Below are positions 1 to 64,000 of a stretch of 64,000 nt of DNA, piece after piece. The translations under genes were made by a program, and so were the position numbers. Every line of letters begins with the position of its first letter. Position 1 is the stretch's first letter. The DNA is from Alopecurus myosuroides (taxonomy: Eukaryota; Streptophyta; Magnoliopsida; Poales; Poaceae). The notes beneath the pieces are model-generated. The model was not told the origin of the DNA and made no database searches. It worked only from the letters and a program-made list of their open reading frames with translations. The DNA is taken from assembly GCA_028641055.1 (NCBI GenBank), contig CM054061.1, positions 112,476,019-112,540,018 on the forward strand, given 5' to 3'.

Positions 1-1037
1 ATTCTTACGTGTACGGCCAAATTGGTGCACCCCTGCAGCGATAAATCTTCTCGAGAAGCCGTGTTTTCCGCGGTTATGGTTGACTTGGTGAAAGTAATGG
101 CTAACAAGTACTCAGAACAACTTACACCTAACTAATGATAACTTGGCTAGTAATAGACTTATTGACATAACAACTTGATCCATTATTCATTAATCCAACT
201 GTGTGAGTTATCCTCGGATTGCTTCTTTGGATAAGGGGCGAGATCCAGGATGGGTTTGTTTGATGTTATCTTTCAGTTGGTTACTATACGCTATCTTATC
301 TCCTTTCTGTTAGCCGGAAGTTGTAGTGTTTCTGTAGTTGGTTAGTGCAGCCAGTTGCAGCATCTTTTATATCCCCTTTCTTCCATTGAACCCAAGGCAT
401 CTGTGCTTGGTGTTGACGGGTTACACTTTGGTGAACTGTGAGTCTTGCTTGCCAGTACGTTGTTGTACTGACCCCTTTGGGGTTGTGGTTTCCGCAGACT
501 ACGCTTACGAGGATCCAGGTGACGGCTACTACGTGGAGTTTGACAAGGCTGCTGACGAGTAGATAGCGGACCCGGGCAGGATCCGAGACTACGTGGATGG
601 GCTCCGTCTTTCTTTCATTTCCCGGCTTCTTAAGCCTATTTGGATTTGTCTGTACTCAGACCCTTTGAATGCTTCCGCTGAGATGTAATGATGTTATGTT
701 GGGACATGTGTCCTCTGGATGATTGTATTTGCTATTCTCTGCCCTAGTGAGGGCCATTTGCAACTTATTTCGATCTTTTGTGTCTTAGAGATATGTTGTG
801 TTATCATTTCGTTTAACGCCGTTGACGTACCATGTGTGTATGGTATGAAGTACGTCAATGGTAGTACCTTTGATTTCTTTGGGATAGTTTACATCGACGG
901 TGGATAGTAGAGTTTGGTTGTCGCACATAAGTGCTGGCCTACTCGTAAGAGGTTGCGGGAGCAGTTAAGCCCCGTAATCCATTCATCTACTATTCAGTTC
1001 GGACCGGTGAGTATCCTTTAGAAGTCAGGGTGCGACA
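1..1037 (+). repeat. 5' LTR, 3' part only
   Basis: This matches 10251-11287 base for base except for nine substitutions and ends in CA just before the primer binding site. The rest of the LTR, about 3.4 kb, lies left of the window. Short open frames here (for example 338-562 and 719-907) occur in both LTR copies but look like chance frames without a known domain. Confidence 0.95.
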
Positions 1038-1039
1038 AA

Positions 1040-1051
1040 TGGTATCAGAGC
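1040..1051 (+). other. Primer binding site, initiator tRNA-Met type
   Basis: TGGTATCAGAGC lies two bases after the LTR end. This is the standard plant primer binding site complementary to the 3' end of initiator tRNA-Met, where minus-strand DNA synthesis would start. Confidence 0.95.
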
Positions 1052-1416
1052 ATGTCTGCCTGTAGGACCCCTTTTTTTACTGGTCGCAGTTGAGTCTAGA
1101 AACTATTTTGTAGCTATATAGGAAAAAATGAAACGTGAGAGTAGGAATTCTGCCATTTTTCTTCTTTCCCCACCCACCCTCCCTTTTCTGGTAAGGAAGT
1201 GCAACGTTGTTTTCTCTTCTCACCCAAACTTTCAAGTTAGGATTTCACGTGTTTTTGGTTCTCCGTAGTACCTCAGGAGTTTTGGTCTCGTTTTCCCGAT
1301 GTTGCTTCGATATCCTGTTCTTCTAAAGAACCTTTTCGTTCGTTGAAACCTTGTTGTTGTTTTCCACTTCAATTCTTCTACCGGCGTCTAATCAAAACCT
1401 CCAAAATCATCTGCAG

Positions 1417-2328
1417 ATGGATCTCAGGTTCTACCCACAGGTGGTTCGGATGACTCGCTGCGAGAGCACTGCTGGTTATCCGGAGATGCTGAGGGACATG
1501 GTCATGTATCTGGGGTTTTATTGGGCACCAGAGTACCAGGTCTACGAGCAGCAGCGAGAGTTTGACCAGACCTACTACCAGGCTATCGTCTATATTCTGT
1601 CAGATGATGGCATGAGCATAGCACACCGCTACGAGGCAGTAGGTTCCATAGTGGATATGGCCGTGCAGCAGGCAGCTTACGTGAGTCTCACCGTCCTTCG
1701 TGCTGACTACTGGGGGTTTGATGATTCTATCTATCGCCACATCCCCCGTGGTTACATCACCGCAGCGGGAGCTCACTTCACTCTCTACGACAACCTGAAT
1801 GTCTACGAGCATGATAGCTCCAGGCTGCACACCACCGCTCAGTTTGTGAGGTACAGTGACGCAGTTGCCACCACACTTTCTCAGGAGTTGGCCTCAGTCA
1901 GAGAGCAGCTCTACCTTGCGTTGACTCGTCTGGCGACGTACACCACCGACTTTGTTGGAGACGAGCGCTTCGCACGTTTCGAGCTGCCAGTTGGTCATAC
2001 TCTGCCAGATGATGGAGGTTACGAGCCGATCAGAGGTCCACTCCTCCACCTCGGTGCTGGTTACACAGGGATTCCCGGCTTTGGAGCACAGGGAGCCGAC
2101 CATGTACTTCACCACACCGAGAGTTGCTCTCAGAGCAGTCCCGATCTATGTGGATCGTCGATCTACTTACTTTCGTGGGATTCCTCCTCACCGTATCTCT
2201 CGCCGTACTACTCACCGCCGTCCTGCGTGATGAGCATGGGAGTACCGATGTATTCGTTCCTAGCTATGTTTAGTTATCCTTTGGCATTCAAACCATTCGA
2301 ACCATTTATGGTGTGTTGGATATTCTGA
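1417..2328 (+). CDS. Extra ORF between primer binding site and gag, unknown function
   Basis: An open frame of about 300 codons precedes gag. The ATG at 1417 is preferred over the one at 1351 because the protein-like composition begins there (MDLRFYPQVVRMTRC). I recognise no domain. The protein is rich in Tyr, Arg and acidic residues and has an Ala/Leu/Gln-rich stretch near residues 140-190 that could form a helix or coiled coil (ATTLSQELASVREQLYLAL). After about position 2060 the composition turns low-complexity and Ser-rich, while the +1 frame (1952-2230) carries an Arg-rich, protein-like tail, so a frameshift near 2030-2100 is likely. Extra ORFs upstream of gag are known in several grass gypsy families, but their role is not established. 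No catalytic motif is visible. Confidence 0.6.
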   Translation: MDLRFYPQVVRMTRCESTAGYPEMLRDMVMYLGFYWAPEYQVYEQQREFDQTYYQAIVYILSDDGMSIAHRYEAVGSIVDMAVQQAAYVSLTVLRADYWGFDDSIYRHIPRGYITAAGAHFTLYDNLNVYEHDSSRLHTTAQFVRYSDAVATTLSQELASVREQLYLALTRLATYTTDFVGDERFARFELPVGHTLPDDGGYEPIRGPLLHLGAGYTGIPGFGAQGADHVLHHTESCSQSSPDLCGSSIYLLSWDSSSPYLSPYYSPPSCVMSMGVPMYSFLAMFSYPLAFKPFEPFMVCWIF

Positions 2329-2448
2329 TGTATTTGAACATGTGATGATGTACCTGTTGGTTATCTATTCATGCGTCGGAATAATCTATCTTTCGGTTAC
2401 CAAGTCTATCCTTTTCTGTTGTTGTGCTAAAATGCTTTTCCATTCAGG

Positions 2449-3369
2449 ATGCCGCCAACAAGGAACATCCCGCCTGAGCCACCTCCGATCACGGAGCTGT
2501 TGACTCAGATGACTCAGGTCGTCACGCAGATGGCCCAGTTCCAGGCTAATCAGCAAATCAACCAGAATGCTCCACGGGTCAACATCAAGGAGTTCCTCAG
2601 TCTGGGCCCAAAAGCTTTCGTGGCAACACGCGAGCCTCTGGATGCTGATGACTGGATCTGTGACATAGCCAGGACTCTGGAGATTGCACATGTGGCTGAA
2701 GAAGACAAGGTCAAGTATGCCACCTACCTGCTGAAGGGTCAGGCAGCTTCTTGGTGGGAGAACTACCAGACCATGAGAGCTGGCTATCCTATCACCTGGG
2801 GTTGTTTCAAGGAAGCCTTCCTGAAGCACCACATCCCAGATGGTCTTATGGAAAGGATGCGTGAAGAGTTCTGCTCTTTTAAGCAGGGCAAGCTGGACGT
2901 TATCAGCTATCAGACTGAGTTCAATCGCCTCGCTCGATACGCTGGTGACGAAGTGTCCACTGAGGCCAAGAAGATGGCAAGGTTCCGCAGAGGTTTTAAC
3001 CCGGAACTGAAGTACGCTCTCACAAATGTCAAGTGCAAGGACTTCGAGGAGCTCGTTAACACCGCGCTCAATGAGGAAAATGGGCGCAAGGCGTTCGAGG
3101 ATTCTCGCAAGCACTCGCGTGAGGGTGGTTCCTCCTCCAACATGACCACCCCTCCGCAGAAGCGCCGCATCTGGGTGCCAAATGGTGCTGTCACTCGGGC
3201 TCCATACGCCCAAGCTTCTCCAGGCTTTGCTCCCCGCCCACCCAACCTATCTCAGATGCATGGTCAGAGGGTTCCAATGGGGCAGCCAAGGCCAGGTCCT
3301 CCTCGTGTCGTCACTTGCTTCAAGTGCAAGGAGACGGGACACTATGCTGATAAGTGCACTCAGAGGTAG
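2449..3369 (+). CDS. gag: gag polyprotein part with CCHC zinc knuckle
   Basis: This encodes the capsid and nucleocapsid part of the gypsy element: 306 residues before an in-frame stop. The middle holds the retrotransposon gag core, with motifs such as AASWWENYQTM and FKEAFLKHHIP around residues 100-130. Near the C-terminus is a zinc knuckle, CFKCKETGHYADKC (CX2CX4HX4C, about residues 290-303), which packages element RNA. The stop at 3367-3369 is TAG, and the pol frame continues without any shift. Gag and pol were thus one frame, divided by a single nonsense codon or by stop-codon readthrough. A CAG to TAG change is the simplest reading. Confidence 0.93.
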   Translation: MPPTRNIPPEPPPITELLTQMTQVVTQMAQFQANQQINQNAPRVNIKEFLSLGPKAFVATREPLDADDWICDIARTLEIAHVAEEDKVKYATYLLKGQAASWWENYQTMRAGYPITWGCFKEAFLKHHIPDGLMERMREEFCSFKQGKLDVISYQTEFNRLARYAGDEVSTEAKKMARFRRGFNPELKYALTNVKCKDFEELVNTALNEENGRKAFEDSRKHSREGGSSSNMTTPPQKRRIWVPNGAVTRAPYAQASPGFAPRPPNLSQMHGQRVPMGQPRPGPPRVVTCFKCKETGHYADKCTQR

Positions 3370-6300
3370 CTACCTCCACCTCCTCGACCCAACACCAACC
3401 AGGCAATGGTTCGTGCTCCTCCGGCTAAAGCCTTCAACTCCAACAACAGGCCTGTCGGGAGGACCGCGAGGGTGAATCATATCAAGGTCGACAAAGCTGA
3501 GGAAGCTGCTGACGTCGTTCTCGGTATATTACCCGTAAACTCTTTTCCAGCTAAAGTGTTGTTTGATACCGGAGCATCGCATTCTTTTGTGTCAAAGATC
3601 TTTGCAACAGCATACAACCTAGTTCTGGTTCCACTAAGCAATCAAATCTCTATTCACTCTCCGGGATCTAAAATGTTGACTTCCAAGATAAGTATGGACA
3701 ATCAAATCCGAATTGGAGGTCGCATATTCCTTGCTTCACTCATGTTACTGGGAAATTCTGACATTGATGTCATTCTGGGCATGGATTGGTTGAAGGCCAA
3801 CGAAGCTAAAATTGACTGTGCTAAGAAGTCAATAACTCTGTTCCACCCGTCTGGCCAGATAGTCTATTCTCCATATGAATCAAGTTCTGTCCAGCTGTTC
3901 AACCTCGATGCTAAACCTCTTCCTGCAATTGAGAATGTTCCGGTGGTTTGCGAATTCCCTGACGTCTTTCCAGAAGAGTTGCCAGGGATGCCTCCGGACA
4001 GAGCAGTTGAGTTCGTGATCGAGCTTGAGCCAGGTACTGCTCCAATCTCTAAGCATCCATACAAGATATCTCCTCCTGAACTAAAATTGTTGAAGGAGCA
4101 AATCGATATGTACATGGAGAAAGGTTACATTCAGCCTAGTTCCTCCGCTTGGGGTTGCCCAACTCTGTTCGTAGCCAAGAAGGATCAAACAAAAAGACTC
4201 GTGGTTGACTATCGTCCTCTCAACGAGAAAACCATCAAAAATAAGTATCCAATTCCTCGTATCGATGATCTTTTTGATCAACTTGCTGGAGCCTCAATAT
4301 TCTCAAAGTTGGACTTGAGGATGGGTTACCATCAAATAAAGATCAGAAAGGAAGATATTCCAAAAACAGCTTTCACCACTCGGTACGGTCTATACGAATA
4401 CACCGTCATGTCCTTTGGTCTCACCAATGCACCGGCGACCTTCTCTCCACTCATGAATTCTGTCTTCCATGAATACCTCGACAAGTTCGTTGTGGTGTAT
4501 CTTGATGACATCCTTGTCTACTCCAAATCCGAGGAAGAGCATGAAGAACATCTTCGTCTCACTCTCATGAAACTTCGCGAGCATCGTTTGTATGCCAAGT
4601 TCTCCAAATGTGAGTTCTGGATTTCAGAAGTTGCTTATCTTGGTCATATCATCTCTGCCAAGGGCATAGCCATTGACCCAGAAAAGGTTAAGGCAATTGT
4701 TGATTGGAAACCTCCTAAGACGGTGAAGCAAGTCAGAAGTTTTCTTGGCTTGGCTAGCTATTGCCGTCGTTTCGTCCAAAATTTCTCCAAGATTGCTAAA
4801 CCTCTCACTGATCTCACAAAGAAGGACAAGAAGTTCGTTTGGTCTCCACAGTGTGATGAAAGTTTCAATCTCCTGAAGACTAAACTCACTTCTACACCTG
4901 TTCTGGTTGGCCCAGATACTACCAAACCTTTCCAGATATTCTGCGATGCATCTCTCCAAGGTCTAGGAGCAGTTCTTATGCAAGAACGTCAAGTTGTGGC
5001 TTATGCTTCACGTCAGTTGAATGCACATGAGAAAAATTATCCCACTCATGACCTAGAACTTGCAGCAGTTGTGTTTGCCCTCAAGAAATGGAGACAATAC
5101 TTGTTGGGTAACCGTACTGAAATCTTTTCCGATCATAAGAGTCTGAAATACATCTTCACTCAACCAGATCTAAACCTCAGGCAAAGGAGATGGATTGAAA
5201 ATATTCAAGACTTTGATCTCACCATTTCTTACACTCCAGGCAAGGCTAATGTTATGGCCGATGCTCTCAGTCGCATGTCCTATTGCAATAATCTCATGAT
5301 CATGGAAAGCCAACCTCCACTTCATGAAGAATTCCAGAAGCTGAACCTTGGTCTTGTTCCTCAAGGTTATCTTGCTAGCTTGACAGCCAGTCCAACTCTT
5401 GAGGACAAGATTCGTTCTGAACAACTTCGTGATGCTGAAATCAAGAAAATTGTAGAGCACATCAAAGAAGGCAACGATAAATTCAAGTCCTTCTCAATTG
5501 ATGACAAAGGAGCTGTGTTCTTCGAAGGACGCATTGCAGTTCCTCATATTCAAAGTCTCAAAGATGTTATTCTCAAGGAGGCTCATGAAAATCCTCAAGA
5601 CTCTGTACTGGTGGTCTGGCATGAAGCGTGAAATTGCTCAATACGTTTCTGAATGCGACGTTTGTCAACGTGTTAAGGCAGTTCATCAGAAAACAGCCGG
5701 TCTTCTCCAACCTCTGAAAATTCCTGAGTGGAAGTGGGACATGATTGAAATGGACTTCGTTACTGGGTTTCCAAAGTCCAAGAAGGGCAACGATGCAATC
5801 TTCGTTGTTATTGATCGTCTCACTAAGGTAGCTCACTTCTTTGCTGTCAAAGAAACTATCTCAGCTAGCCAGTTAGCAGAGCTCTACACAGCAAATATTG
5901 TTCCTCTTCATTGTGTTCCATTGGAAATAAGCTCAGACCGTGGAAGTATCTTCACTTCTCATTTCTGGAAGAGTTTTCAAGAAGCATTGGGCACCAAACT
6001 TCTGTTCAGCACAGCTTATCACCCTCAGTCTCAGGGGCAAGTCGAAAGAGTCAATCAGATTCTCGAGGATATACTCAGAGCATGTGGTCTCTCCTTTGGC
6101 ATGAAATGGGAGGATTGCCTTCCATATGCTGAATTCTCCTACAACAACAGCTTCCAGGCAAGCCTAGGCATGGCACCATTTGAAGCACTCTATGGCCGCA
6201 GATGCAGGAGTCCAATCAATTGGTCTGGAGCTGGTGAACGTTCACTCTTAGGCCCTGACATTGTTAAGGAAGCCGAAGAGAAAGTTCGAATCATTCGCGA

Positions 6301-6796
6301 CAATCTCAAGATTGCTCAGTCTCGTCAGAAGAGTTACTATGACAGCAAGCACCGGGACATGGTCTATGCACCTGGTGACAAAGCATATCTCCGTGTAACT
6401 CCCCTCAGAGGCACTCATCGTTTTGGTGTGAAAGGAAAGCTGGCACCAAGATACATTGGTCCTTTCAACATTCTCTCAAGGCGTGCGGAAAATGCCTATC
6501 GTCTTGAACTTCCAGAAAAACTATCCAAGGTGCACGATGTGTTTCACGTGTCACAGCTCAAGAAGTGTTTCAAAGATCCAGATCGTGCAGTTGATCATGA
6601 TTCCATTGAACTGCAAGATGATCTCTCTTATGAGGAGCACCCTGTTCGTATTCTCGATGAGACCAAGCGTAAGACTCGCAACAAGAGCACCAAGTTCTTG
6701 AAAGTGCAGTGGTCCCATCATTCCGATAAAGAGGCAACGTGGGAGACGGAAGAGGATCTTCGCAAGAAGTATCCGGACCTGTTCTCTTCTCCGTAA
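3370..6796 (+). pseudogene. pol: Gypsy pol: protease, reverse transcriptase, RNase H, integrase, chromodomain; broken in integrase zinc finger
   Basis: In frame with gag after the TAG at 3367, the first part runs to 5631. It contains the protease motif [12 protein letters not shown] (near 3560), reverse transcriptase with [11 protein letters not shown] (near 4495) and RNase H with [14 protein letters not shown] (near 4936). The second part is one frame over, open from 5498 to 6796. It carries the zinc-finger cysteines ECDVC (near 5650), the integrase core with MDFVTGFP, SDRGSIFTS and SQGQVERVN, and a terminal chromodomain-like segment ending WETEEDLRKKYPDLF. The two frames meet near 5585-5600. 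The usual second zinc-finger histidine is missing there, so a small frame-changing deletion has broken the HHCC finger. The catalytic residues elsewhere look intact. The element cannot make a full polyprotein by itself. Confidence 0.93.
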
Positions 6797-6820
6797 GGAA
6801 TCTCGGGGCGTGATTCCTTC

Positions 6821-6828
6821 AAGGGGGG
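6821..6828 (+). other. Polypurine tract
   Basis: AAGGGGGG lies five bases before the 3' LTR start at 6834, the expected place for plus-strand priming. Confidence 0.75.
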
Positions 6829-6833
6829 CGTTT

Positions 6834-9800
6834 TGTAACATCCCAAGTATGAAAACATCCCTTAGAATGTTTGATTCCTTTTTTAAATAAAGTATTGCAT
6901 CATGTCATCATATGCATTGAATTGTTTGCATTTGTTTTCATTTGGTTTGCATCTGTTTTCTCTGTTTTCACATTTGAAATTCAAACTTTATTCAAACCTT
7001 TAGTTCATACTTGCTCTGTTACAATCTTTTTCAAATAAAAGTTCAAATAGAAACAACCTTTTGATTCCAATTATTCCATAATGATCAACTAATAAAATGG
7101 TGGTTTTATTCACTCAATTACTTCCAATAGTATTTCAAATTCAAATAAAAAACATTCAAACAGTACCCAAATTGAACTTATAAAAATCAGCAACATAACC
7201 CTAATCACTTGTTCTTTTTAACCAATAGGGTTCACCCTAATAAACATGTTACTTTTAATAAAAATCAATTAATAAGCAATTCTTTCAAATATTGATTTAA
7301 ATTACCAAACAGTAATTAAAAATTGAGTTTTTGAAAAACCAAAGTTAACATTTGGTTGTGTTTGACCTAAATAGAACACCCAAATTTTTATAAAAATTTT
7401 GCTAACTCCAAACCTATCTTTTTCTTCCTATTCTAATTGCTGCAAAAAAAAACAGAAGAATAAAATTCAAAAATAAAAAACGCGCGCAGCAGAGGCAGGT
7501 GGGCTCAGCCCCGCGTGAGCCAGCCCACCACTTACCTCCCGCGCGGCCCGCGTACCGCTTCGCATCGCCTCCTCCTTCTTCCTTTCGTAGGGCAGGCAAT
7601 CCGCCGGTGCCACGGCGGCACTGTGCCTCTCCGACGGTCCGTAGCGCCTCCTGCACCCTATATCTACCCCCTAGGGCCCTGCGCCGCTGCCCTAGCCCTA
7701 GGATCCCTTTCTCCCTCGAGCTCCGCCGCCAATCGCCACCTCGCTGCCCCCTTTTCCCCTCTCTAAATTTCTCACCGGAGAGCGCCGCTCTGAAACTCCG
7801 ATGACCACCGCCGCCATGGACCTCCTCCACCCTAGCTAGCCACCGAAACCGCACCGCCGTTTCATCCTCTTCCCCGACGACATCCTCGTGGAGCTCGACG
7901 CCGTCTGGTTCGCCGCCGCCATCCTCACCACTGCCGCGGCGATCACCTCACCGTCGACCACCTCTGCAACCTCCGCGGTGAGCGCCACCGTGTCCACCTC
8001 CTCCCTCCTTGTTCCTCTCCGCAACGTGAACGAGCACAAGCACGCAACACAGCACCACCTAGCAGCAGCACGATTACTCCGTCCACTGCAGCTCGCCGCC
8101 GGTGACGCATCTCTGTCAGGTTTCAGTCCGTCGCGCGCGTCAGTTTCAGTTAACACCCAACTCTGAACCTTACCTTGGTCGCGTTGCGTTTACTGACAAC
8201 AAACGCAACACAGCGCGCTGGTTACAGCGAGTGCGCGCGCACGGGCAGGTCCCAGGATCGAGTCCTGGCTCGCGCACGGGAGAAAAATCCCCTCTTTTTT
8301 CCGCGCAGCGCTGACAGGGTGGCCCCCCCTGTCAGCCACACCGTTGCCACGCGTGCATCTGCGTGGGCCTCGCTGGCCCAGGGCCCCCTTGGCAGTGCCT
8401 AGGGTAGGGTTCTGCGCGGTAACAAATGTTTTTCCAACTTTTCTGTTTTAATTCAAAGTCATTTTAAATTACAGATTGGTCCTAAAATTTAAATTGTTAA
8501 TAACTTTCAAATTATAACTCCAAATAATCAAAGTTAAATATGTCCACTGATCCAAATTAAATTGTCTATCCATTTATAATATTTGTGTACTGTTTTGAAT
8601 TTTCCAAATGCAATTCAAATTTGAATTCAAACAATTCATTTGTAATTTGCTAAAATCCATAACTAATTCATTCTTAATCCAAATAATGCAAATAAAATAT
8701 GTTTTCCATGCTATTTCAAATAACCTTTTCAAATATAAATTTTGTTTCATGGTTTGAATAATTAAAATTGCTTAAATATTTTAAACCTTGTTTAACTCAT
8801 TTAAATTTGATAAAATCATAACTTGCTCAAATTAAATTATTTTTGAACATGCAAAATATGTTTTCAAACCATCAAAGTATAAACTTTTCAAATGTGAATT
8901 TGAATTTATGTTTTGAACAAATAAAATTCAAATAAAAATTCAAACTTGTTTTAAATTCATTTAAAACTTGTTTAATCTTGTTTAATTCATAATTAAATCA
9001 TTGTCATTCCTTTTTCAATATTTGAAACATGTAATCCACCCAAAATTGTGTGTTCTTTTCAAATATGAATTTTGTTATTTGTTTTGAACATTTTAAATTG
9101 ATGAAAACAACAAATGCTTGTGTGACACCTTTCAGTAACCAAAATTTCCAAACTTAACAAATAATTTCCAAACCTTGTAAATTTCATTTTCCACTTGCAT
9201 CTATTGTTGTTATTTTGTTGTTATCATCATGCATGCATCATGCTAAGCAAACTTTCACATGGTAATAAATTGTAGATCATTTGTTTCCACTTAATTCATG
9301 GACCTTTTCCATATGCAATCCAATTGCATATGGGTCCATTTAAATTGTGTTACCATGTTAACTAGTTTATTTTGATGCAACCATTAACTTGACATGCATC
9401 ATCCCATGATTGTGCACTATGCCATGATATTGATTGTTTCTCTTTCTGCATTGTTTGTTTGCTTCTTCTCGGATAGACGACGACGTTGAGACCGACGATC
9501 TTTACGACACCCCTTCTGAGGATCTAGCTCAGTACCAGGCTACTGGCTTTGCAGGCAAGTTATCACTCACATGAACCACTGTGTTCCTTTCAACATTGGT
9601 TACCGATACTTTCCGTTGTCTATTTTGCTAGCCCTATGTGTAGTTGTTTCTGTTACGAACCTATCACATGAATCCCTTAACCCTGATATTGCCTCACCTC
9701 CACTCCTACAACCCCACTGTTTGAGCCAGTGTCTTACTAGCATGCTTAGGTTGTTTTGCTCGAGTCTGTTACCCGTTACTTTCTGTTACTATACTTCTAT

Positions 9801-11287
9801 TATGTTCTGGGGGCTCGATGTTAATCAATCAACCTATTAATAATAATATGATGTTAAGGCACCGGCAGGAGGCCCTGTGTGGTTTTGAAGCCTGCTAGTG
9901 TCGACCCTAATAGGAAAAGGGTCTTGTCTACTGATCCATGATGAGCGCACTAACCGCATGTGGGAAGCGAGTATGGGCGCCCCCCTCAATTTGATTCGAT
10001 TCGCATCTCGTCCAAATCGCCTCATTTAGTTCGTGTTTTCCATTTGCCGCATGCATGTTTTTGCGAGCCCAGCGCAGGGTGGAACTTTTGTAATCGGCAC
10101 ATAGGGGGACACGGTCTTAGAGTGCTATGAGGGTCCCTTTTCTTCGGGGCTTGATTAGCCGTGCGCCCAAGGTGCTTTGGGCTTGATGCGAAGAAGAGTT
10201 GGGTTGTGTTGAGTACCCCGCTTGGTGGGAGGAATCCCATCTGGCGGGTTATTCTTACGTGTACGGCCAAATTGGTGCACCCCTGCAGGGATAAATCTTC
10301 TCGAGAAGCCGTGTTTTCCGCGGTTATGGTTGACTTGGTGAAAGTACTGGCTAACAAGTACTCAGAACAACTTACACCTAACTAATGATAACTTGGCTAG
10401 TAATAGACTTATTGACATAACAACTTGATCCATTATTCATTAATCCAACTGTGTGAGTTATCCTCGGATTGCTTCTTTGGATAAGGGGCGAGATCCAGGA
10501 TGGGTTTGTTTGATGTTATCTTTCAGTTGGTTACTATACGCTATCTTATCTCCTTTCTGTTAGCCGGAAGTTGTAGTGTTTCTGTAGTTGGTTAGTGCAG
10601 CCAGTTGCAGCATCTTTTATATCCCCTTTCTTCCGTTGAACCCAAGGCATCTGTGCTTGGTGTTGACGGGTTACACTTTGGTGAACTGTGAGTCTTGCTT
10701 GCCAGTACGTTGTTGTACTGACCCCTTTGGGGCTGTGGTTTCCGCAGACTACGCTTACGAGGATCCAGGTGACGGCTACTACGTGGAGTTTGACGAGGCT
10801 GCTGATGAGTAGACAGCGGACCCGGGCAGGATCTGAGACTACGTGGATGGGCTCCGTCTTTCTTTCATTTCCCGGCTTCTTAAGCCTATTTGGATTTGTC
10901 TGTACTCAGACCCTTTGAATGCTTCCGCTGAGATGTAATGATGTTATGTTGGGACATGTGTCCTCTGGATGATTCTATTTGCTATTCTCTGCCCTAGTGA
11001 GGGCCATTTGCAACTTATTTCGATCTTTTGTGTCTTAGAGATATGTTGTGTTATCATTTCGTTTAACGCCGTTGACGTACCATGTGTGTATGGTATGAAG
11101 TACGTCAATGGTAGTACCTTTGATTTCTTTGGGATAGTTTACATCGACGGTGGATAGTAGAGTTTGGTTGTCGCACATAAGTGCTGGCCTACTCGTAAGA
11201 GGTTGCGGGAGCAGTTAAGCCCCGTAATCCATTCATCTACTATTCAGTTCGGACCGGTGAGTATCCTTTAGAAGTCAGGGTGCGACA
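6834..11287 (+). repeat. 3' LTR, 4454 bp
   Basis: It starts TGTAACATCCCAAG and ends GTGCGACA. Its last 1037 bases equal the visible part of the 5' LTR. It is AT-rich at 6850-7480 and 8420-9450, with many ATTCAAAT-type words, and has a GC-rich core at 7480-8420 that includes a tRNA-like segment. Its 3' third (about 9300-10390) is clearly homologous to the solo LTR at 45062-49240, in inverted orientation. No coding function is supported; short frames in it are chance. Confidence 0.93.
8208..8298 (+). other. tRNA-like segment with T-arm and Pol III terminator inside the LTR
   Basis: At 8253-8269 there is a perfect tRNA-type T-arm: stem CCAGG/CCTGG around the 7-base loop ATCGAGT, containing a B-box core GATCGAGTC. 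A T6 run follows at about 8294-8299. The upstream part (GGTTACAGCGAG) only weakly resembles a D-arm, and I cannot fold a complete cloverleaf. It is probably a tRNA-derived remnant and not a working tRNA gene. Confidence 0.4.
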
Positions 11288-12173
11288 GTAGTATACTCAT
11301 TAGCTACCGGGACCTGATGAAGTTTTTTGTGCGCGGCGAGTACCCTGCGAGGGGGTCAGGGATGCCCTGTGCTACACGTTTGGCGTCCTCCTTCTCCCAA
11401 TTGGGAATCGCCGCTCTGTAACCGCCGCATCCCAGTTTGTGGGAACCTATGTTCAACCGCCGCATCTTCTACCCCCAATCACTATTAGCCTTGGAGTTCG
11501 GCTTCGGTGATGTTCGGCTTCGGTGATGTTCGGCTCACTCGCTAAAACCTCCTCCAAGCTTTTTTTGGGGTTCAAGACCGCAACCTTCACCCCGGTGTTT
11601 CTAGTTGGCCAAGGCGGTGTTAATCTTACCGATGGCGGCATTGTTGACCAGATTCCCCTCCAGAGTGTCGTTATTGTACTTAAGCAGCTCTTCTGGCGTA
11701 TGCGGGTACAAGTATCATCCGTGCTGCTTTCTAAAGAGAACAACTCGATAATGAGTATTCTCTTTTTTCCTTAGATCATCGGTGGTGATCCTGACAGTGT
11801 TCCGGACAATTCAACATATTTGGTTTGCGAATCCTTTGACCACCGACTCGGGCGTGATAGGGTACCCATTGCTATCAATTTCCGTGATCTCTTCATGGTA
11901 GGTGCGGAGACTGTTCCTTTCCCGTTTTCTCATTCCCGTCTTCTTCTTGGCTTGGCTACCACCATCTGTCTGACCACCGGCATCAGTGGTGTCATTCTCG
12001 CCGGCAGCGCCACTAGTGGTATCACCGGCGCCATTAGTCGTGGCGTCATCCTCCTCTCCACCGCTAGTGGTCGCGTCAGCCCCGGCATCCGCCGACGGGT
12101 CGTATTTCTCCTCTTCTTCCTCGGAGATTTGCCATAATGGCTTAGAACCGCCGACCTCGTCGTTTTGTGCCAT
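11288..12173 (-). pseudogene. CACTA C ORF2, N-terminal part
   Basis: It starts at 12173 (MAQNDEVGGSKPLWQISEEE) with an acidic, Thr/Gly/Asp-rich leader of about 75 residues. A basic patch (KKKTGMRKRERN) follows, then a conserved block ending ITPESVVKGFANQI near 11815. Past an intron-like break, related sequence continues to 11288 in other frames (for example TLEGNLVNNAAIGKINTALAN, HKLGCGGYRAA, TKNFIRSR). It matches the order of B's ORF2 at 36792-37640 (VPVLPKDLVKGYF, HHNLGCRGYDRK, FQKFMRSRYR). Several frameshifts and stops are present. The role is inferred: the accessory (TNPA-like or regulatory) protein of grass CACTA elements. The gypsy insertion removes the rest. Confidence 0.75.
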
Positions 12174-12224
12174 GTTCTGAAGGGGGTAATTATTGGTTAA
12201 TCTAAAGGCAAAAAAAATTCGACA

Positions 12225-12360
12225 TACTACTCGATCACGGGAAAACTGCTAAGTCCTAAATTCACCGAAAAAACTGGCATGACCTTTGCTAATTTTCTAA
12301 CACTAGAGTGCCCGATTCTCGCCGAAACGGAAATCAATCGACATTTCGGCGAAAATGGGA
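12225..12360 (-). promoter_or_regulatory. Conserved hairpin motif upstream of C ORF2
   Basis: The motif contains TGGCATGACC at 12275-12284 and an inverted repeat CGCCGAAA (12320-12327) / TTTCGGCG (12344-12351) around a 16-base loop. It closely resembles segments upstream of C ORF1 (30465-30565) and of B ORF2 (36655-36755), each in the same orientation relative to the start codon. It probably belongs to a shared 5' leader or promoter. Confidence 0.6.
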
Positions 12361-12559
12361 AACTCATTTGAATTCCCTGCAAAGTTTTATACGGCTCGAT
12401 GGCCGGAAAGATTTCCAAATTTGTTCAAGTACCAAACTGCAACACAAAGATTTACTCCCGGCAAATTTTGACACGTCCAACACCAATAAGACCAGAAGTA
12501 TTTCACAATTTTGCTATTTTATTTCACAATACTTGCCATTTCATATACAACACAGTTTG

Positions 12560-12790
12560 AAATAGGATAGCAGCAGCAGCCATCCTAGCAAGAACATCAA
12601 CCTAGAAGTAGCAAAAACAACCTAGCAACAGCAGCAGCAGCCTAGCAACAGCAGCAGAAATTTCATCCTAGCAGCAACAACATCCTAGCAGCAGCAGCAA
12701 CATCATCTAGCAACAGCAGCAGCATCCTAACAGCAACAACATCCTAGCAGCAGCATCCTAGCAACAAAACCATCCTAGCAAATCATAGTG
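12560..12790. repeat. Degenerate AGC-rich repeat
   Basis: An irregular repeat built from words such as CATCCTAGCAGCAGCAAC and CAACAGCAGCAG. It lies in the non-coding leader or intron of C's ORF2. No gene is supported. Confidence 0.75.
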
Positions 12791-13430
12791 CCAGGACTAT
12801 AGCAGTATATACTCCTATAAAAAAGGATGAAGGCTGAAACATCAAGTAAGAGATAGGGGCACATAATAGAATGAAAGCTCAAACTTCATGACACCAAAAC
12901 CAAACACTCAACCAGCTCAACCTTTAATTCTGGTTGCTGCAATAGAGAGCAGCCATCTTAGCAACAGAACACCAAAAAAATCACTACTGCAGGTACTGCT
13001 GCAATGCAAGCAGTACATAATTTCTTGTTTCTGGCAGTAGCAGTAGCACTGCTTGCAATCCACAAGCAATTTGAAAATGCACAATTTGAAGCAAAATTAC
13101 ACTGTTAGTTATAGGCATCTAGTAGTTAAGGTATATAAAGGCATGGTTCATTTGTATGAGGACATACTTGCACTGATTGGAAAATCAACAGAAACATAAA
13201 CGACAATGGAACTAGAAGAGAAACATAAACAACCATGGTTGCTGGTTTAGCCTAACAATGGAGAAGATGGCTGCAAGCATGCTTATGCCTCCAATTTTTC
13301 TAGAGGAGTAGTCCTAGTACAGCTACTCCAGTACACCATCAGAGGGGAACAAATCTCAAGATGTCCAATACATAACTAGCAGGAATAAAAAGAGCACTCT
13401 AGCAAACAAGGAGTATTTAGTGCAAGCAAT
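12791..13430. other. Non-coding part of element C, left of A
   Basis: AT-rich sequence without a credible ORF or clear repeat. It continues on the other side of element A at 24923, since the trinucleotide AAT is found on both sides of A (13428-13430 and 24920-24922). Confidence 0.6.
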
Positions 13431-13650
13431 CACTTGTAGAAAATATGCCTTTAGTCCTTGTTCGCAAAGTCCATTAATCCCGGCTGTGCAACCGGGACTA
13501 AATATGAGCGACTAAAGCCCCCCCCCCCTTACTCACGCCGCTTACGAACCGCGATTAAAGGCCCGTCCACGTGGGCGCTAGGAATCCGTAGGGGCTGAGG
13601 ACCTTTAGTCCCGGTTCTCGTGGCTAACCGGGACTAAAGGCCTCCTCCGC
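13431..13650. repeat. CACTA A left terminal inverted repeat and subterminal repeats
   Basis: CACTTGTAGAAAA is followed by inverted copies of a unit like CCTTTAGTCCCGGTT / AACCGGGACTAAAGG (for example near 13605-13640). A run of ten Cs lies near 13519-13528. Subterminal repeats of this kind are the binding sites of the TNPA-like protein in known CACTA elements. Confidence 0.88.
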
Positions 13651-13885
13651 AAGTTTAGGGTTTTATCCCCCCTAAACCTGGTTTCTTTTTAATTTGTAGT
13701 GTTTTATTTCTTTTATATTTTATTGTGTGTTTTATTTTAATTTTGATGAAGTTTCAGTACACATATTCTACGCTACTATATACATGCATATGAAATTTCA
13801 AACAAGAAGAATTCAAGAGGAATATATAATATATATTCAATGTCGGGTGACCATATACAACTTCGAACAAGTTTCCATACACAAT

Positions 13886-16800
13886 TTATCGCATAAAAAG
13901 TTCTTCGTCCTCGGTATAGTGTTCTCCTTTAGGATGGATGACTTCCCTCATGAAAAATCCTGCTAATTCCTCTTGAATTGGTCGGAAGCGAGCTTCTGGA
14001 CTAAGCTTCTTCCGCAAGACATCCGTCGCCTTCCGCTAGCTATCCGATTTTTTCCGCTCAGAGGTGTGTCTCCGGATGTGCTCACAAACATAGTATCCAC
14101 ATAGATTGGTCCCCGGTGGCTGCTTATCCACATTAAGTAACCTTCTAAATTCTAGCTCATGTTTGAATTGACCGACAATTTTTTCTGAGAACCGTCTCCA
14201 AACCCTACAGGGAAAAGAAAATTAAATGAACAAGGGAGTTATTAGTTACTTGATATTAGGAAATGAACGAAAGAGGCCGATCGATATAGAGCGCAGAGGA
14301 TTGAAAATAATTACTTTTGCAGCATTTTTCTCATGTCGGCCCAAAGCTTTGAATCCGAATTCATAGAGTCCATGATTAGAACTCTGGAGGTGTGAAGTTC
14401 AATCATTAGCAGAATCTAGTGGAACCTGCGAACACGTTACATGCACAGTCATGCATGACTCATCGATTAGACATACCATGCACGGAGTAAACAAAAGAGA
14501 ATGGGCATAAGAGAGAAACACTCACCCAAAATGGTAAGGAAATAGAATATGACTTTTGAGTTCATGCTTTCTAAGAAACTTGTACAAGTCTTTCTACACG
14601 TCTTCGGGGTGATTTTGTAACACATATCCATTAACGATATGTGGGTCAATGAACCCAACATCATGGATGTTTCTTTTTTTTGCATTCCCAAATCTTCAAT
14701 CTGCATAATAGCGTACGCAACAATATATTAGGACAATATCTATATATATATATAGTGCAGGAAATGAAGAACGAGATGAGGTAGAAATAAATCACTTACA
14801 GAACGTAGCAACTCAGCTTAGATTTGTCGAGCTCGCGCAGATTGAACAGCTGGAACAATTCACTCATATGAACTTCTACAGAGTATCGTTTTGTGTGATG
14901 CTCCTCTGTAACATCCGCATAAACATATTCTTTGCCGACCCATGTTATGAAATCCTTGTACCAACGTAGCAGATTTCGCATTTGTGGTGCTAGACTCTCT
15001 TCATGCGCAAGCTCGACGAGAGGCCCATTCCGCACATATTGTAATGCTATCTCACTTACTGGCACATCCTCAAGGGCTAACGAGGCACGAAGAGTCAAAC
15101 TCATCTTGGACACTTGTTTTATGGCACTCGCTACAGTCAATGCATGTGCTGCCGCAGCTGCTATGATCTCGGGGTCGTCTTCCGGACCGGCTTTCACTAT
15201 GAGCGGGGGATCGATTGTTTATTCTGCATCCCGAGCTGGTCAACTTGTGTCCCGCTTTTTTTACTTTCTTGTTTCTCCTCCTTCAATATTTCTGCTTGCC
15301 TACGAAGTTCACGTCCATAGTTGTCAGGCATATTCAGCTCGGCTTGGGACGGTGCCGTCAAAAGATCCGTAGCCCACTTCTTTTGCTTCTCAGTGAATAC
15401 TTGCTTGGGCTCAGGCTCTTTTATCGCGATCGTATCCGCCTTCCATTTCTCATAATGAGCAGCCGCGGCCAATTTTGTTTCAGCTTCACTAAGTTCCCAA
15501 GGCCTTGGGAGGAGAGGCTTCAGTGATGGCTCCAGTACCGTTTTGGTCTTAGGTACATAAGGGTCCGGGTTAATAGTCACCACCGCCACCACCACCACCA
15601 CCACCGCCACCACCATCGGAGGGGGGTGGACTTGTTAGCCTTGGCGCCTCGCTTGGAAACACTATCTACTTCTTTTTCCATAGAATGATCTGGCGCTTGA
15701 CATCTCCAAGTCTTCTCTCCCCTTCAAGTGTAGCTTTGTCAATCTCCAGGTCCTCAAACTCTTGGACTATGTCTTCCACCGTGACACGAGCATAGCCATA
15801 TGCAATGGGGTTGTTGTGGTGGAGTGCTCCAGGTGTACGGGGTAAAGCACTACCGGTAGCTACCTTCGTGGAAACGTTCCCCAAGGGATAATGCAGATCA
15901 TATTCTTTCATCTCCTTTACATCATCCACGGGGTAGTGAGGATCCGGTGCACGAATCTCGATCGTCGGTGCATTAGCACCAGGCGTGGCATCCGTGGAAG
16001 CCACGCTGCTTCTCCGCTGCTGGCTTCCGAGATCCGCTTCATGATCTTCATGCGGCCCTGCAGCCGATCTTTCTTTTACTAGTTCATGCACGATCTGCTT
16101 CACCTGATGGAGTTCCGATGCAAACTTCGCCAAAAGATCTGCATCCCGGTCCATCTTTCTCTTACTGCTTCTGTAATAGTAAGGGTCATTGTCCTGGGAA
16201 AACCCTACTTTCCACAGAATTCTGCCTTTGCCTCGTACATGTCCTATGTGTTCATCATTCCCGAGTGTTGTTGTCAGTGCGTATTTCTCTCTGTTGAATT
16301 TGATCAAGCCCTCTTGAGCTTGGGTCTTTGCGTCAATAAGGGCTTGGGTGGGAGCAAACTTTTTCTTCCGGTGAACACACACCCCTATCTCCGGGTCTAG
16401 CAATCCCCCATGCCTGTACCACCAGCTTTTGGCCCTTGGGTCCCATCCCTCTGTACCTAGAGGGATTCCTCGCACCCTCGGGCCCTCCTCCATCTTCTCC
16501 CACTTAGGCGCTAAAAGTTGGTATCCTCCTGGCCCCATAATATGATGGTACTGTTTCTTACCCGCATTAACCTTATTTTTTCGATATTTCCTTGAAATGC
16601 TCCGATTTCTTTTGCCTCACAAATTCTGGCCAATCATCTTTCAGTCTCTCATGTTGTCCATTGAAATCTGGAGTCTTTCCTTTGTTGACATAGTCACGGG
16701 TTAAATTTTTCTTGAAGTTCCGGAATGCTTCGGCCATCTTCTGAAGAGCGAACTCTTTGACTAGCCTCCTCCTCTCACGTCCACCCGGAACCTCGTTACC

Positions 16801-17449
16801 AAATTCATCGACTTTGTTATATTCCGGAGGTAGAATGAAATGTTCCATAAGCTTTCTCCCGCAATCCTTTTTTGTTCTCTTGTCGACAAAACTGAAACCA
16901 AGACGTGCCTTCTTTGGCTCCTTCCATTCCTGGACGGTGATCGGGACGTTGTCTCTAACAACGACTCCGCATTGGTTGATAAACTTTGTGGTGTGCTATA
17001 GGGGCTTGCCGGTTGCACCGACTAATTCGATGGTATATGTTTCTCCTAGTTTCATCGCTTTGGATTTGCCACGCTTTGTCGTACTCGATCCGGCCGAGGG
17101 CTAAAAAAAGAAAGAGAGTCGCGCGTGTTAATACATATGTATTCACATTTCAGTAAGTTTGTATCACGAGAGGCTCAATGTATATATATACCTCGCCGGA
17201 GGTGGTTGCTACTTGCAATTCGAGATCGTCAATTGTCGACGATTGACCTCCGTCAACAATGCCCGTTCCTTCACCTTCTTGATCATCGACAATGTCTGTT
17301 CCACCGTCAAGGTTCAGAAAAGAAGAGACTACATCCTCTTTTTGCTCATCTTCTGAGCCCGTCACATAAGGAATCTTGTTGTTCATGATGCCCATTAAAT
17401 AACCCTCAGCCTCCGGATCCCTAAGCGGCTCGGCTCTATCGTCCGCCAT
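13886..17449 (-). pseudogene. CACTA A ORF2: accessory protein with C48 (Ulp1-like) protease domain
   Basis: The ATG at 17449 opens an acidic leader exon (MADDRAEPLRDPEAEGYLMG), likely spliced near 17175. Further coding blocks follow at 17100-16573, 16538-15666, 15616-15197 and 15197-14796, then an exon near 14640-14525 and C-terminal exons to the TAA at 13886-13888. Recognisable parts are a conserved block with KLMEHFILPPEYNK, a GGYQLLAPKW block, and a domain ending LEGERRLGDVKRQIILWKKK that recurs in B. The end is Ulp1-like: HELKSHILFPYHFG, a catalytic His at 14419-14421, IMDSMNSDS with the Asp, and NLCGYYVCEHIRRH whose first Cys is at 14099-14101. Lesions include TAG at 14416-14418 just after the His, TAG at 14036-14038, a stop near 17000 and a frameshift near 16590. 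Function in transposition is unproven. Confidence 0.82.
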
Positions 17450-17584
17450 ATGTCACTCCTGAAGACATGCACGTAGTAAAAATTAATTAAGTATAAATGA
17501 ATTAAAAAATAAGATTAAGGGGACATAGAGGAGGAGCAACGGCGGTTGTACGCTGTTAGGGAGCCGCTCGGGGTGGCAGGGACC

Positions 17585-17985
17585 GTACTTTTTTTGACTT
17601 AGGAATATATATTTAGGGTTAGTAGTGTTTCATATTTTTTTTTAGCTTTTTTTTTACTTAGGAATATTTAGGGTTAGTAGACTTAGCAAATATTAGTACA
17701 AATGTATATTTAGCTTCACCGGTGATGATTTTTTTACTTTTGTTTGACTTGGGAATATTTTCCCTTTTTCTTTACTTCGGAATTTTTTTAACTTAGGAAT
17801 TTTTTTTGACTTAGAATTTTTTTTTGACTTAGGAATATTTAGGGTTAGTAGACTTACCAAATATTAGTACAAATATATATTTAGCTTCACCGGTGATTTT
17901 TTTTACTTTTTTTTACTTAGGAATATTTTACTTTCTTTTGACTTAGGAATTTTTTTGACTTAGGAAGTTTTTTGACTTAGCAAAA
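17585..17985. repeat. AT-rich degenerate tandem repeat in CACTA A
   Basis: Two diverged copies of about 180 bp share GACTTAGGAATATTTAGGG, AAATATTAGTACAAAT and TTAGCTTCACCGGTGAT, with many smaller GACTTAGGAATTTT units. Non-coding, upstream of ORF2. Confidence 0.75.
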
Positions 17986-17989
17986 AAAT

Positions 17990-18640
17990 GAGTGCAGCCA
18001 ACCACACGGGCCAGCCACACTCGCACTGCACCCGGCCAACCACACGGACCCAGCCACCATTTAACCGCCGCGCGACCAGGAACCTAGCCACCTGCCAGCA
18101 GCCTGTGCTCAAAAAAATAAAAAAATAAAAAAACTGCCAGCAGCCCGCGCCCCTTTCTCTGTTTCTCTCCCTGTCACGTGGAACCCACCGGTGACGCGAG
18201 CGTGACGCGTTGCTGGCGTCACCTTCGTCTTACTCCCGTGAATGCAGAGGCGCCGATTTCGTTTTCTCGTCGCGCGCGGATTTTTTTTCTCTCTACCTCC
18301 CCTCTCCCCTCTCCCTAACCTCACGGCCACTTCTCGTCGCGCGCGGATGTCGTCGTTTCCGGTCACCCGGCGAAGAATGGAGTGCGCGGATGTCGTTGTT
18401 TCCGGTCACGGGCAGCGGCGCGGGAGGACGGGCAGGGGCGTCGGAGGACGGGTAGGGGTGCGGGAGGACTGGCGCAGGGGCGGCGGGCACCTACCGGAGA
18501 CGAGGGCGGCGCCTCCTCTATGTCTCTGCGGGCGGAATCGGCGAGGGCGGCGCGGAGAAGACGAGAAGGGCAGCGTTTGGTCGTCAGGAAGACGATGGCG
18601 GAGAGATGCGTTTGGTCCTTAGAAAATTTCGGGGCAGCGC
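17990..18640 (-). promoter_or_regulatory. CpG-rich segment upstream of A ORF2 (putative internal promoter)
   Basis: A sharp change from AT-rich to GC- and CpG-rich sequence, with a short tandem GGACGGGCAGGGG-type repeat near 18420-18475. It lies between terminal-type repeats (18655-18860) and ORF2. Elements B (33985-34380) and C (26045-26490) have a GC-rich segment in the same place. Promoter or 5' exon function is inferred from position and composition. Confidence 0.45.
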
Positions 18641-18654
18641 GAATATATAGGGCA

Positions 18655-18860
18655 TGCCTTTAGTCTCGGTTGGGGACACCAACCGCGACTAAAGGTACCT
18701 TTAGTCGCGGTTGGTGTCCCCAACCGGGACTAAAGGGGTACCTTTAGTCGCGGTTGGTGTCACGAACCGTGACTAAAGGTTTTTTCGTGGCGTTTTCGTT
18801 CCCGCGCGGAAAGAGCCTTTAGTCGCGGTTCGTGTCACGAACCGCGACTAAAGTTACTTT
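18655..18860. repeat. Internal copies of CACTA A subterminal repeats
   Basis: Three inverted pairs of CTTTAGTCGCGGTTGGTG / CCAACCGGGACTAAAGG-type units lie in the middle of the element, about 5-6 kb from either end. They match the subterminal repeats at 13450-13650 and 24690-24900. Confidence 0.85.
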
Positions 18861-18879
18861 TTCAAATACTTTTCGTTTA

Positions 18880-19545
18880 AAATCTTGAAAATAAAAATAA
18901 TATATCAAAAAATTCAAGAAAATAAAACTAATTTATTTTATAATCTTAAAAATACAAATAATATATCAAAAAATTCAGAAAAATAAAACTAATTCATTTG
19001 AAAATCTTAAAAATACAAAAAATATATCAAAAAATTCAGAAAAATAAAACTAATTCATTTGAAAATCTTAAAAATACAAATAATATATCAAAAAATTCAG
19101 AAAAATAAAACTAATTCATTTTGAAATCTTAAAAATACAAATAATATATCAAAAAATTCAGAAAAATAAAACTAATTCATTTTAAAATCTTAAAAATACA
19201 AATAATATATCAAAAAAATTAGAAAAATAAAACTAATTCATTTTAAAATCTTAAAATACAAATAATATATCAAAAAATTCAGAAAAATAAAACTAATTCA
19301 TTTTGAAATCTTAAAAATACAAATAATATATCAAAAAATTCAGAAAATTAAAACTAATTCATTTTAAAATCTTAAAAATACAAATAATATATCAAAAAAT
19401 TCAGAAAAATAAAACTAATTCATTTTAAAATCTTAAAATACAAATAATATATCAAAAAATTCAGAAAAATAAAACTAATTCATTTTCAAATCTTAAAAAT
19501 ACAAATAATATATCAAAAAATTCAGAAAAATAAAACTAATCAAAT
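18880..19545. repeat. 60-bp minisatellite, about 11 copies
   Basis: Each unit contains ATATATCAAAAAATTCAG and AAAACTAATTCATTTT; one copy falls in every 59-61 bases. Copies differ at only a few sites, so recent tandem expansion is likely. It lies within CACTA A and is non-coding. Confidence 0.93.
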
Positions 19546-19549
19546 AATC

Positions 19550-19735
19550 CATTTTTCCCGCCATTTCTTCCCTGTCTTCCCGCCTCCCGCTTCCCGCCTC
19601 TTTCTTCCCGCCTCCTGCCCTCCCGCTCCCATTTTCCCGCCATTTATTCCCTGTCTTCCCGCCTCCCGCTTCCCGCCTCTTTCTTCCCGCCTCCTGTATT
19701 CCCGCTCCCATTTTTCCCGTCATTTCCCGGGTGCA
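19550..19735. repeat. CCCGCC-rich tandem duplication
   Basis: Two near-identical copies of about 80 bp are built from TTCCCGCCTCCCGC and CTTTCTTCCCGCC words (first from about 19552, second from about 19632). Confidence 0.85.
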
Positions 19736-20310
19736 TATATGCATATCAAAAGAACGGTCGGACGTATGATGGAGAATCCGGGTGATTTGTATACGGTCGA
19801 TGAACTGAATGATATATCAAACCTTTTGTCAAACCTTCAAGGGGGATGTAGAACAAAACAATCGGTATCGCCATCATACTCCCCGACCGTGGCTATTGAG
19901 TGCATATATATATATGCATATCAAAAGAACGGTCGGACGAATGATGGCGAATCCGGATGATTTGTATTTGGTCGATGAACTGAATGATGTATCAAACCTT
20001 AAAGGGGAGAAGTAGAACAAAACAATCGGTATCGCCATCATACAGCCCTACTGTGGCTACTGGGTGCATATGTGCATACCAAATGCATGGCATGACGTAT
20101 GATGGCGAATCCGGATGATTTGTATTTGGTCGATGAACTGAATGATGTATCAAACCTTAAACGGGGATGTAGAACACAACAATCGGTATCGCCAGCATAC
20201 AGCACTGCCGTGGCTACTGAGTGCATATATGCATACCAAATGCACGACAGGACGTATGCTGGCGAATCCGGATGTTTTGTATTTGGTCGATGAACTGAAT
20301 GGTGTATGAA
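19730..20310. repeat. Four tandem copies of a 156-176 bp unit
   Basis: Each unit starts near a GTGCATATATGCATA-like palindrome and includes GAATCCGG, GATTTGTATTTGG, GTCGATGAACTGAATG and CAATCGGTATCGCC. The marker GATTTGTAT falls near 19783, 19959 and 20117 (diverged at 20273), so the spacing shortens from about 176 to 156 bases. Short frames span the copies on both strands, but I see no known domain. Confidence 0.88.
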
Positions 20311-20670
20311 GGTGGGCTATATATAGGGTCCTCTGGCTCATAAAGTGGTGTCCTAGGGTTTGATCCAACGGTTAAGACACACCCTGATCCAACGGCTCAC
20401 AACCGCTCGAAAGAAACACACCGTAGCCCTGATTGAACGGCTCACAACAGCTCGAAAGAAACACACCCCTGATCCAACGACTCACAAGCGCTTGAAAGAA
20501 ACACACGATCTGTGTGATTCTTTCTGATTGGTCCAAACGAAACCCTAACCATTTCGTCCCGGTTGGTAAAACAGGTCGGGACTAAAGGGACGATCCGTTT
20601 CCCAACGAAACCCGAACCATTTTGTCCCGGTTGGTAAAACAGGCCGGGACTAAAGGGATCTGTTTTCTTC
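20311..20670. repeat. Short direct repeats plus further internal CACTA-type repeats
   Basis: At 20345-20500 there are three copies of a CCTGATCCAACGGCTCACAA / CTCGAAAGAAACACAC module. At 20545-20665 two inverted pairs of GTCCCGGTTGGTAAAACAGG / CGGGACTAAAGGGA occur. The block shared with 40650-44499 begins near 20505. Confidence 0.75.
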
Positions 20671-21013
20671 TCACTATATATATGTATGCATTGCCACACC
20701 ATTGGCGACGACTACGAGTAGAACGGCGGCGACTATGAAGACTACGAGTATGCATATTATAAGCCTAGGCAGGAGTATGACTAAATCACTCCAACATTCC
20801 AAAATGTACTTCTAGGCCTATAGGCATGCCCTTCACATCAGTGGTTGTAGTTCAAATTTCACGTATCATCAGTGGTATCTCGAGTGGGTAGCAATGTGCA
20901 AGTCTTTGCTTGGTTGTGCTAGGGTGGGCCCCAAGGAAGCCCCAAAACACATCAGAGATAATATAATTCACATGATCCATTCAACAAAGTTTGGTACAAT
21001 AAATTATTACACA
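20671..21013. other. Presumed 3' untranslated region of A ORF1
   Basis: No gene is visible. It contains a TATATATATG stretch and ordinary mixed sequence up to the transposase stop codon. It is nearly identical to 40816-41158. Confidence 0.55.
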
Positions 21014-24000
21014 TCAATTCATCCCTTGTGTCCCTGATTGCTTACGATTGTGCCGCATCCAGGGAGCATCCTCATAATTTAACTTAATGCTTGGGTCAGT
21101 GTTCACTTTGAAGGGCGGAATTTCACCAAACGTATTATAATCTTCTGACATGTCTGTCTTGTCCTCCACTCTCAGGATGTTTCTTTTCCCTGAAAGAACA
21201 ATGTGAGGCTTTGGATCATCGCATGATGTACTGATCGTTTTCTTATCTTTCCGTTTCCCCGGTTTGCTACTCATGTCCTTCAAATAGAAAACCTGAGCGA
21301 CATCTTTGGCTAGGACGAATGGTTCGTCAAGGTAACCAATATTGTTGAAATCCACCATTGCCATTCCGTATTGCTCGTCCACCTTTACCCCACCTCCTGT
21401 TAGCTTGAACCATTTGCACCGGAACAAAGGGACCTTAAAGGAGGGTCCATAGTCAAGTTCCCATATCTCCTCTATGTAACCATAATATGTGACCTTTTGC
21501 CCAATCTCGGTTGCTGCATCAAAGCGGACACCACTGTTTTGGTTGGTGCTCTTTTTATCTTGGGAGATCGTGTAAAATGTATTCCCATTAATCTCGTACC
21601 CTTGGAAAGTCGTTATAGTCAAAGATGGTGTCTTGGCCAACATGTGCAGCTGATCTCCAACATCATTGTCATTCATTAAATGTTTTCGCAACCAACTGCC
21701 GAAAGTCCCCATGTGGACCTTTCTAATCCAGGTCAGGCTTACCCGGGTTGTCCGAGCATAAAATATTCTTGTGTTGCTCGAAGTACGGAGCCACCAAGCT
21801 CGAATTTTGCAGAACTGTGTGGTGTGCTTCAGTCATAGAATGACCTTCCATACATATCGTTGATTTCCTTCTGATCGTGCCTTTTCCACTTAGTCTCCCC
21901 TCGTGCCGCGATTGAGGAATACCAATCGGCTTAAGGTCAGGAACATAGTCAATACAGAACTCAATTACCTCCTCATTTCCATAGCCCTTGACGATGCTTC
22001 CTTCTGGCCTAGCACGGTTACGAACATATTTATTTAATACTCCCATGAACCTCTCAAAGGGGAACATATTGTGTAGAAATACATGACCGAGAATGGAAAT
22101 CTCTTCGACTAGGTGGAGCAGGAGGTGCGTCATAATATTGAAGAAGGATGGTGGGAACACCAACTCGAAACTGACAAGACATTGGACCACATCGTTTTGT
22201 AACCGTGGTAGATCTTCTGGATTGATTACCTTCTGAGATATTGCATTGAGGAATGCACATAGCTTCACAATGGCTACTCGATCATTTTCCGATAGGAGCC
22301 CCCTCAAAGCAATCGGAAGCAATTGCGTCATAATCACGTGGCAGTCGTGAGACTTCAGGTTTTGGAACTTTTTGTCTGCCATGTTTATTATTCCCTTTAT
22401 ATTTGACGAGAAGCCAGACGGGACCTTCATACTGCTCAGGCATTCAAAAAAAATGACCTTCTCTTCTTTGGTAAGAGAGTAGCTAGCACGACCTTGAAAC
22501 CATTCCGGATGCCGGTCATCTGGGTCTTTCAAAAGTTGCTGGTCCTGCCGTGCTTCATTTGTATCATTTGTCTTCCCATACACGCCCAAGAAGCTTAGAA
22601 GGTTCACGCAAATATTCTTCGTAACATGCATCACGTCGATTGCACAGCGGACATCTAGGACTTTCCAATATTGTAGCTCCGAAAATATAGATTTCTTCTT
22701 CCACATGGGTGCGTGCCCGTCAACTCCATGCATAACTGATTGTCCGCCAGGACTCTTTCCAAAGATGACTTTCAAATCCTTGACCATATCAAATATCTTA
22801 GCACCAGTACGTTCCGCAGGATTCGGCCGGTGACCTGCCTTGCTGTTGAAATGCTTTCCTTTCTTTCTTACGTTATGATTTCGGGGAAGAGATCGACGAT
22901 GACCCAGGTACACGTTCTTCTTACAATTATCCAAATATACACTTTCAGTCTAATGTAAGCAGTGTGTGCATGCTTTGTATCCCTTATTTGTCTGTCCCGA
23001 AAGGTTACTGAGAGCAGGCCAATCGTTGATGGTTACAAAAAGCAACGCTCTTAGGTCAAATTCCTCTTATTTGTGCTCATCCCACACACTACACCAGGTC
23101 TGCCCCACAGCTGTAAAAGTTCATCAACTAATGGCCTTAGGTACACATCTATGTCGTTGTCGGGTTGCTTCGGACCCTGGATGAGCACTGGCATCATAAT
23201 GAACTTACGCTTCATGCACAACCAAGGAGGAAGGTTGTAGATGCATAGAGTAGCGGGCCAGGTGCTATGGCTGGAGCTCTGCTCGCCAAAAGGATTCATG
23301 CCATCAGTACTTAGACCAAATCTTCTGTTCCTTTCGTCAGCTGCAAAATCTTTGAACTCTCTATCGATCTTTCTCCCTTGTGTTCCATCAGCGGGGTGTC
23401 TCAACTCCCCGTCGGACTTAAGGTCCTCTTTGTGCCATCGCAACAACTTGGCATGCTCTTTGTTCCTGAACAGACGTTTCAACCGTGGTATTATAGGAGC
23501 ATACCACATCACCTTGGCGGGAACCCTCTTCCTGGGTTTATCGCCCTCAACATTGTCACCGGGGTCATTGCCTCTGATCTTATAACGCAATGTAGTGCAT
23601 ACAGAACATTCATTCAAATTCTCGTATTCACCGCGGTATAGAGGATGCAGTCGTTAATGCATGCATGTATCTTCAGAACCTCTAAACCTAGAGGGCAGAC
23701 AACCTTCTTTGCTTCGTACGTACTGGCGGACAACTCGTTATTCTTTGGAAACATATTCTTCAACATTTTCAGCAAATTTTCAAATGATGAGTCAGCTATA
23801 CTTTCCCGTTCCTTCCATTTCAGCAAATCCAGTGTGCAGCCCAGCTTTTTCAGACTATTATCGCATCGTGGGTACAACGACTTTTTGTGATCCTCTAACA
23901 TGCGATCCAAATTCTCCCTCTCCTTGTCAGTTTCGCAGCGTCTCCATGCATCAGCAATGGTCCGACCAAGATAATCAGCAGGCTCATCATGTGCCTCTTC

Positions 24001-24387
24001 TTCACCTTCACCTTCCCCTTCCCCACCTTCAGCATCATCCTCCATGGAAGTATCACCGAAATGATCATGATAGTTGTCATCGATATCATCCCCTTCTTCA
24101 TCTTCTTCCATTCTAACGCCTATTTCTTCATGCTTGGTCCAACAATTATAGCTTGTCATGAAACCGTGTCGAAGCAGGTGCATGTGAACGTGTCTTGAGG
24201 AGGAGTAACCCTTCTGATTCTTACAGACAACACATGGACAGATAATAAAACCTCGCTGCTTGTTCGCATTTGCCACTACGAGGAAATCTTTCAAACCCGT
24301 AGTGAACTCGCCGGAGAGTCGGGTACCGTACATCCATTGCCGATTCATCTGCATTATTACTATATAAAGTATATAATTAACCATCAT
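21014..24387 (-). pseudogene. CACTA A ORF1: Transposase_21-type transposase
   Basis: In N- to C-terminal order the parts are: a Transpos_assoc-like N-terminus (NRQWMYGTRLSGEFTTG, CPCVVCKNQKGY, HLLRHGF), an acidic linker, the Transposase_21 region (FGLSTDGMNPFGEQSSSHS, LCIYNLPPWLCMKRKF, VMHVTKNICVNLLSFL), a DUF4218-like part (MFPFERFMGVLNKYVRNR) and a DUF4216-like C-terminus (VPLFRCKWFKLTGGG). These are the standard parts of plant CACTA transposases, which cut the element ends and join them to a new site. Lesions are a TA duplication shifting frame at 23637-23640, a frameshift near 23090, a stop at 23067-23069 and a private stop at 22950-22952. The first three are shared with the second copy at 41159-44499. 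The gene would be over 1000 residues if unbroken. Confidence 0.92.
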
Positions 24388-24689
24388 GCATTTGTTAAAC
24401 TAACTAGCTAGAAATAATACAAATTAAACAATGAACTACACACATGCATATTTTATCAATGACACATGAAAGGTTCAAGTTTCTAACCGCGATCGCGGAG
24501 GAAAAATAAATGAGAAAGCTCAAGTGTGGCTCGGACACTTCATATCATGTTTGTTTCATTCTCTTGGGCATTGCATCGAACACCTTGTGTGCATACGAGG
24601 AACCAAAAGCAACCCCACCACCCCCTTGTGAATATTGTGAATAGAAGTGGCACCAAAAGTGGCTAAGTGAAGTAAGTTGAGTCCTATAT

Positions 24690-24919
24690 AGGGATGGGCC
24701 TTTAGTCCCGGTTGACCTGACCAACCGCGACTAAAGGCCTTCGGGCCAGCCTGAGGACCTTTAGTCCCGGTTGGCCTGGCCAACCGGGACTAGAGCCCCT
24801 CCCGTCCGCGAGCTGTCGACCGAGCGCGCTCCCGAACCGCGACTAAAGACCCCTTTGGTCGCGGTTCGATTATTTTGGGGACTAATGGGGGCGTATGGAA
24901 GTCTCTTTTTCTACTAGTG
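24690..24919. repeat. CACTA A right terminal inverted repeat and subterminal repeats
   Basis: Inverted CTTTAGTCCCGGTTG / CAACCGCGACTAAAGG pairs lie at 24700-24860, and the end TTTTTCTACTAGTG closes at 24919 before the AAT duplication. Confidence 0.9.
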
Positions 24920-24922
24920 AAT

Positions 24923-26040
24923 ATTTAGAGGCAATATTTAGTTGCACATCACCGAATAGCTAATGACTAACTAATGTTGGCAATTTTGAAACTGTGGTTA
25001 CCCCTTTTAGTCTAAAAATATAAAACAATCACAGATTCCAACACTCCCCATCTCATCAACAGATAAGGCAGTAAAGGAAGCTGCATCCCATTTTGCATTG
25101 CATATGTGTGTGGTGCAGCAGGAGACTACGCGTCTATCTGAAAAGGAAATCGAAGGCTAGCGGGCATAAAAGGTTAGGCATTCCCGGTGAAGGTCCCATA
25201 AAGCTTTCACATGTTTCAGTTCAGAGGTGATATACCACCACATTGAATTATTAGAGTGAAGCAGGGGCAGTACAGAAGAATCATTAGATTATCATTTAGC
25301 TATTGTTTCAATGATTAATAAGAACAGGGCAGCTAAACGTCTGGAACAGTTTGTCCACATTCAGACGACAGGGAAATTCCTTTGCATCAAAGCACCACCC
25401 CTGCCCGGCTAGCTTTGCTGTTCTGAGTGAAGTTAATCATAACCATTCGCTATGAATGAAAATACTGCTAATGCATGCATACATGGGATGAAAACATTGA
25501 CACATTAATTATCTTCTACTCCGCCCTCAATTGACAATTCAATTACTAACATTTCTCTGCTTATTACCCACTGAGCTTAACTGAAACTCTGAGCTAGCTA
25601 GTGCGCACTTTGCTTTTGCTAGCACCTGAGAAGGAAACTGGTATTCCATGACATGCCTGCGTTTTGGTGCACCATCGTATCATCAGCACAGCTGCATGGC
25701 GCACAAAGAAGCAGCTAGCGTGAAAATAAAGGAGTATTTTTCCCTCTCAAACCAACCATTTCTTCCTAGGTTTCATACAAAAAAAATTAATAATAATCGC
25801 TAGGAGTGCAAGCAACAACTTGCTGCGGCTGCTATCAAGAAGTGAAAGACACCACTTGCTGCAAAAAAGTGTACTGATCTTATTTAAACAAGCAAACAGG
25901 AGTATTTCAGGTGAAATTTACAGCACTGCTATACAGGAGCATGGTCAAGCAGATAAAAATATCACTGGCACGACTCACCAAGGCCTCAATTCAGGGGAAT
26001 CAGGCATGACCTAGGAGAGGAAGAGCGAGGGAGAAGAGGG
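24923..26040. other. Non-coding part of element C, right of A
   Basis: AT-rich sequence in which I see no credible ORF, terminal repeat or RNA gene. By position it is the leader or intron between C's internal promoter block and ORF2. Confidence 0.55.
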
Positions 26041-26044
26041 GGTT

Positions 26045-26490
26045 TACCCTGTAGGTGGACGGTGTCGAGGGAAGAAGACGGCGGCCTTGGCGTCTCTTGC
26101 GCCGCGGTCGATGCAGACGGGTACGGCGTGGCGCTCCTCCTCCTAGGTCACGGCCCTCCTCCTCCTAGGCCGTGGTCGATGTAGACGTGGACGGCGCGGC
26201 GCTCCTCCTCCTCCCTCACTCCTCCTCCTAGCTAGCTAGGTCACGCGGGATTGGGCCGGGCACGACGATGGGGTGGTGGCGGCAGCGTGTGGGCGGCTAG
26301 AGGGCGTGAGGCTAGGGCTGGTGGCGTGAGGCTAGGGCTGGTGTGCTGTGGCGTCTACGGTGGCGTGAGGCTAGGGCTGGTGTGCTGTGGCGTCTACGAT
26401 GGCGATATGGGTGGCGACGAACGGGGAGAAGAAGGGGAACGGGGAGAAGAAGAAAAGGGGAACGGCGCCCCTCGATCTACCTCTATGTCC
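26045..26490 (-). promoter_or_regulatory. CpG-rich segment of element C with short tandem repeats
   Basis: GC-rich, with repeated GCTCCTCCTCCTAGG words at 26125-26230. Two to three copies of a unit containing GGCGTGAGGCTAGGGCTGGT and TGCTGTGGCGTCTACG lie at 26300-26400. It takes the same place as the CpG-rich segments of A and B, between ORF1 and ORF2, and is read as the ORF2 promoter or first exon. Confidence 0.45.
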
Positions 26491-26494
26491 GCTA

Positions 26495-26570
26495 ATAGAT
26501 GTGCGCCACGCATAGCTTAGCCGTGACGCACCGCAGAGAGGTGCGCCGCGCCTATGCGCAGAGTATGTTC
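26495..26570. repeat. Internal copies of element C subterminal repeats
   Basis: Units of the CGTGACGCACCGC / GTGCGCCGCGCCTATG type match the repeats at C's right end (31005-31345), although this site is far from either end. Confidence 0.75.
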
Positions 26571-26604
26571 AAAACGAAACATTGCCTCTCTGTTTCACAA
26601 CTAC

Positions 26605-26675
26605 TTACTTAGCCCGTGGTTGGACCGTGCTGTTCCCAGACACCCGAGTTCGAATCCTCCCACACCGATTTTTTT
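26605..26675 (+). other. tRNA-like segment with A-box, B-box and T-run
   Basis: TAGCCCGTGGTTGGA at 26610-26624 resembles a tRNA D-arm or A-box. GTTCGAATCC at 26648-26657 is a perfect B-box about 35 bases on, and a T7 run at 26669-26675 could end Pol III transcription. The T-stem pairs poorly and no 3' tail of a SINE is seen. It is probably a tRNA-derived remnant or SINE head inside element C. Confidence 0.4.
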
Positions 26676-26937
26676 GAATAATTTTAGAAAACAACATAAA
26701 TTCATATAAATCAATATAAATTTCAAAATAAAATCTCAAATCATGTGTTGATTAATTTAAACATCATTAAATAATTTCAAATAACACAATATAAATTTCA
26801 AAACAAAAAATTAAATAATGTGTTGACTAATTTAAACACCACATCTTAGTGCATACATATAAAATACATCGTCATACATTGTCATCACTTCCTCGAATGC
26901 ATGCAAACATACGACACATATATCGTTGCTCTTAGAG

Positions 26938-29900
26938 TTAGCGTTTTATAATTTTCTTTCCATTCTTTGTCGCGGTTGAGTAATTCAGTCCCGGAACACC
27001 GTGACTTCTTCGGTGGAATGGGCGACCTGTAGGTAGCGTTGTCCTGCTTCTTCTTGTTGTGTATTTTTTTCCATCGTCGTTGTCATCTTCCATTCTTGGG
27101 TCGCCGTACTGGTCAAAGTCTTTCTCGTTGGCTACTCCATCCATTCCGATGATGCTTCTTTTGCCTCTCCGCACGACAACACGGCTAGGCCTTGTCGGGT
27201 CAGTAATGAAGAAGCATTGGTCCACTTGGTTAGCCAAGACCCATGGCTCATTTTTTGCGGTGACATTCGTGCCGGATTTGGCTTCAGGTATAACCAAGGT
27301 GGTGAAATATTGTCATTCTTTCCTGACACTCTTGGCCCATATGACACGGAACATTGGCACCTTCTCTCCGCAGTAGTCGAGTTCCCATATCTCGTCGATC
27401 CTACCATAGTATCTTTCCTTGACGTTACCTGTTAATGACTCCATCGTTACCCCCGAGTTCTGTTATTCGCAATTCCGGTCCTTATTTGCCGTGTAGAATG
27501 TGTAACCATTGATATCGTATGCCTGATAGGTCATGAGGTTATGTGCGGGTCCTTGTGACAATGTGAGTATGAGTTTTTCTTCTTCGGAATAAGGCGTCTC
27601 CGGGGGATCGGTCATAATCTTCTCCCTGAACCACTGTGTGAAATGGATGTTGTGCTCTCTGATTATTTCTGCTTCGTTCCTATGTTGTCCCCGGTCACTA
27701 TAATACTTCGCGATTTACATTTTGTACTCTTCCAACCAAGGATCGACCACTGTTTGATGTTGTAGCGCGACTAGGTTTGCTCTGTCTAAGTCGTTGCGTC
27801 GGCCCTGAAAGTCTACATTCATTTCGCGTTGGCCCTCGCGGTGTCCCCATCCAGCGAGCCTGCCAAAGTGCATGTTTACGGGCAGATCAGGGTTCTCATC
27901 TTTGTCTAGATAATTCATGCAGAAAGAGATGCACTTTTCTGTCAGAAAGCCCTTGGCAATGCTTGCATCTGGACAGGCCCTGTTGCGGACGTATCCTTTG
28001 ATGGAACCATTCATCCTTTCGAACGCCATCATGGAGTGTAAAAACGGCGGCCCGAGCTGGATGATATCATCCACGACATGGACAAGGAGATGCACCATAA
28101 CGTCGAAGAATGCGGGTGGGAAGTTTATCTCAAGCTCGCATAGTATCACCACGATCTCTTCATGTAGCCTTGCGAGTTTCTTCACGCCAATCGACTTTCG
28201 AGAGATAACGTCGAAAAAGTTGCAGAGTCCAAACAGCGTTTCGCGGACGTGCCCGTCCATAATCCCTCGAATTGCAACTGGAACTATCTGCGTCATCATC
28301 ACGTGACAGTCGTGAGACTTCATCCCGCTAAACTTCTGAATTGGTACGTCTAGGTATCTGCATATCTTCCCAGCATAACCGTGAGGAAATTTGACTCCTA
28401 GGAGGAACTTGAAGAATTGGTCGATCTCCTTCTCGCTTAGCGTGAAGCACGAGGGGGACAGTAATATTCCGTATTCTTGGCCTTTTTTCCCTTGTAGCGA
28501 CCTTCCGTCCGATCTAACATATCATCATCATCATCGTCATGATCATTCGGTTTTCCTCCGTGGAGCTCGCCCCTGATATTCAAAAATCTCAAGTCATTCC
28601 TTTCTTTCGGCCCATCTTTGGTCCTCTCCAGCATGTTGAGCAGGGTGCCAAGCACACTCTCGCACACGTTTTTCGTGATATGCATGAGGTCAAGGCAGTG
28701 AGGCGTGCGTAGAATCTTCCAGTACCTCAGACCCCAGAGAACATACCTTGTTTTCCACACACCCTCTAACGGCGCCGGCGCCTTTCTCTTCTTTCCCGGA
28801 TCAGGGCACTCTTTCCAGTTCTTCAACAACTCGTCGATTTCCTCGCCGCTCCTTTGACGTGGGGCTCTTCGCATCTCAACTTCATTGTTGAAAAGATCTT
28901 TGCATTTTCTCCGTGGGTCATCCTTGCGAAGCCACCTTCGATGCCCCAAGAACACGGTTTTCGAAGACCCGGGGTTTCTCTCTAGCTGGAGATACGTAGT
29001 GTCATCCATGCACCTAACGCATGCACAGAATCCGTGCGTCACCTGCCCCGCGACATATCGTAACCGAGGTAGTCATGCACCGTCGTGATGAGCGCGGCTC
29101 TCATTAGGAAAAACGTTTCTCCATAGGCGTCCCACATATTGGCTGGCTCGTCCCATAACGTGACTAGCTCCTCTTCCAACAACTGGACATACAGATTGAT
29201 GTCGTTACCTTGTTTTTTCGGCCCTTGAATAAGCATACTCATCTGTATGTACTTTCTCTTCAAGCACAACCAGGGGGTAGGTTGTATATACATACAAACA
29301 CGGGCAAGGTGCTATGGGTGTTGCTCTGGTTGCCAAAAGGATTTAGTCCATCCGTACTCATGCACAACCTGATGTTCCTTGGATCGTCCCCGAACTCGGG
29401 GTATTCGATGTCTAGCGCCTTCCAGTGGCTAGCATCTGAGGGGTGTGTAAGCATCATGTCATCTTTCTACGGATCAATTCCATCATCCTCTTCTGGCTTC
29501 TTCCTTTCCGTGTGCCATCGCATGAGCTTCTCCTGTGTGGGGTCTGCGAAATACCGCTGCAGACGAGAAGTTATCGGAAAGTACCACACCACTTTTCGAG
29601 GAGAGGCCTTCTTCCCTGGCTTGTATCGAGTTGCGTCGCACACCGGGCATATGGTTCTCTCCGCTTCCGCGCCCCGATAGATGATGCAGTCATTAATGCA
29701 AGCATGGTATTTCACGTGAGGTAAATCCAGAGGGCACACGACTTTATTGGCCTCCTCGATGCTCGTTGGACACTTGTTACCCGTGGGAATACGGCCGTGA
29801 CAGAATGCCATGTTTTCATCGTAACTCGCATCATTCCATCTGTGTTTGGTCTTCATCTCGAGGGTCCTTAACGTTACGTTCAGACGGGTATTCTCGCTTA

Positions 29901-30394
29901 CGCATCCTTCATACAATGAAGTAACCGCGTCTATCTACAGTTGTGACTGCCTCGATTTCTCTCTAGCAGCAGCTCTGGTGTTGCTAGTCTCCTTGAGAAG
30001 CAGAGCTTGAACATGAGGGTACCGCACCCAGTCGACGACGATGTCCCGACATCTTCATCATGATGTCCTTCGTCTTGATTATGATCATGTCCTTCATCTT
30101 GATCATGATGTCCTTCGTATTGATTATGATCATGTCCTTTATCTTTATCATGATGTCCTTCATCATGTCCGGGAGACTCTTCATCTTCATCACTAAAAGA
30201 GTGTAGTCATCCATGAAACCACGACGGATAAGGTGCGCCTCCAAGTCACCACAATCGTATCTGATCAATTGTTGTAGTTTGCATCTTCGACAAGGACATC
30301 TTATCTCCCTCATGTTATTTCGAAACATTTCGGTCGTCGCATGTTTCATAAATCTAGCCACGGTGTCTGTGCTTATATCCATGGTTGCCTGCAT
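26938..30394 (-). pseudogene. CACTA C ORF1: Transposase_21-type transposase
   Basis: The Transpos_assoc-like start at 30394 (Cys motif REIRCPCRRCKLQQL, HLIRRGFMDDY) is followed by a His/Asp/Glu repeat, then CPLDLPHVKYHACINDCI and CPVCDATRYK. The Transposase_21 core has LCMSTDGLNPFGNQSNTHS, LCLKRKYIQMSMLIQGPK and DLMHITKNVCESVLGTLL. A DUF4218-like part (MMAFERMNGSIKGYVRNRAC) and a DUF4216-like end (ANQVDQCFFITDPTRPS) follow. The frame changes at least four times (near 29940, 29460, 29290, 28430 and 27450 by block boundaries), with stops between blocks. It is closer in sequence to the transposases of B and D than to that of A. Catalytic competence cannot be expected from this copy. Confidence 0.88.
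30045..30185 (-). repeat. 45-bp in-gene repeat coding for a His/Asp/Glu/Gly tract
   Basis: Two and a half copies of a unit with GATCATGATGTCCTTCGT and GATTATGATCATGTCC. On the minus strand one frame reads as repeats of the form GHHDQDEGHDHNQDE inside the acidic linker of C's transposase, where A has an acidic linker without this repeat. Confidence 0.75.
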
Positions 30395-30464
30395 AGTAAA
30401 AAAAGATCAAAGGACAAATTAACAAGAATCAAATTACGTAATATATGGATGATGCATGCATGGT

Positions 30465-30565
30465 CGTCGACGGAAAAATTTGGCATGATCTATGCTAAAA
30501 ATAGGACATTCTCGGAGTGCATGGTCGCCGAAATGGAAATGAATCAACATTTTGGCAACACATGG
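30465..30565 (-). promoter_or_regulatory. Conserved hairpin motif upstream of C ORF1
   Basis: GGAAAAATTTGGCATGATC leads to CGCCGAAA at 30526-30533, then GGAAATGAATCAACAT and TTTTGGCA at 30550-30557. This is a diverged stem-loop. It matches the segments before C ORF2 (12225-12360) and B ORF2 (36655-36755) in the same orientation relative to translation. Confidence 0.6.
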
Positions 30566-30569
30566 CAAC

Positions 30570-31004
30570 TCATTTTTAAGACATCCACAACTTTCATCAA
30601 AGATACGCAACACAATTTTGCATATGTATATATGCAACCATATGAATCTTTTGTGACGACGCACCGGCCGGTACCGAGTGAGATCGATCTATGCAACAAC
30701 ACATATACATATCCCTCCAACAACTCACCAACTATAGATCTTGCCGACTCGAGACCGCGAGAGTGTGTGTGGCTATAGGGAGTGAAAAAGATGGAAGAGA
30801 AAGTGGTAAAGTGAGATGGAGGCGGAGAGAGGAGTGTTTACTAGATTCCCCTCACATATATATCAAATAAAATAGGTTAAACAAGTTTTAAATGGTGAGA
30901 AAATAGGGAAATGGGGTGGTGAGGAGGTGGGGGACGACCAGATCTAAAATGGGGTGGGGATGTGGGGGGGTGGGAGGTGGTCCAAACCAGGCTCCCAGGT
31001 ATAC
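30570..31004. other. Non-coding 5' region of element C
   Basis: Between the hairpin motif and the terminal repeats I see a CT-poor GT-rich stretch (30895-31000) and no gene. Promoter sequence for ORF1 is expected here, but no specific site is recognisable. Confidence 0.5.
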
Positions 31005-31372
31005 CCGTGACGCAGCGTGCCTCTTGTGCGTCACGGCTATCTGAAATAAGTGCGGCGCACATGGGGCCGGTGCGCCACGGATAGAGTTATTATGGGTGGA
31101 ACACATAGTCGTGACGCACCAGCCCCACGTGCGCCGCGCCTATTTCAGATAGTCGTGGCGCACCATAAGCACAGTGTGTCACGGGTACGACTGGGAGCCT
31201 CGCCACCCCGGGCCCACACATAGGCGCGGCGCGCCCCCTATTTGGTGCGCCACGGGTAAGGAGATAGGCGTGACGCACCGGGGAGCAGTGCGCCATGGCT
31301 TTTAGGCGTGACGCACTAACGTTCAGGTGCGTCACGGGGATGGTCACTCCTATAGCTATTTTCCTAGTACTG
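31005..31372. repeat. Element C right terminal and subterminal repeats
   Basis: At least eight alternating units of the GTGCGTCACGG and CGTGACGCACC types, some with GGTGCGCCACGG, run to the end TTTTCCTAGTACTG at 31372. The penultimate base differs from the standard CACTA terminus. Confidence 0.85.
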
Positions 31373-33590
31373 TTGGTTACGGATATATTGTGTGTCAGGT
31401 GTTCCATGAACACAAGTCTTGTGTCAGGTGCATGGAATTGACGCCGTTTATACATCTACACAAGGATCCCGGATCTTCTAAAACCGTATACATGAGGCAT
31501 CGAATGTGGCTACAACTAAACGACCCGTGGAGAATGCATGGAGACCTGTTCAACGGTAAAGATGAGCTTGATCTACCGCCACGCAAGAGAAGAGGAGAAG
31601 AGATCGATACTCTATTGAAGAATTGGAAAACGTGCCCTCCGCCGGGAAAGGTACAGAAGTGGAAGCTAGGAGAGAAGAGAAAGCGAGGAGAGAAAAAGTG
31701 TCCTCCGCTAGAAGGAGCGCATTTGGGGGTATGAAAAAGGAGGTCCGGGTTTTGGGACTTGCGGTACTGGCCAATCCTCGGAGTGCCTCACTGCCATGAT
31801 GTCATGCATATCACGAAGAATGTGTGTGAGAGCTTGCTTGGCACTCTATTCAACATGCCAGATAGGACCAAAGACGGGCCGAAATCAAGATACGACCTGA
31901 TGGTCCTGAATATCAGGAGTGGGCTTCACTTACCGCCTTCTACGCGTAAACAGGCGGAGGAGGATGAGGATGAGGTGGAGGAGATGGACGACCGCAAGCG
32001 GAAAAGGGCTAAGAAACACCAAACTCACCGCCTGAAACCCTCTTGATTCACTCTAAGTCCCGACGAGCTCGATCAAATATTCACATGCCTCCTCAGAGTC
32101 AAATTTCCCTTAGGTTACGCGGGGCTGATAAGCAGATACCGAGAAGTGGAGAAAAATCTTTAGCGGGATGAAGTCTCATGAATGTCACGTGATGATGATG
32201 CAGATACTTCCGTTGCAATGAGAGGGGTAATGGAACCGCACGTCCGGCAAACGCTTACTGGCCTCTGTAACTTTTTCGACGTCATCACCCGGAAGTCGTT
32301 AAGCTTGAAGAAACTCAGAAGGCTGCAAGAAGAGATCGTCACCATCCTATGCGAGCTTGAGATGTACTTCCCACTTGCCTTCTTTGACATTATGGAACAT
32401 CTCTTTGTCCATATCGTGGACGATATCACCAATCTTGGGCCGTCATTTATGCACAACATGATGGCATTAGAAAGAATGAACGGGATCATCAAATCATTCG
32501 TTCGTAACAGGGCACACCCGATGGAAGCATCGTCTAGGGATTTCTCACCGAAGAATGAATCTCTTTCTGCAAGAATTTTCTAGGCGAGGAGAAGCCAGTT
32601 GTTGGTTTGCCCGCAAACAAGCACCTTGACAAGTTCATGGGGGTAGGCCACAACACTGGCAAAAGGGTAATGGACGCGGACTCCTGTGGTCGGAGAGCCG
32701 ACTTTGATAGGGCCCACTTAGTAGTGTTACGACATATTGACGATGTCGACCCTTCGATAGAAGAGCACAAAACCACGATAAAAAACAATGCTCGCAGGCC
32801 GATGACGGAAGAAGAGATATTTAGAGCACACAAATCCTCTTTCGCGACATGGTTCAAAAAGCAGATTGATGCCAATCCCTCGGCAATGACATGTCAGAAA
32901 GATAAAAATGTATTGGCCTTGTCATATGGCCACGCGCCCAATATGATGACTTATCAAGCATACGACATCAATGGGTACACATTCTACACGGAGGAAAGTG
33001 ACAAAAGTAGCAACTATCAAAACTCGTCTATAACGATGGAATCTTACACGGGCGAAGAGATTAGAAGATACTACGGAAAGATCGAGGAAATATGGAAGCT
33101 TGACTACGTTGGGGAAAAGTTGTCGATGTTCCATGTTAGATGGGCTACAAATGTCCCGAAAGAAGACGAATATTTCACCACTATGTCGATGTCTGAAGCC
33201 AACAAACCCAAGTCCAAGAACCCCACCGTTCAAAATGAGCCGTGGGTATTGGCTAAGAACGTGGAACAATGTTTCTTCATAACCGACCCGACCAAGCCTA
33301 GTCGTGTTGTGGTAAGGAGAGGGAAAATGGCCCTCGTCAGAATGGATGGAGTCGCCGATGAGAAGGACTTCGACGGCTTAGTCGGAGACCCGATGATGGA
33401 AGAACCCGGTGAAGACGATGCACCATACACCACAAGAAGAAGCAGGACCACACTACCTGGGTCAGGTCTTCCATTCACAAGAAGAAGTCACGATATGGCG
33501 GTCACGTATTCAACATCGACTAAGAAAGGTAAGAGTAAGATTGTGACGAAAGGCCGAGAGAGGGAAATACTCGCGATATGTGCGATATAA
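31373..33590 (+). pseudogene. CACTA B ORF1, C-terminal two thirds of the transposase
   Basis: The frame opens at the C junction with GYGYIVCQVFHEHKSCVRCM, the Cys-rich part of Transposase_21. It continues with KDPGSSKTVYMRHR, DVMHITKNVCESLLGTL, a DUF4218-like part (LGPSFMHNMMALERMNGIIK) and a DUF4216-like end (KNVEQCFFITDPTKPSRVV), ending at 33590. Breaks occur near 31734, 32046, 32160 and 32583, mostly frameshifts and stops. The last block (32607-33590, 327 residues) is long and open. The N-terminal third is absent at this junction because element C inserted there. Confidence 0.88.
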
Positions 33591-33724
33591 CATGGTATCT
33601 CGCTAAATCAATCTATTCCGATGCGCCCTACGTTTTTGAAGTGAGAAACAAAGTAGCAGCCCCTAGTATACCAATCCACGATATGCTCGATGTATCCCCC
33701 GGCTAAATTAACGCAACTATGCGC
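33591..33724. other. 3' flank of B ORF1
   Basis: Short mixed sequence between the stop codon and the internal repeats. No feature is recognised. Confidence 0.5.
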
Positions 33725-33960
33725 CCCCTAGCTAACAAACACAGACGTATAACCTCCAAAATGCGCATGGGGTAAGTTTAGCGCAGGCGCATATTCACCA
33801 AATGCGCCCGGGGTAAGTATAGCACAGGCGCATAAGCCAATGCGCCTGGGGTAAGCTGTAACGCAGGTAGTATAGCGCAGGCGCACATGCTAATATGCCT
33901 GGGGTAAGCTGTAACGCAGGCGCGTATTGTGAAAAATGCGCCTGGGGTAAGTGCCCATTA
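33725..33960. repeat. Internal copies of element B subterminal repeats
   Basis: Four to five units of the form TGCGCCTGGGGTAAG, alternating with GCGCAGGCGCAT. They resemble the CCCCAGGCGA and CCGCAGGCGCACA units at B's right end (50590-50856), although they lie between ORF1 and ORF2. Confidence 0.8.
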
Positions 33961-33984
33961 TGCTATCCCTTCAGTCCTTTTTCT

Positions 33985-34409
33985 TTTCTCTCGCGCAGAG
34001 TCCATCCCAACATCTCCCATCTCCCCGATCCAGTACTCGAGCACGCCGTCGCCCACGCCGTCGTCGAGCAGGCCGTCTCCCACGTGCACGCCGTCGCCCA
34101 TGCTGATCCAGTCGAGCACGCCGTCGCCCACGCCTTCATCGAGCAGGCCGTCGAGGAGGAGCAGTTCGAGGGCGCCAACTAGGAGCAGGCCGTCGAGGAG
34201 CAGCAGGTCTACGGCGCCGACGAGGAGCAGCAGGTCCAGGGCGCCAACGTCGCCCTCTCCCGTGTCATCCACGTTGTCGTCGCCCACGCCGTCGTTGTCC
34301 AGGTTAGACCTCCTCCCTCCCATGTACCACGATAGGTTAGAAGAATATCTTACGCAGATTCTTGCGTTCCGCGGACAAACCGGGTAGCTGCCCTGCCCTG
34401 CCCTGCCCT
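33985..34409 (+). promoter_or_regulatory. GC-rich segment upstream of B ORF2, with CACGCCGTCGCC repeats
   Basis: Built from repeats of CACGCCGTCGCCCACG, GTCGAGCAGGCCGTC and GAGGAGCAGCAGGTC, ending in four CCCTG units near 34388-34409. Open frames exist on both strands because of the repeat, but they look like low-complexity shadows. By analogy with A and C it is the internal promoter or first exon of ORF2. Confidence 0.45.
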
Positions 34410-36640
34410 GTACACAATGGGGTCGTCAAGGATAGAGGGATGAACTGCGATTCTCTTGACAACGATGAGTGCATTTGCAAGTCCATGGAAAACGCTCGGT
34501 TTGGGGATCCCAGCTAGGGCGGGAGAAACTAGGACACATTTTGCTGCACCCGATCTTCTTCTGTTTAGCCCAGGCGATTTGACGTCTGCTGAGTAACAAG
34601 CCAAGTGGCGATGCGCTAAATATGCTTGGAAGTTTCATAGAGAATTCATTTGCTGAAATTTGAGATCCGAGGTTCATGCAGGGGCGGAGCTAGCGCCCAG
34701 CGATCCCAGAATTTAACTTCACTTGCTTTTGCTAAGCTATCCTTGACGACAGACTAAGAAGAAGCTCTCATATTTGATCATCATAACCGCCAAGTCTTTC
34801 ACTTTCATCCGCTTATAACTGTACTTAAAAGTTAAAACCACATAAGTGGTATACAATTTGCAAAGAAGAGGTTGAACATCTGCAGAGAATAGGAAACTAT
34901 ACATAAAACTATAACTATTAGCAAATTAAATATTTAACTATAAAAATATTTCCAGACCAGTGTATACATTATCTTTCTTCTACTGAAAGTGTTAACCAGT
35001 TAGAAACACAACATATTTAAGCAATGAATTGTTTGGTTGACATTCTTCTTCATGCATGACTTTATATCTTTTGTTCCTTTTATTCAGTTTCTTTGTGAAA
35101 CTGAATGATAATGTCCACACCCTCCTCAGTAAGCGAATCATCATACATGAAGGGGATACCAAAAAAAAATGTAACCTAGTACCTCAAAAATACTTTGGTG
35201 TGTAATAGTCTGTTATATTGTTGTGGATTCATAAATAAAATAAAAATATGATTGTCATATCATTTCTCAATGTACCTATTGTAGTAGTCCCTAGCAAATA
35301 GTTATACAAATCTAAATAATATGCAAGATGTAACTGGTCAAAATTCATAACAAGAAAGATAAGATAAATGACTGATATTTTGTTAGTGAAAACTGTCTAT
35401 GGAATTTAAAGCATATTTGTCCTAACAGTATGATAACCCAAATCCCAAAACGAAAGCCCTAACCAACAAATCTTATGCTGGTGAAAGTTATCTCAATCGA
35501 GGGCTGCAAGGTGTTGTAAAGCTGTTTCCCCTCTTTTTAAGATATTGAAAGTTGTTTTTCATATATATTTTGTTTTTCACTGGCCTCAATATGTTTGTTT
35601 GGAATGTGCATTGAGCATTAGATGCACAACAAAAACTGATTCAGACAGACAATAGCCCAACCCCTTTGTGTGGACAAAAGTCATAATTATATATAGCTAG
35701 CCTTATATATTATGCATACATATGTTGAAGTTAAGATCATACATATAACTTGCTTCTTATTCTAATTTAATAGTGAGGAAAACTGGAAGTGCTGTTATAT
35801 GAATTCCTGGGTGCCGTTATGTGCTGTTATTTAGGGTTGATGGGTGAAAGAATAAGTGAATAAATTGATGCTACACATCTTGTTGAATTTTTTAGGTCCT
35901 CTGTTGATAAGTGTATAGATTGATGCTCCCCAGGAACCAATATGCATAGTGCTAGTTAGGTCCTCTGTTTCTACTCGCTGTAGGTCTCCAGTCGCCACCG
36001 TTGATGAATGTGTTTGACTGTTCGTATGCTTTCTGATTCAATCTTCGATCAGATATCGTCTTAGTGGTGGGAACAGTTGGTTTTTTCTGAATTCAATCTA
36101 AACAGTTGGATGTAGCTATCTTAAAGCAATGTCTGTGTACCGCTTCCTGTTAAGGTTGTAATGCTGTACTGATTGCATGTACTATGCAACCTTTACTATC
36201 ATTTGGTAAATCTTTCGTTTTCTCGGAACCCACTATTCTGAAGAAGTTTACTGTCCCTTAAGTGAAACGGAAACTTCAAGCTGCTATCTGCAGGTTTTCC
36301 TGAAACAGTATTATTGATTTACTGCATAGTTCTTTTATCGAATCGTTGCCTTCCTGATTGAATATGATATGCTTGTGTAGTCGTTTTAAAAGATGGCATA
36401 ATGTTTGGTGGATTTATTTATTGATGCACTTTCAGTTTGAAACTATCTGGGGGCATGTATTTTTATATGGTACCATGGAGTACAGATGCAGAGGCGATTT
36501 AGTGGCATTAGAATAAGAAGCAAGTTATATGAATTCCTGTGAGTTTTTTGGCATAATATGAATTCCTGGGAGTTTTTGTGGCATGTGATGACACGAGGAA
36601 GCTGTTTTTGTGGCCATGTGTGCATTCTATTTATGTTGCA
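34410..36640. other. Long non-coding leader or intron of B ORF2
   Basis: AT-rich sequence without a credible ORF. I found no terminal repeats or RNA genes. A probable long first intron or leader. Confidence 0.5.
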
Positions 36641-36654
36641 GGTACATTGAGTGC

Positions 36655-36755
36655 TAATGTTTTGCCGGAACATTGATTCATTTCCGTTCCGGCAAATTTC
36701 TGGCACTCCGGCATGACCATTTATAGCAGAGGTCATGCCGAATTTTTCCGGTGAC
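36655..36755 (+). promoter_or_regulatory. Double hairpin upstream of B ORF2
   Basis: Hairpin 1 is TTTGCCGGAAC (36661-36671) / GTTCCGGCAAA (36686-36696), 11 perfect pairs around a 14-base loop. Hairpin 2 is CCGGCATGACC (36708-36718) / GGTCATGCCG (36731-36740), 10 pairs around a 12-base loop. The block ends about 40 bases before the ATG at 36792. Homologous motifs precede C ORF1 and C ORF2. Confidence 0.68.
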
Positions 36756-36791
36756 TAACCTAGTAAATATTTTGTCTACTGCTAGCTAGGC

Positions 36792-39340
36792 ATGTCGTCT
36801 TCTTCTAGGGATCCGGCGTTATTGGACCACTACATGCTTATGGCCAGAGAGTCGCAAGAGGAAGAGAGGGCCAATGATAACGCTGACGATAGAACGACTG
36901 ACCAGCCCCCCGATGGCGAGCCCCACAACGATCACGGGCTCACCGGTGGCGAGGAAACCGTTGATAGTGGCGCCGGAAGTCCCTCTGAGAGTAGCATGGC
37001 GGCAAAGAAGCGTCGGAAGCGAGCTCCGAAAAAGGTCGGTACCGTTCGAGATAAATTCAAGGAGGTGGATCCTTCCAATGGCGTGCCTGTGTTGCCTAAG
37101 GACCTTGTGAAGGGGTACTTCCTCCAACTTGGCGCGATCCTTCGAGACGTCGTCAATATAAACGAGCTGACTCTCAAGAAGAAGCAAACTCTGCGCGCCC
37201 AACTCATCTCAAGGCTGCACGCGCGGTACGAGTCCCCCCCCCCCCTACAACAACAAGAATCTAAAGGGCAACCTGGTGAACAAACTCGCACTCACTAGAT
37301 TCACCAAAGCCCTCAGAAATTATAAGACTATGGTGAGGGAAATGATTAGGGACGAGGAACCATTCTAAGAGATCCATCGCCACTTCCCGCGGATTACGCC
37401 AGATGACTTCAAGATTTTCCTAGATAACCAGTCGCTTGAATTCACTAAGAATCAAACGATCTGGGGGAGGGACCTAGCGTCGAAGAACATCGGTCACCAC
37501 AATCTCGGCTGTCGTGGCTACGATAGGAAGGAGTCAGTTTGGGATAAATAGGACCAGACCTACATTGATAAAGGCCTTGAGAACCCCTACGCCAAGTTTG
37601 CCCATGACCCGTAGTTCCAAAAATTCATGAGGTCGAGGTACAGAAAAGTAACGCCGACCGGGGAACTTGTCACGGACACCAATATGGTGGAGAATGTTAT
37701 TTTGGTCACGGACGATAGCGTGAAGAATGTTGAGAAACTAGTGGTAATAAATTTACCATTTCATGCTACTCATCATCCTCAAGTCCATAAATTCATTCTA
37801 GTAACAAACCATTTCTAAACTGTTCATATGTTGCTTCTGCAGCTAGAAGAACAACAGCTTGAATCTTCCTCGTCGCAGACGTCGACAGCCAAAGTCGCGT
37901 GCGACAAGCCTTTTATCAGGGGGTACAACAAGGCAAAGAGCCAGGACCCGCTGAAAAGTCTGCACTTAGGCCGTATCACGGCGGCGGACTAAATAGGAAG
38001 CACGCCAAGTATGGCTTGGCTGAGCCCAGCAGTAAGGAGTCGCGGGAGGCGAAGAAGAGCCAGTCAAACGAGGAGGCGGAGTTGCTGAAGAAGAAGATGG
38101 CGGACATGGAAGCAAACATGGAGAAGCGGATTGAGAAAAATGTCGGGGAAAAGATGAATGACATCATACCCAACGTATTTGAAAAACTCTGTGGCTACAT
38201 CGCCGAAGGCGCACAGGGGCCGATGCCTACGATCAACATAGGCGCCGGAGGTGGACCGTCGATGTTGGTCATGCCCGGCGCGGCCGTTGCCGGTGGTCCG
38301 TCGACGTTGGCCGTGCCTGGCGCACCCGCCTTCGCCGTGCCCGACACGCCTGCCCCCGGTAGACCGTCTACCGTGTTCGGCGCGGCCGCAGCCGGTGGTC
38401 CGTTGATGTTATCATTTCTCGAGGAGCCCATCACCTGTGGTCTGTCGACGTTAGCCGAGCTCGATGCCCTCACGGTAAATTATTGACCATCTCAAGTTGT
38501 AGCCAGTTCAATATCACCCCACTCTCTGACCTAGCTATGCATGCTATCGCTGGCTGACGCGGCGGGATGCACCTTCCTACTAAAAGTGGGCAGCAAGTTG
38601 AAGGATGTTGCAAAGGGTAGCATCTTGCAGCCACTCTCCCACAAGTACCACTGCAGAGATAAACCGGCTAACGAGCTTCGGGTTCGTGTCGATCTGGTGT
38701 TACTGGGATTCTATCCTCCTAATAAACTCGCCGATGCCGACAGCGAGCTGAATCTAGGTCAACTCGAAAATCAAGTCTTGCTATGGCCGAAAGCCCTTAT
38801 TCGGCTGAACACCACGTGAGGGTTGGCGCCAAACCAACACATGGTCGTCACTACTGCACCTGTTGCGCCTGCGGCAAGCCAACAAGACAATGTCCTCCCT
38901 CCACCGGTGGATCCTCCTCCTCCCGAGCATGAGATGTCAAATCACGAGCATGAGAAACATGACGACTACATGGATATTGAATTTGCTCCCATTGATGATT
39001 TCATAAATCAGTTGGATGGCGAAGAGGTTCCTCCGGAGTTACCCACCGAAAATCTTAATATCCAGAAGAAGGTAGATGGAGAAAGAGGGTGGTCCTTCTG
39101 AGTTACCCACCAGAAAAACGGACATCCAGAAGAAGCTAACATATTCCCAAGAAACTCCCGAGGAGGAGACGGCCTTTACGGCTCCACAACTGATGGTGGT
39201 TACCCCAAATACACTCCGTGCTACGGCCGAGGAGGCGGTAAAACAAAGCGGCACTCCCATGTGCTTGAGGGCGAAGAAGCATCGGAAGAGGCCTGCAGCC
39301 AACAAGAAGAAAGGTGGTGCCTCCTCTAGTAGCCAGCCAT
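36792..39340 (+). pseudogene. CACTA B ORF2, first part
   Basis: The ATG at 36792 (MSSSSRDPALLDHYMLMARE) opens an acidic leader, a basic patch (KKRRKRAPKK, about residues 75-85) and VPVLPKDLVKGYFLQLGAIL. The block continues out of frame at 37300-37740 with HHNLGCRGYDRK and FMRSRYRKVTPTGELV, broken by stops. A likely intron runs from about 37742 to 37841 (GTGGTAAT to TTCTGCAG). Then come a coiled coil (ADMEANMEKRIEKNVGEKMN) and an Ala/Gly/Pro repeat rich in GGPSTL-like words (38230-38440). A domain with LLKVGSKLKDVAKGSI and LENQVLLWPKALI corresponds to A's RRLGDVKRQIILW domain. It stops at 39340, where an LTR begins. Confidence 0.75.
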
Positions 39341-40654
39341 TGTGTCACACCCCTGTTTTTAAGCACTTGTATAATAGTAATTTAGCAAGCCTGTTAAGAC
39401 TTTTGTAATACAATTAAGTGGACAACATGTTTGTGTAGTAATGTTTATCTATGCAATTTAAGTGGTGTCTTCTTTTCACTCACATGAGGATTTTTCTCCT
39501 AAGGAAAACTTTTGTTTTCTATTTGTTTTCCTATGTTTTCCACTAAGGTTCTTAGGAGAATATCCTTCAAAACTGGAGGTAACACTTTGCATCAACTTAG
39601 AAATGTGTTGTTGATGGTTAGAAATCAGCTTGACCTTGATTTAAAATTAATTGGAAAAGATTTCATTAGAATTTCCAATATAATTTTTGTCCTGAAAAAC
39701 AGCCAAGTAGCTGTTTTCAACCCTTGTTTTCCATCACAAGAATTATCCAATTATGGATTTTCTTTGATCAAAACTACTCTGTGTTATGAGGACAATAAAA
39801 CTACAACCTTGGAAAAACCTACAAAGTTTTTTTACACACAATGCCATGATGGTTTTTGAGCCATCTTGTTAAGACAGAAAGTTAGGCAATTTAAAAACAG
39901 AGAATGTACTTACTTTGCCATTTATTTTCAGAGCCATAAACCCCTCCATTTTCAAATCAAATGGTTGGTTATGAAACTTGGATAGTTGCTCTTTGTTTAG
40001 CTTTTTAAATCACTCATTTTGGAGTTTGTTTGCTTGGTGAAAACAAGTCCAACTTTTGCTATCTCTGTCTGCTTTTCCAGCACTTAGAAAAATTCAGAGA
40101 GCTGCCTAACTGAATTTTTCTGACAGAACAGTGATTACACTTTTAGACTTGATGTTTTAGCTTGTGTGTACTGATCCAAGCCAGGCCACTTTTCCATTTC
40201 GAAACTACTTGGTACTGAGCTTCTAGAAGGTGACATTGGATCCCATTTTGGCTGGTTAGGGAGGGAGAAAATGAGGTGGTCTTTGACTTGGTGATGATGT
40301 CACATTTAGTGGTTGAAATAGTGTAATTTTCACTTTTGCCCATCCCTTGGCCCCTACTGTGGCTTTGCTCACCCAAATGTACTAAGGTTAACCCCAGGGC
40401 ACCAATCAGAGGCGTTGCCACCCGTGGAGAACCCCCAAGGGGCAAGGCATGCCCATGCCATTGCCAACCCGAGCACACCCACCTTGGCCCCGGGCCTACA
40501 AAGCCCTAGAGGCCAATCCCTCTCGCCACAGCACTCTCCTCACTCCACTTGATCATCCCATCGAGCTCTCGCTTGCTCGTTCGCTCTGTGCGAGCGAGGC
40601 AAGCCGTGCCCATTCGCGAGCCCGTACAGATCGAGAGCGAGGTACCGTCGCGAT
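39341..40654 (+). mobile_element. Truncated gypsy-type LTR fragment inserted in B ORF2
   Basis: TGTCACACCCCTG at 39343 is a typical LTR start and interrupts ORF2 of B just after KKKGGASSSSQP. About 1.3 kb of non-coding LTR-like sequence follows, AT-rich first and GC-rich from 40340. At about 40650 it passes directly into sequence from the middle of CACTA A. No LTR end, primer binding site or internal genes follow. Confidence 0.6.
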
Positions 40655-43600
40655 CCGTGTGATTCTTTCTGATTGGTCCAAACGAAACCCTAACCATTTC
40701 GTCCCGGTTGGTAAAACAGGTCGGGACTAAAGGGACGATCTGTTTCCCAACGTAACCCGAACCATTTTGTCCCGGTTGGTAAAACAGGCCGGGACTAAAG
40801 GGATCTGTTTTCTTCTCACTATATATATGTATGCATTGCCACACCATTGGCGACGACTACGAGTAGAAAGGCGGCGACTATGAAGACTACGAGTATGCAT
40901 ATTATACGCCTAGGCAGGAGTATGACTAAATCACTCCAACATTCCAAAATGTACTTCTAGGCCTATAGGCATGCCCTTCACATCAGTGGTTGTAGTTCAA
41001 ATTTCACGTATCATCAGTGGTATCTCGAGTGGGTAGCAATGTGCAAGTCTTTGCTTGGTTGTGCTAGGGTGGGCCCCAAGGAAGCCCCAAAACACATCAG
41101 AGATAATATAATTCACATGATCCATTCAACAAAGTTTGGTACAATAAATTATTACACATCAATTCATCCCTTGTGTCCCTGATTGCTTACGATTGTGCCG
41201 CATCCAGGGAGCATCCTCATAATTTAACTTAATGCTTGGGTCAGTGTTCACTTTGAAGAGCGGAATTTCACCAAACGTATTATAATCTTCTGACATGTCT
41301 GTCTTGTCCTCCACTCTCAGGATGTTTCTTTTCCCTGAAAGAACAATGTGGGGCTTTGGATCATCGCATGATGTACTGATTGTTTTCTTATCTTTCCGTT
41401 TCCCCGGTTTGCTACTCATGTCCTTCAAATAGAAAACCTGAGCGACATCTTTGGCTAGGACGAATGGTTCGTCAAGGTAACCAAGATTGTTGAAATCCAC
41501 CATTGTCATTCCGTATTGCTCGTCCACCTTTACCCCACCTCCTGTTAGCTTGAACCATTTGCACCGGAACAAAGGGACCTTAAAGGAGGGTCCATAGTCA
41601 AGTTCCCATATCTCCTCTATGTAACCATAATATGTGACCTTTTGCCCAATCTCGGTTGCTGCATCAAAGCGGACACCACTGTTTTGGTTGGTGCTCTTTT
41701 TATCTTGGGAGATCGTGTAAAATGTATTCCCATTAATCTCGTACCCTTGGAAAGTCGTTATAGTCAAAGATGGTGTCTTGGCCAACATGTGCAGCTGATC
41801 TCCAACATCATTGTCATTCATTAAATGTTTTCGCAACCAACTGCCGAAAGTCCCCATGTGGACCTTTCTAATCCAGGTCAGGCTTACCCGGGTTGTCCGA
41901 GCATAAAATATTCTTGTGTTGCTCGAAGTACGGAGCCACCAAGCTCGAATTTTGCAGAACTGTGTGGTGTGCTTCAGTCATAGAATGACCGTCCATACAT
42001 ATCGTTGATTTCCTTCTGATCGTGCCTTTTCCACTTAGTCTCCCCTTGTGCCGCGATTGAGGAATACCAATCGGCTTAAGGTCAGGAACATAGTCAATAC
42101 AGAACTCAATTACCTCCTCATTTCCATAGCCCTTGACGATGCTTCCTTCTGGCCTAGCACGGTTACGAACATATTTATTTAATACTCCCATGAACCTCTC
42201 AAAGGGGAACATATTGTGTAGAAATACAGGACCGAGAATGGAAATCTCTTCGACTAGGTGGAGCAGGAGGTGCGTCATAATATTGAAGAAGGATGGTGGG
42301 AACACCAACTCGAAACTGACAAGACATTGGACCACATCGTTTTGTAACCGTTGTAGATCTTCTGGATTGATTACCTTCTGAGATATTGCATTGACGAATG
42401 CACATAGCTTCACAATGGCTACTCGATCATTTTCCGGTAGGAGCCCCCTCAAAGCAATCGGAAGCAATTGCGTCATAATCACGTGGCAGTCGTGAGACTT
42501 CAGGTTTTGGAACTTTTTGTCCGCCATGTTTATTATTCCCTTTATATTTGACGAGAAGCCAGACGGGACCTTCATACTGCCCAGGCATTCAAAAAAAATG
42601 ACCTTCTCTTCTTTGGTAACAGAGTAGCTAGCACGACCTTGAAACCATTCCGGATGCCGGTCATCTGGGTCTTTCAAAAGTTGCTGGTCCTGCCGTGCTT
42701 CATTTGTATCATTTGTCTTCCCATACACGCCCAAGAAGCTTAGAAGGTTCACGCAAATATTCTTCGTAACACGCATCACGTCGATTGCACAGCGGACATC
42801 TAGGACTTTCCAATATTGTAGCTCCCAAAATATAGATTTCTTCTTCCACATGGGTGCGTGCCCGTCAACTCCATGCAGAACTGATTGTCCGCCAGGACTC
42901 TTTCCAAAGATGACTTTCAAATCCTTGACCATATCAAATATCTTAGCACCAGTACGTTCCGCAGGCTTCGGCCGGTGACCTGCCTTGCTGTTGAAATGCT
43001 TGCCTTTCTTTCTTACGTTATGATTTCGGGGAAGAGATCGACGATGACCCAGGTACACGTTCTTCTTACAATTATCCAAATATACACTTTCAGTCTCATG
43101 TAAGCAGTGCGTGCATGCTTTGTATCCCTTATTTGTCTGTCCCGAAAGGTTACTGAGAGCAGGCCAATCGTTGATGGTTACAAAAAGCAACGCTCTTAGG
43201 TCAAATTCCTCTTATTTGTGCTCATCCCACACACTACACCAGGTCTGCCCCACAGCTGTAAAAGTTCATCAACTAATGGCCTTAGGTACACATCTATGTC
43301 GTTGTCGGGTTGCTTCGGACCTTGGATGAGCACTGGCATCATAATGAACTTACGCTTCATGCACAACCAAGGAGGAAGGTTGTAGATGCATAGAGTAGCG
43401 GGCCAGGTGCTATGGCTGGAGCTCTGCTCGCCAAAAGGATTCATGCCATCAGTACTTAGACCAAATCTTCTGTTCCTTTCGTCAGCTGCAAAATCTTTGA
43501 ACTCTCTATCGATCTTTCTCCCTTGCGTTCCATCAGCGGGGTGTCTCAACTCCCCGCCGGACTTAAGGTCCTCTTTGTGCCATCGCAACAACTTGGCATG

Positions 43601-44499
43601 CTCTTTGTTCCTGAACAGACGTTTCAACCGTGGTATTATAGGAGCATACCACATCACCTTGGCGGGAACCCTCTTCCTGGGTTTATCGCCCTCAACATTG
43701 TCACCAGGGTCATTGCCTCTGATCTTATAACGCAATGTAGTGCATACAGAACATTCATTCAAATTCTCGTATTCACCGCGGTATAGAGGATGCAGTCGTT
43801 AATGCATGCATGTATCTTCAGAACCTCTAAACCTAGAGGGCAGACAACCTTCTTTGCTTCGTACGTACTGGCGGACAACTCGTTATTCTTTGGAAACATA
43901 TTCTTCAACATTTTCAGCAAATTTTCAAATGATGAGTCAGCTATACTTTCCCGTTCCTTCCATTTCAGCAAATCCAGTGTGCAGCCCAGCTTTTTCAGAC
44001 TATTATCGCATCGTGGGTACAACGACTTTTTGTGATCCTCTAACATGCGATCCAAATTCTCCCTCTCCTTGTCAGTTTCGCAGCGTCTCCATGCATCAGC
44101 AATGGTCCGACCAAGATAATCAGCAGGCTCATCATGTGCCTCTTCTTCACCTTCACCTTCCCCTTCCCCACCTTCAGCATCATCCTCCATGGAAGTATCA
44201 CCGAAATGATCATGATAGTTGTCATCGATATCATCCCCTTCTTCATCTTCTTCCATTCTAACGCCTATTTCTTCATGCTTGGTCCAACAATTATAGCTTG
44301 TCATGAAACCGTGTCGAAGCAGGTGCATGTGAACGTGTCTTGAGGAGGAGTAACCCTTCTGATTCTTCCAGACAACACATGGACAGATAATAAAACCTCG
44401 CTGCTTGTTCGCATTTGCCACTACGAGGAAATCTTTCAAACCCGTAGTGAACTCGCCGGAGAGTCGGGTACCGTACATCCATTGCCGATTCATCTGCAT
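40650..44499 (-). repeat. Second copy of the CACTA A transposase region (3.85 kb)
   Basis: This segment equals 20505-24354 at a constant offset of 20145, in the same orientation. By eye there are about 30 substitutions (0.8%) and no length change. Both edges lie inside element A: the block starts among A's internal repeats and stops just inside the start of ORF1, without A's ends or ORF2. The left edge has a shared CGATC and the right edge falls after CTGCAT, so microhomology-driven copying or two-sided deletion is possible. Confidence 0.93.
41159..44499 (-). pseudogene. Transposase_21-type transposase, second copy
   Basis: Same domain order as 21014-24387. It shares three lesions with that copy: the TA duplication (at 43782-43785), the frameshift near 43235 and the stop at 43212-43214. 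It does not have the private stop of the first copy (position 43095-43097 codes Glu), so its central block is longer, 440 residues at 41868-43190. The extreme N-terminus is cut at 44499, where B's ORF2 resumes. One N-terminal cysteine of the CPCVVCKNQ motif is changed to Trp here (CPCVVWKNQ). Confidence 0.9.
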
Positions 44500-45061
44500 A
44501 TGAGGGGTTCTGGACCCTCCGGTCTGGGGCCTCTACACATTGGCCGCTCGAGTCCTGGACCGTTTGCCGCCCGCCGTCCCGTGGAGGAAGGTGCATGAGA
44601 TAGGTAAGCCGATGCTGCCACCAGAGGTTGTCACTGTCATGGGTGGTGACATGAGGAGCATCCACGACGGAATTTTGCAGAGAGAGACGGAACTTCTACG
44701 TGAGAAACATCCCTCCTACCCGCTATACGTGGTCAAGGTGCCCCGGTCCGCGGGCTTTGTGGATACAAACCCCGCAGAGGTGTTCTTCATTAGATATGAA
44801 GACGTATTCAGGGTCTTCCACTTGGGAAAGCTCGACCAAAGCATTGTCCGCCTGGTATCGCTCAGCATGGCGCACGATATGGTCATGGAGAATACCCCGA
44901 ACATCGCGATTATGGACCCCTACTACATGGTTGAGGACTACTTGATGTAACCTGCGAACCGGGTTGTTATCACGAACTATATAACGGGTTTTTTGATAGA
45001 TAACAAGGATAAGAACGCCATTCTCATGCCATACTTTCCCCTGTAAGTAGTCCTCTCTGCT
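44500..45061 (+). pseudogene. CACTA B ORF2, second part
   Basis: The frame resumes with LAARVLDRLPPAVPWRK and LPPEVVTVMGGDMRSIHDGI. A block with HPSYPLYVVKVPRSAGF, PAEVFFIRYEDVFRVFHLG and NIAIMDPYYMVEDYLM follows, to a stop at 44950. Related sequence then runs to the solo LTR (NYITGFLIDNKDKNAILMPY). It corresponds to the segment before the protease-like domain in A's ORF2 (GKEYVYADVTEE and ELFQLFNLRELDKS). Confidence 0.75.
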
Positions 45062-48000
45062 TGTGACGCCCCGAGATCGGGCACTATGCAGATTTCAGCA
45101 TTTCCGCCAAATCAGCATAATAACTGATTCCAGGTTGCCACTTGTGATAACATTACAACATTTCACGAATATTCCACAACAAGAGAAAAGATTTATACAA
45201 GACGACTCAAACGAGTCAAGAATACAACTGATACAATACAAAGATCCAAATAACAGCGGAAGAAACAACATAGTGTCCGACTACGGACAAGATACAAATT
45301 GGACTAAGAGTCCTGAAGATAACCGAGAGCATCCAATCCCTGCCCAGGCCAAGCCGGAGGGATTCCCAAGCTAACGTCGTCAGACTTTAAACCTGTTGAC
45401 TGCAATGTTGAATATGCAGCCACGAAACGGATTCGTGGGTCAGTACGGTTAGGTACTGGCAAGTCATACTCACAAGATACCAGCGTAACCAATCATCACA
45501 AGATACAAATACTTTGGGTACAACGGAAGGAAGGGATTATTGCAAAGAAGCGGCAGCGGGCTGCACTAACAACTAAAGAGACGCGTTACAACTTCCGGCT
45601 ATTAGAGAGGGATAAGAGAGCGCGACAAAACCAACTACAACTACTCGCCAAACAATACCCATCCAATGTTACCCCCTACTAAGGAAGCAACCCAAGGAAA
45701 CTCACAGTGTTGATTAGGATGACATCATTTTTATGGTGGAGGTAATCTATATTACTAGTCAAGTTATCATCGTTAAGTGTAAGTTGTCTGAGTACTTGTT
45801 AGCCAGCACTTTCACCAAGTCATCCATAACCGCGGACAACACGGCTTCTCGAGAAGATTTAACCCTGCAGGGATGCACCAATTTAGCCGTACACGTAAGA
45901 ATATCCCGCCAGACGGGGGATCAACCCACCAAGCGAGGTACTCAACACAACCCAACTCTTCTTCGCATCAAGCCCAAAGAACCCCGTGCAGTTGAGCGCA
46001 CGACTAATCAAGCCCCACGAAGAAAAGGGGACCCTCATAGCACTCTAAGAACGTGTCTCCCTAAATGCCGACTACAAAAGTTCCACCCTGGCGCCAAGGG
46101 TTCGCACCTGCATATGCATGCGGCAAATGGAAAACCCGAACTAAATGAGGCGATTTGGACGAGATGCGAATCGAATCAAGTTGAGGGGGGCGCCCATACT
46201 CGCTTCCCACATGCGGATAGTGCGCTCATCATGGATCAGTAGACAAGACCCTTTTCCTAATTAAGTTCGACACTAGCAGGCCTCAAAACCACGCCGGGCC
46301 TCCTGCCGGTGCCTTATCACCAAATTATTACTACCCCAAGCGTTAACATGAAGTTGATTAAGTTGAAACCCAACTATCAACTAAACAGGTGGTAGAACAA
46401 AGGACAACAGGACTCGAGCGCAAACAACACTAAGCATGCAACTACGACACGAGGGCCAACAAGGTAAACAAACAACAGTTAATAGGAAGTGGAAGGAAAG
46501 GCTATATCATGGCTGCAAGGTAAACATATGATAGGATCGAGACACAAGCATCGAATCAAAAGGCTAGAATAAGAACAACGAAAAGAATCGGTAACAAGTG
46601 ATGAAAGGCATCCATATGTAGCAAGTGAGTATACTTGCTTGAGATCCAGCAAGTAGAGGTACATCCGAAGAACTGGTCGTTGCTCACATCATCTCAACGT
46701 CCTATCCGCGAAGAAGCAACAAACTAGAACAAACACCGGATGCAACAATTACTTCTACGGCAAAAGATCCAGCATGATCAAGATATGGATGCATGACAAG
46801 TTTAAGGATGCATCAAAGATGAACTAGTTGACATGGTAAACATATTTAAATGGGCCCATATGCAATTTGGATTGCATATGGAAAAGCCCATGAATTAATG
46901 TTGAATTAAATGATCTACAAATAACCATCATGTGAAAGTTGATTAGGATGACGCATGGATGATGAAAACAATAAGAAAACAACAATAGTTTCAGTTTGAT
47001 ATGTTGTTTACCAAGTTTGGAATTTTATTTATTAAGTTATGAAATTTGGCTTCTTAAATGAGTTACACAAGCATTTATTGTTTTCACCCATTTTAATTGT
47101 TCAAAACAGATAACAAAATTTATATTTGGAAAGAACACAAAATTTTAGATGGAAAACATATTTCATTTGTTGAAAAAGGAATTAAAATGAGCAAGTTATT
47201 AATTTGGCAATTTTAATTGCATTAAATAAAAAACAGTTGTTTTCAGCAATTTAATTTATTCAAAACAGAAAACAAAGTTTATATTTGGAAAGCTTATTCA
47301 ATTTTGCATGGAAAACATATTTTATTTTTCAAATTTGGAGTTAAAATGAATTAGTTATGATTTATGCAATTAAATCAATTTAAATTGAGCCGGAAGCCCA
47401 ACATCTAATTTAGGAGGTTCACCCATCAAGATTAAATGTTGTTTAACATGGCGAGATAATATAAAGATGAGCTATGCAATTTTAAATGGAACCGGGACAA
47501 TATTTAATTATTCCAACTCATTCCATATTTAATTATTAGGTGATATTATTATTGCCCGCACCCACAATAGGCAATGCAACAAGATGAATGATTTAATATG
47601 CACGATATAGATGACATTTAGAAAATAGGCATATAGGTATAGGGTTGGGGTTGGGTTCGCACGTGTGGAGAGGATCTTCGGGTTCGGCGCCGGTGTCTTC
47701 GGGGTGTAGGGCAAGTAGAAGAAGAGGAGGAAGTAGAGGACATAGTTGACATAGAGGAAGGAGTGGAAGTAGTCGTAGCAGGGGAAGTAGCCGACATCGA
47801 GGACGTAGTCGTTCCAGGGTCATCGTCGTGGAGGTAGTCGTTCACGCCGTAGAGGAAGTAGTCGTTCTCGAATCACGCGGTCATCGTCGTCGAAGTAGTC
47901 GTAGTAGTCGTGGGCGATCCGCTATCATCGTTGTCTTCGAGGTTGATGGCGGACATGTCGGTCCCAATCTTCACGGCACGCACGAAGGCGGCCAACGCAA

Positions 48001-49240
48001 AGCGGACATGGTGAAGGCGATGTAGTCGTTCACGGTTCGTCGAGGGAGTAGTCGTGGTCGAGGTTTGGTCCGAGGTTCTCGGTTCGGGGTAGCGGTACTT
48101 GTCGAAGATGATCTTGTTGTCGGAGGTACGGGGACGTAGACGTTGTAGTGGAAGGAGTCGTACACGTCCGTAGTCGAAGTAGTCGTGGACGCGGAAGTAG
48201 TCATTTGGGGTCGGAGGAGATCTTGGCGGTTCCCCGGTCGTCGAGGTTCACGACAACGGTCTCACAAACACGCACGAAGGCGGCACACAAAGCAGGGGCA
48301 CTACTACTCCACAACGTCGAACCGTTGCGGCATTACATCGAACAGGCTGACGGCATCCTCGATGAACCTGGCCTCCGGCGGCCACCGGTCGCGGTCTTTG
48401 CCGAGGACGATCTCGAACTGGCGGGGCAGCGGCAGTATCCGTCTACCCATCCTCCCCTCTCCCTTGACCGGCGGCAGTGAGCAGAGAGAGGAGGGCGACG
48501 GGGTCGGCGACGTCCGCCGCGGGGACACGAGCTCGGTGGCGGCCAGCCGTGGCAGTGAGCAGAGAGAGGAGGCGGAGGTGGTCGGGCTTGGGACGAGGTG
48601 GAGGAGGGGGCCCGGCGGGGCGCCGGCCGTCCGTGGCTGCGGCGGGGAGGAGGCGCCGGTGGCGGGGCGCGGCGGCCGGCGGGAGCAGAGGACGGCCGCG
48701 GGCCTTCTCCTTGGCGGCGGCGCGAGCAGCGAAGATGGAGGGGGCGGCGGAGCTTGAGGGAAGGAGGACGGCGGGCGGAGGAGAGGGAGACGGGCAGGGG
48801 GAGCGACGAGGGAGAGGGTGCGGCGGCGGCGTCACCTTCTGTCGATGGAGGAAGGAGGCAGCGAGCGATACCAGCAGGGAGGCTGCACTGGGTGTAGGGG
48901 ATCGATCGGGATCCCCTCCCGTGCGTGTGTTGCGTGCGATGCGTGTGTTGTGTGCGCTGTGTGTGTCGTGTGCGTGCGTGTGTTCTGGGTGCGGGTGTGG
49001 GGATGGGCTAGGGTTAGGTTTGGTGGGTTGGTTGGGCCATCCCAAAACACATTTGTTTTTTTTCTCAGAAACTGCTTAGCAAATATTAACATGGCTCAAT
49101 GCAGCATATAATTTTCAGAATATTCCAGAAAATAAGTTTTGATGATTTTTAAAATTGTTTGCATGAGGATGCGCAATGCCATGCGATGCGAGAGAACAGA
49201 AAAGAGCAAACAATCTATTTGGGGAACCCCGGGCGTTACA
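45062..49240 (-). mobile_element. Solo LTR, 4179 bp, Tekay-like
   Basis: Read on the minus strand it starts TGTAACGCCCGGGG (ending at 49240) and ends GGGGCGTCACA (at 45062). CTGCT flanks both sides (45057-45061 and 49241-49245), a 5-base target duplication, and no internal gypsy region is present, so this is a solo LTR. The part at 45770-46890 is clearly homologous, inverted, to 9300-10390 of the first gypsy LTR, while the outer parts differ. It is a related but distinct family. GC-rich open frames at 47600-49100 are chance frames. Confidence 0.93.
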
Positions 49241-49810
49241 CTGCTTCCCGTCATTACATTCTTTCTAGAATCTCCTTAGTATTCCGATGATGATGGCTTG
49301 TTCGAAATTTTCTGCGCAGAAAAGGAGGATGCACACTCGTAGTCATGGAACCGCATTGGTCGCAATGCACTTATCTCGATGCGGGTAGAACGGTGCAGAA
49401 GGACTACAACGAGATAAAAGCTATTCTTAGTAGTGCCCTCAACGGATTCGCCTCTTATTTAGGCAAGCCCCTAAAAAGGAGAAAATAGTCCGAGGCGCCT
49501 ACGTGTGCAACCACGTAACAAACTTCCCCTGCCTGAAGAAATCGGCACAAGAACCTGGGTTGGAAGCTTGGTATGCCATCTTTCAGATGAGGGAGTACTT
49601 AAAGGATTCCGAAGAGGTATTTTTACCAAGTCATCCCCGAGACATGACCACAAAGATGGCCAACACCCACGGTGAATATGTGCGAGCTCAGTTCCGTCGC
49701 ATCCAGCGGAGGATCTGCACGATACTCAAGTCGTATGTCATCAGTAGGGGTGGCTTTTTTTTTCACGGACACGCACCACCGAGCAACCGTGACATAGAAG
49801 CACGCCTATG
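49241..49810 (+). pseudogene. CACTA B ORF2, C-terminal C48-protease-like part lacking the catalytic Cys
   Basis: After the solo LTR the sequence continues with EPHWSQCTYLDAGRTVQKDY (His and Asp positions of an Ulp1-like fold), SALNGFASYLGKPLKRRK and a stop near 49487. Another frame then gives CNHVTNFPCLKKSAQEPGLE, AWYAIFQMREYLKD and ANTHGEYVRAQFRRIQRRIC, ending at 49810. Where A has NLCGYYVCEH, this copy has GLEAWYAIFQ, with no cysteine at the nucleophile site. The protein is thus probably a non-catalytic relative, even before the frame was broken. Confidence 0.7.
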
Positions 49811-50073
49811 AGAGCAACGTGACATCCGAACATTCAACACGCTAGAAGGCGTTCGTCCGTTCCCGCCGAGACCATAGGATTGACAAAATGTTAGTATACA
49901 CTTGATGGTTAACTTTCCAATGCACAGAATCTCAATATACTTGCACCATATAACTTTTAGTCCTTTATTTTTCATGTTTTATTTATAAACCTTGATGCTT
50001 CTATTCTTTTGATAGTTATTTGCAGTCTATTATCAATTTCCATGCTAAACACGTATTTTTGTCTTGTGCACGG

Positions 50074-50325
50074 ATGACATGGTATGTTGTGTATATCGGT
50101 AGTGTTCCCGGAGTCTACGACGATTGGGAACAATGCCGGAGACAGGTGCACGGTTTCAGCGGCAACATCTACAAGGGGTACAAGAGCATGGTGGAGGCGG
50201 AAGCTCAATACGCCACTTACCTAGCGAGAGAGAAGACGGATACGACGAGGGCCCGGATGACCACCTTCGCCATCACCGTGGTGATACTCCTTGTGTTGAT
50301 GCTACTTACTCTAGTGCTTGTGTAG
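50074..50325 (+). CDS. Small protein: RNase H1-type hybrid-binding domain plus C-terminal membrane helix
   Basis: An 83-codon intact frame near the 3' end of element B. Residues 3-50 match the N-terminal RNase H1 hybrid-binding domain (also called the viroplasmin or Cauli_VI fold): WYVVYIGSVPGVYDDWEQC, then QVHGFSGNIYKGYKS, then EAEAQYATYLAREK. This fold binds RNA/DNA hybrids or double-stranded RNA. Residues 62-83 are a hydrophobic helix, TTFAITVVILLVLMLLTLVL, running to the stop, so a tail anchor is predicted. The ATG at 50074 was chosen because the domain starts there; the frame is open 18 codons further up, and a TTTGCAG acceptor-like site at about 50018-50024 suggests splicing from an upstream exon. 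It is the only unbroken gene in B. Whether it is expressed is not known. Confidence 0.65.
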   Translation: MTWYVVYIGSVPGVYDDWEQCRRQVHGFSGNIYKGYKSMVEAEAQYATYLAREKTDTTRARMTTFAITVVILLVLMLLTLVLV

Positions 50326-50589
50326 CTAAGCTTTCAGTATATTGTTGAACTATCTCGAATCGAGACTATGTAATACAAACTTGTGTATTATGTGTTGATG
50401 ATCGATGTTATGTAATGACTACTAGTTGTTGATGATCGATGTTATTTTGTGCATCTTTAACTTAGTGCCAATTGAATGTAATTTGTGTCATCTCTAACTT
50501 TCAGTAATTCTGTCATTTTTCTGTCATTTTGTGTCATTTTGCTCTAATTTGTGCCAACTGAGTGTTTTTTGGTTTCTGTTGTTCTTTGA
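50326..50589. other. 3' region of element B
   Basis: AT-rich, with repeated GTTGATGATCGATGTTAT and CTGTCATTTT words. No gene is seen. Confidence 0.5.
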
Positions 50590-50856
50590 CACAGGTAAAA
50601 CTTAGCACAGGCGAACAACACATATACCCCAGGCGAATAGATTCCCCAGGCACATAGGCCTTGTTCGCCACTGTTGTGTGGACATACCGCAGGCGCACAA
50701 GGCATATTCGCATGCGGTAGCATCAGTTACCACATGCGCATATGTTTGTTCGCCTGTGGTAATTCATTACCACTGGTGATATGGTCCGAGGCGAATTGTT
50801 ATTCGCTTGTGGTAATAGAAAATAATTCGCTTGGGGTATAGTTTTCCCTAGTAGTG
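50590..50856. repeat. Element B right terminal and subterminal repeats
   Basis: Alternating units such as CCCCAGGCGAATAG, CCGCAGGCGCACA, TTCGCCTGTGGTAA and TTCGCTTGTGGTAA lead to the end TTTTCCCTAGTAGTG at 50856. Confidence 0.88.
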
Positions 50857-51988
50857 TCCATATTAGGGCTGAGTGTCGTAAGATTCTCTCTAGCGGGTTC
50901 CATGACTATTTAGAGCCCAAAACTCCCGGATTTGACGGAACGGGGTGGGGGGATCTTGCCAAGAGGTGGGACCTACAATTGCTTTGGGTTTTCCTTGGTC
51001 CTAACATAATACAACCAAGCAATTGGTTCCACTTTGCTACCCCCTTCCGGCTCACGTAGAGGGGCCAGAACGGCAGTTCCGTCTTTTTCCCCAACGGGGC
51101 TAGGGTTTCTCCGGAGAGGTGCTCCGGAGCGTCTGAATGGCCATAATAACATTGTAGGATATACACTGTGTGTTAGAGTGTGGCATCGGTCTTGGATGCC
51201 AAGATTCCCTCACTCTTTGTGTTAGGGCTTCACCGGCATCGGATTCTGTCTAGCGGGTTCCAGGACTACTTAGGGCCGAAACTCCCGGATCTATCGAAAC
51301 GGAGAATCTTGCCAAGAGGTGGGCCCTAACATTTCCTTGGGTGTTACTTGGACCTAAACCTAACACAACCAAGAAATTGGTTCCACTTTGGTACCCACTT
51401 CCGACTCATGTACGCAGAGAGGCCAGAACGGCAGTTCCGTCTATTTCCCCAGTGGGGCTACGGTTTCTCCGGAGAGGGACTCCGGAGCGTATGAATTCCA
51501 CCACAACAGATGGTCTGCCATACTATGTGTGTTAGAGTGTGTCATGGGTCTTGGATGCCGAAGATTCCCTCACTCTCTTTGTTAGGGCTTCACCGGCGTT
51601 GGATTCTCTCTCGCGGGCTAACTTCCAGGACTACTTAGAGCCCGACACTCCCGTATATGATGGAACGGGGGGAATCTTTCCAAGAGGTGGGCCCTACCAT
51701 TATCTTGGGTGTTCCTTAGGCCTAAAATAACACAACCAAGAAATTTATTTCACTTTTCTAACCCCTTCCGACACACGTAGCGGGGCAGAACGGTAGTTCC
51801 GTCTTTTTCCCCAACGGGGCTAGGGTTTCTCCAAAGAGGGGCTCCGGAGCATCTGAATACCACAAAATCACATGGTAGGACATAACATGTGTGTTAGAGT
51901 GTGGTATGGGTCTTGTATGAATAATATTCCCTCACTCTCTTTGTGAAGTCTTGACCGATGTCGGATTCTCTCTAGCGGGTTTCAGGAC
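50857..51988. repeat. Tandem array, 360-bp unit, about three copies
   Basis: The marker TCTAGCGGG (TCTCGCGGG in one copy) falls at 50888, 51248, 51608 and 51970, so the period is 360-362. Units share TTGCCAAGAGGTGGG, CAGAACGGCAGTTCCGTCT and GTGTTAGAGTGTG and differ by perhaps 10-15%. It lies between B's end and a copia remnant. No function or ORF is supported. Confidence 0.93.
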
Positions 51989-51989
51989 T

Positions 51990-52141
51990 CACGCGCGTGG
52001 TACGAGCACCTTAAAGAGTTTCTAGTAGATCGTGGGTTCAATGTTGGCTTAATCGATACCACCCTTTTCACAAAGAAGGTTGGAGGTAACTTGTTCATAT
52101 GCCAACTCTATGTGGATGATATAATTTTTGGTTCTAGGAGC
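51990..52141 (+). pseudogene. Ty1/copia reverse transcriptase fragment
   Basis: About 50 codons read in one frame, RAWYEHLKEFLVDRGFNVG then GGNLFICQLYVDDIIFGS. This carries the YVDD catalytic motif of copia reverse transcriptase. It is cut on the right by CACTA D at 52142 and joined on the left to the 360-bp array. The remainder of the element is not found in the window. Confidence 0.88.
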
Positions 52142-52495
52142 CACTAGTAGGAAAAGGCTTATAGCCACCAGCTTAGCGCTGGCGAACACATTTTTCCCTT
52201 TGCCAGCGTTATTACCGCTGGCGAATACAATTTTCTGTTCGCCAACGCTATATCTAATACCGCTGGCAAACAGGATAGATCGTTTGCCAGCGCTAAGGGT
52301 GGGACCCACCTGCGCGCGCACCAGCCCCTCCCTGAAACTGTCGCTGGCCAACAGGCCTGCGTGTTCGCCAGCGCTAAGTTGACTACCGCTGGCGAACAGC
52401 CCTGCCTGTTCGCCAGCGCTAACATGTGGGCCCAGGACGCATATTAGCGCTGGCGAACAGGCAGGGCTGTTCGCCAGCGGTAACCTGGCAGATCT
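52142..52495. repeat. CACTA D left terminus and subterminal repeats
   Basis: After CACTAGTAGGAAAA there are about ten copies of the unit AGCGCTGGCGAACA or its inverse TGTTCGCCAGCGGT, spaced 20-40 bases. Confidence 0.92.
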
Positions 52496-52934
52496 GCCAT
52501 AAGTGTGCCACCCCACCCACCCACTTTCCCCTCCACTCCCCTTCTCCACCTTTCCCCTCCCTCTCTCTCTAGCTCAAATTTATGCCAATTTCCCCACCCT
52601 CCTACTCTCTTTTGAACCAACTAAAATTATTTTAGTTGGTATTTTATATGTTTATCTCCCTCCTAACACCATTTCTACCCAAATTTTTTCCTTCCTAGCC
52701 ATCTAGATCTAGAATTACCCCCTCTCTCTCCAAAGCTCCAAAATTCTCCGGATATCATCGTGTAGCCATCTATTCATTTCAGGTGGGATGAGTAATAATA
52801 TATAATTAAATTAGTTTGTATATAAATTTTGTCCGGATACACGCGATATGCAATATGTGTGAAAGTTCACCGGATTCAACTATGGTCGTGTGATGGAGAC
52901 GATAAATGTGTGCAATATGTGTGAAATTTCACTG
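52496..52934. other. 5' leader of CACTA D
   Basis: A CT-rich stretch (52500-52570), then AT-rich sequence with a repeated ATGCAATATGTGTGAAA word. No coding frame is supported up to the deletion edge near 52930. Confidence 0.55.
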
Positions 52935-54615
52935 GATGCAAGAAACGACCTGAAATATTTTGGTATTAGGGTAGATCTTCAGGGGGACGCCCGGACGATG
53001 ACGACGGCGATCAATCGTGTGATGAGGAGACGGAGGGTCACGAGGCCAAAAGGGTTAAGAGGAATGACTATTACTGCCCCCCTCCTGCTTCACTCTTAGT
53101 ACGGACGAGATCACAAAATTGATGATGTGCCTTCTCAGCGTCAAAGTCCCTAGCGGTTACTCAGGGCTAATAAGCAGATTCCTCGACGCGCAGAAACAAA
53201 AGTTTAGCGGGATGAAGTCTCATGGCTGTTACGTCATGATGACGTAGATACTTCCGGTTGCGATCCGCAGAATAATGGACAAGCACGTCCGGGAAACCCT
53301 GTTTGGCCTCTGTAACTTCTTCGACGTGATATCTCGAAAGTCGATCACGGGGAAGCAGATCTCAAGGCTGCAGGAAGAGATTGTCGTGATACTATGCGAG
53401 CTTGAGATTTACTTTCCACCATCATTCTTTGACATATGTGTTCATCTATTGGTCCATATCGTGGACGATATCATCCATCTCGGGCCGTTGTTCCTGCATA
53501 ACATGATGCCGTTTGAAAGGATGAATGGGGTCATCAAAGGATTTGTTCGCAACAGAGCCCGTCCGGATGGAAGCATCGTTCAAGGCTTTCTCACCGAAGA
53601 GTGCATCTCTGTCTGCACGAATCATATGGACGTGGAGGACCCTGTTGGTCTGCCCAGAAACAATCACATTGGCAAGATCGATGGAGTAGGTAACAAAAAT
53701 GGACGTAGAGAAGTGCATGTGGATCGGGCTTGTCGACGCACTGACTTTAACAGGGCAAACTTCGTAGCTCTCCAACACATTGACATGTTCGATACTTGGG
53801 TGGAAAAACATAAGAGCTCGATTATGAAAAAGTACAGTGAACAAGGCAAGCGGAGGACCGAAGAAGAAATAATCAGAGAGCATAACTCCACTTTATTGCG
53901 TTGGTTTAAAGATGTGATCATCGCTAATCCACCGCCAAGGGATTGTGCGAAAAATAAACTATTGTACGCCTTGGCACATGGCCCAGCTCCCAACCTAGCG
54001 ACGTTTCAAGCATATGATACCAAGGGGTTTACTTTCTACACAGAGGAGAAAGACAAAACTTCCGATTATCAAAACTCAGGGGTAACGATGGAATCCTACA
54101 CCGGTGACAAAAAGTTAAGATACTACCGAAGGATCGAGGAGATATGGGAGCATAACTGCTCTGGAAAGAAGGTGCCTATGTTCCGCGTCAGATGGGCTAG
54201 GATGTCGACCGTCAGAAAAGAAGACCAATACTTTACAACCATGGTTATTCCCGAAGCCGGAACCTCATCAAGCGCGAATGTCACATAGCAAAATGAGCCA
54301 TGGGTATTGGCTAAGTATGTGTCCCAATGTTTCTTCATAACAGACCCCGCAAGGCCTAGCCGTGTTGTCGTGAGGAGAGGGAAAAGAAATATCATCGGAA
54401 TGGATGGAGTCGTTGATGAGGACGAGTTCGACACGTTCGGCGACCCAAATATTGACGATGATCAAGAAGATGATGATGATAGTCATGCAACATAGACAAC
54501 AAGAAGAAGCAGAACAATGCTACCTAGGCATGGTCTTCCATTCAGAAGAAGAAGTCATAATGTGGGGTTAAATTATGCAACTGCGACCAAAAAAGGCAAA
54601 AAGATCAAACACTGA
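52935..54615 (+). pseudogene. CACTA D ORF1, transposase C-terminal two thirds
   Basis: Homology begins abruptly with RNDLKYFGIRVDLQG, a position about one third into the transposase of C, so the N-terminal 350-400 codons are deleted. A block in another frame gives DEITKLMMCLLSVKVPSGYS and KFSGMKSHGCYVMMT, with stops. A long open block (53275-54288, 337 residues) carries the DUF4218-like part (LGPLFLHNMMPFERMNGVIK) and the DUF4216-like part. A TAG follows, then NEPWVLAKYVSQCFFITDP, another TAG near 54493, and an end at about 54615. Closest relatives in the window are the transposases of B and C. Confidence 0.87.
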
Positions 54616-54914
54616 GAAACTAAGTAGCCCTACTCCATGGTGGATGACCAGTCCCCTCGTGATCTTGTGTCTAGCCTACCAGCTTTCGTCTAGTCTATTT
54701 GGTCTACTCCCAGTGACTTTATATATTAGGCCAGGTTACACGTGTCCGACTTAAACACCTAACCTTCCGTTTAATTACAAGTCCTAGTGTAGCCCTACTC
54801 GTACACATATTTGACATATATTCCAAGATAATTATCGTAGGGTTTTTGATATTTCGCACTTGTGCAAGGGACTTAAGTATAAGGAAGTGCAACATAATTA
54901 CTATATATCATTAC
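54616..54914. other. Unassigned sequence
   Basis: Mixed sequence without an ORF or recognisable repeat. It may be the last piece of CACTA D or the flank of another element. Confidence 0.4.
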
Positions 54915-55278
54915 GTTGTTTACTCAAGGTGATTTTGATTTTTTCAATCGTGGAGGACCTTGATCTTCAACAGGAATGCATTATTGGTAAAAGCACTTGA
55001 TGACAAGGTTAGACCATCGGAGACTGTCGTGAACTCGGTGCCAATTTGGGTATGAATTTATGATGTTACATGGGGTAAGTAGAACGAAGCAACTGTCATG
55101 AGGTGGGGCAACCTGTTCGGAAGAGCTCTGGAGGTGGATACTTCGGATGATAAAATGAGTTTTTTGCGGGTTAGAGTGGAGCTGCCATATGACCGACGTC
55201 TACAGAACCGACTTACCATTAGGGTGAAAGGGAAGCCTAATGCCCCAAATGATTACAAACTCAAATATGAGCGACTTA
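54915..55278 (+). pseudogene. LINE ORF1 fragment (DUF4283-type)
   Basis: With some frame changes it reads VVNSVPIWV, then MRWGNLFGRALEVDTSDDKM, MSFLRVRVELPYDRRLQNRL and KLKYERL. This is the part of plant L1-type ORF1 (DUF4283 and following) that precedes the zinc knuckle. Stops occur near 55045 and 55078. A MITE interrupts it at 55279. Confidence 0.72.
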
Positions 55279-55573
55279 GGGAATCTTTAATGGGTTGTAA
55301 GATAAACCCGTATGATAGTAGACCAACTCATCAACCAACAACGTACCATACAATTATGTCAATAGTTTGTCGGTAGAGTTGTTGGTAAAGTAATACAATC
55401 TATCCAATCAAATAGTTAATTTAGTGAGACGAAAGAAAAAAGTGTCTTGGCATTCGTGATGTCTTGTTGGTTGCATATCATACAACCCATAGTCCATTAT
55501 TACTATGGCATGTAAAATTTTAGCTGAGTTGGCATGTTATCTTACAGTGACATGGACATTGTTGGAGATTCCC
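55279..55573. mobile_element. Tourist-like MITE, 295 bp
   Basis: The ends are GGGAATCT and AGATTCCC. Further imperfect pairing continues inward (both sides have TGTAAGATAA), and TTA lies on both sides (55276-55278 and 55574-55576). A 3-base TTA duplication and GGG-type ends fit PIF/Harbinger-derived Tourist MITEs. No ORF. Confidence 0.75.
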
Positions 55574-55576
55574 TTA

Positions 55577-55769
55577 CCGGCATCTCCATTGAGGTTGCGT
55601 AGGGAATGGAAAGGATTTGTGTAAGAAGAGAAGGAGGGGTGCACCGTCCCTCGAAGATGGTGCCAATTAATGTGTTGGAGAATGCTGCGCAGTTTGAGGT
55701 AAATAAGCAAAAATCTAGTAGCTTGTCAGAGAAGCGTAAGAAAATGAGTGGAAGGAAACCATTGTATAA
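55577..55769 (+). other. Unassigned, possible continuation of the LINE ORF1 fragment
   Basis: One frame reads VPINVLENAAQFEVNKQKSS and EKRKKMSGRKPLYKGL, a Lys-rich tail that could belong to LINE ORF1. I do not recognise a domain. Similar unassigned sequence continues at 57508-57770. Confidence 0.35.
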
Positions 55770-57507
55770 GGGCCTCTCCAATGTGCTACCCAAAACATAA
55801 GCATTGGACATGAAGTGATAGTAACAACGCAGACTAACTCCTCCCCTCCCCTCCGGGTCGCGCGCGCGGGCGACCCCGGGGGCCAAACCCTAGCCGCCGA
55901 GCACCCCCCTGCCCCGACCAACCCCGGCCGCTGCCGCCGCCGGCCTCACGCGATGGTGGTGGCGGCCCCCCTGGCCGTCAAACATGGAAGGGGAGGAGGG
56001 CGCGCCCCGGCCGGCCGTTGTCGCGCGGCAGAGGAGGTCTCCGGGCGGCGCACGGCGGAGCAGCAGGCGCGACGAGGACTCGTGGAGGTGCGACGGCGAC
56101 CGGTCCTGCAGCAAGGAGAGCGGCGGCGCTTGAGTGGAGGCGGTGCATCGGTGCGGTCTGGCGGCGGCGGCGCCGGCCCGAAGCCCTGGAGGAGAGCGGC
56201 GGCGCTGGAGGGGCCAGGGCGACCTGGCGCGTTGCTGCCGCATCCTTTCACGGCGTGGGCGCGCGGCGGAGGCCGCCGACGGGGCCGGTGCACGGGGAGG
56301 ACGGAGCAGACCGGCGCGGATCTGGTGGCGGCGGCGCCGGCCCGGAGCCCTGGAGGAGTGCGGCGGCACGGGAGTTGCCAGGACGACCTGGCGCGCTGCT
56401 GCCGTCTCCTTCCACGGCGAGGGCGTGCGGCGGCGGCATCTGACGTGGCCGGTGGTGCTCGTGGAGGAGAGGGATTGGGCCCGATCTGGGCTCCTCAGGG
56501 CCCGAGCTGGGCCAATCAGGCCGTTTGCTGTTGGGCTGTCAGCTAGAGGGCTTGACAGCCGCAGCGGGGCCAGGTGGTTCGTCTCGGACAGGAGGGATTC
56601 GATGGGTGGCTTTCTGCAGGCGTTGATGGCGGAGGCGGCGGAGTGGGTCCACATTTTTGGAAGAGTGCGGCGCGCTGGAGCGACCAGATGGTCCTGGCGA
56701 GCTGCTGCCGGCTCTCGCCAAGTCGTGGGACCGCGATGGCGGCCTTCCGTCGGCAACGGTGGAGGAGTCTTGTGCCTGATCCGTGTCGCTCGTGCCGCGA
56801 CGGCTACGAGGCTGTCAGCCTGAGTTGGTTGAACAGCCGTAGCGGGGCACGGGTGGCCCTGGCTTGTGGAGGAGGCGGAGTGGAGGCTGCGGATCTTCGT
56901 CGATGGCAGAGGTGGTTGATGAACGGGTTTCTCGGTAGCGCAGGCGATGAAGGTTCTTGACGTTTTTTGGCTACGTTGGCGAGGTGCTGCGGCGGCGGCG
57001 GTGTGAGTGGTTGGTGGCCGCCCCAAGCAGATGGACTAGATGAGAGGTGCTCGGCTCTACGGACGAAAGTCTTGCCCACCTTGTTGGTGCTGGTGGCGAC
57101 GGCGCTTGCGAGTGTCGTTTCCCTCCTTGGAGGCGTCGCCAAGTGTGCCGGCTCTCTCTCTCCCCTCCGTCAGTTTGGTTGAGGTCTCCGGGTGAAAGCC
57201 TAGATTCGAGTTGGATCAGCGCGGTGGCGGCGTCTTTGATGTCGTTACTCTGTTGGGAGCATCGCGTTTGGAGGCTCGGCTGTGTTATCCTCTCGCTCCT
57301 CCGTTGTTTGCCGCTGTCCGAGTTTGTTCGTGTGGCTCAATCTAGGATAGGCTCTCGTGTAGTTTTTATGTCGGGAGTGGAGTTGTTGCTATGAGTGTTG
57401 TTCGCAACATGTTGTAGCGTTCTTGTATCAAAATTTCTGCCTTCTATAAAAATCAGGTGCGCAATTGCGTACCCTCGAAAAAAAAAACATAAGCATTGGA
57501 GACGCCC
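55770..57507. other. Tiny inverted-repeat element split by a retroposon
   Basis: GGGCCTCTCCAATG (55770-55783) and CATTGGAGACGCCC (57494-57507) are inverted with one mismatch. Without the retroposon and its duplicated target the element is only 46 bp. Flanks are TAA and TGA. The ends resemble those of the Tourist-like MITE 200 bp upstream. Confidence 0.45.
55809..57486 (+). mobile_element. GC-rich non-LTR retroposon with poly-A and 14-bp target duplication
   Basis: ACATAAGCATTGGA occurs before (55795-55808) and after (57487-57500) a 1.68-kb segment that ends in a run of ten As, the mark of target-primed reverse transcription. The 5' half is very GC-rich with GCCGCCGCCGG words. At 56158-56460 a unit with GGCGGCGCCGGCCCG and GCCCTGGAGGAG is tandemly repeated about 166 bases apart, and a diverged third copy may lie near 56645. 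Long frames on both strands (243 and 378 codons) are by-products of GC content. I see no endonuclease or reverse transcriptase, so it is probably a non-autonomous LINE-derived unit. Confidence 0.72.
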
Positions 57508-57967
57508 TGAAGGGGAAGGTAGTGGTCTTAAGGTAGCTAGCTTCCCTGGGCACATCGGACATGATCCCAGCTTTTCAGGGCATGAGTCACTGGGCTGCGA
57601 CGTATGGCGTATCAGATGACTCCATCTCCGTGGTGGATCAGGTGCCACACAAGGGGACAACAACACAGAAGGACGTCTTCGTGTTTAGACAGAACTTGGC
57701 CATTGTGTCTTATGACGGCGACCAGAAGGGCGGGGAGCAGAAGCGTGTGTTAGAATGTCTGTTAGAGCATGTACAATCGAAGACGCTTAGATTGGCGCTT
57801 AACAAAGAAAAAACAATCAGTGGCGGATTGGCACGTGAGCAGATGGCTAAAAGAAACAAAAGGTTTTTCCGCGTACCCCTTCACCTACCTTAGGCGATTA
57901 GGGTTTTGGCAGCGACTGAGGCGCCCGTGGATCTCGATCGACGGGGCGAGGGATTCAAGGTCGGGAG
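57508..57967 (+). other. Unassigned sequence and presumed 5' leader of the LINE
   Basis: From 57508 to about 57770 a frame reads SVVDQVPHKGTTTQKDVFVF without a known domain. From about 57890 (GGCGATTAGGGTTTTGGCAG) it looks like the 5' leader of the LINE whose ORF1 starts at 57968. A GAGCATGTACAATCGAAGACG word near 57773 resembles MITE ends but has no partner. Confidence 0.35.
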
Positions 57968-59104
57968 ATGGCTTCATCATCCGATCAGAACGGAGGGAAG
58001 GCGAAGACGGCCACGCCTAATGAGGCGAGGTCTCGGTTGGAGGAGGCTCTGGGGAAGCTGGACATCACAGAGGAAGAAGCAACGCCGTTTGTGATCGATG
58101 ATCGCGAAGCGGAGGAGGAGAAGAAGTGGATGTTGGCGGGGAAGATCCTTCATCGCAGCATCTTCCACATCCAAACTATCTCGAGTGCGCTTCGGCCCGC
58201 TTGGGGGAACCCTAGGGGACTTGTTTTCCGATCTTTCGGAGAGAATGTCTTCGTGGCTGAATTCGAGAGCCAGCGAGACCGGGACCGTGTGTGGGAAGGA
58301 TCCCCCTGGCATGTGAGTAAGCATGCCGTGATCTTGTCCGAATTTACAGACTGCATGAGGCCGACTGAACTGCGGTTCGACAGCCTCAAAGTTTGGGCAA
58401 GGATCATCAATCTACCATATAATTTGAGGACAACGTTCTGGTGTAAGGAGATCGCCAAACAGATAGACAAGGAAGCCTCCAACGCTCAGTTTGATCACCT
58501 GGGAGGATATTTGAGGGCGAGAGTCTCCATTGATATTGCCAAACCTCTCCGGAGGTGGGTGCTGATTGACTCGGCGAAGAGGAAAAGCATTGACATGTAC
58601 GAAGTTCAGTACGAGAACATCCCCCACTTCTGTTTTGCTTGTGGCCGAATTGGGCATGCAGATATGCTATGCCCAATGCCGGGAACGAAAGATGCTGATG
58701 GTAAGTGGCCCTTTGGACCAGAACTGAGCCCTGTCGAGGAAAGAAGGAAGGCCTCGGCGTCTTCAAACGATAATTCCTCCAAGGATCACTATGCATCTCA
58801 GAGTAAAAAAGAAACAAAGCAATCCAGTACTAACGTGGAAAAGGGCCCGGAGGCGACTTCACCCTTTAAAAAGAAACATCTCAAACGGAAGGTGGAGCCC
58901 CAAGGGAAAATTTATCGAGAGGTTCCAAAACCTCTTATGATCGCTGATACGCCGTTTGCTGCCGTTGGAGAATCCCTCAATGATCCACGACAGGAAGAGA
59001 CTGATGTTTTATCGGGCACAGGTGGGAGCAATAAGAAACAAAGAACCCCTAGTGGGTCGGAAGATTTGGCAGCGGCTGCGATGCAGCCCTGCCCGGGCCA
59101 ATGA
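57968..59104 (+). CDS. LINE ORF1: RNA-binding protein with DUF4283-type domain and CCHC knuckle
   Basis: 378 residues, unbroken. Residues about 50-190 form the DUF4283-type region (GLVFRSFGENVFVAEFESQR, SLKVWARIINLPYNLR). The zinc knuckle CFACGRIGHADMLC (CX2CX4HX4C, about residues 218-231) follows, then a Ser/Lys-rich tail. Plant L1-type ORF1 proteins bind the element RNA and go with it into the target-primed reverse transcription complex. The ATG at 57968 follows a GC-rich leader. The stop at 59102-59104 overlaps the ORF2 start (ATGA), so translation of ORF2 probably depends on termination and restart. Confidence 0.85.
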   Translation: MASSSDQNGGKAKTATPNEARSRLEEALGKLDITEEEATPFVIDDREAEEEKKWMLAGKILHRSIFHIQTISSALRPAWGNPRGLVFRSFGENVFVAEFESQRDRDRVWEGSPWHVSKHAVILSEFTDCMRPTELRFDSLKVWARIINLPYNLRTTFWCKEIAKQIDKEASNAQFDHLGGYLRARVSIDIAKPLRRWVLIDSAKRKSIDMYEVQYENIPHFCFACGRIGHADMLCPMPGTKDADGKWPFGPELSPVEERRKASASSNDNSSKDHYASQSKKETKQSSTNVEKGPEATSPFKKKHLKRKVEPQGKIYREVPKPLMIADTPFAAVGESLNDPRQEETDVLSGTGGSNKKQRTPSGSEDLAAAAMQPCPGQ

Positions 59105-60049
59105 ATGCTATAAGCTTCAACAGTCGAGGGCTTGGGAACCTATCGACTGTTCGTGAGCTTCGTAAAATTGCGAAGCAGGAAGTCCCCTCCCTCTTATTCG
59201 TTATGGAGACCAAAATCAGAGGGAAACGTGTGGAAGCATTGCGTGTATCGCTAGGCTTTTCTGGTTGTTTTGCTGTTGATAGCAATGGACTTAGTGGTGG
59301 CGTTGGCTTGTTCTGGACTGAAGAGGTAATTGTTGATATAAAAAATTACAGCCAAGCGCATATTGATGCTACGGTCACATGGAAGGATCGTGGACTGCCG
59401 CCGTGGAGGTTCACTGGTTTCTACGGGGAACCAAGGTCTGAAAATCGTCACCATAGCTGGAGTTTTCTCCGTACTCTCCATGGGATCCAACATGATGGGT
59501 GGATCTGCATGGGAGACTTCAACGAGACCATGTACGCGGAGGAGCACTTTAGTGCTCGTGAGAGACCGAACTGGCAGATGCAGGCGTTCCGCGAGGCAAT
59601 TGAATTCTGTTCCTTCCAGGATATGGGCTGGAGAGGAGTCCCATTCACATGGGATAACAACCAACAAGGGGCTGCTAATGTCAAGGCAAGGTTGGATCGA
59701 GTGCTAGCAAATCCGTCCTTCCTTAACCTGTTTTGGTTCTCAAGTGTGAGACACATCAGTTCATCCGTCTCTGATCACTGTTATGTTCTAGCTGAACTGC
59801 ATGTTGAACAAGCAAATTCTTGGCCGAAGGGGCCTCGGTCGTTTCGATATGAAAACGTTTGGCAGACTCACTGTGAGTACGACCAACTGGTTAGGAACAC
59901 TTGGCAGCCAGGCTCGGGGCAGGCGGGTCTGACAGGTGTGATCCAAGCATTATCATCGGTCCAACGTGAGCTCACTTCGTGGGGGGATCGTGAGTTTGGG
60001 AATCTAAATAAAAAGGTCCGCAAACTACAGAAGAAACTTGAGAGCCTAA
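59101..60049 (+). CDS. LINE ORF2, endonuclease part only (truncated by LTR element)
   Basis: The frame starts at 59101 in an ATGA overlap with ORF1. It encodes an APE-type endonuclease: FNSRGLGN (Asn), VMETKIRG (Glu), CMGDFNETMY (Asp, Asn), VPFTWDNNQ, KARLDRVLAN and SVSDHCYVL (Asp-His), all expected catalytic motifs. After about 315 residues (RKLQKKLESL) the frame runs into an LTR at about 60050, so the reverse transcriptase is missing here and should continue right of the window. The endonuclease nicks target DNA to prime reverse transcription. With no frameshift so far, this LINE was probably intact when interrupted. Confidence 0.88.
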
Positions 60050-60530
60050 TGATGGGGGGACGATAACCCGGTAGGCCAAACTCCAAGGAGTAACCCGGCC
60101 CAAAGGACGGTGCGCAGGATCCGGCTAAGGATAAGGAAGCTTGTGGAAGGCCCAAGCTTGTAGGCCCAGCAATCCGGATTATGGGTTACTGTAAAGGAAA
60201 GCTAGAGTTTGTGCGCCGTGTCCGGGTAGGATCCAGGATGCGCCTTGGGGAATAAGCCAGGGGGTACGGGTGCTTTATAAACCAACCCCCAGGTCTAGTT
60301 TTAGACAGAGATCTAAGAACCCTAGCAATATCGCGTGATATCGAGTATCGAGTGTAATCCCAGAGTTGAGTTATTATATCAAGATCGGAGACTCGGCGAC
60401 TTTGATTGCCGGCTACCAGATCGAGTTGCACCATGTTTTCCTCTGAGCTAAACCCTCTCCCAAACGCCTGTGTCGTCTTGCCCCAAGATCAGTTACCCCC
60501 GGTAACATCTGTCGTGATTATCCCACGACA
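60050..60530 (+). repeat. 5' LTR of element G
   Basis: It ends TATCCCACGACA at 60530, just before the primer binding site. The start is set at TGATGGGGGG (60050), where LINE ORF2 homology stops; a start at 60053 is equally possible. The matching 3' LTR is outside the window. Confidence 0.65.
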
Positions 60531-60532
60531 GT

Positions 60533-60550
60533 TGGCGCCCACCGTGGGGC
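60533..60550 (+). other. Primer binding site of element G
   Basis: TGGCGCCCACCGTGGGGC begins two bases after the LTR end, as is usual in this group. The exact tRNA is not assigned here. Confidence 0.8.
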
Positions 60551-60593
60551 CTGCGTCCAAAGGTGTTTACATCACGGGAGAAGCTCGGAAGGG

Positions 60594-61061
60594 CATGGAG
60601 AATCTTGTCATCGGCGAAATCTACATCGACCACGAAGGAGAAAAGATGGTGGATGATTCCGGCTGGGGGCCGGAGTCGGATCACCTCGAATCCGGATCCG
60701 TCGTGATGATCGGCCGGATCAGCGTCTTCATTGGTATGGTATGTACTTCCAATTCGATCCCTGACAACGTTGGATCTGATTCTATGCCAGGAAAAGCCAC
60801 GTCTATCCGATCAGATGATGAAGAATCGATTGGAACGACACATCCGGCAGAAGAACCCATCGCGGAGTGGGAACAGCCGGAGGAGCCGGCATGGACCCCA
60901 CGCGACCGGGCCGAAAGAGAAGATGATACCGGGTCTATCCTGGATCTACTGGAAAACCGGTATGAGGAGAACGGTGAGGAAGAACAGCATGAACTCACAC
61001 CGGATATCGTACGCCGAGTTGCAGTCTATGCGGCCCCGCGGCCAACCAAGGAAACGCAACT
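60594..61061 (+). pseudogene. Element G gag leader, separated from the main gag frame by a frameshift
   Basis: From the ATG at 60594 (MENLVIGEIYIDHEGEKMVD) an acidic leader rich in Glu and Asp runs to about 61060, where the main gag frame begins one frame over. One small indel near 61060 would explain this. The frame nominally stays open to 61161. No domain is known for the leader. Confidence 0.55.
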
Positions 61062-63872
61062 GTGGCATCAGTCGGGGCGGCTCAGGCAGTGGCCCCGCGA
61101 CAGGGCGCGGCTAACGGAGACCCGGTCTTGGCCCGGGTTGATGGAGAGTCGGCGTCAGTAACCAGCAGAGCAGCGGATGAGGAGTTGCATGCAAATACGT
61201 TCGGATTCTTAGAAAACCGGACACCAGGGGCGGGTCCTTCGAACCCGCGCCACCCGGCCTTATTCGATAATAATCTGATTCTAGACCCCACGGTTCACGC
61301 AACGGTTATCACTCCGGAAAACGCAGCGGAACGCGTCAGGGATCTGGACGTGGCTCGTCGTGCGCTGGAACAGCAAAGAAGGCAGGTAGAGGCAGAAAAG
61401 CAAGGGATGGCCACGCGGCAGCGTGAGCTAGATGCGTTGGAAACCCGGCTCCGAGAGGAAACGTCCAGAATACATCAAAGGCACCACACCAGGTTACCAG
61501 CAATGGGCGGGGTTATTAATCCGGCTAATTTATTTGTTACACCTCAGGACCAGCCGATACCAGTGGTGAACCAGGGAACCGCACCCCAACAGATGACAGC
61601 AGCGACACATCCGGCGAATGAGCGGACCGGGTTACCCCCACCACAAACTAGAGTCACAACCGGCAACGATCTACCACCACCGCCACCATCACGATTCCGC
61701 ACACCAGCCGGCCACTACAATAACCCCATGGACAATGTATATGCAGCGACACTCGCGTTGAATCAAATCCCTGTGGGAGAGTCGCCCCATGCAGAGAAGA
61801 CTCGGCAAGCCATCGATCTGCTGCACACTGCGGTGGCACAGCAAGCCAATTATCCGGATCACAGAAGCGGTATGCACGGGACGCCATACGTCAGTCAACA
61901 GCAAGGGAATATCCAAACAAGTTCAGCGCGACGGAGGGAAGAGCAGCAGCAAATGCCGCCTCCTCCCCGCGCCCAGGCAGCATCAGCAGCACAGGCCGTC
62001 GTGGACAGTTCTAGGGCTCGGAGGGCCGCGGCCGGGTCTGCAGCGCATGGACTTCCCGCAGCATCGCGCCCAGCCGCGCCCCCCGCGGTATCACACGTTT
62101 CTAGAGCAAGGCCGACCTCAATCGTTCTTGCGGGGCCTAAGTGTCTCTCGGACAGTATCAGAGCTGAACCTTACCCGGAAAAATTCAAAGAGCCAGGGAA
62201 AGTAGTGAATTATGAGCCAACTATGGATCCCGAAACATGGCTAAGCAGTTACGAGATGGCAATGTCAATTCGCAACGCGTCCGAGAACCTCCAAGCCAAG
62301 TTCATGTACCTGATGATGTCGGAAGGAGCAGCAAAGTTGTGGTTCACCAATTTGCCGGAAGGATCGATCAAGTCCTGGGAGGAATTGAAGACCGCGTTTG
62401 TCAAGCACTTTCACGGGACCTGCAGGAAATTATTCACTATTGATGATCTAGAGCGATGCGTCCAGAAGAAAGGAGAATCGGCGCGTAGTTGGGTGCGTCA
62501 GGTTATGGAGATACTTCATTCATCCACGGATATCCAGCCCAAGGATGCACTACAGGCCATGGCAAAAACATGCAAGTATATACCTTTAGTGCAAAAGTTA
62601 ACTCGCATGAAGTCTAGTCGAAATGCGTCGGAAGTTACAATGGGAGAATTGATGGATGCGTGCAACAAACACGCTGCGACAGACACTACAGAAGAGGAAG
62701 CTGATGACAAGAAGGTAAAAGCAAACACAAGCAATAACGGAAGAACCGGCAATGGATCAGCATCAGGTAATAACGGAAATAGCCAGAACAAGCGCCCGTT
62801 CGAAGGAGGCTCCGAGTTTGTCGCCAACACAGAAGCCGGGTCTTCGAGGCCCAGAGCAGAAGCAAATTTCAACGGAGGTAACCACAATGGAGGAAACTAT
62901 CAAGGTCCACCAAGGCCGGGTAACAATTGGGACATATTCAGGATGGCATGCCCGAAGCACAGCAGGAATGGCAGACCAGCTAACCACTCCCTAGAACAAT
63001 GCGCCGATTTACAAAGATGGAAAAATGAGGAAGTGCACAGAGCTATGCGAGGTGCAGGACGGGGAGGAGGACCGGGTCCAGGGGCAAACCCGGGCAACGG
63101 CCCACCCCCAGCCGGTAATCCGGCGGCTGGAAGTCAAGGTAATAACCAAGGGGGGGCAGGAGGTTTCCAGGCTAACCCCAAACAATTGGGTCAATATCAT
63201 GTGCATACCATAGGAGGCTCTAACAAGGACAAAAAGATACTGAAGCAAGCGGTCAAGTCAGTTTCGTTAGCCATCCCGAGGTACTTGAGATGGTCAGAAC
63301 AGGAGGTAACATGGAGCAGAAGGGATCACCCAGAAAGAGTGGAGCACCCAGGAGTCTTGGCGCTGGTAGTCGCACCGCAAGTCAATGGGTACGAACTGAA
63401 AAAGGTTTTAATGGATGGTGGAAGCAGCATCAATATACTGTATTGGGAAACCTTCCTACGCACGGGTCCCAAGAAGACCATTACCATACATGGAAATCGA
63501 GACATAGCAGCTGAATGCGACGAAGGAGATGCAGCAATGGCCGAGCAGGCCTGTAGAAAAGAAGAACTCAAGCAGTACCGGTCTCAAGCAGACCCGGAGG
63601 GTAGAGCCACATCAAAAAGGCCGAGTACTGAAGGCGAACGAGCAAAATCCAAGGTAACACAAGATGCTAAAATGGTGGCTTTTGTCAAGGATGACCCCTC
63701 CAAACAATCCTCCACAGAAGAAGAAGCTGCACGATCACTCACAACCGGCCATGTCATGGAAACACCTTACCCGGGTTGGCTAGCAAACCCGGTACTCGTC
63801 ATGAAAAAGTCTAACGTATGGAGAATGTGCACCGGTCACGCCAGTTCGGGGCCGGTGTCCACGAAGAACTAA
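61062..63872 (+). CDS. gag: Element G gag and protease, fused in frame to a reverse transcriptase stub
   Basis: 936 codons. A Glu/Arg-rich coiled coil (about residues 95-145) is followed by a Pro/Gln-rich linker. The gag core has PYPEKFKEPGKVVNYEP, ETWLSSYEMAMSIRNAS and WEELKTAFVKHFHGTCRKLF (about residues 368-455). A Cys/His segment CPKHSRNGRPANHSLEQC (near residue 630) takes the place of a zinc knuckle. A Gly/Pro-rich stretch comes next, and then a retropepsin-like site LMDGGSSINILYW (near residue 783). Only about 120 residues later comes WLANPVLVMKKSNVWRMC, the start of a reverse transcriptase, which then ends at a stop. The usual stretch between protease and RT is shortened and nearly all RT is gone, so internal deletion is likely. 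Confidence 0.82.
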   Translation: MASVGAAQAVAPRQGAANGDPVLARVDGESASVTSRAADEELHANTFGFLENRTPGAGPSNPRHPALFDNNLILDPTVHATVITPENAAERVRDLDVARRALEQQRRQVEAEKQGMATRQRELDALETRLREETSRIHQRHHTRLPAMGGVINPANLFVTPQDQPIPVVNQGTAPQQMTAATHPANERTGLPPPQTRVTTGNDLPPPPPSRFRTPAGHYNNPMDNVYAATLALNQIPVGESPHAEKTRQAIDLLHTAVAQQANYPDHRSGMHGTPYVSQQQGNIQTSSARRREEQQQMPPPPRAQAASAAQAVVDSSRARRAAAGSAAHGLPAASRPAAPPAVSHVSRARPTSIVLAGPKCLSDSIRAEPYPEKFKEPGKVVNYEPTMDPETWLSSYEMAMSIRNASENLQAKFMYLMMSEGAAKLWFTNLPEGSIKSWEELKTAFVKHFHGTCRKLFTIDDLERCVQKKGESARSWVRQVMEILHSSTDIQPKDALQAMAKTCKYIPLVQKLTRMKSSRNASEVTMGELMDACNKHAATDTTEEEADDKKVKANTSNNGRTGNGSASGNNGNSQNKRPFEGGSEFVANTEAGSSRPRAEANFNGGNHNGGNYQGPPRPGNNWDIFRMACPKHSRNGRPANHSLEQCADLQRWKNEEVHRAMRGAGRGGGPGPGANPGNGPPPAGNPAAGSQGNNQGGAGGFQANPKQLGQYHVHTIGGSNKDKKILKQAVKSVSLAIPRYLRWSEQEVTWSRRDHPERVEHPGVLALVVAPQVNGYELKKVLMDGGSSINILYWETFLRTGPKKTITIHGNRDIAAECDEGDAAMAEQACRKEELKQYRSQADPEGRATSKRPSTEGERAKSKVTQDAKMVAFVKDDPSKQSSTEEEAARSLTTGHVMETPYPGWLANPVLVMKKSNVWRMCTGHASSGPVSTKN

Positions 63873-64000
63873 ACAATGTAACGGGCAGCAGGTTTCAGAT
63901 GCGCTCTTTTCCTACCCAGGGTACCTAAGGGGACTGGAAGGTTTTTAATGAGGCAGCCTGCTGATCCAAACTTTCTCGCAGCAATAAAGAGATGGTTATC
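63873..64000 (+). other. Element G internal region after the deletion
   Basis: Contains CCCAGGGTACCTAAGGGGAC and an AATGAGGCAGCC word. No RT, RNase H or integrase motif is seen before the window ends. Confidence 0.4.

Follow-up and report, generated by a model that had tools for sequence, protein, structure and literature searches.

Close to the right end of a CACTA transposon in Alopecurus myosuroides lies a short open reading frame (ORF) whose predicted product joins an RNase H1-type hybrid-binding domain (HBD) to a hydrophobic C-terminal tail. Does this HBD-tail ORF belong to the transposon as a gene of its own, is it part of a neighboring gene, or is it host sequence carried along, and what might its product do? 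We approached these questions by computational analysis of the 64,000-nucleotide stretch of DNA that contains the ORF (hereafter the window) and of related proteins in databases.

A hybrid-binding domain followed by a hydrophobic tail

The HBD-tail ORF occupies positions 50074-50325 on the plus strand and consists of 83 codons followed by a TAG stop; its translation contains the motifs quoted in an earlier note on this DNA, which had also proposed that the product carries an RNase H1-type HBD. This domain assignment is borne out by a match of residues 3-44 (50080-50205, plus strand) to PF01693 (Cauli_VI; the RNase H1-type HBD) with an E value of 1.7e-15 and a score of 57.4 bits, above the curated cut-off of 21 bits. 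The 83-residue sequence also matches the structure of the yeast RNase H1 HBD (1qhk; E 1.5e-6) and, weakly, that of the human RNase H1 HBD (3bsu; E 0.078). An AlphaFold model of the protein, based on 65 sequences, has a mean pLDDT of 79.9, with lower values over the HBD, and consists of two strands and a helix followed by a single long C-terminal helix (residues 39-82). When this model was compared with known structures by Foldseek, 3bsu and 1qhk filled the top six rows with modest scores (E 0.19-0.30, probability 0.75-0.82). An RNase H catalytic domain is absent from the 83-residue product (P0001): PF01693 alone exceeds its Pfam cut-off, and the frame stops after the tail. Judged by this domain content, the product is not an RNase H, despite the automatic names of its database relatives (Ribonuclease H, or viroplasmin and RNaseH domain protein).

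The tail (residues 63-83; 50260-50322, plus strand) is read from the translation, the modeled helix and hydropathy as a putative single membrane helix with basic residues before it. Residues 65-83 are hydrophobic, in agreement with the hydrophobic C-terminus claimed earlier; no charge occurs past Arg61, and the best charge-free stretch of 17 residues after the HBD has a mean hydropathy of 3.36. By hydropathy, the protein has the single hydrophobic segment at its extreme C-terminus that is typical of tail-anchored proteins. We defined an explicit test for such a tail, requiring a 17-residue stretch after the HBD that lacks D, E, K and R and has a mean Kyte-Doolittle hydropathy of at least 1.6. 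The earlier note had named the lack of a tail in other copies as an outcome that would speak against its proposal; instead, 54 of the 64 database relatives described below pass the test. By inspection, eight of the ten that fail are truncated or have a changed sequence past the HBD, P0044 fails through a charge in its tail, and the uncharged tail of P0065, at 16 residues, is a single residue shorter than the test requires.

For 59 of the 64 relatives, the alignment spans 90% or more of the 83 columns. Their identity to the window sequence averages 73% over the HBD, 50% over the linker and 23% over the tail, the HBD value being inflated by the selection of relatives for their likeness to the window HBD; 54 of these 59 pass the tail test. 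Pairwise alignment of the tails of 52 relatives gave a mean identity to the window tail of 32%. By contrast, when the window tail was mutated randomly, without stops, to at most 30% identity, 666 of 3000 sequences passed, and mutation to 40% identity left 1082 of 3000 passing. This contrast depends on a simulation matched to the divergence of the tail and not to that of the entire protein: random mutation of the whole ORF down to the overall identity seen in the relatives left a passing tail in 58% of 3000 sequences. Compared as fractions, without a p-value and among relatives that share ancestry, the natural tails pass far more often than randomly mutated ones, and therefore hydrophobicity appears to have been kept while the letters changed, as expected of a membrane segment under selection.

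The surrounding CACTA element

A perfect CACTA terminus, CACTACTAGGGAAA, lies on the minus strand at 50843-50856; from the stop codon of the HBD-tail ORF to position 50856 is 531 bp, matching the distance of about 530 bp to the right end of the element that the earlier note had given. This 14-mer and the clustered subterminal repeats that precede it make up the right end of the element (50602-50856), and the flank beyond the terminus, at the target-site position, reads TCC. The left CACTA terminus of the element was not found within the 64-kb window.

Upstream of the HBD-tail ORF and on the same strand, where the earlier note had placed it, lies ORF2, which we traced between 37035 and 49823 by homology to Lolium gene models. 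It consists of a decayed N-terminal part with stops, frame changes and possibly included introns (37035-39330), a middle part with an in-frame stop at 44948 (44552-45037), and a C-terminal part with a frame change near 49464-49473 and an in-frame stop at 49809 (49309-49823), all on the plus strand. Farther upstream, in the same orientation, is a CACTA transposase remnant (31312-33533, plus strand) with a Transposase_21 match at 31312-31731 (E 5.8e-11) and a weak DUF4216 match; this tnp2-type transposase is assigned to the element through its collinearity with the Lolium gene model P0078 (see below). The order within the window is transposase, ORF2, HBD and right terminus.

Two large inserts split ORF2. 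One is an unrelated insert of about 4.2 kb (45058-49243), with approximate ends placed by eye; these ends read tgacgccccgagatcgggcac and ccccgggcgttaca, and parts of the insert resemble the window at 8.6-10.7 kb. The other (40651-44499, minus strand) is a direct copy of window 20506-24354, the two being 3849 bp long and 99.2% identical, and contains part of a CACTA transposase (minus strand, DUF4216). Elsewhere in the window, five subterminal-type repeats resembling TACCCCAGGCGCA lie on the minus strand at 33762-33949, between the transposase remnant and ORF2 and distant from the right end. A further pair of direct copies, 99.1% identical and about 10 kb apart, occupies 1-1037 and 10251-11287; perhaps, though this is a guess, they are the long terminal repeats of one young retrotransposon.

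In addition to the inserts, the roughly 3.3 kb of ORF2 contain, by our count, 10 stops and 4 frame changes, some of them possibly intronic. Because about one disabling hit would be expected in 249 bp at this density, an intact HBD-tail ORF in the window is unsurprising by chance. The earlier contrast between broken neighboring genes and an intact HBD-tail gene is thus correct as to the decay of ORF2; the intactness itself is unremarkable, and we dropped it as a sign of selection. ORF2 gave us the impression of a Ulp1-like protein; Pfam yielded no match to a Ulp1-like domain up to E 0.01, a profile of ORF2-containing proteins had 0 matches among PDB sequences, and the AlphaFold model of the ORF2-HBD protein P0077 was poor (mean pLDDT 36.7).

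Relatives and their linkage to ORF2

A search of about 5.8 billion proteins at E ≤0.01 recovered 64 relatives of the HBD-tail product (from 64 candidates), 47-88% identical to it over the aligned part. They are 58-141 residues long, 43 of the 64 falling between 81 and 87 residues, and dozens of diverged relatives, which are not independent of one another, have reading frame, length and stop position in common. Relative to its nearest relative, P0002, the window sequence differs at 6 of 22 positions upstream and at 8 of 62 in the coding part, a difference that is not significant (Fisher p 0.18). When 65 family members were compared with the window by tblastn, a single HBD location was found at E ≤0.01, besides a weak match of P0061 at 16965-16891 (E 0.009), which, as a single weak match, we took to be chance. 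Among viral contigs, nine stretches matched a pattern and none was confirmed; bacterial and archaeal contigs contained two loci, titled as an Anaerolineae and a Bacteroides MAG, that match query residues 3-36 and 3-46.

The earlier note had proposed checking whether relatives lie between a CACTA ORF2 and its 3' terminal repeats. In 11 Lolium multiflorum gene models, all bearing names of one annotation (QYE76), ORF2 is followed by the HBD (P0066, P0067, P0069 and P0072-P0079; P0066 and P0067 surfaced once the length range of the search was widened). By tblastn, all 11 match the ORF2 pieces of the window in order and 10 match its HBD, the exception being P0069, a fragment that is too short, with 23 HBD residues. 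The 1080-residue model P0078 runs from the end of the transposase through ORF2 to the HBD and is collinear with window 32736-33068, 37035-39264, 44552-44794, 49309-49676 and 50074-50235; the transposase end of P0078 also aligns, though less well, with further transposase copies in the window. Searching with a portion of P0067 recovered 13 matches from 42 candidates, the query itself among them. Ten of the 13 carry the HBD, and three (P0068, P0070 and P0071 from barley) have ORF2 sequence with the HBD absent. Because P0068 joins a DUF4218 transposase domain to this same ORF2 (DUF4218 scoring above its cut-off and DUF4216 below), ORF2 is tied to CACTA.

The hydrophobic tail is reached in five of the 11 models (P0073 and P0075-P0078), and the other six leave the HBD frame before it. 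Five of these six (P0066, P0067, P0072, P0074 and P0079) depart at one common point, directly after YKG. This shared exit point suggests that the HBD contains a cryptic splice donor that is used recurrently. One further Lolium multiflorum model, P0021, joins a partial B3-like DNA-binding domain (PF02362, E 9.5e-5, below the Pfam cut-off) to the HBD-tail module, and could be a predictor artefact or come from another type of element.

A 76-row tree divides the ORF2-linked HBDs into a group of seven, a group of three that falls in the starred clade with the window copy, and P0069, which stands apart; few columns underlie this tree, many of its forks are open, and the long branch of P0069 makes its placement unsure. 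Since ORF2-linked HBDs thereby occupy two, perhaps three, branches, the linkage between ORF2 and the HBD is probably old in the CACTA lineage.

Origin, proposed role and known systems

On the strength of these sequence comparisons, a coding unit composed of an HBD and a hydrophobic tail is real and recurs as a third unit in a lineage of grass CACTA elements. Its product is probably a tail-anchored module that binds hybrids or dsRNA, made either as a small protein in its own right or, through a last exon, as part of an ORF2 isoform. The latter arrangement, in which HBD-tail is an alternative last exon that yields a membrane-anchored, hybrid-binding form of ORF2, strikes us as possible, and we hold it only tentatively. 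ORF2 is joined in frame to the HBD in all 11 Lolium models, of which P0076 and P0077 represent clusters of 22 and 23 member sequences; the residues that precede the Met (N, H or D in the Lolium models; Q, E and D in several others) fit, as far as protein letters tell, an acceptor AG at the ATG or two bases before it; and CACTA elements are described as joining distant exons, mosaic splicing being known for En/Spm and soybean Tgmt* (PMC2613891). Against a last exon, the ORF2 donors vary by lineage (after TTDE or TTDK, KGG, QPSN and others), as if a gene predictor were improvising; ORF2 has its own C-terminus in P0068 and P0071; the triplet before the ATG in the window is CGG; and in P0021 the HBD is joined to a B3-like exon instead of ORF2. 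Met1, moreover, is nearly invariant among relatives (P0055 has Ile) and would not be needed in an internal exon, although its conservation is biased in that most database ORFs are called from an ATG. Because of the conserved Met, the separate ORF2 C-termini and the inconsistent Lolium donors, a separate ORF appears the likelier arrangement.

Could the unit instead be of host origin and without a role in transposition? A fragment of host RNase H1 that an ancestral CACTA element picked up on one occasion and then spread as a functionless passenger seems to us improbable. Capture of host sequence by CACTA elements is described (PMC13317346), and such a passenger would be compatible with the lesion tally, under which the intact window copy could be due to chance, with the non-significant difference between upstream and coding divergence from P0002, and with the loss or alteration of the tail in 10 of 64 relatives. 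It would not, however, lead one to expect a tail that stays hydrophobic as its letters change, or a frame, length and stop position that recur across dozens of diverged relatives; neutral copies should mostly decay, though protein databases are places where intact ORFs are seen. The other host scenario, a normal family of host genes that has nothing to do with transposition and lies inside the element by chance, finds an echo in the automatic names of the relatives. It is very improbable given the ORF2 linkage in 11 models and at least two HBD branches, collinear with the window, and given the mere 531 bp between the HBD-tail ORF and a CACTA terminus. The recurrent linkage to ORF2 in the tree and in the 11 models likewise disfavors the outcome, raised in the earlier note, of an ordinary host gene captured once.

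We therefore lean, with some reserve, towards a grass CACTA (En/Spm) lineage that has a third coding unit after the transposase and ORF2, mainly translated as a tail-anchored protein that would bind hybrids or dsRNA. The unit would comprise about 83 residues, made up of an RNase H1-type HBD, a basic linker and a C-terminal hydrophobic helix, with translation starting mainly at its own Met. When a C-terminal helix follows basic residues and has hardly anything behind it, the preceding domain is left on the cytosolic or nucleoplasmic side of the membrane, and the HBD would thus be expected to face the cytosol or nucleoplasm. There it could bind RNA/DNA hybrid or dsRNA, whether produced by the element or directed against it. 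The likeliest use would be to hold or shield transposon RNA at the endoplasmic reticulum (ER) or nuclear envelope and so lessen silencing by small RNAs, the last step being a guess for which caulimovirus P6 serves as the analogy; hybrids that arise at the element could likewise be held on these membranes. That the protein in fact works there against silencing or in transposition, as a counterpart to the P6 strategy and a third functional CACTA gene, is a speculative proposal that we regard as rather doubtful.

A conserved third unit with an HBD and a membrane anchor would represent a new kind of DNA-transposon accessory factor, one that would connect membranes with the binding of hybrids or dsRNA and, possibly, with escape from silencing. 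Some Lolium gene models named Ribonuclease H would then be explained as nuclease-less parts of transposons, and CACTA families can be highly abundant in grasses (PMC4158355). Among the papers listed, within literature coverage that omits most subscription papers, no title or opening of an abstract describes an RNase H1 N-terminal domain in CACTA, and CACTA together with viroplasmin gave no match.

The HBD-tail product shares with RNase H1 (3bsu, 1qhk) a domain of about 42 residues, in which the aligned Trp is retained, as is the first Lys of the KK pair of the human domain: among the window sequence and its relatives, 60 of 65 rows have Trp18 and 64 of 65 have Lys34. In the structure of human RNase H1, the aligned Trp and this first Lys have a role in hybrid binding. 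The second Lys of the pair aligns to Gly35 of the window sequence, which is Gly in 65 of 65 rows, and where RNase H1 has a catalytic domain the HBD-tail product has a hydrophobic helix after the HBD.

Compared by description only, P6, the transactivator-viroplasmin of caulimoviruses, likewise carries a PF01693-type domain (PMC7657459, PMC3836500) and likewise originates in a genetic parasite of plants, and it suppresses RNA silencing, probably through DRB4 (PMC3836500). According to the available parts of these descriptions, however, P6 is a many-domained protein of 520 residues, as opposed to 83, whose silencing suppression is not demonstrably due to its HBD-type domain, and a membrane tail such as that of the HBD-tail ORF is not mentioned in them. 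The VANC protein of VANDAL transposons (PMC10398659, PMC13317346) provides a precedent for a plant DNA transposon that codes for an accessory protein against silencing; as described there, VANC binds specific noncoding DNA of its own elements, and VANDAL belongs to another superfamily (MULE). A barley MULE with a third ORF is also described (PMC9168764); we set it aside as a precedent, as it is of another superfamily and the available part of that text contains no word beginning with RNase.

With classical CACTA (En/Spm) elements, the lineage in the window shares a CACTA terminus, subterminal repeats and a Transposase_21 / DUF4218 / DUF4216 transposase followed by an ORF2, which is TNPA-like in the classical elements. 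Whereas a full-length CACTA element is described, in the part of the source available, as having two ORFs between its terminal repeats (PMC4158355), the lineage in the window has an additional HBD-tail unit between ORF2 and the right end.
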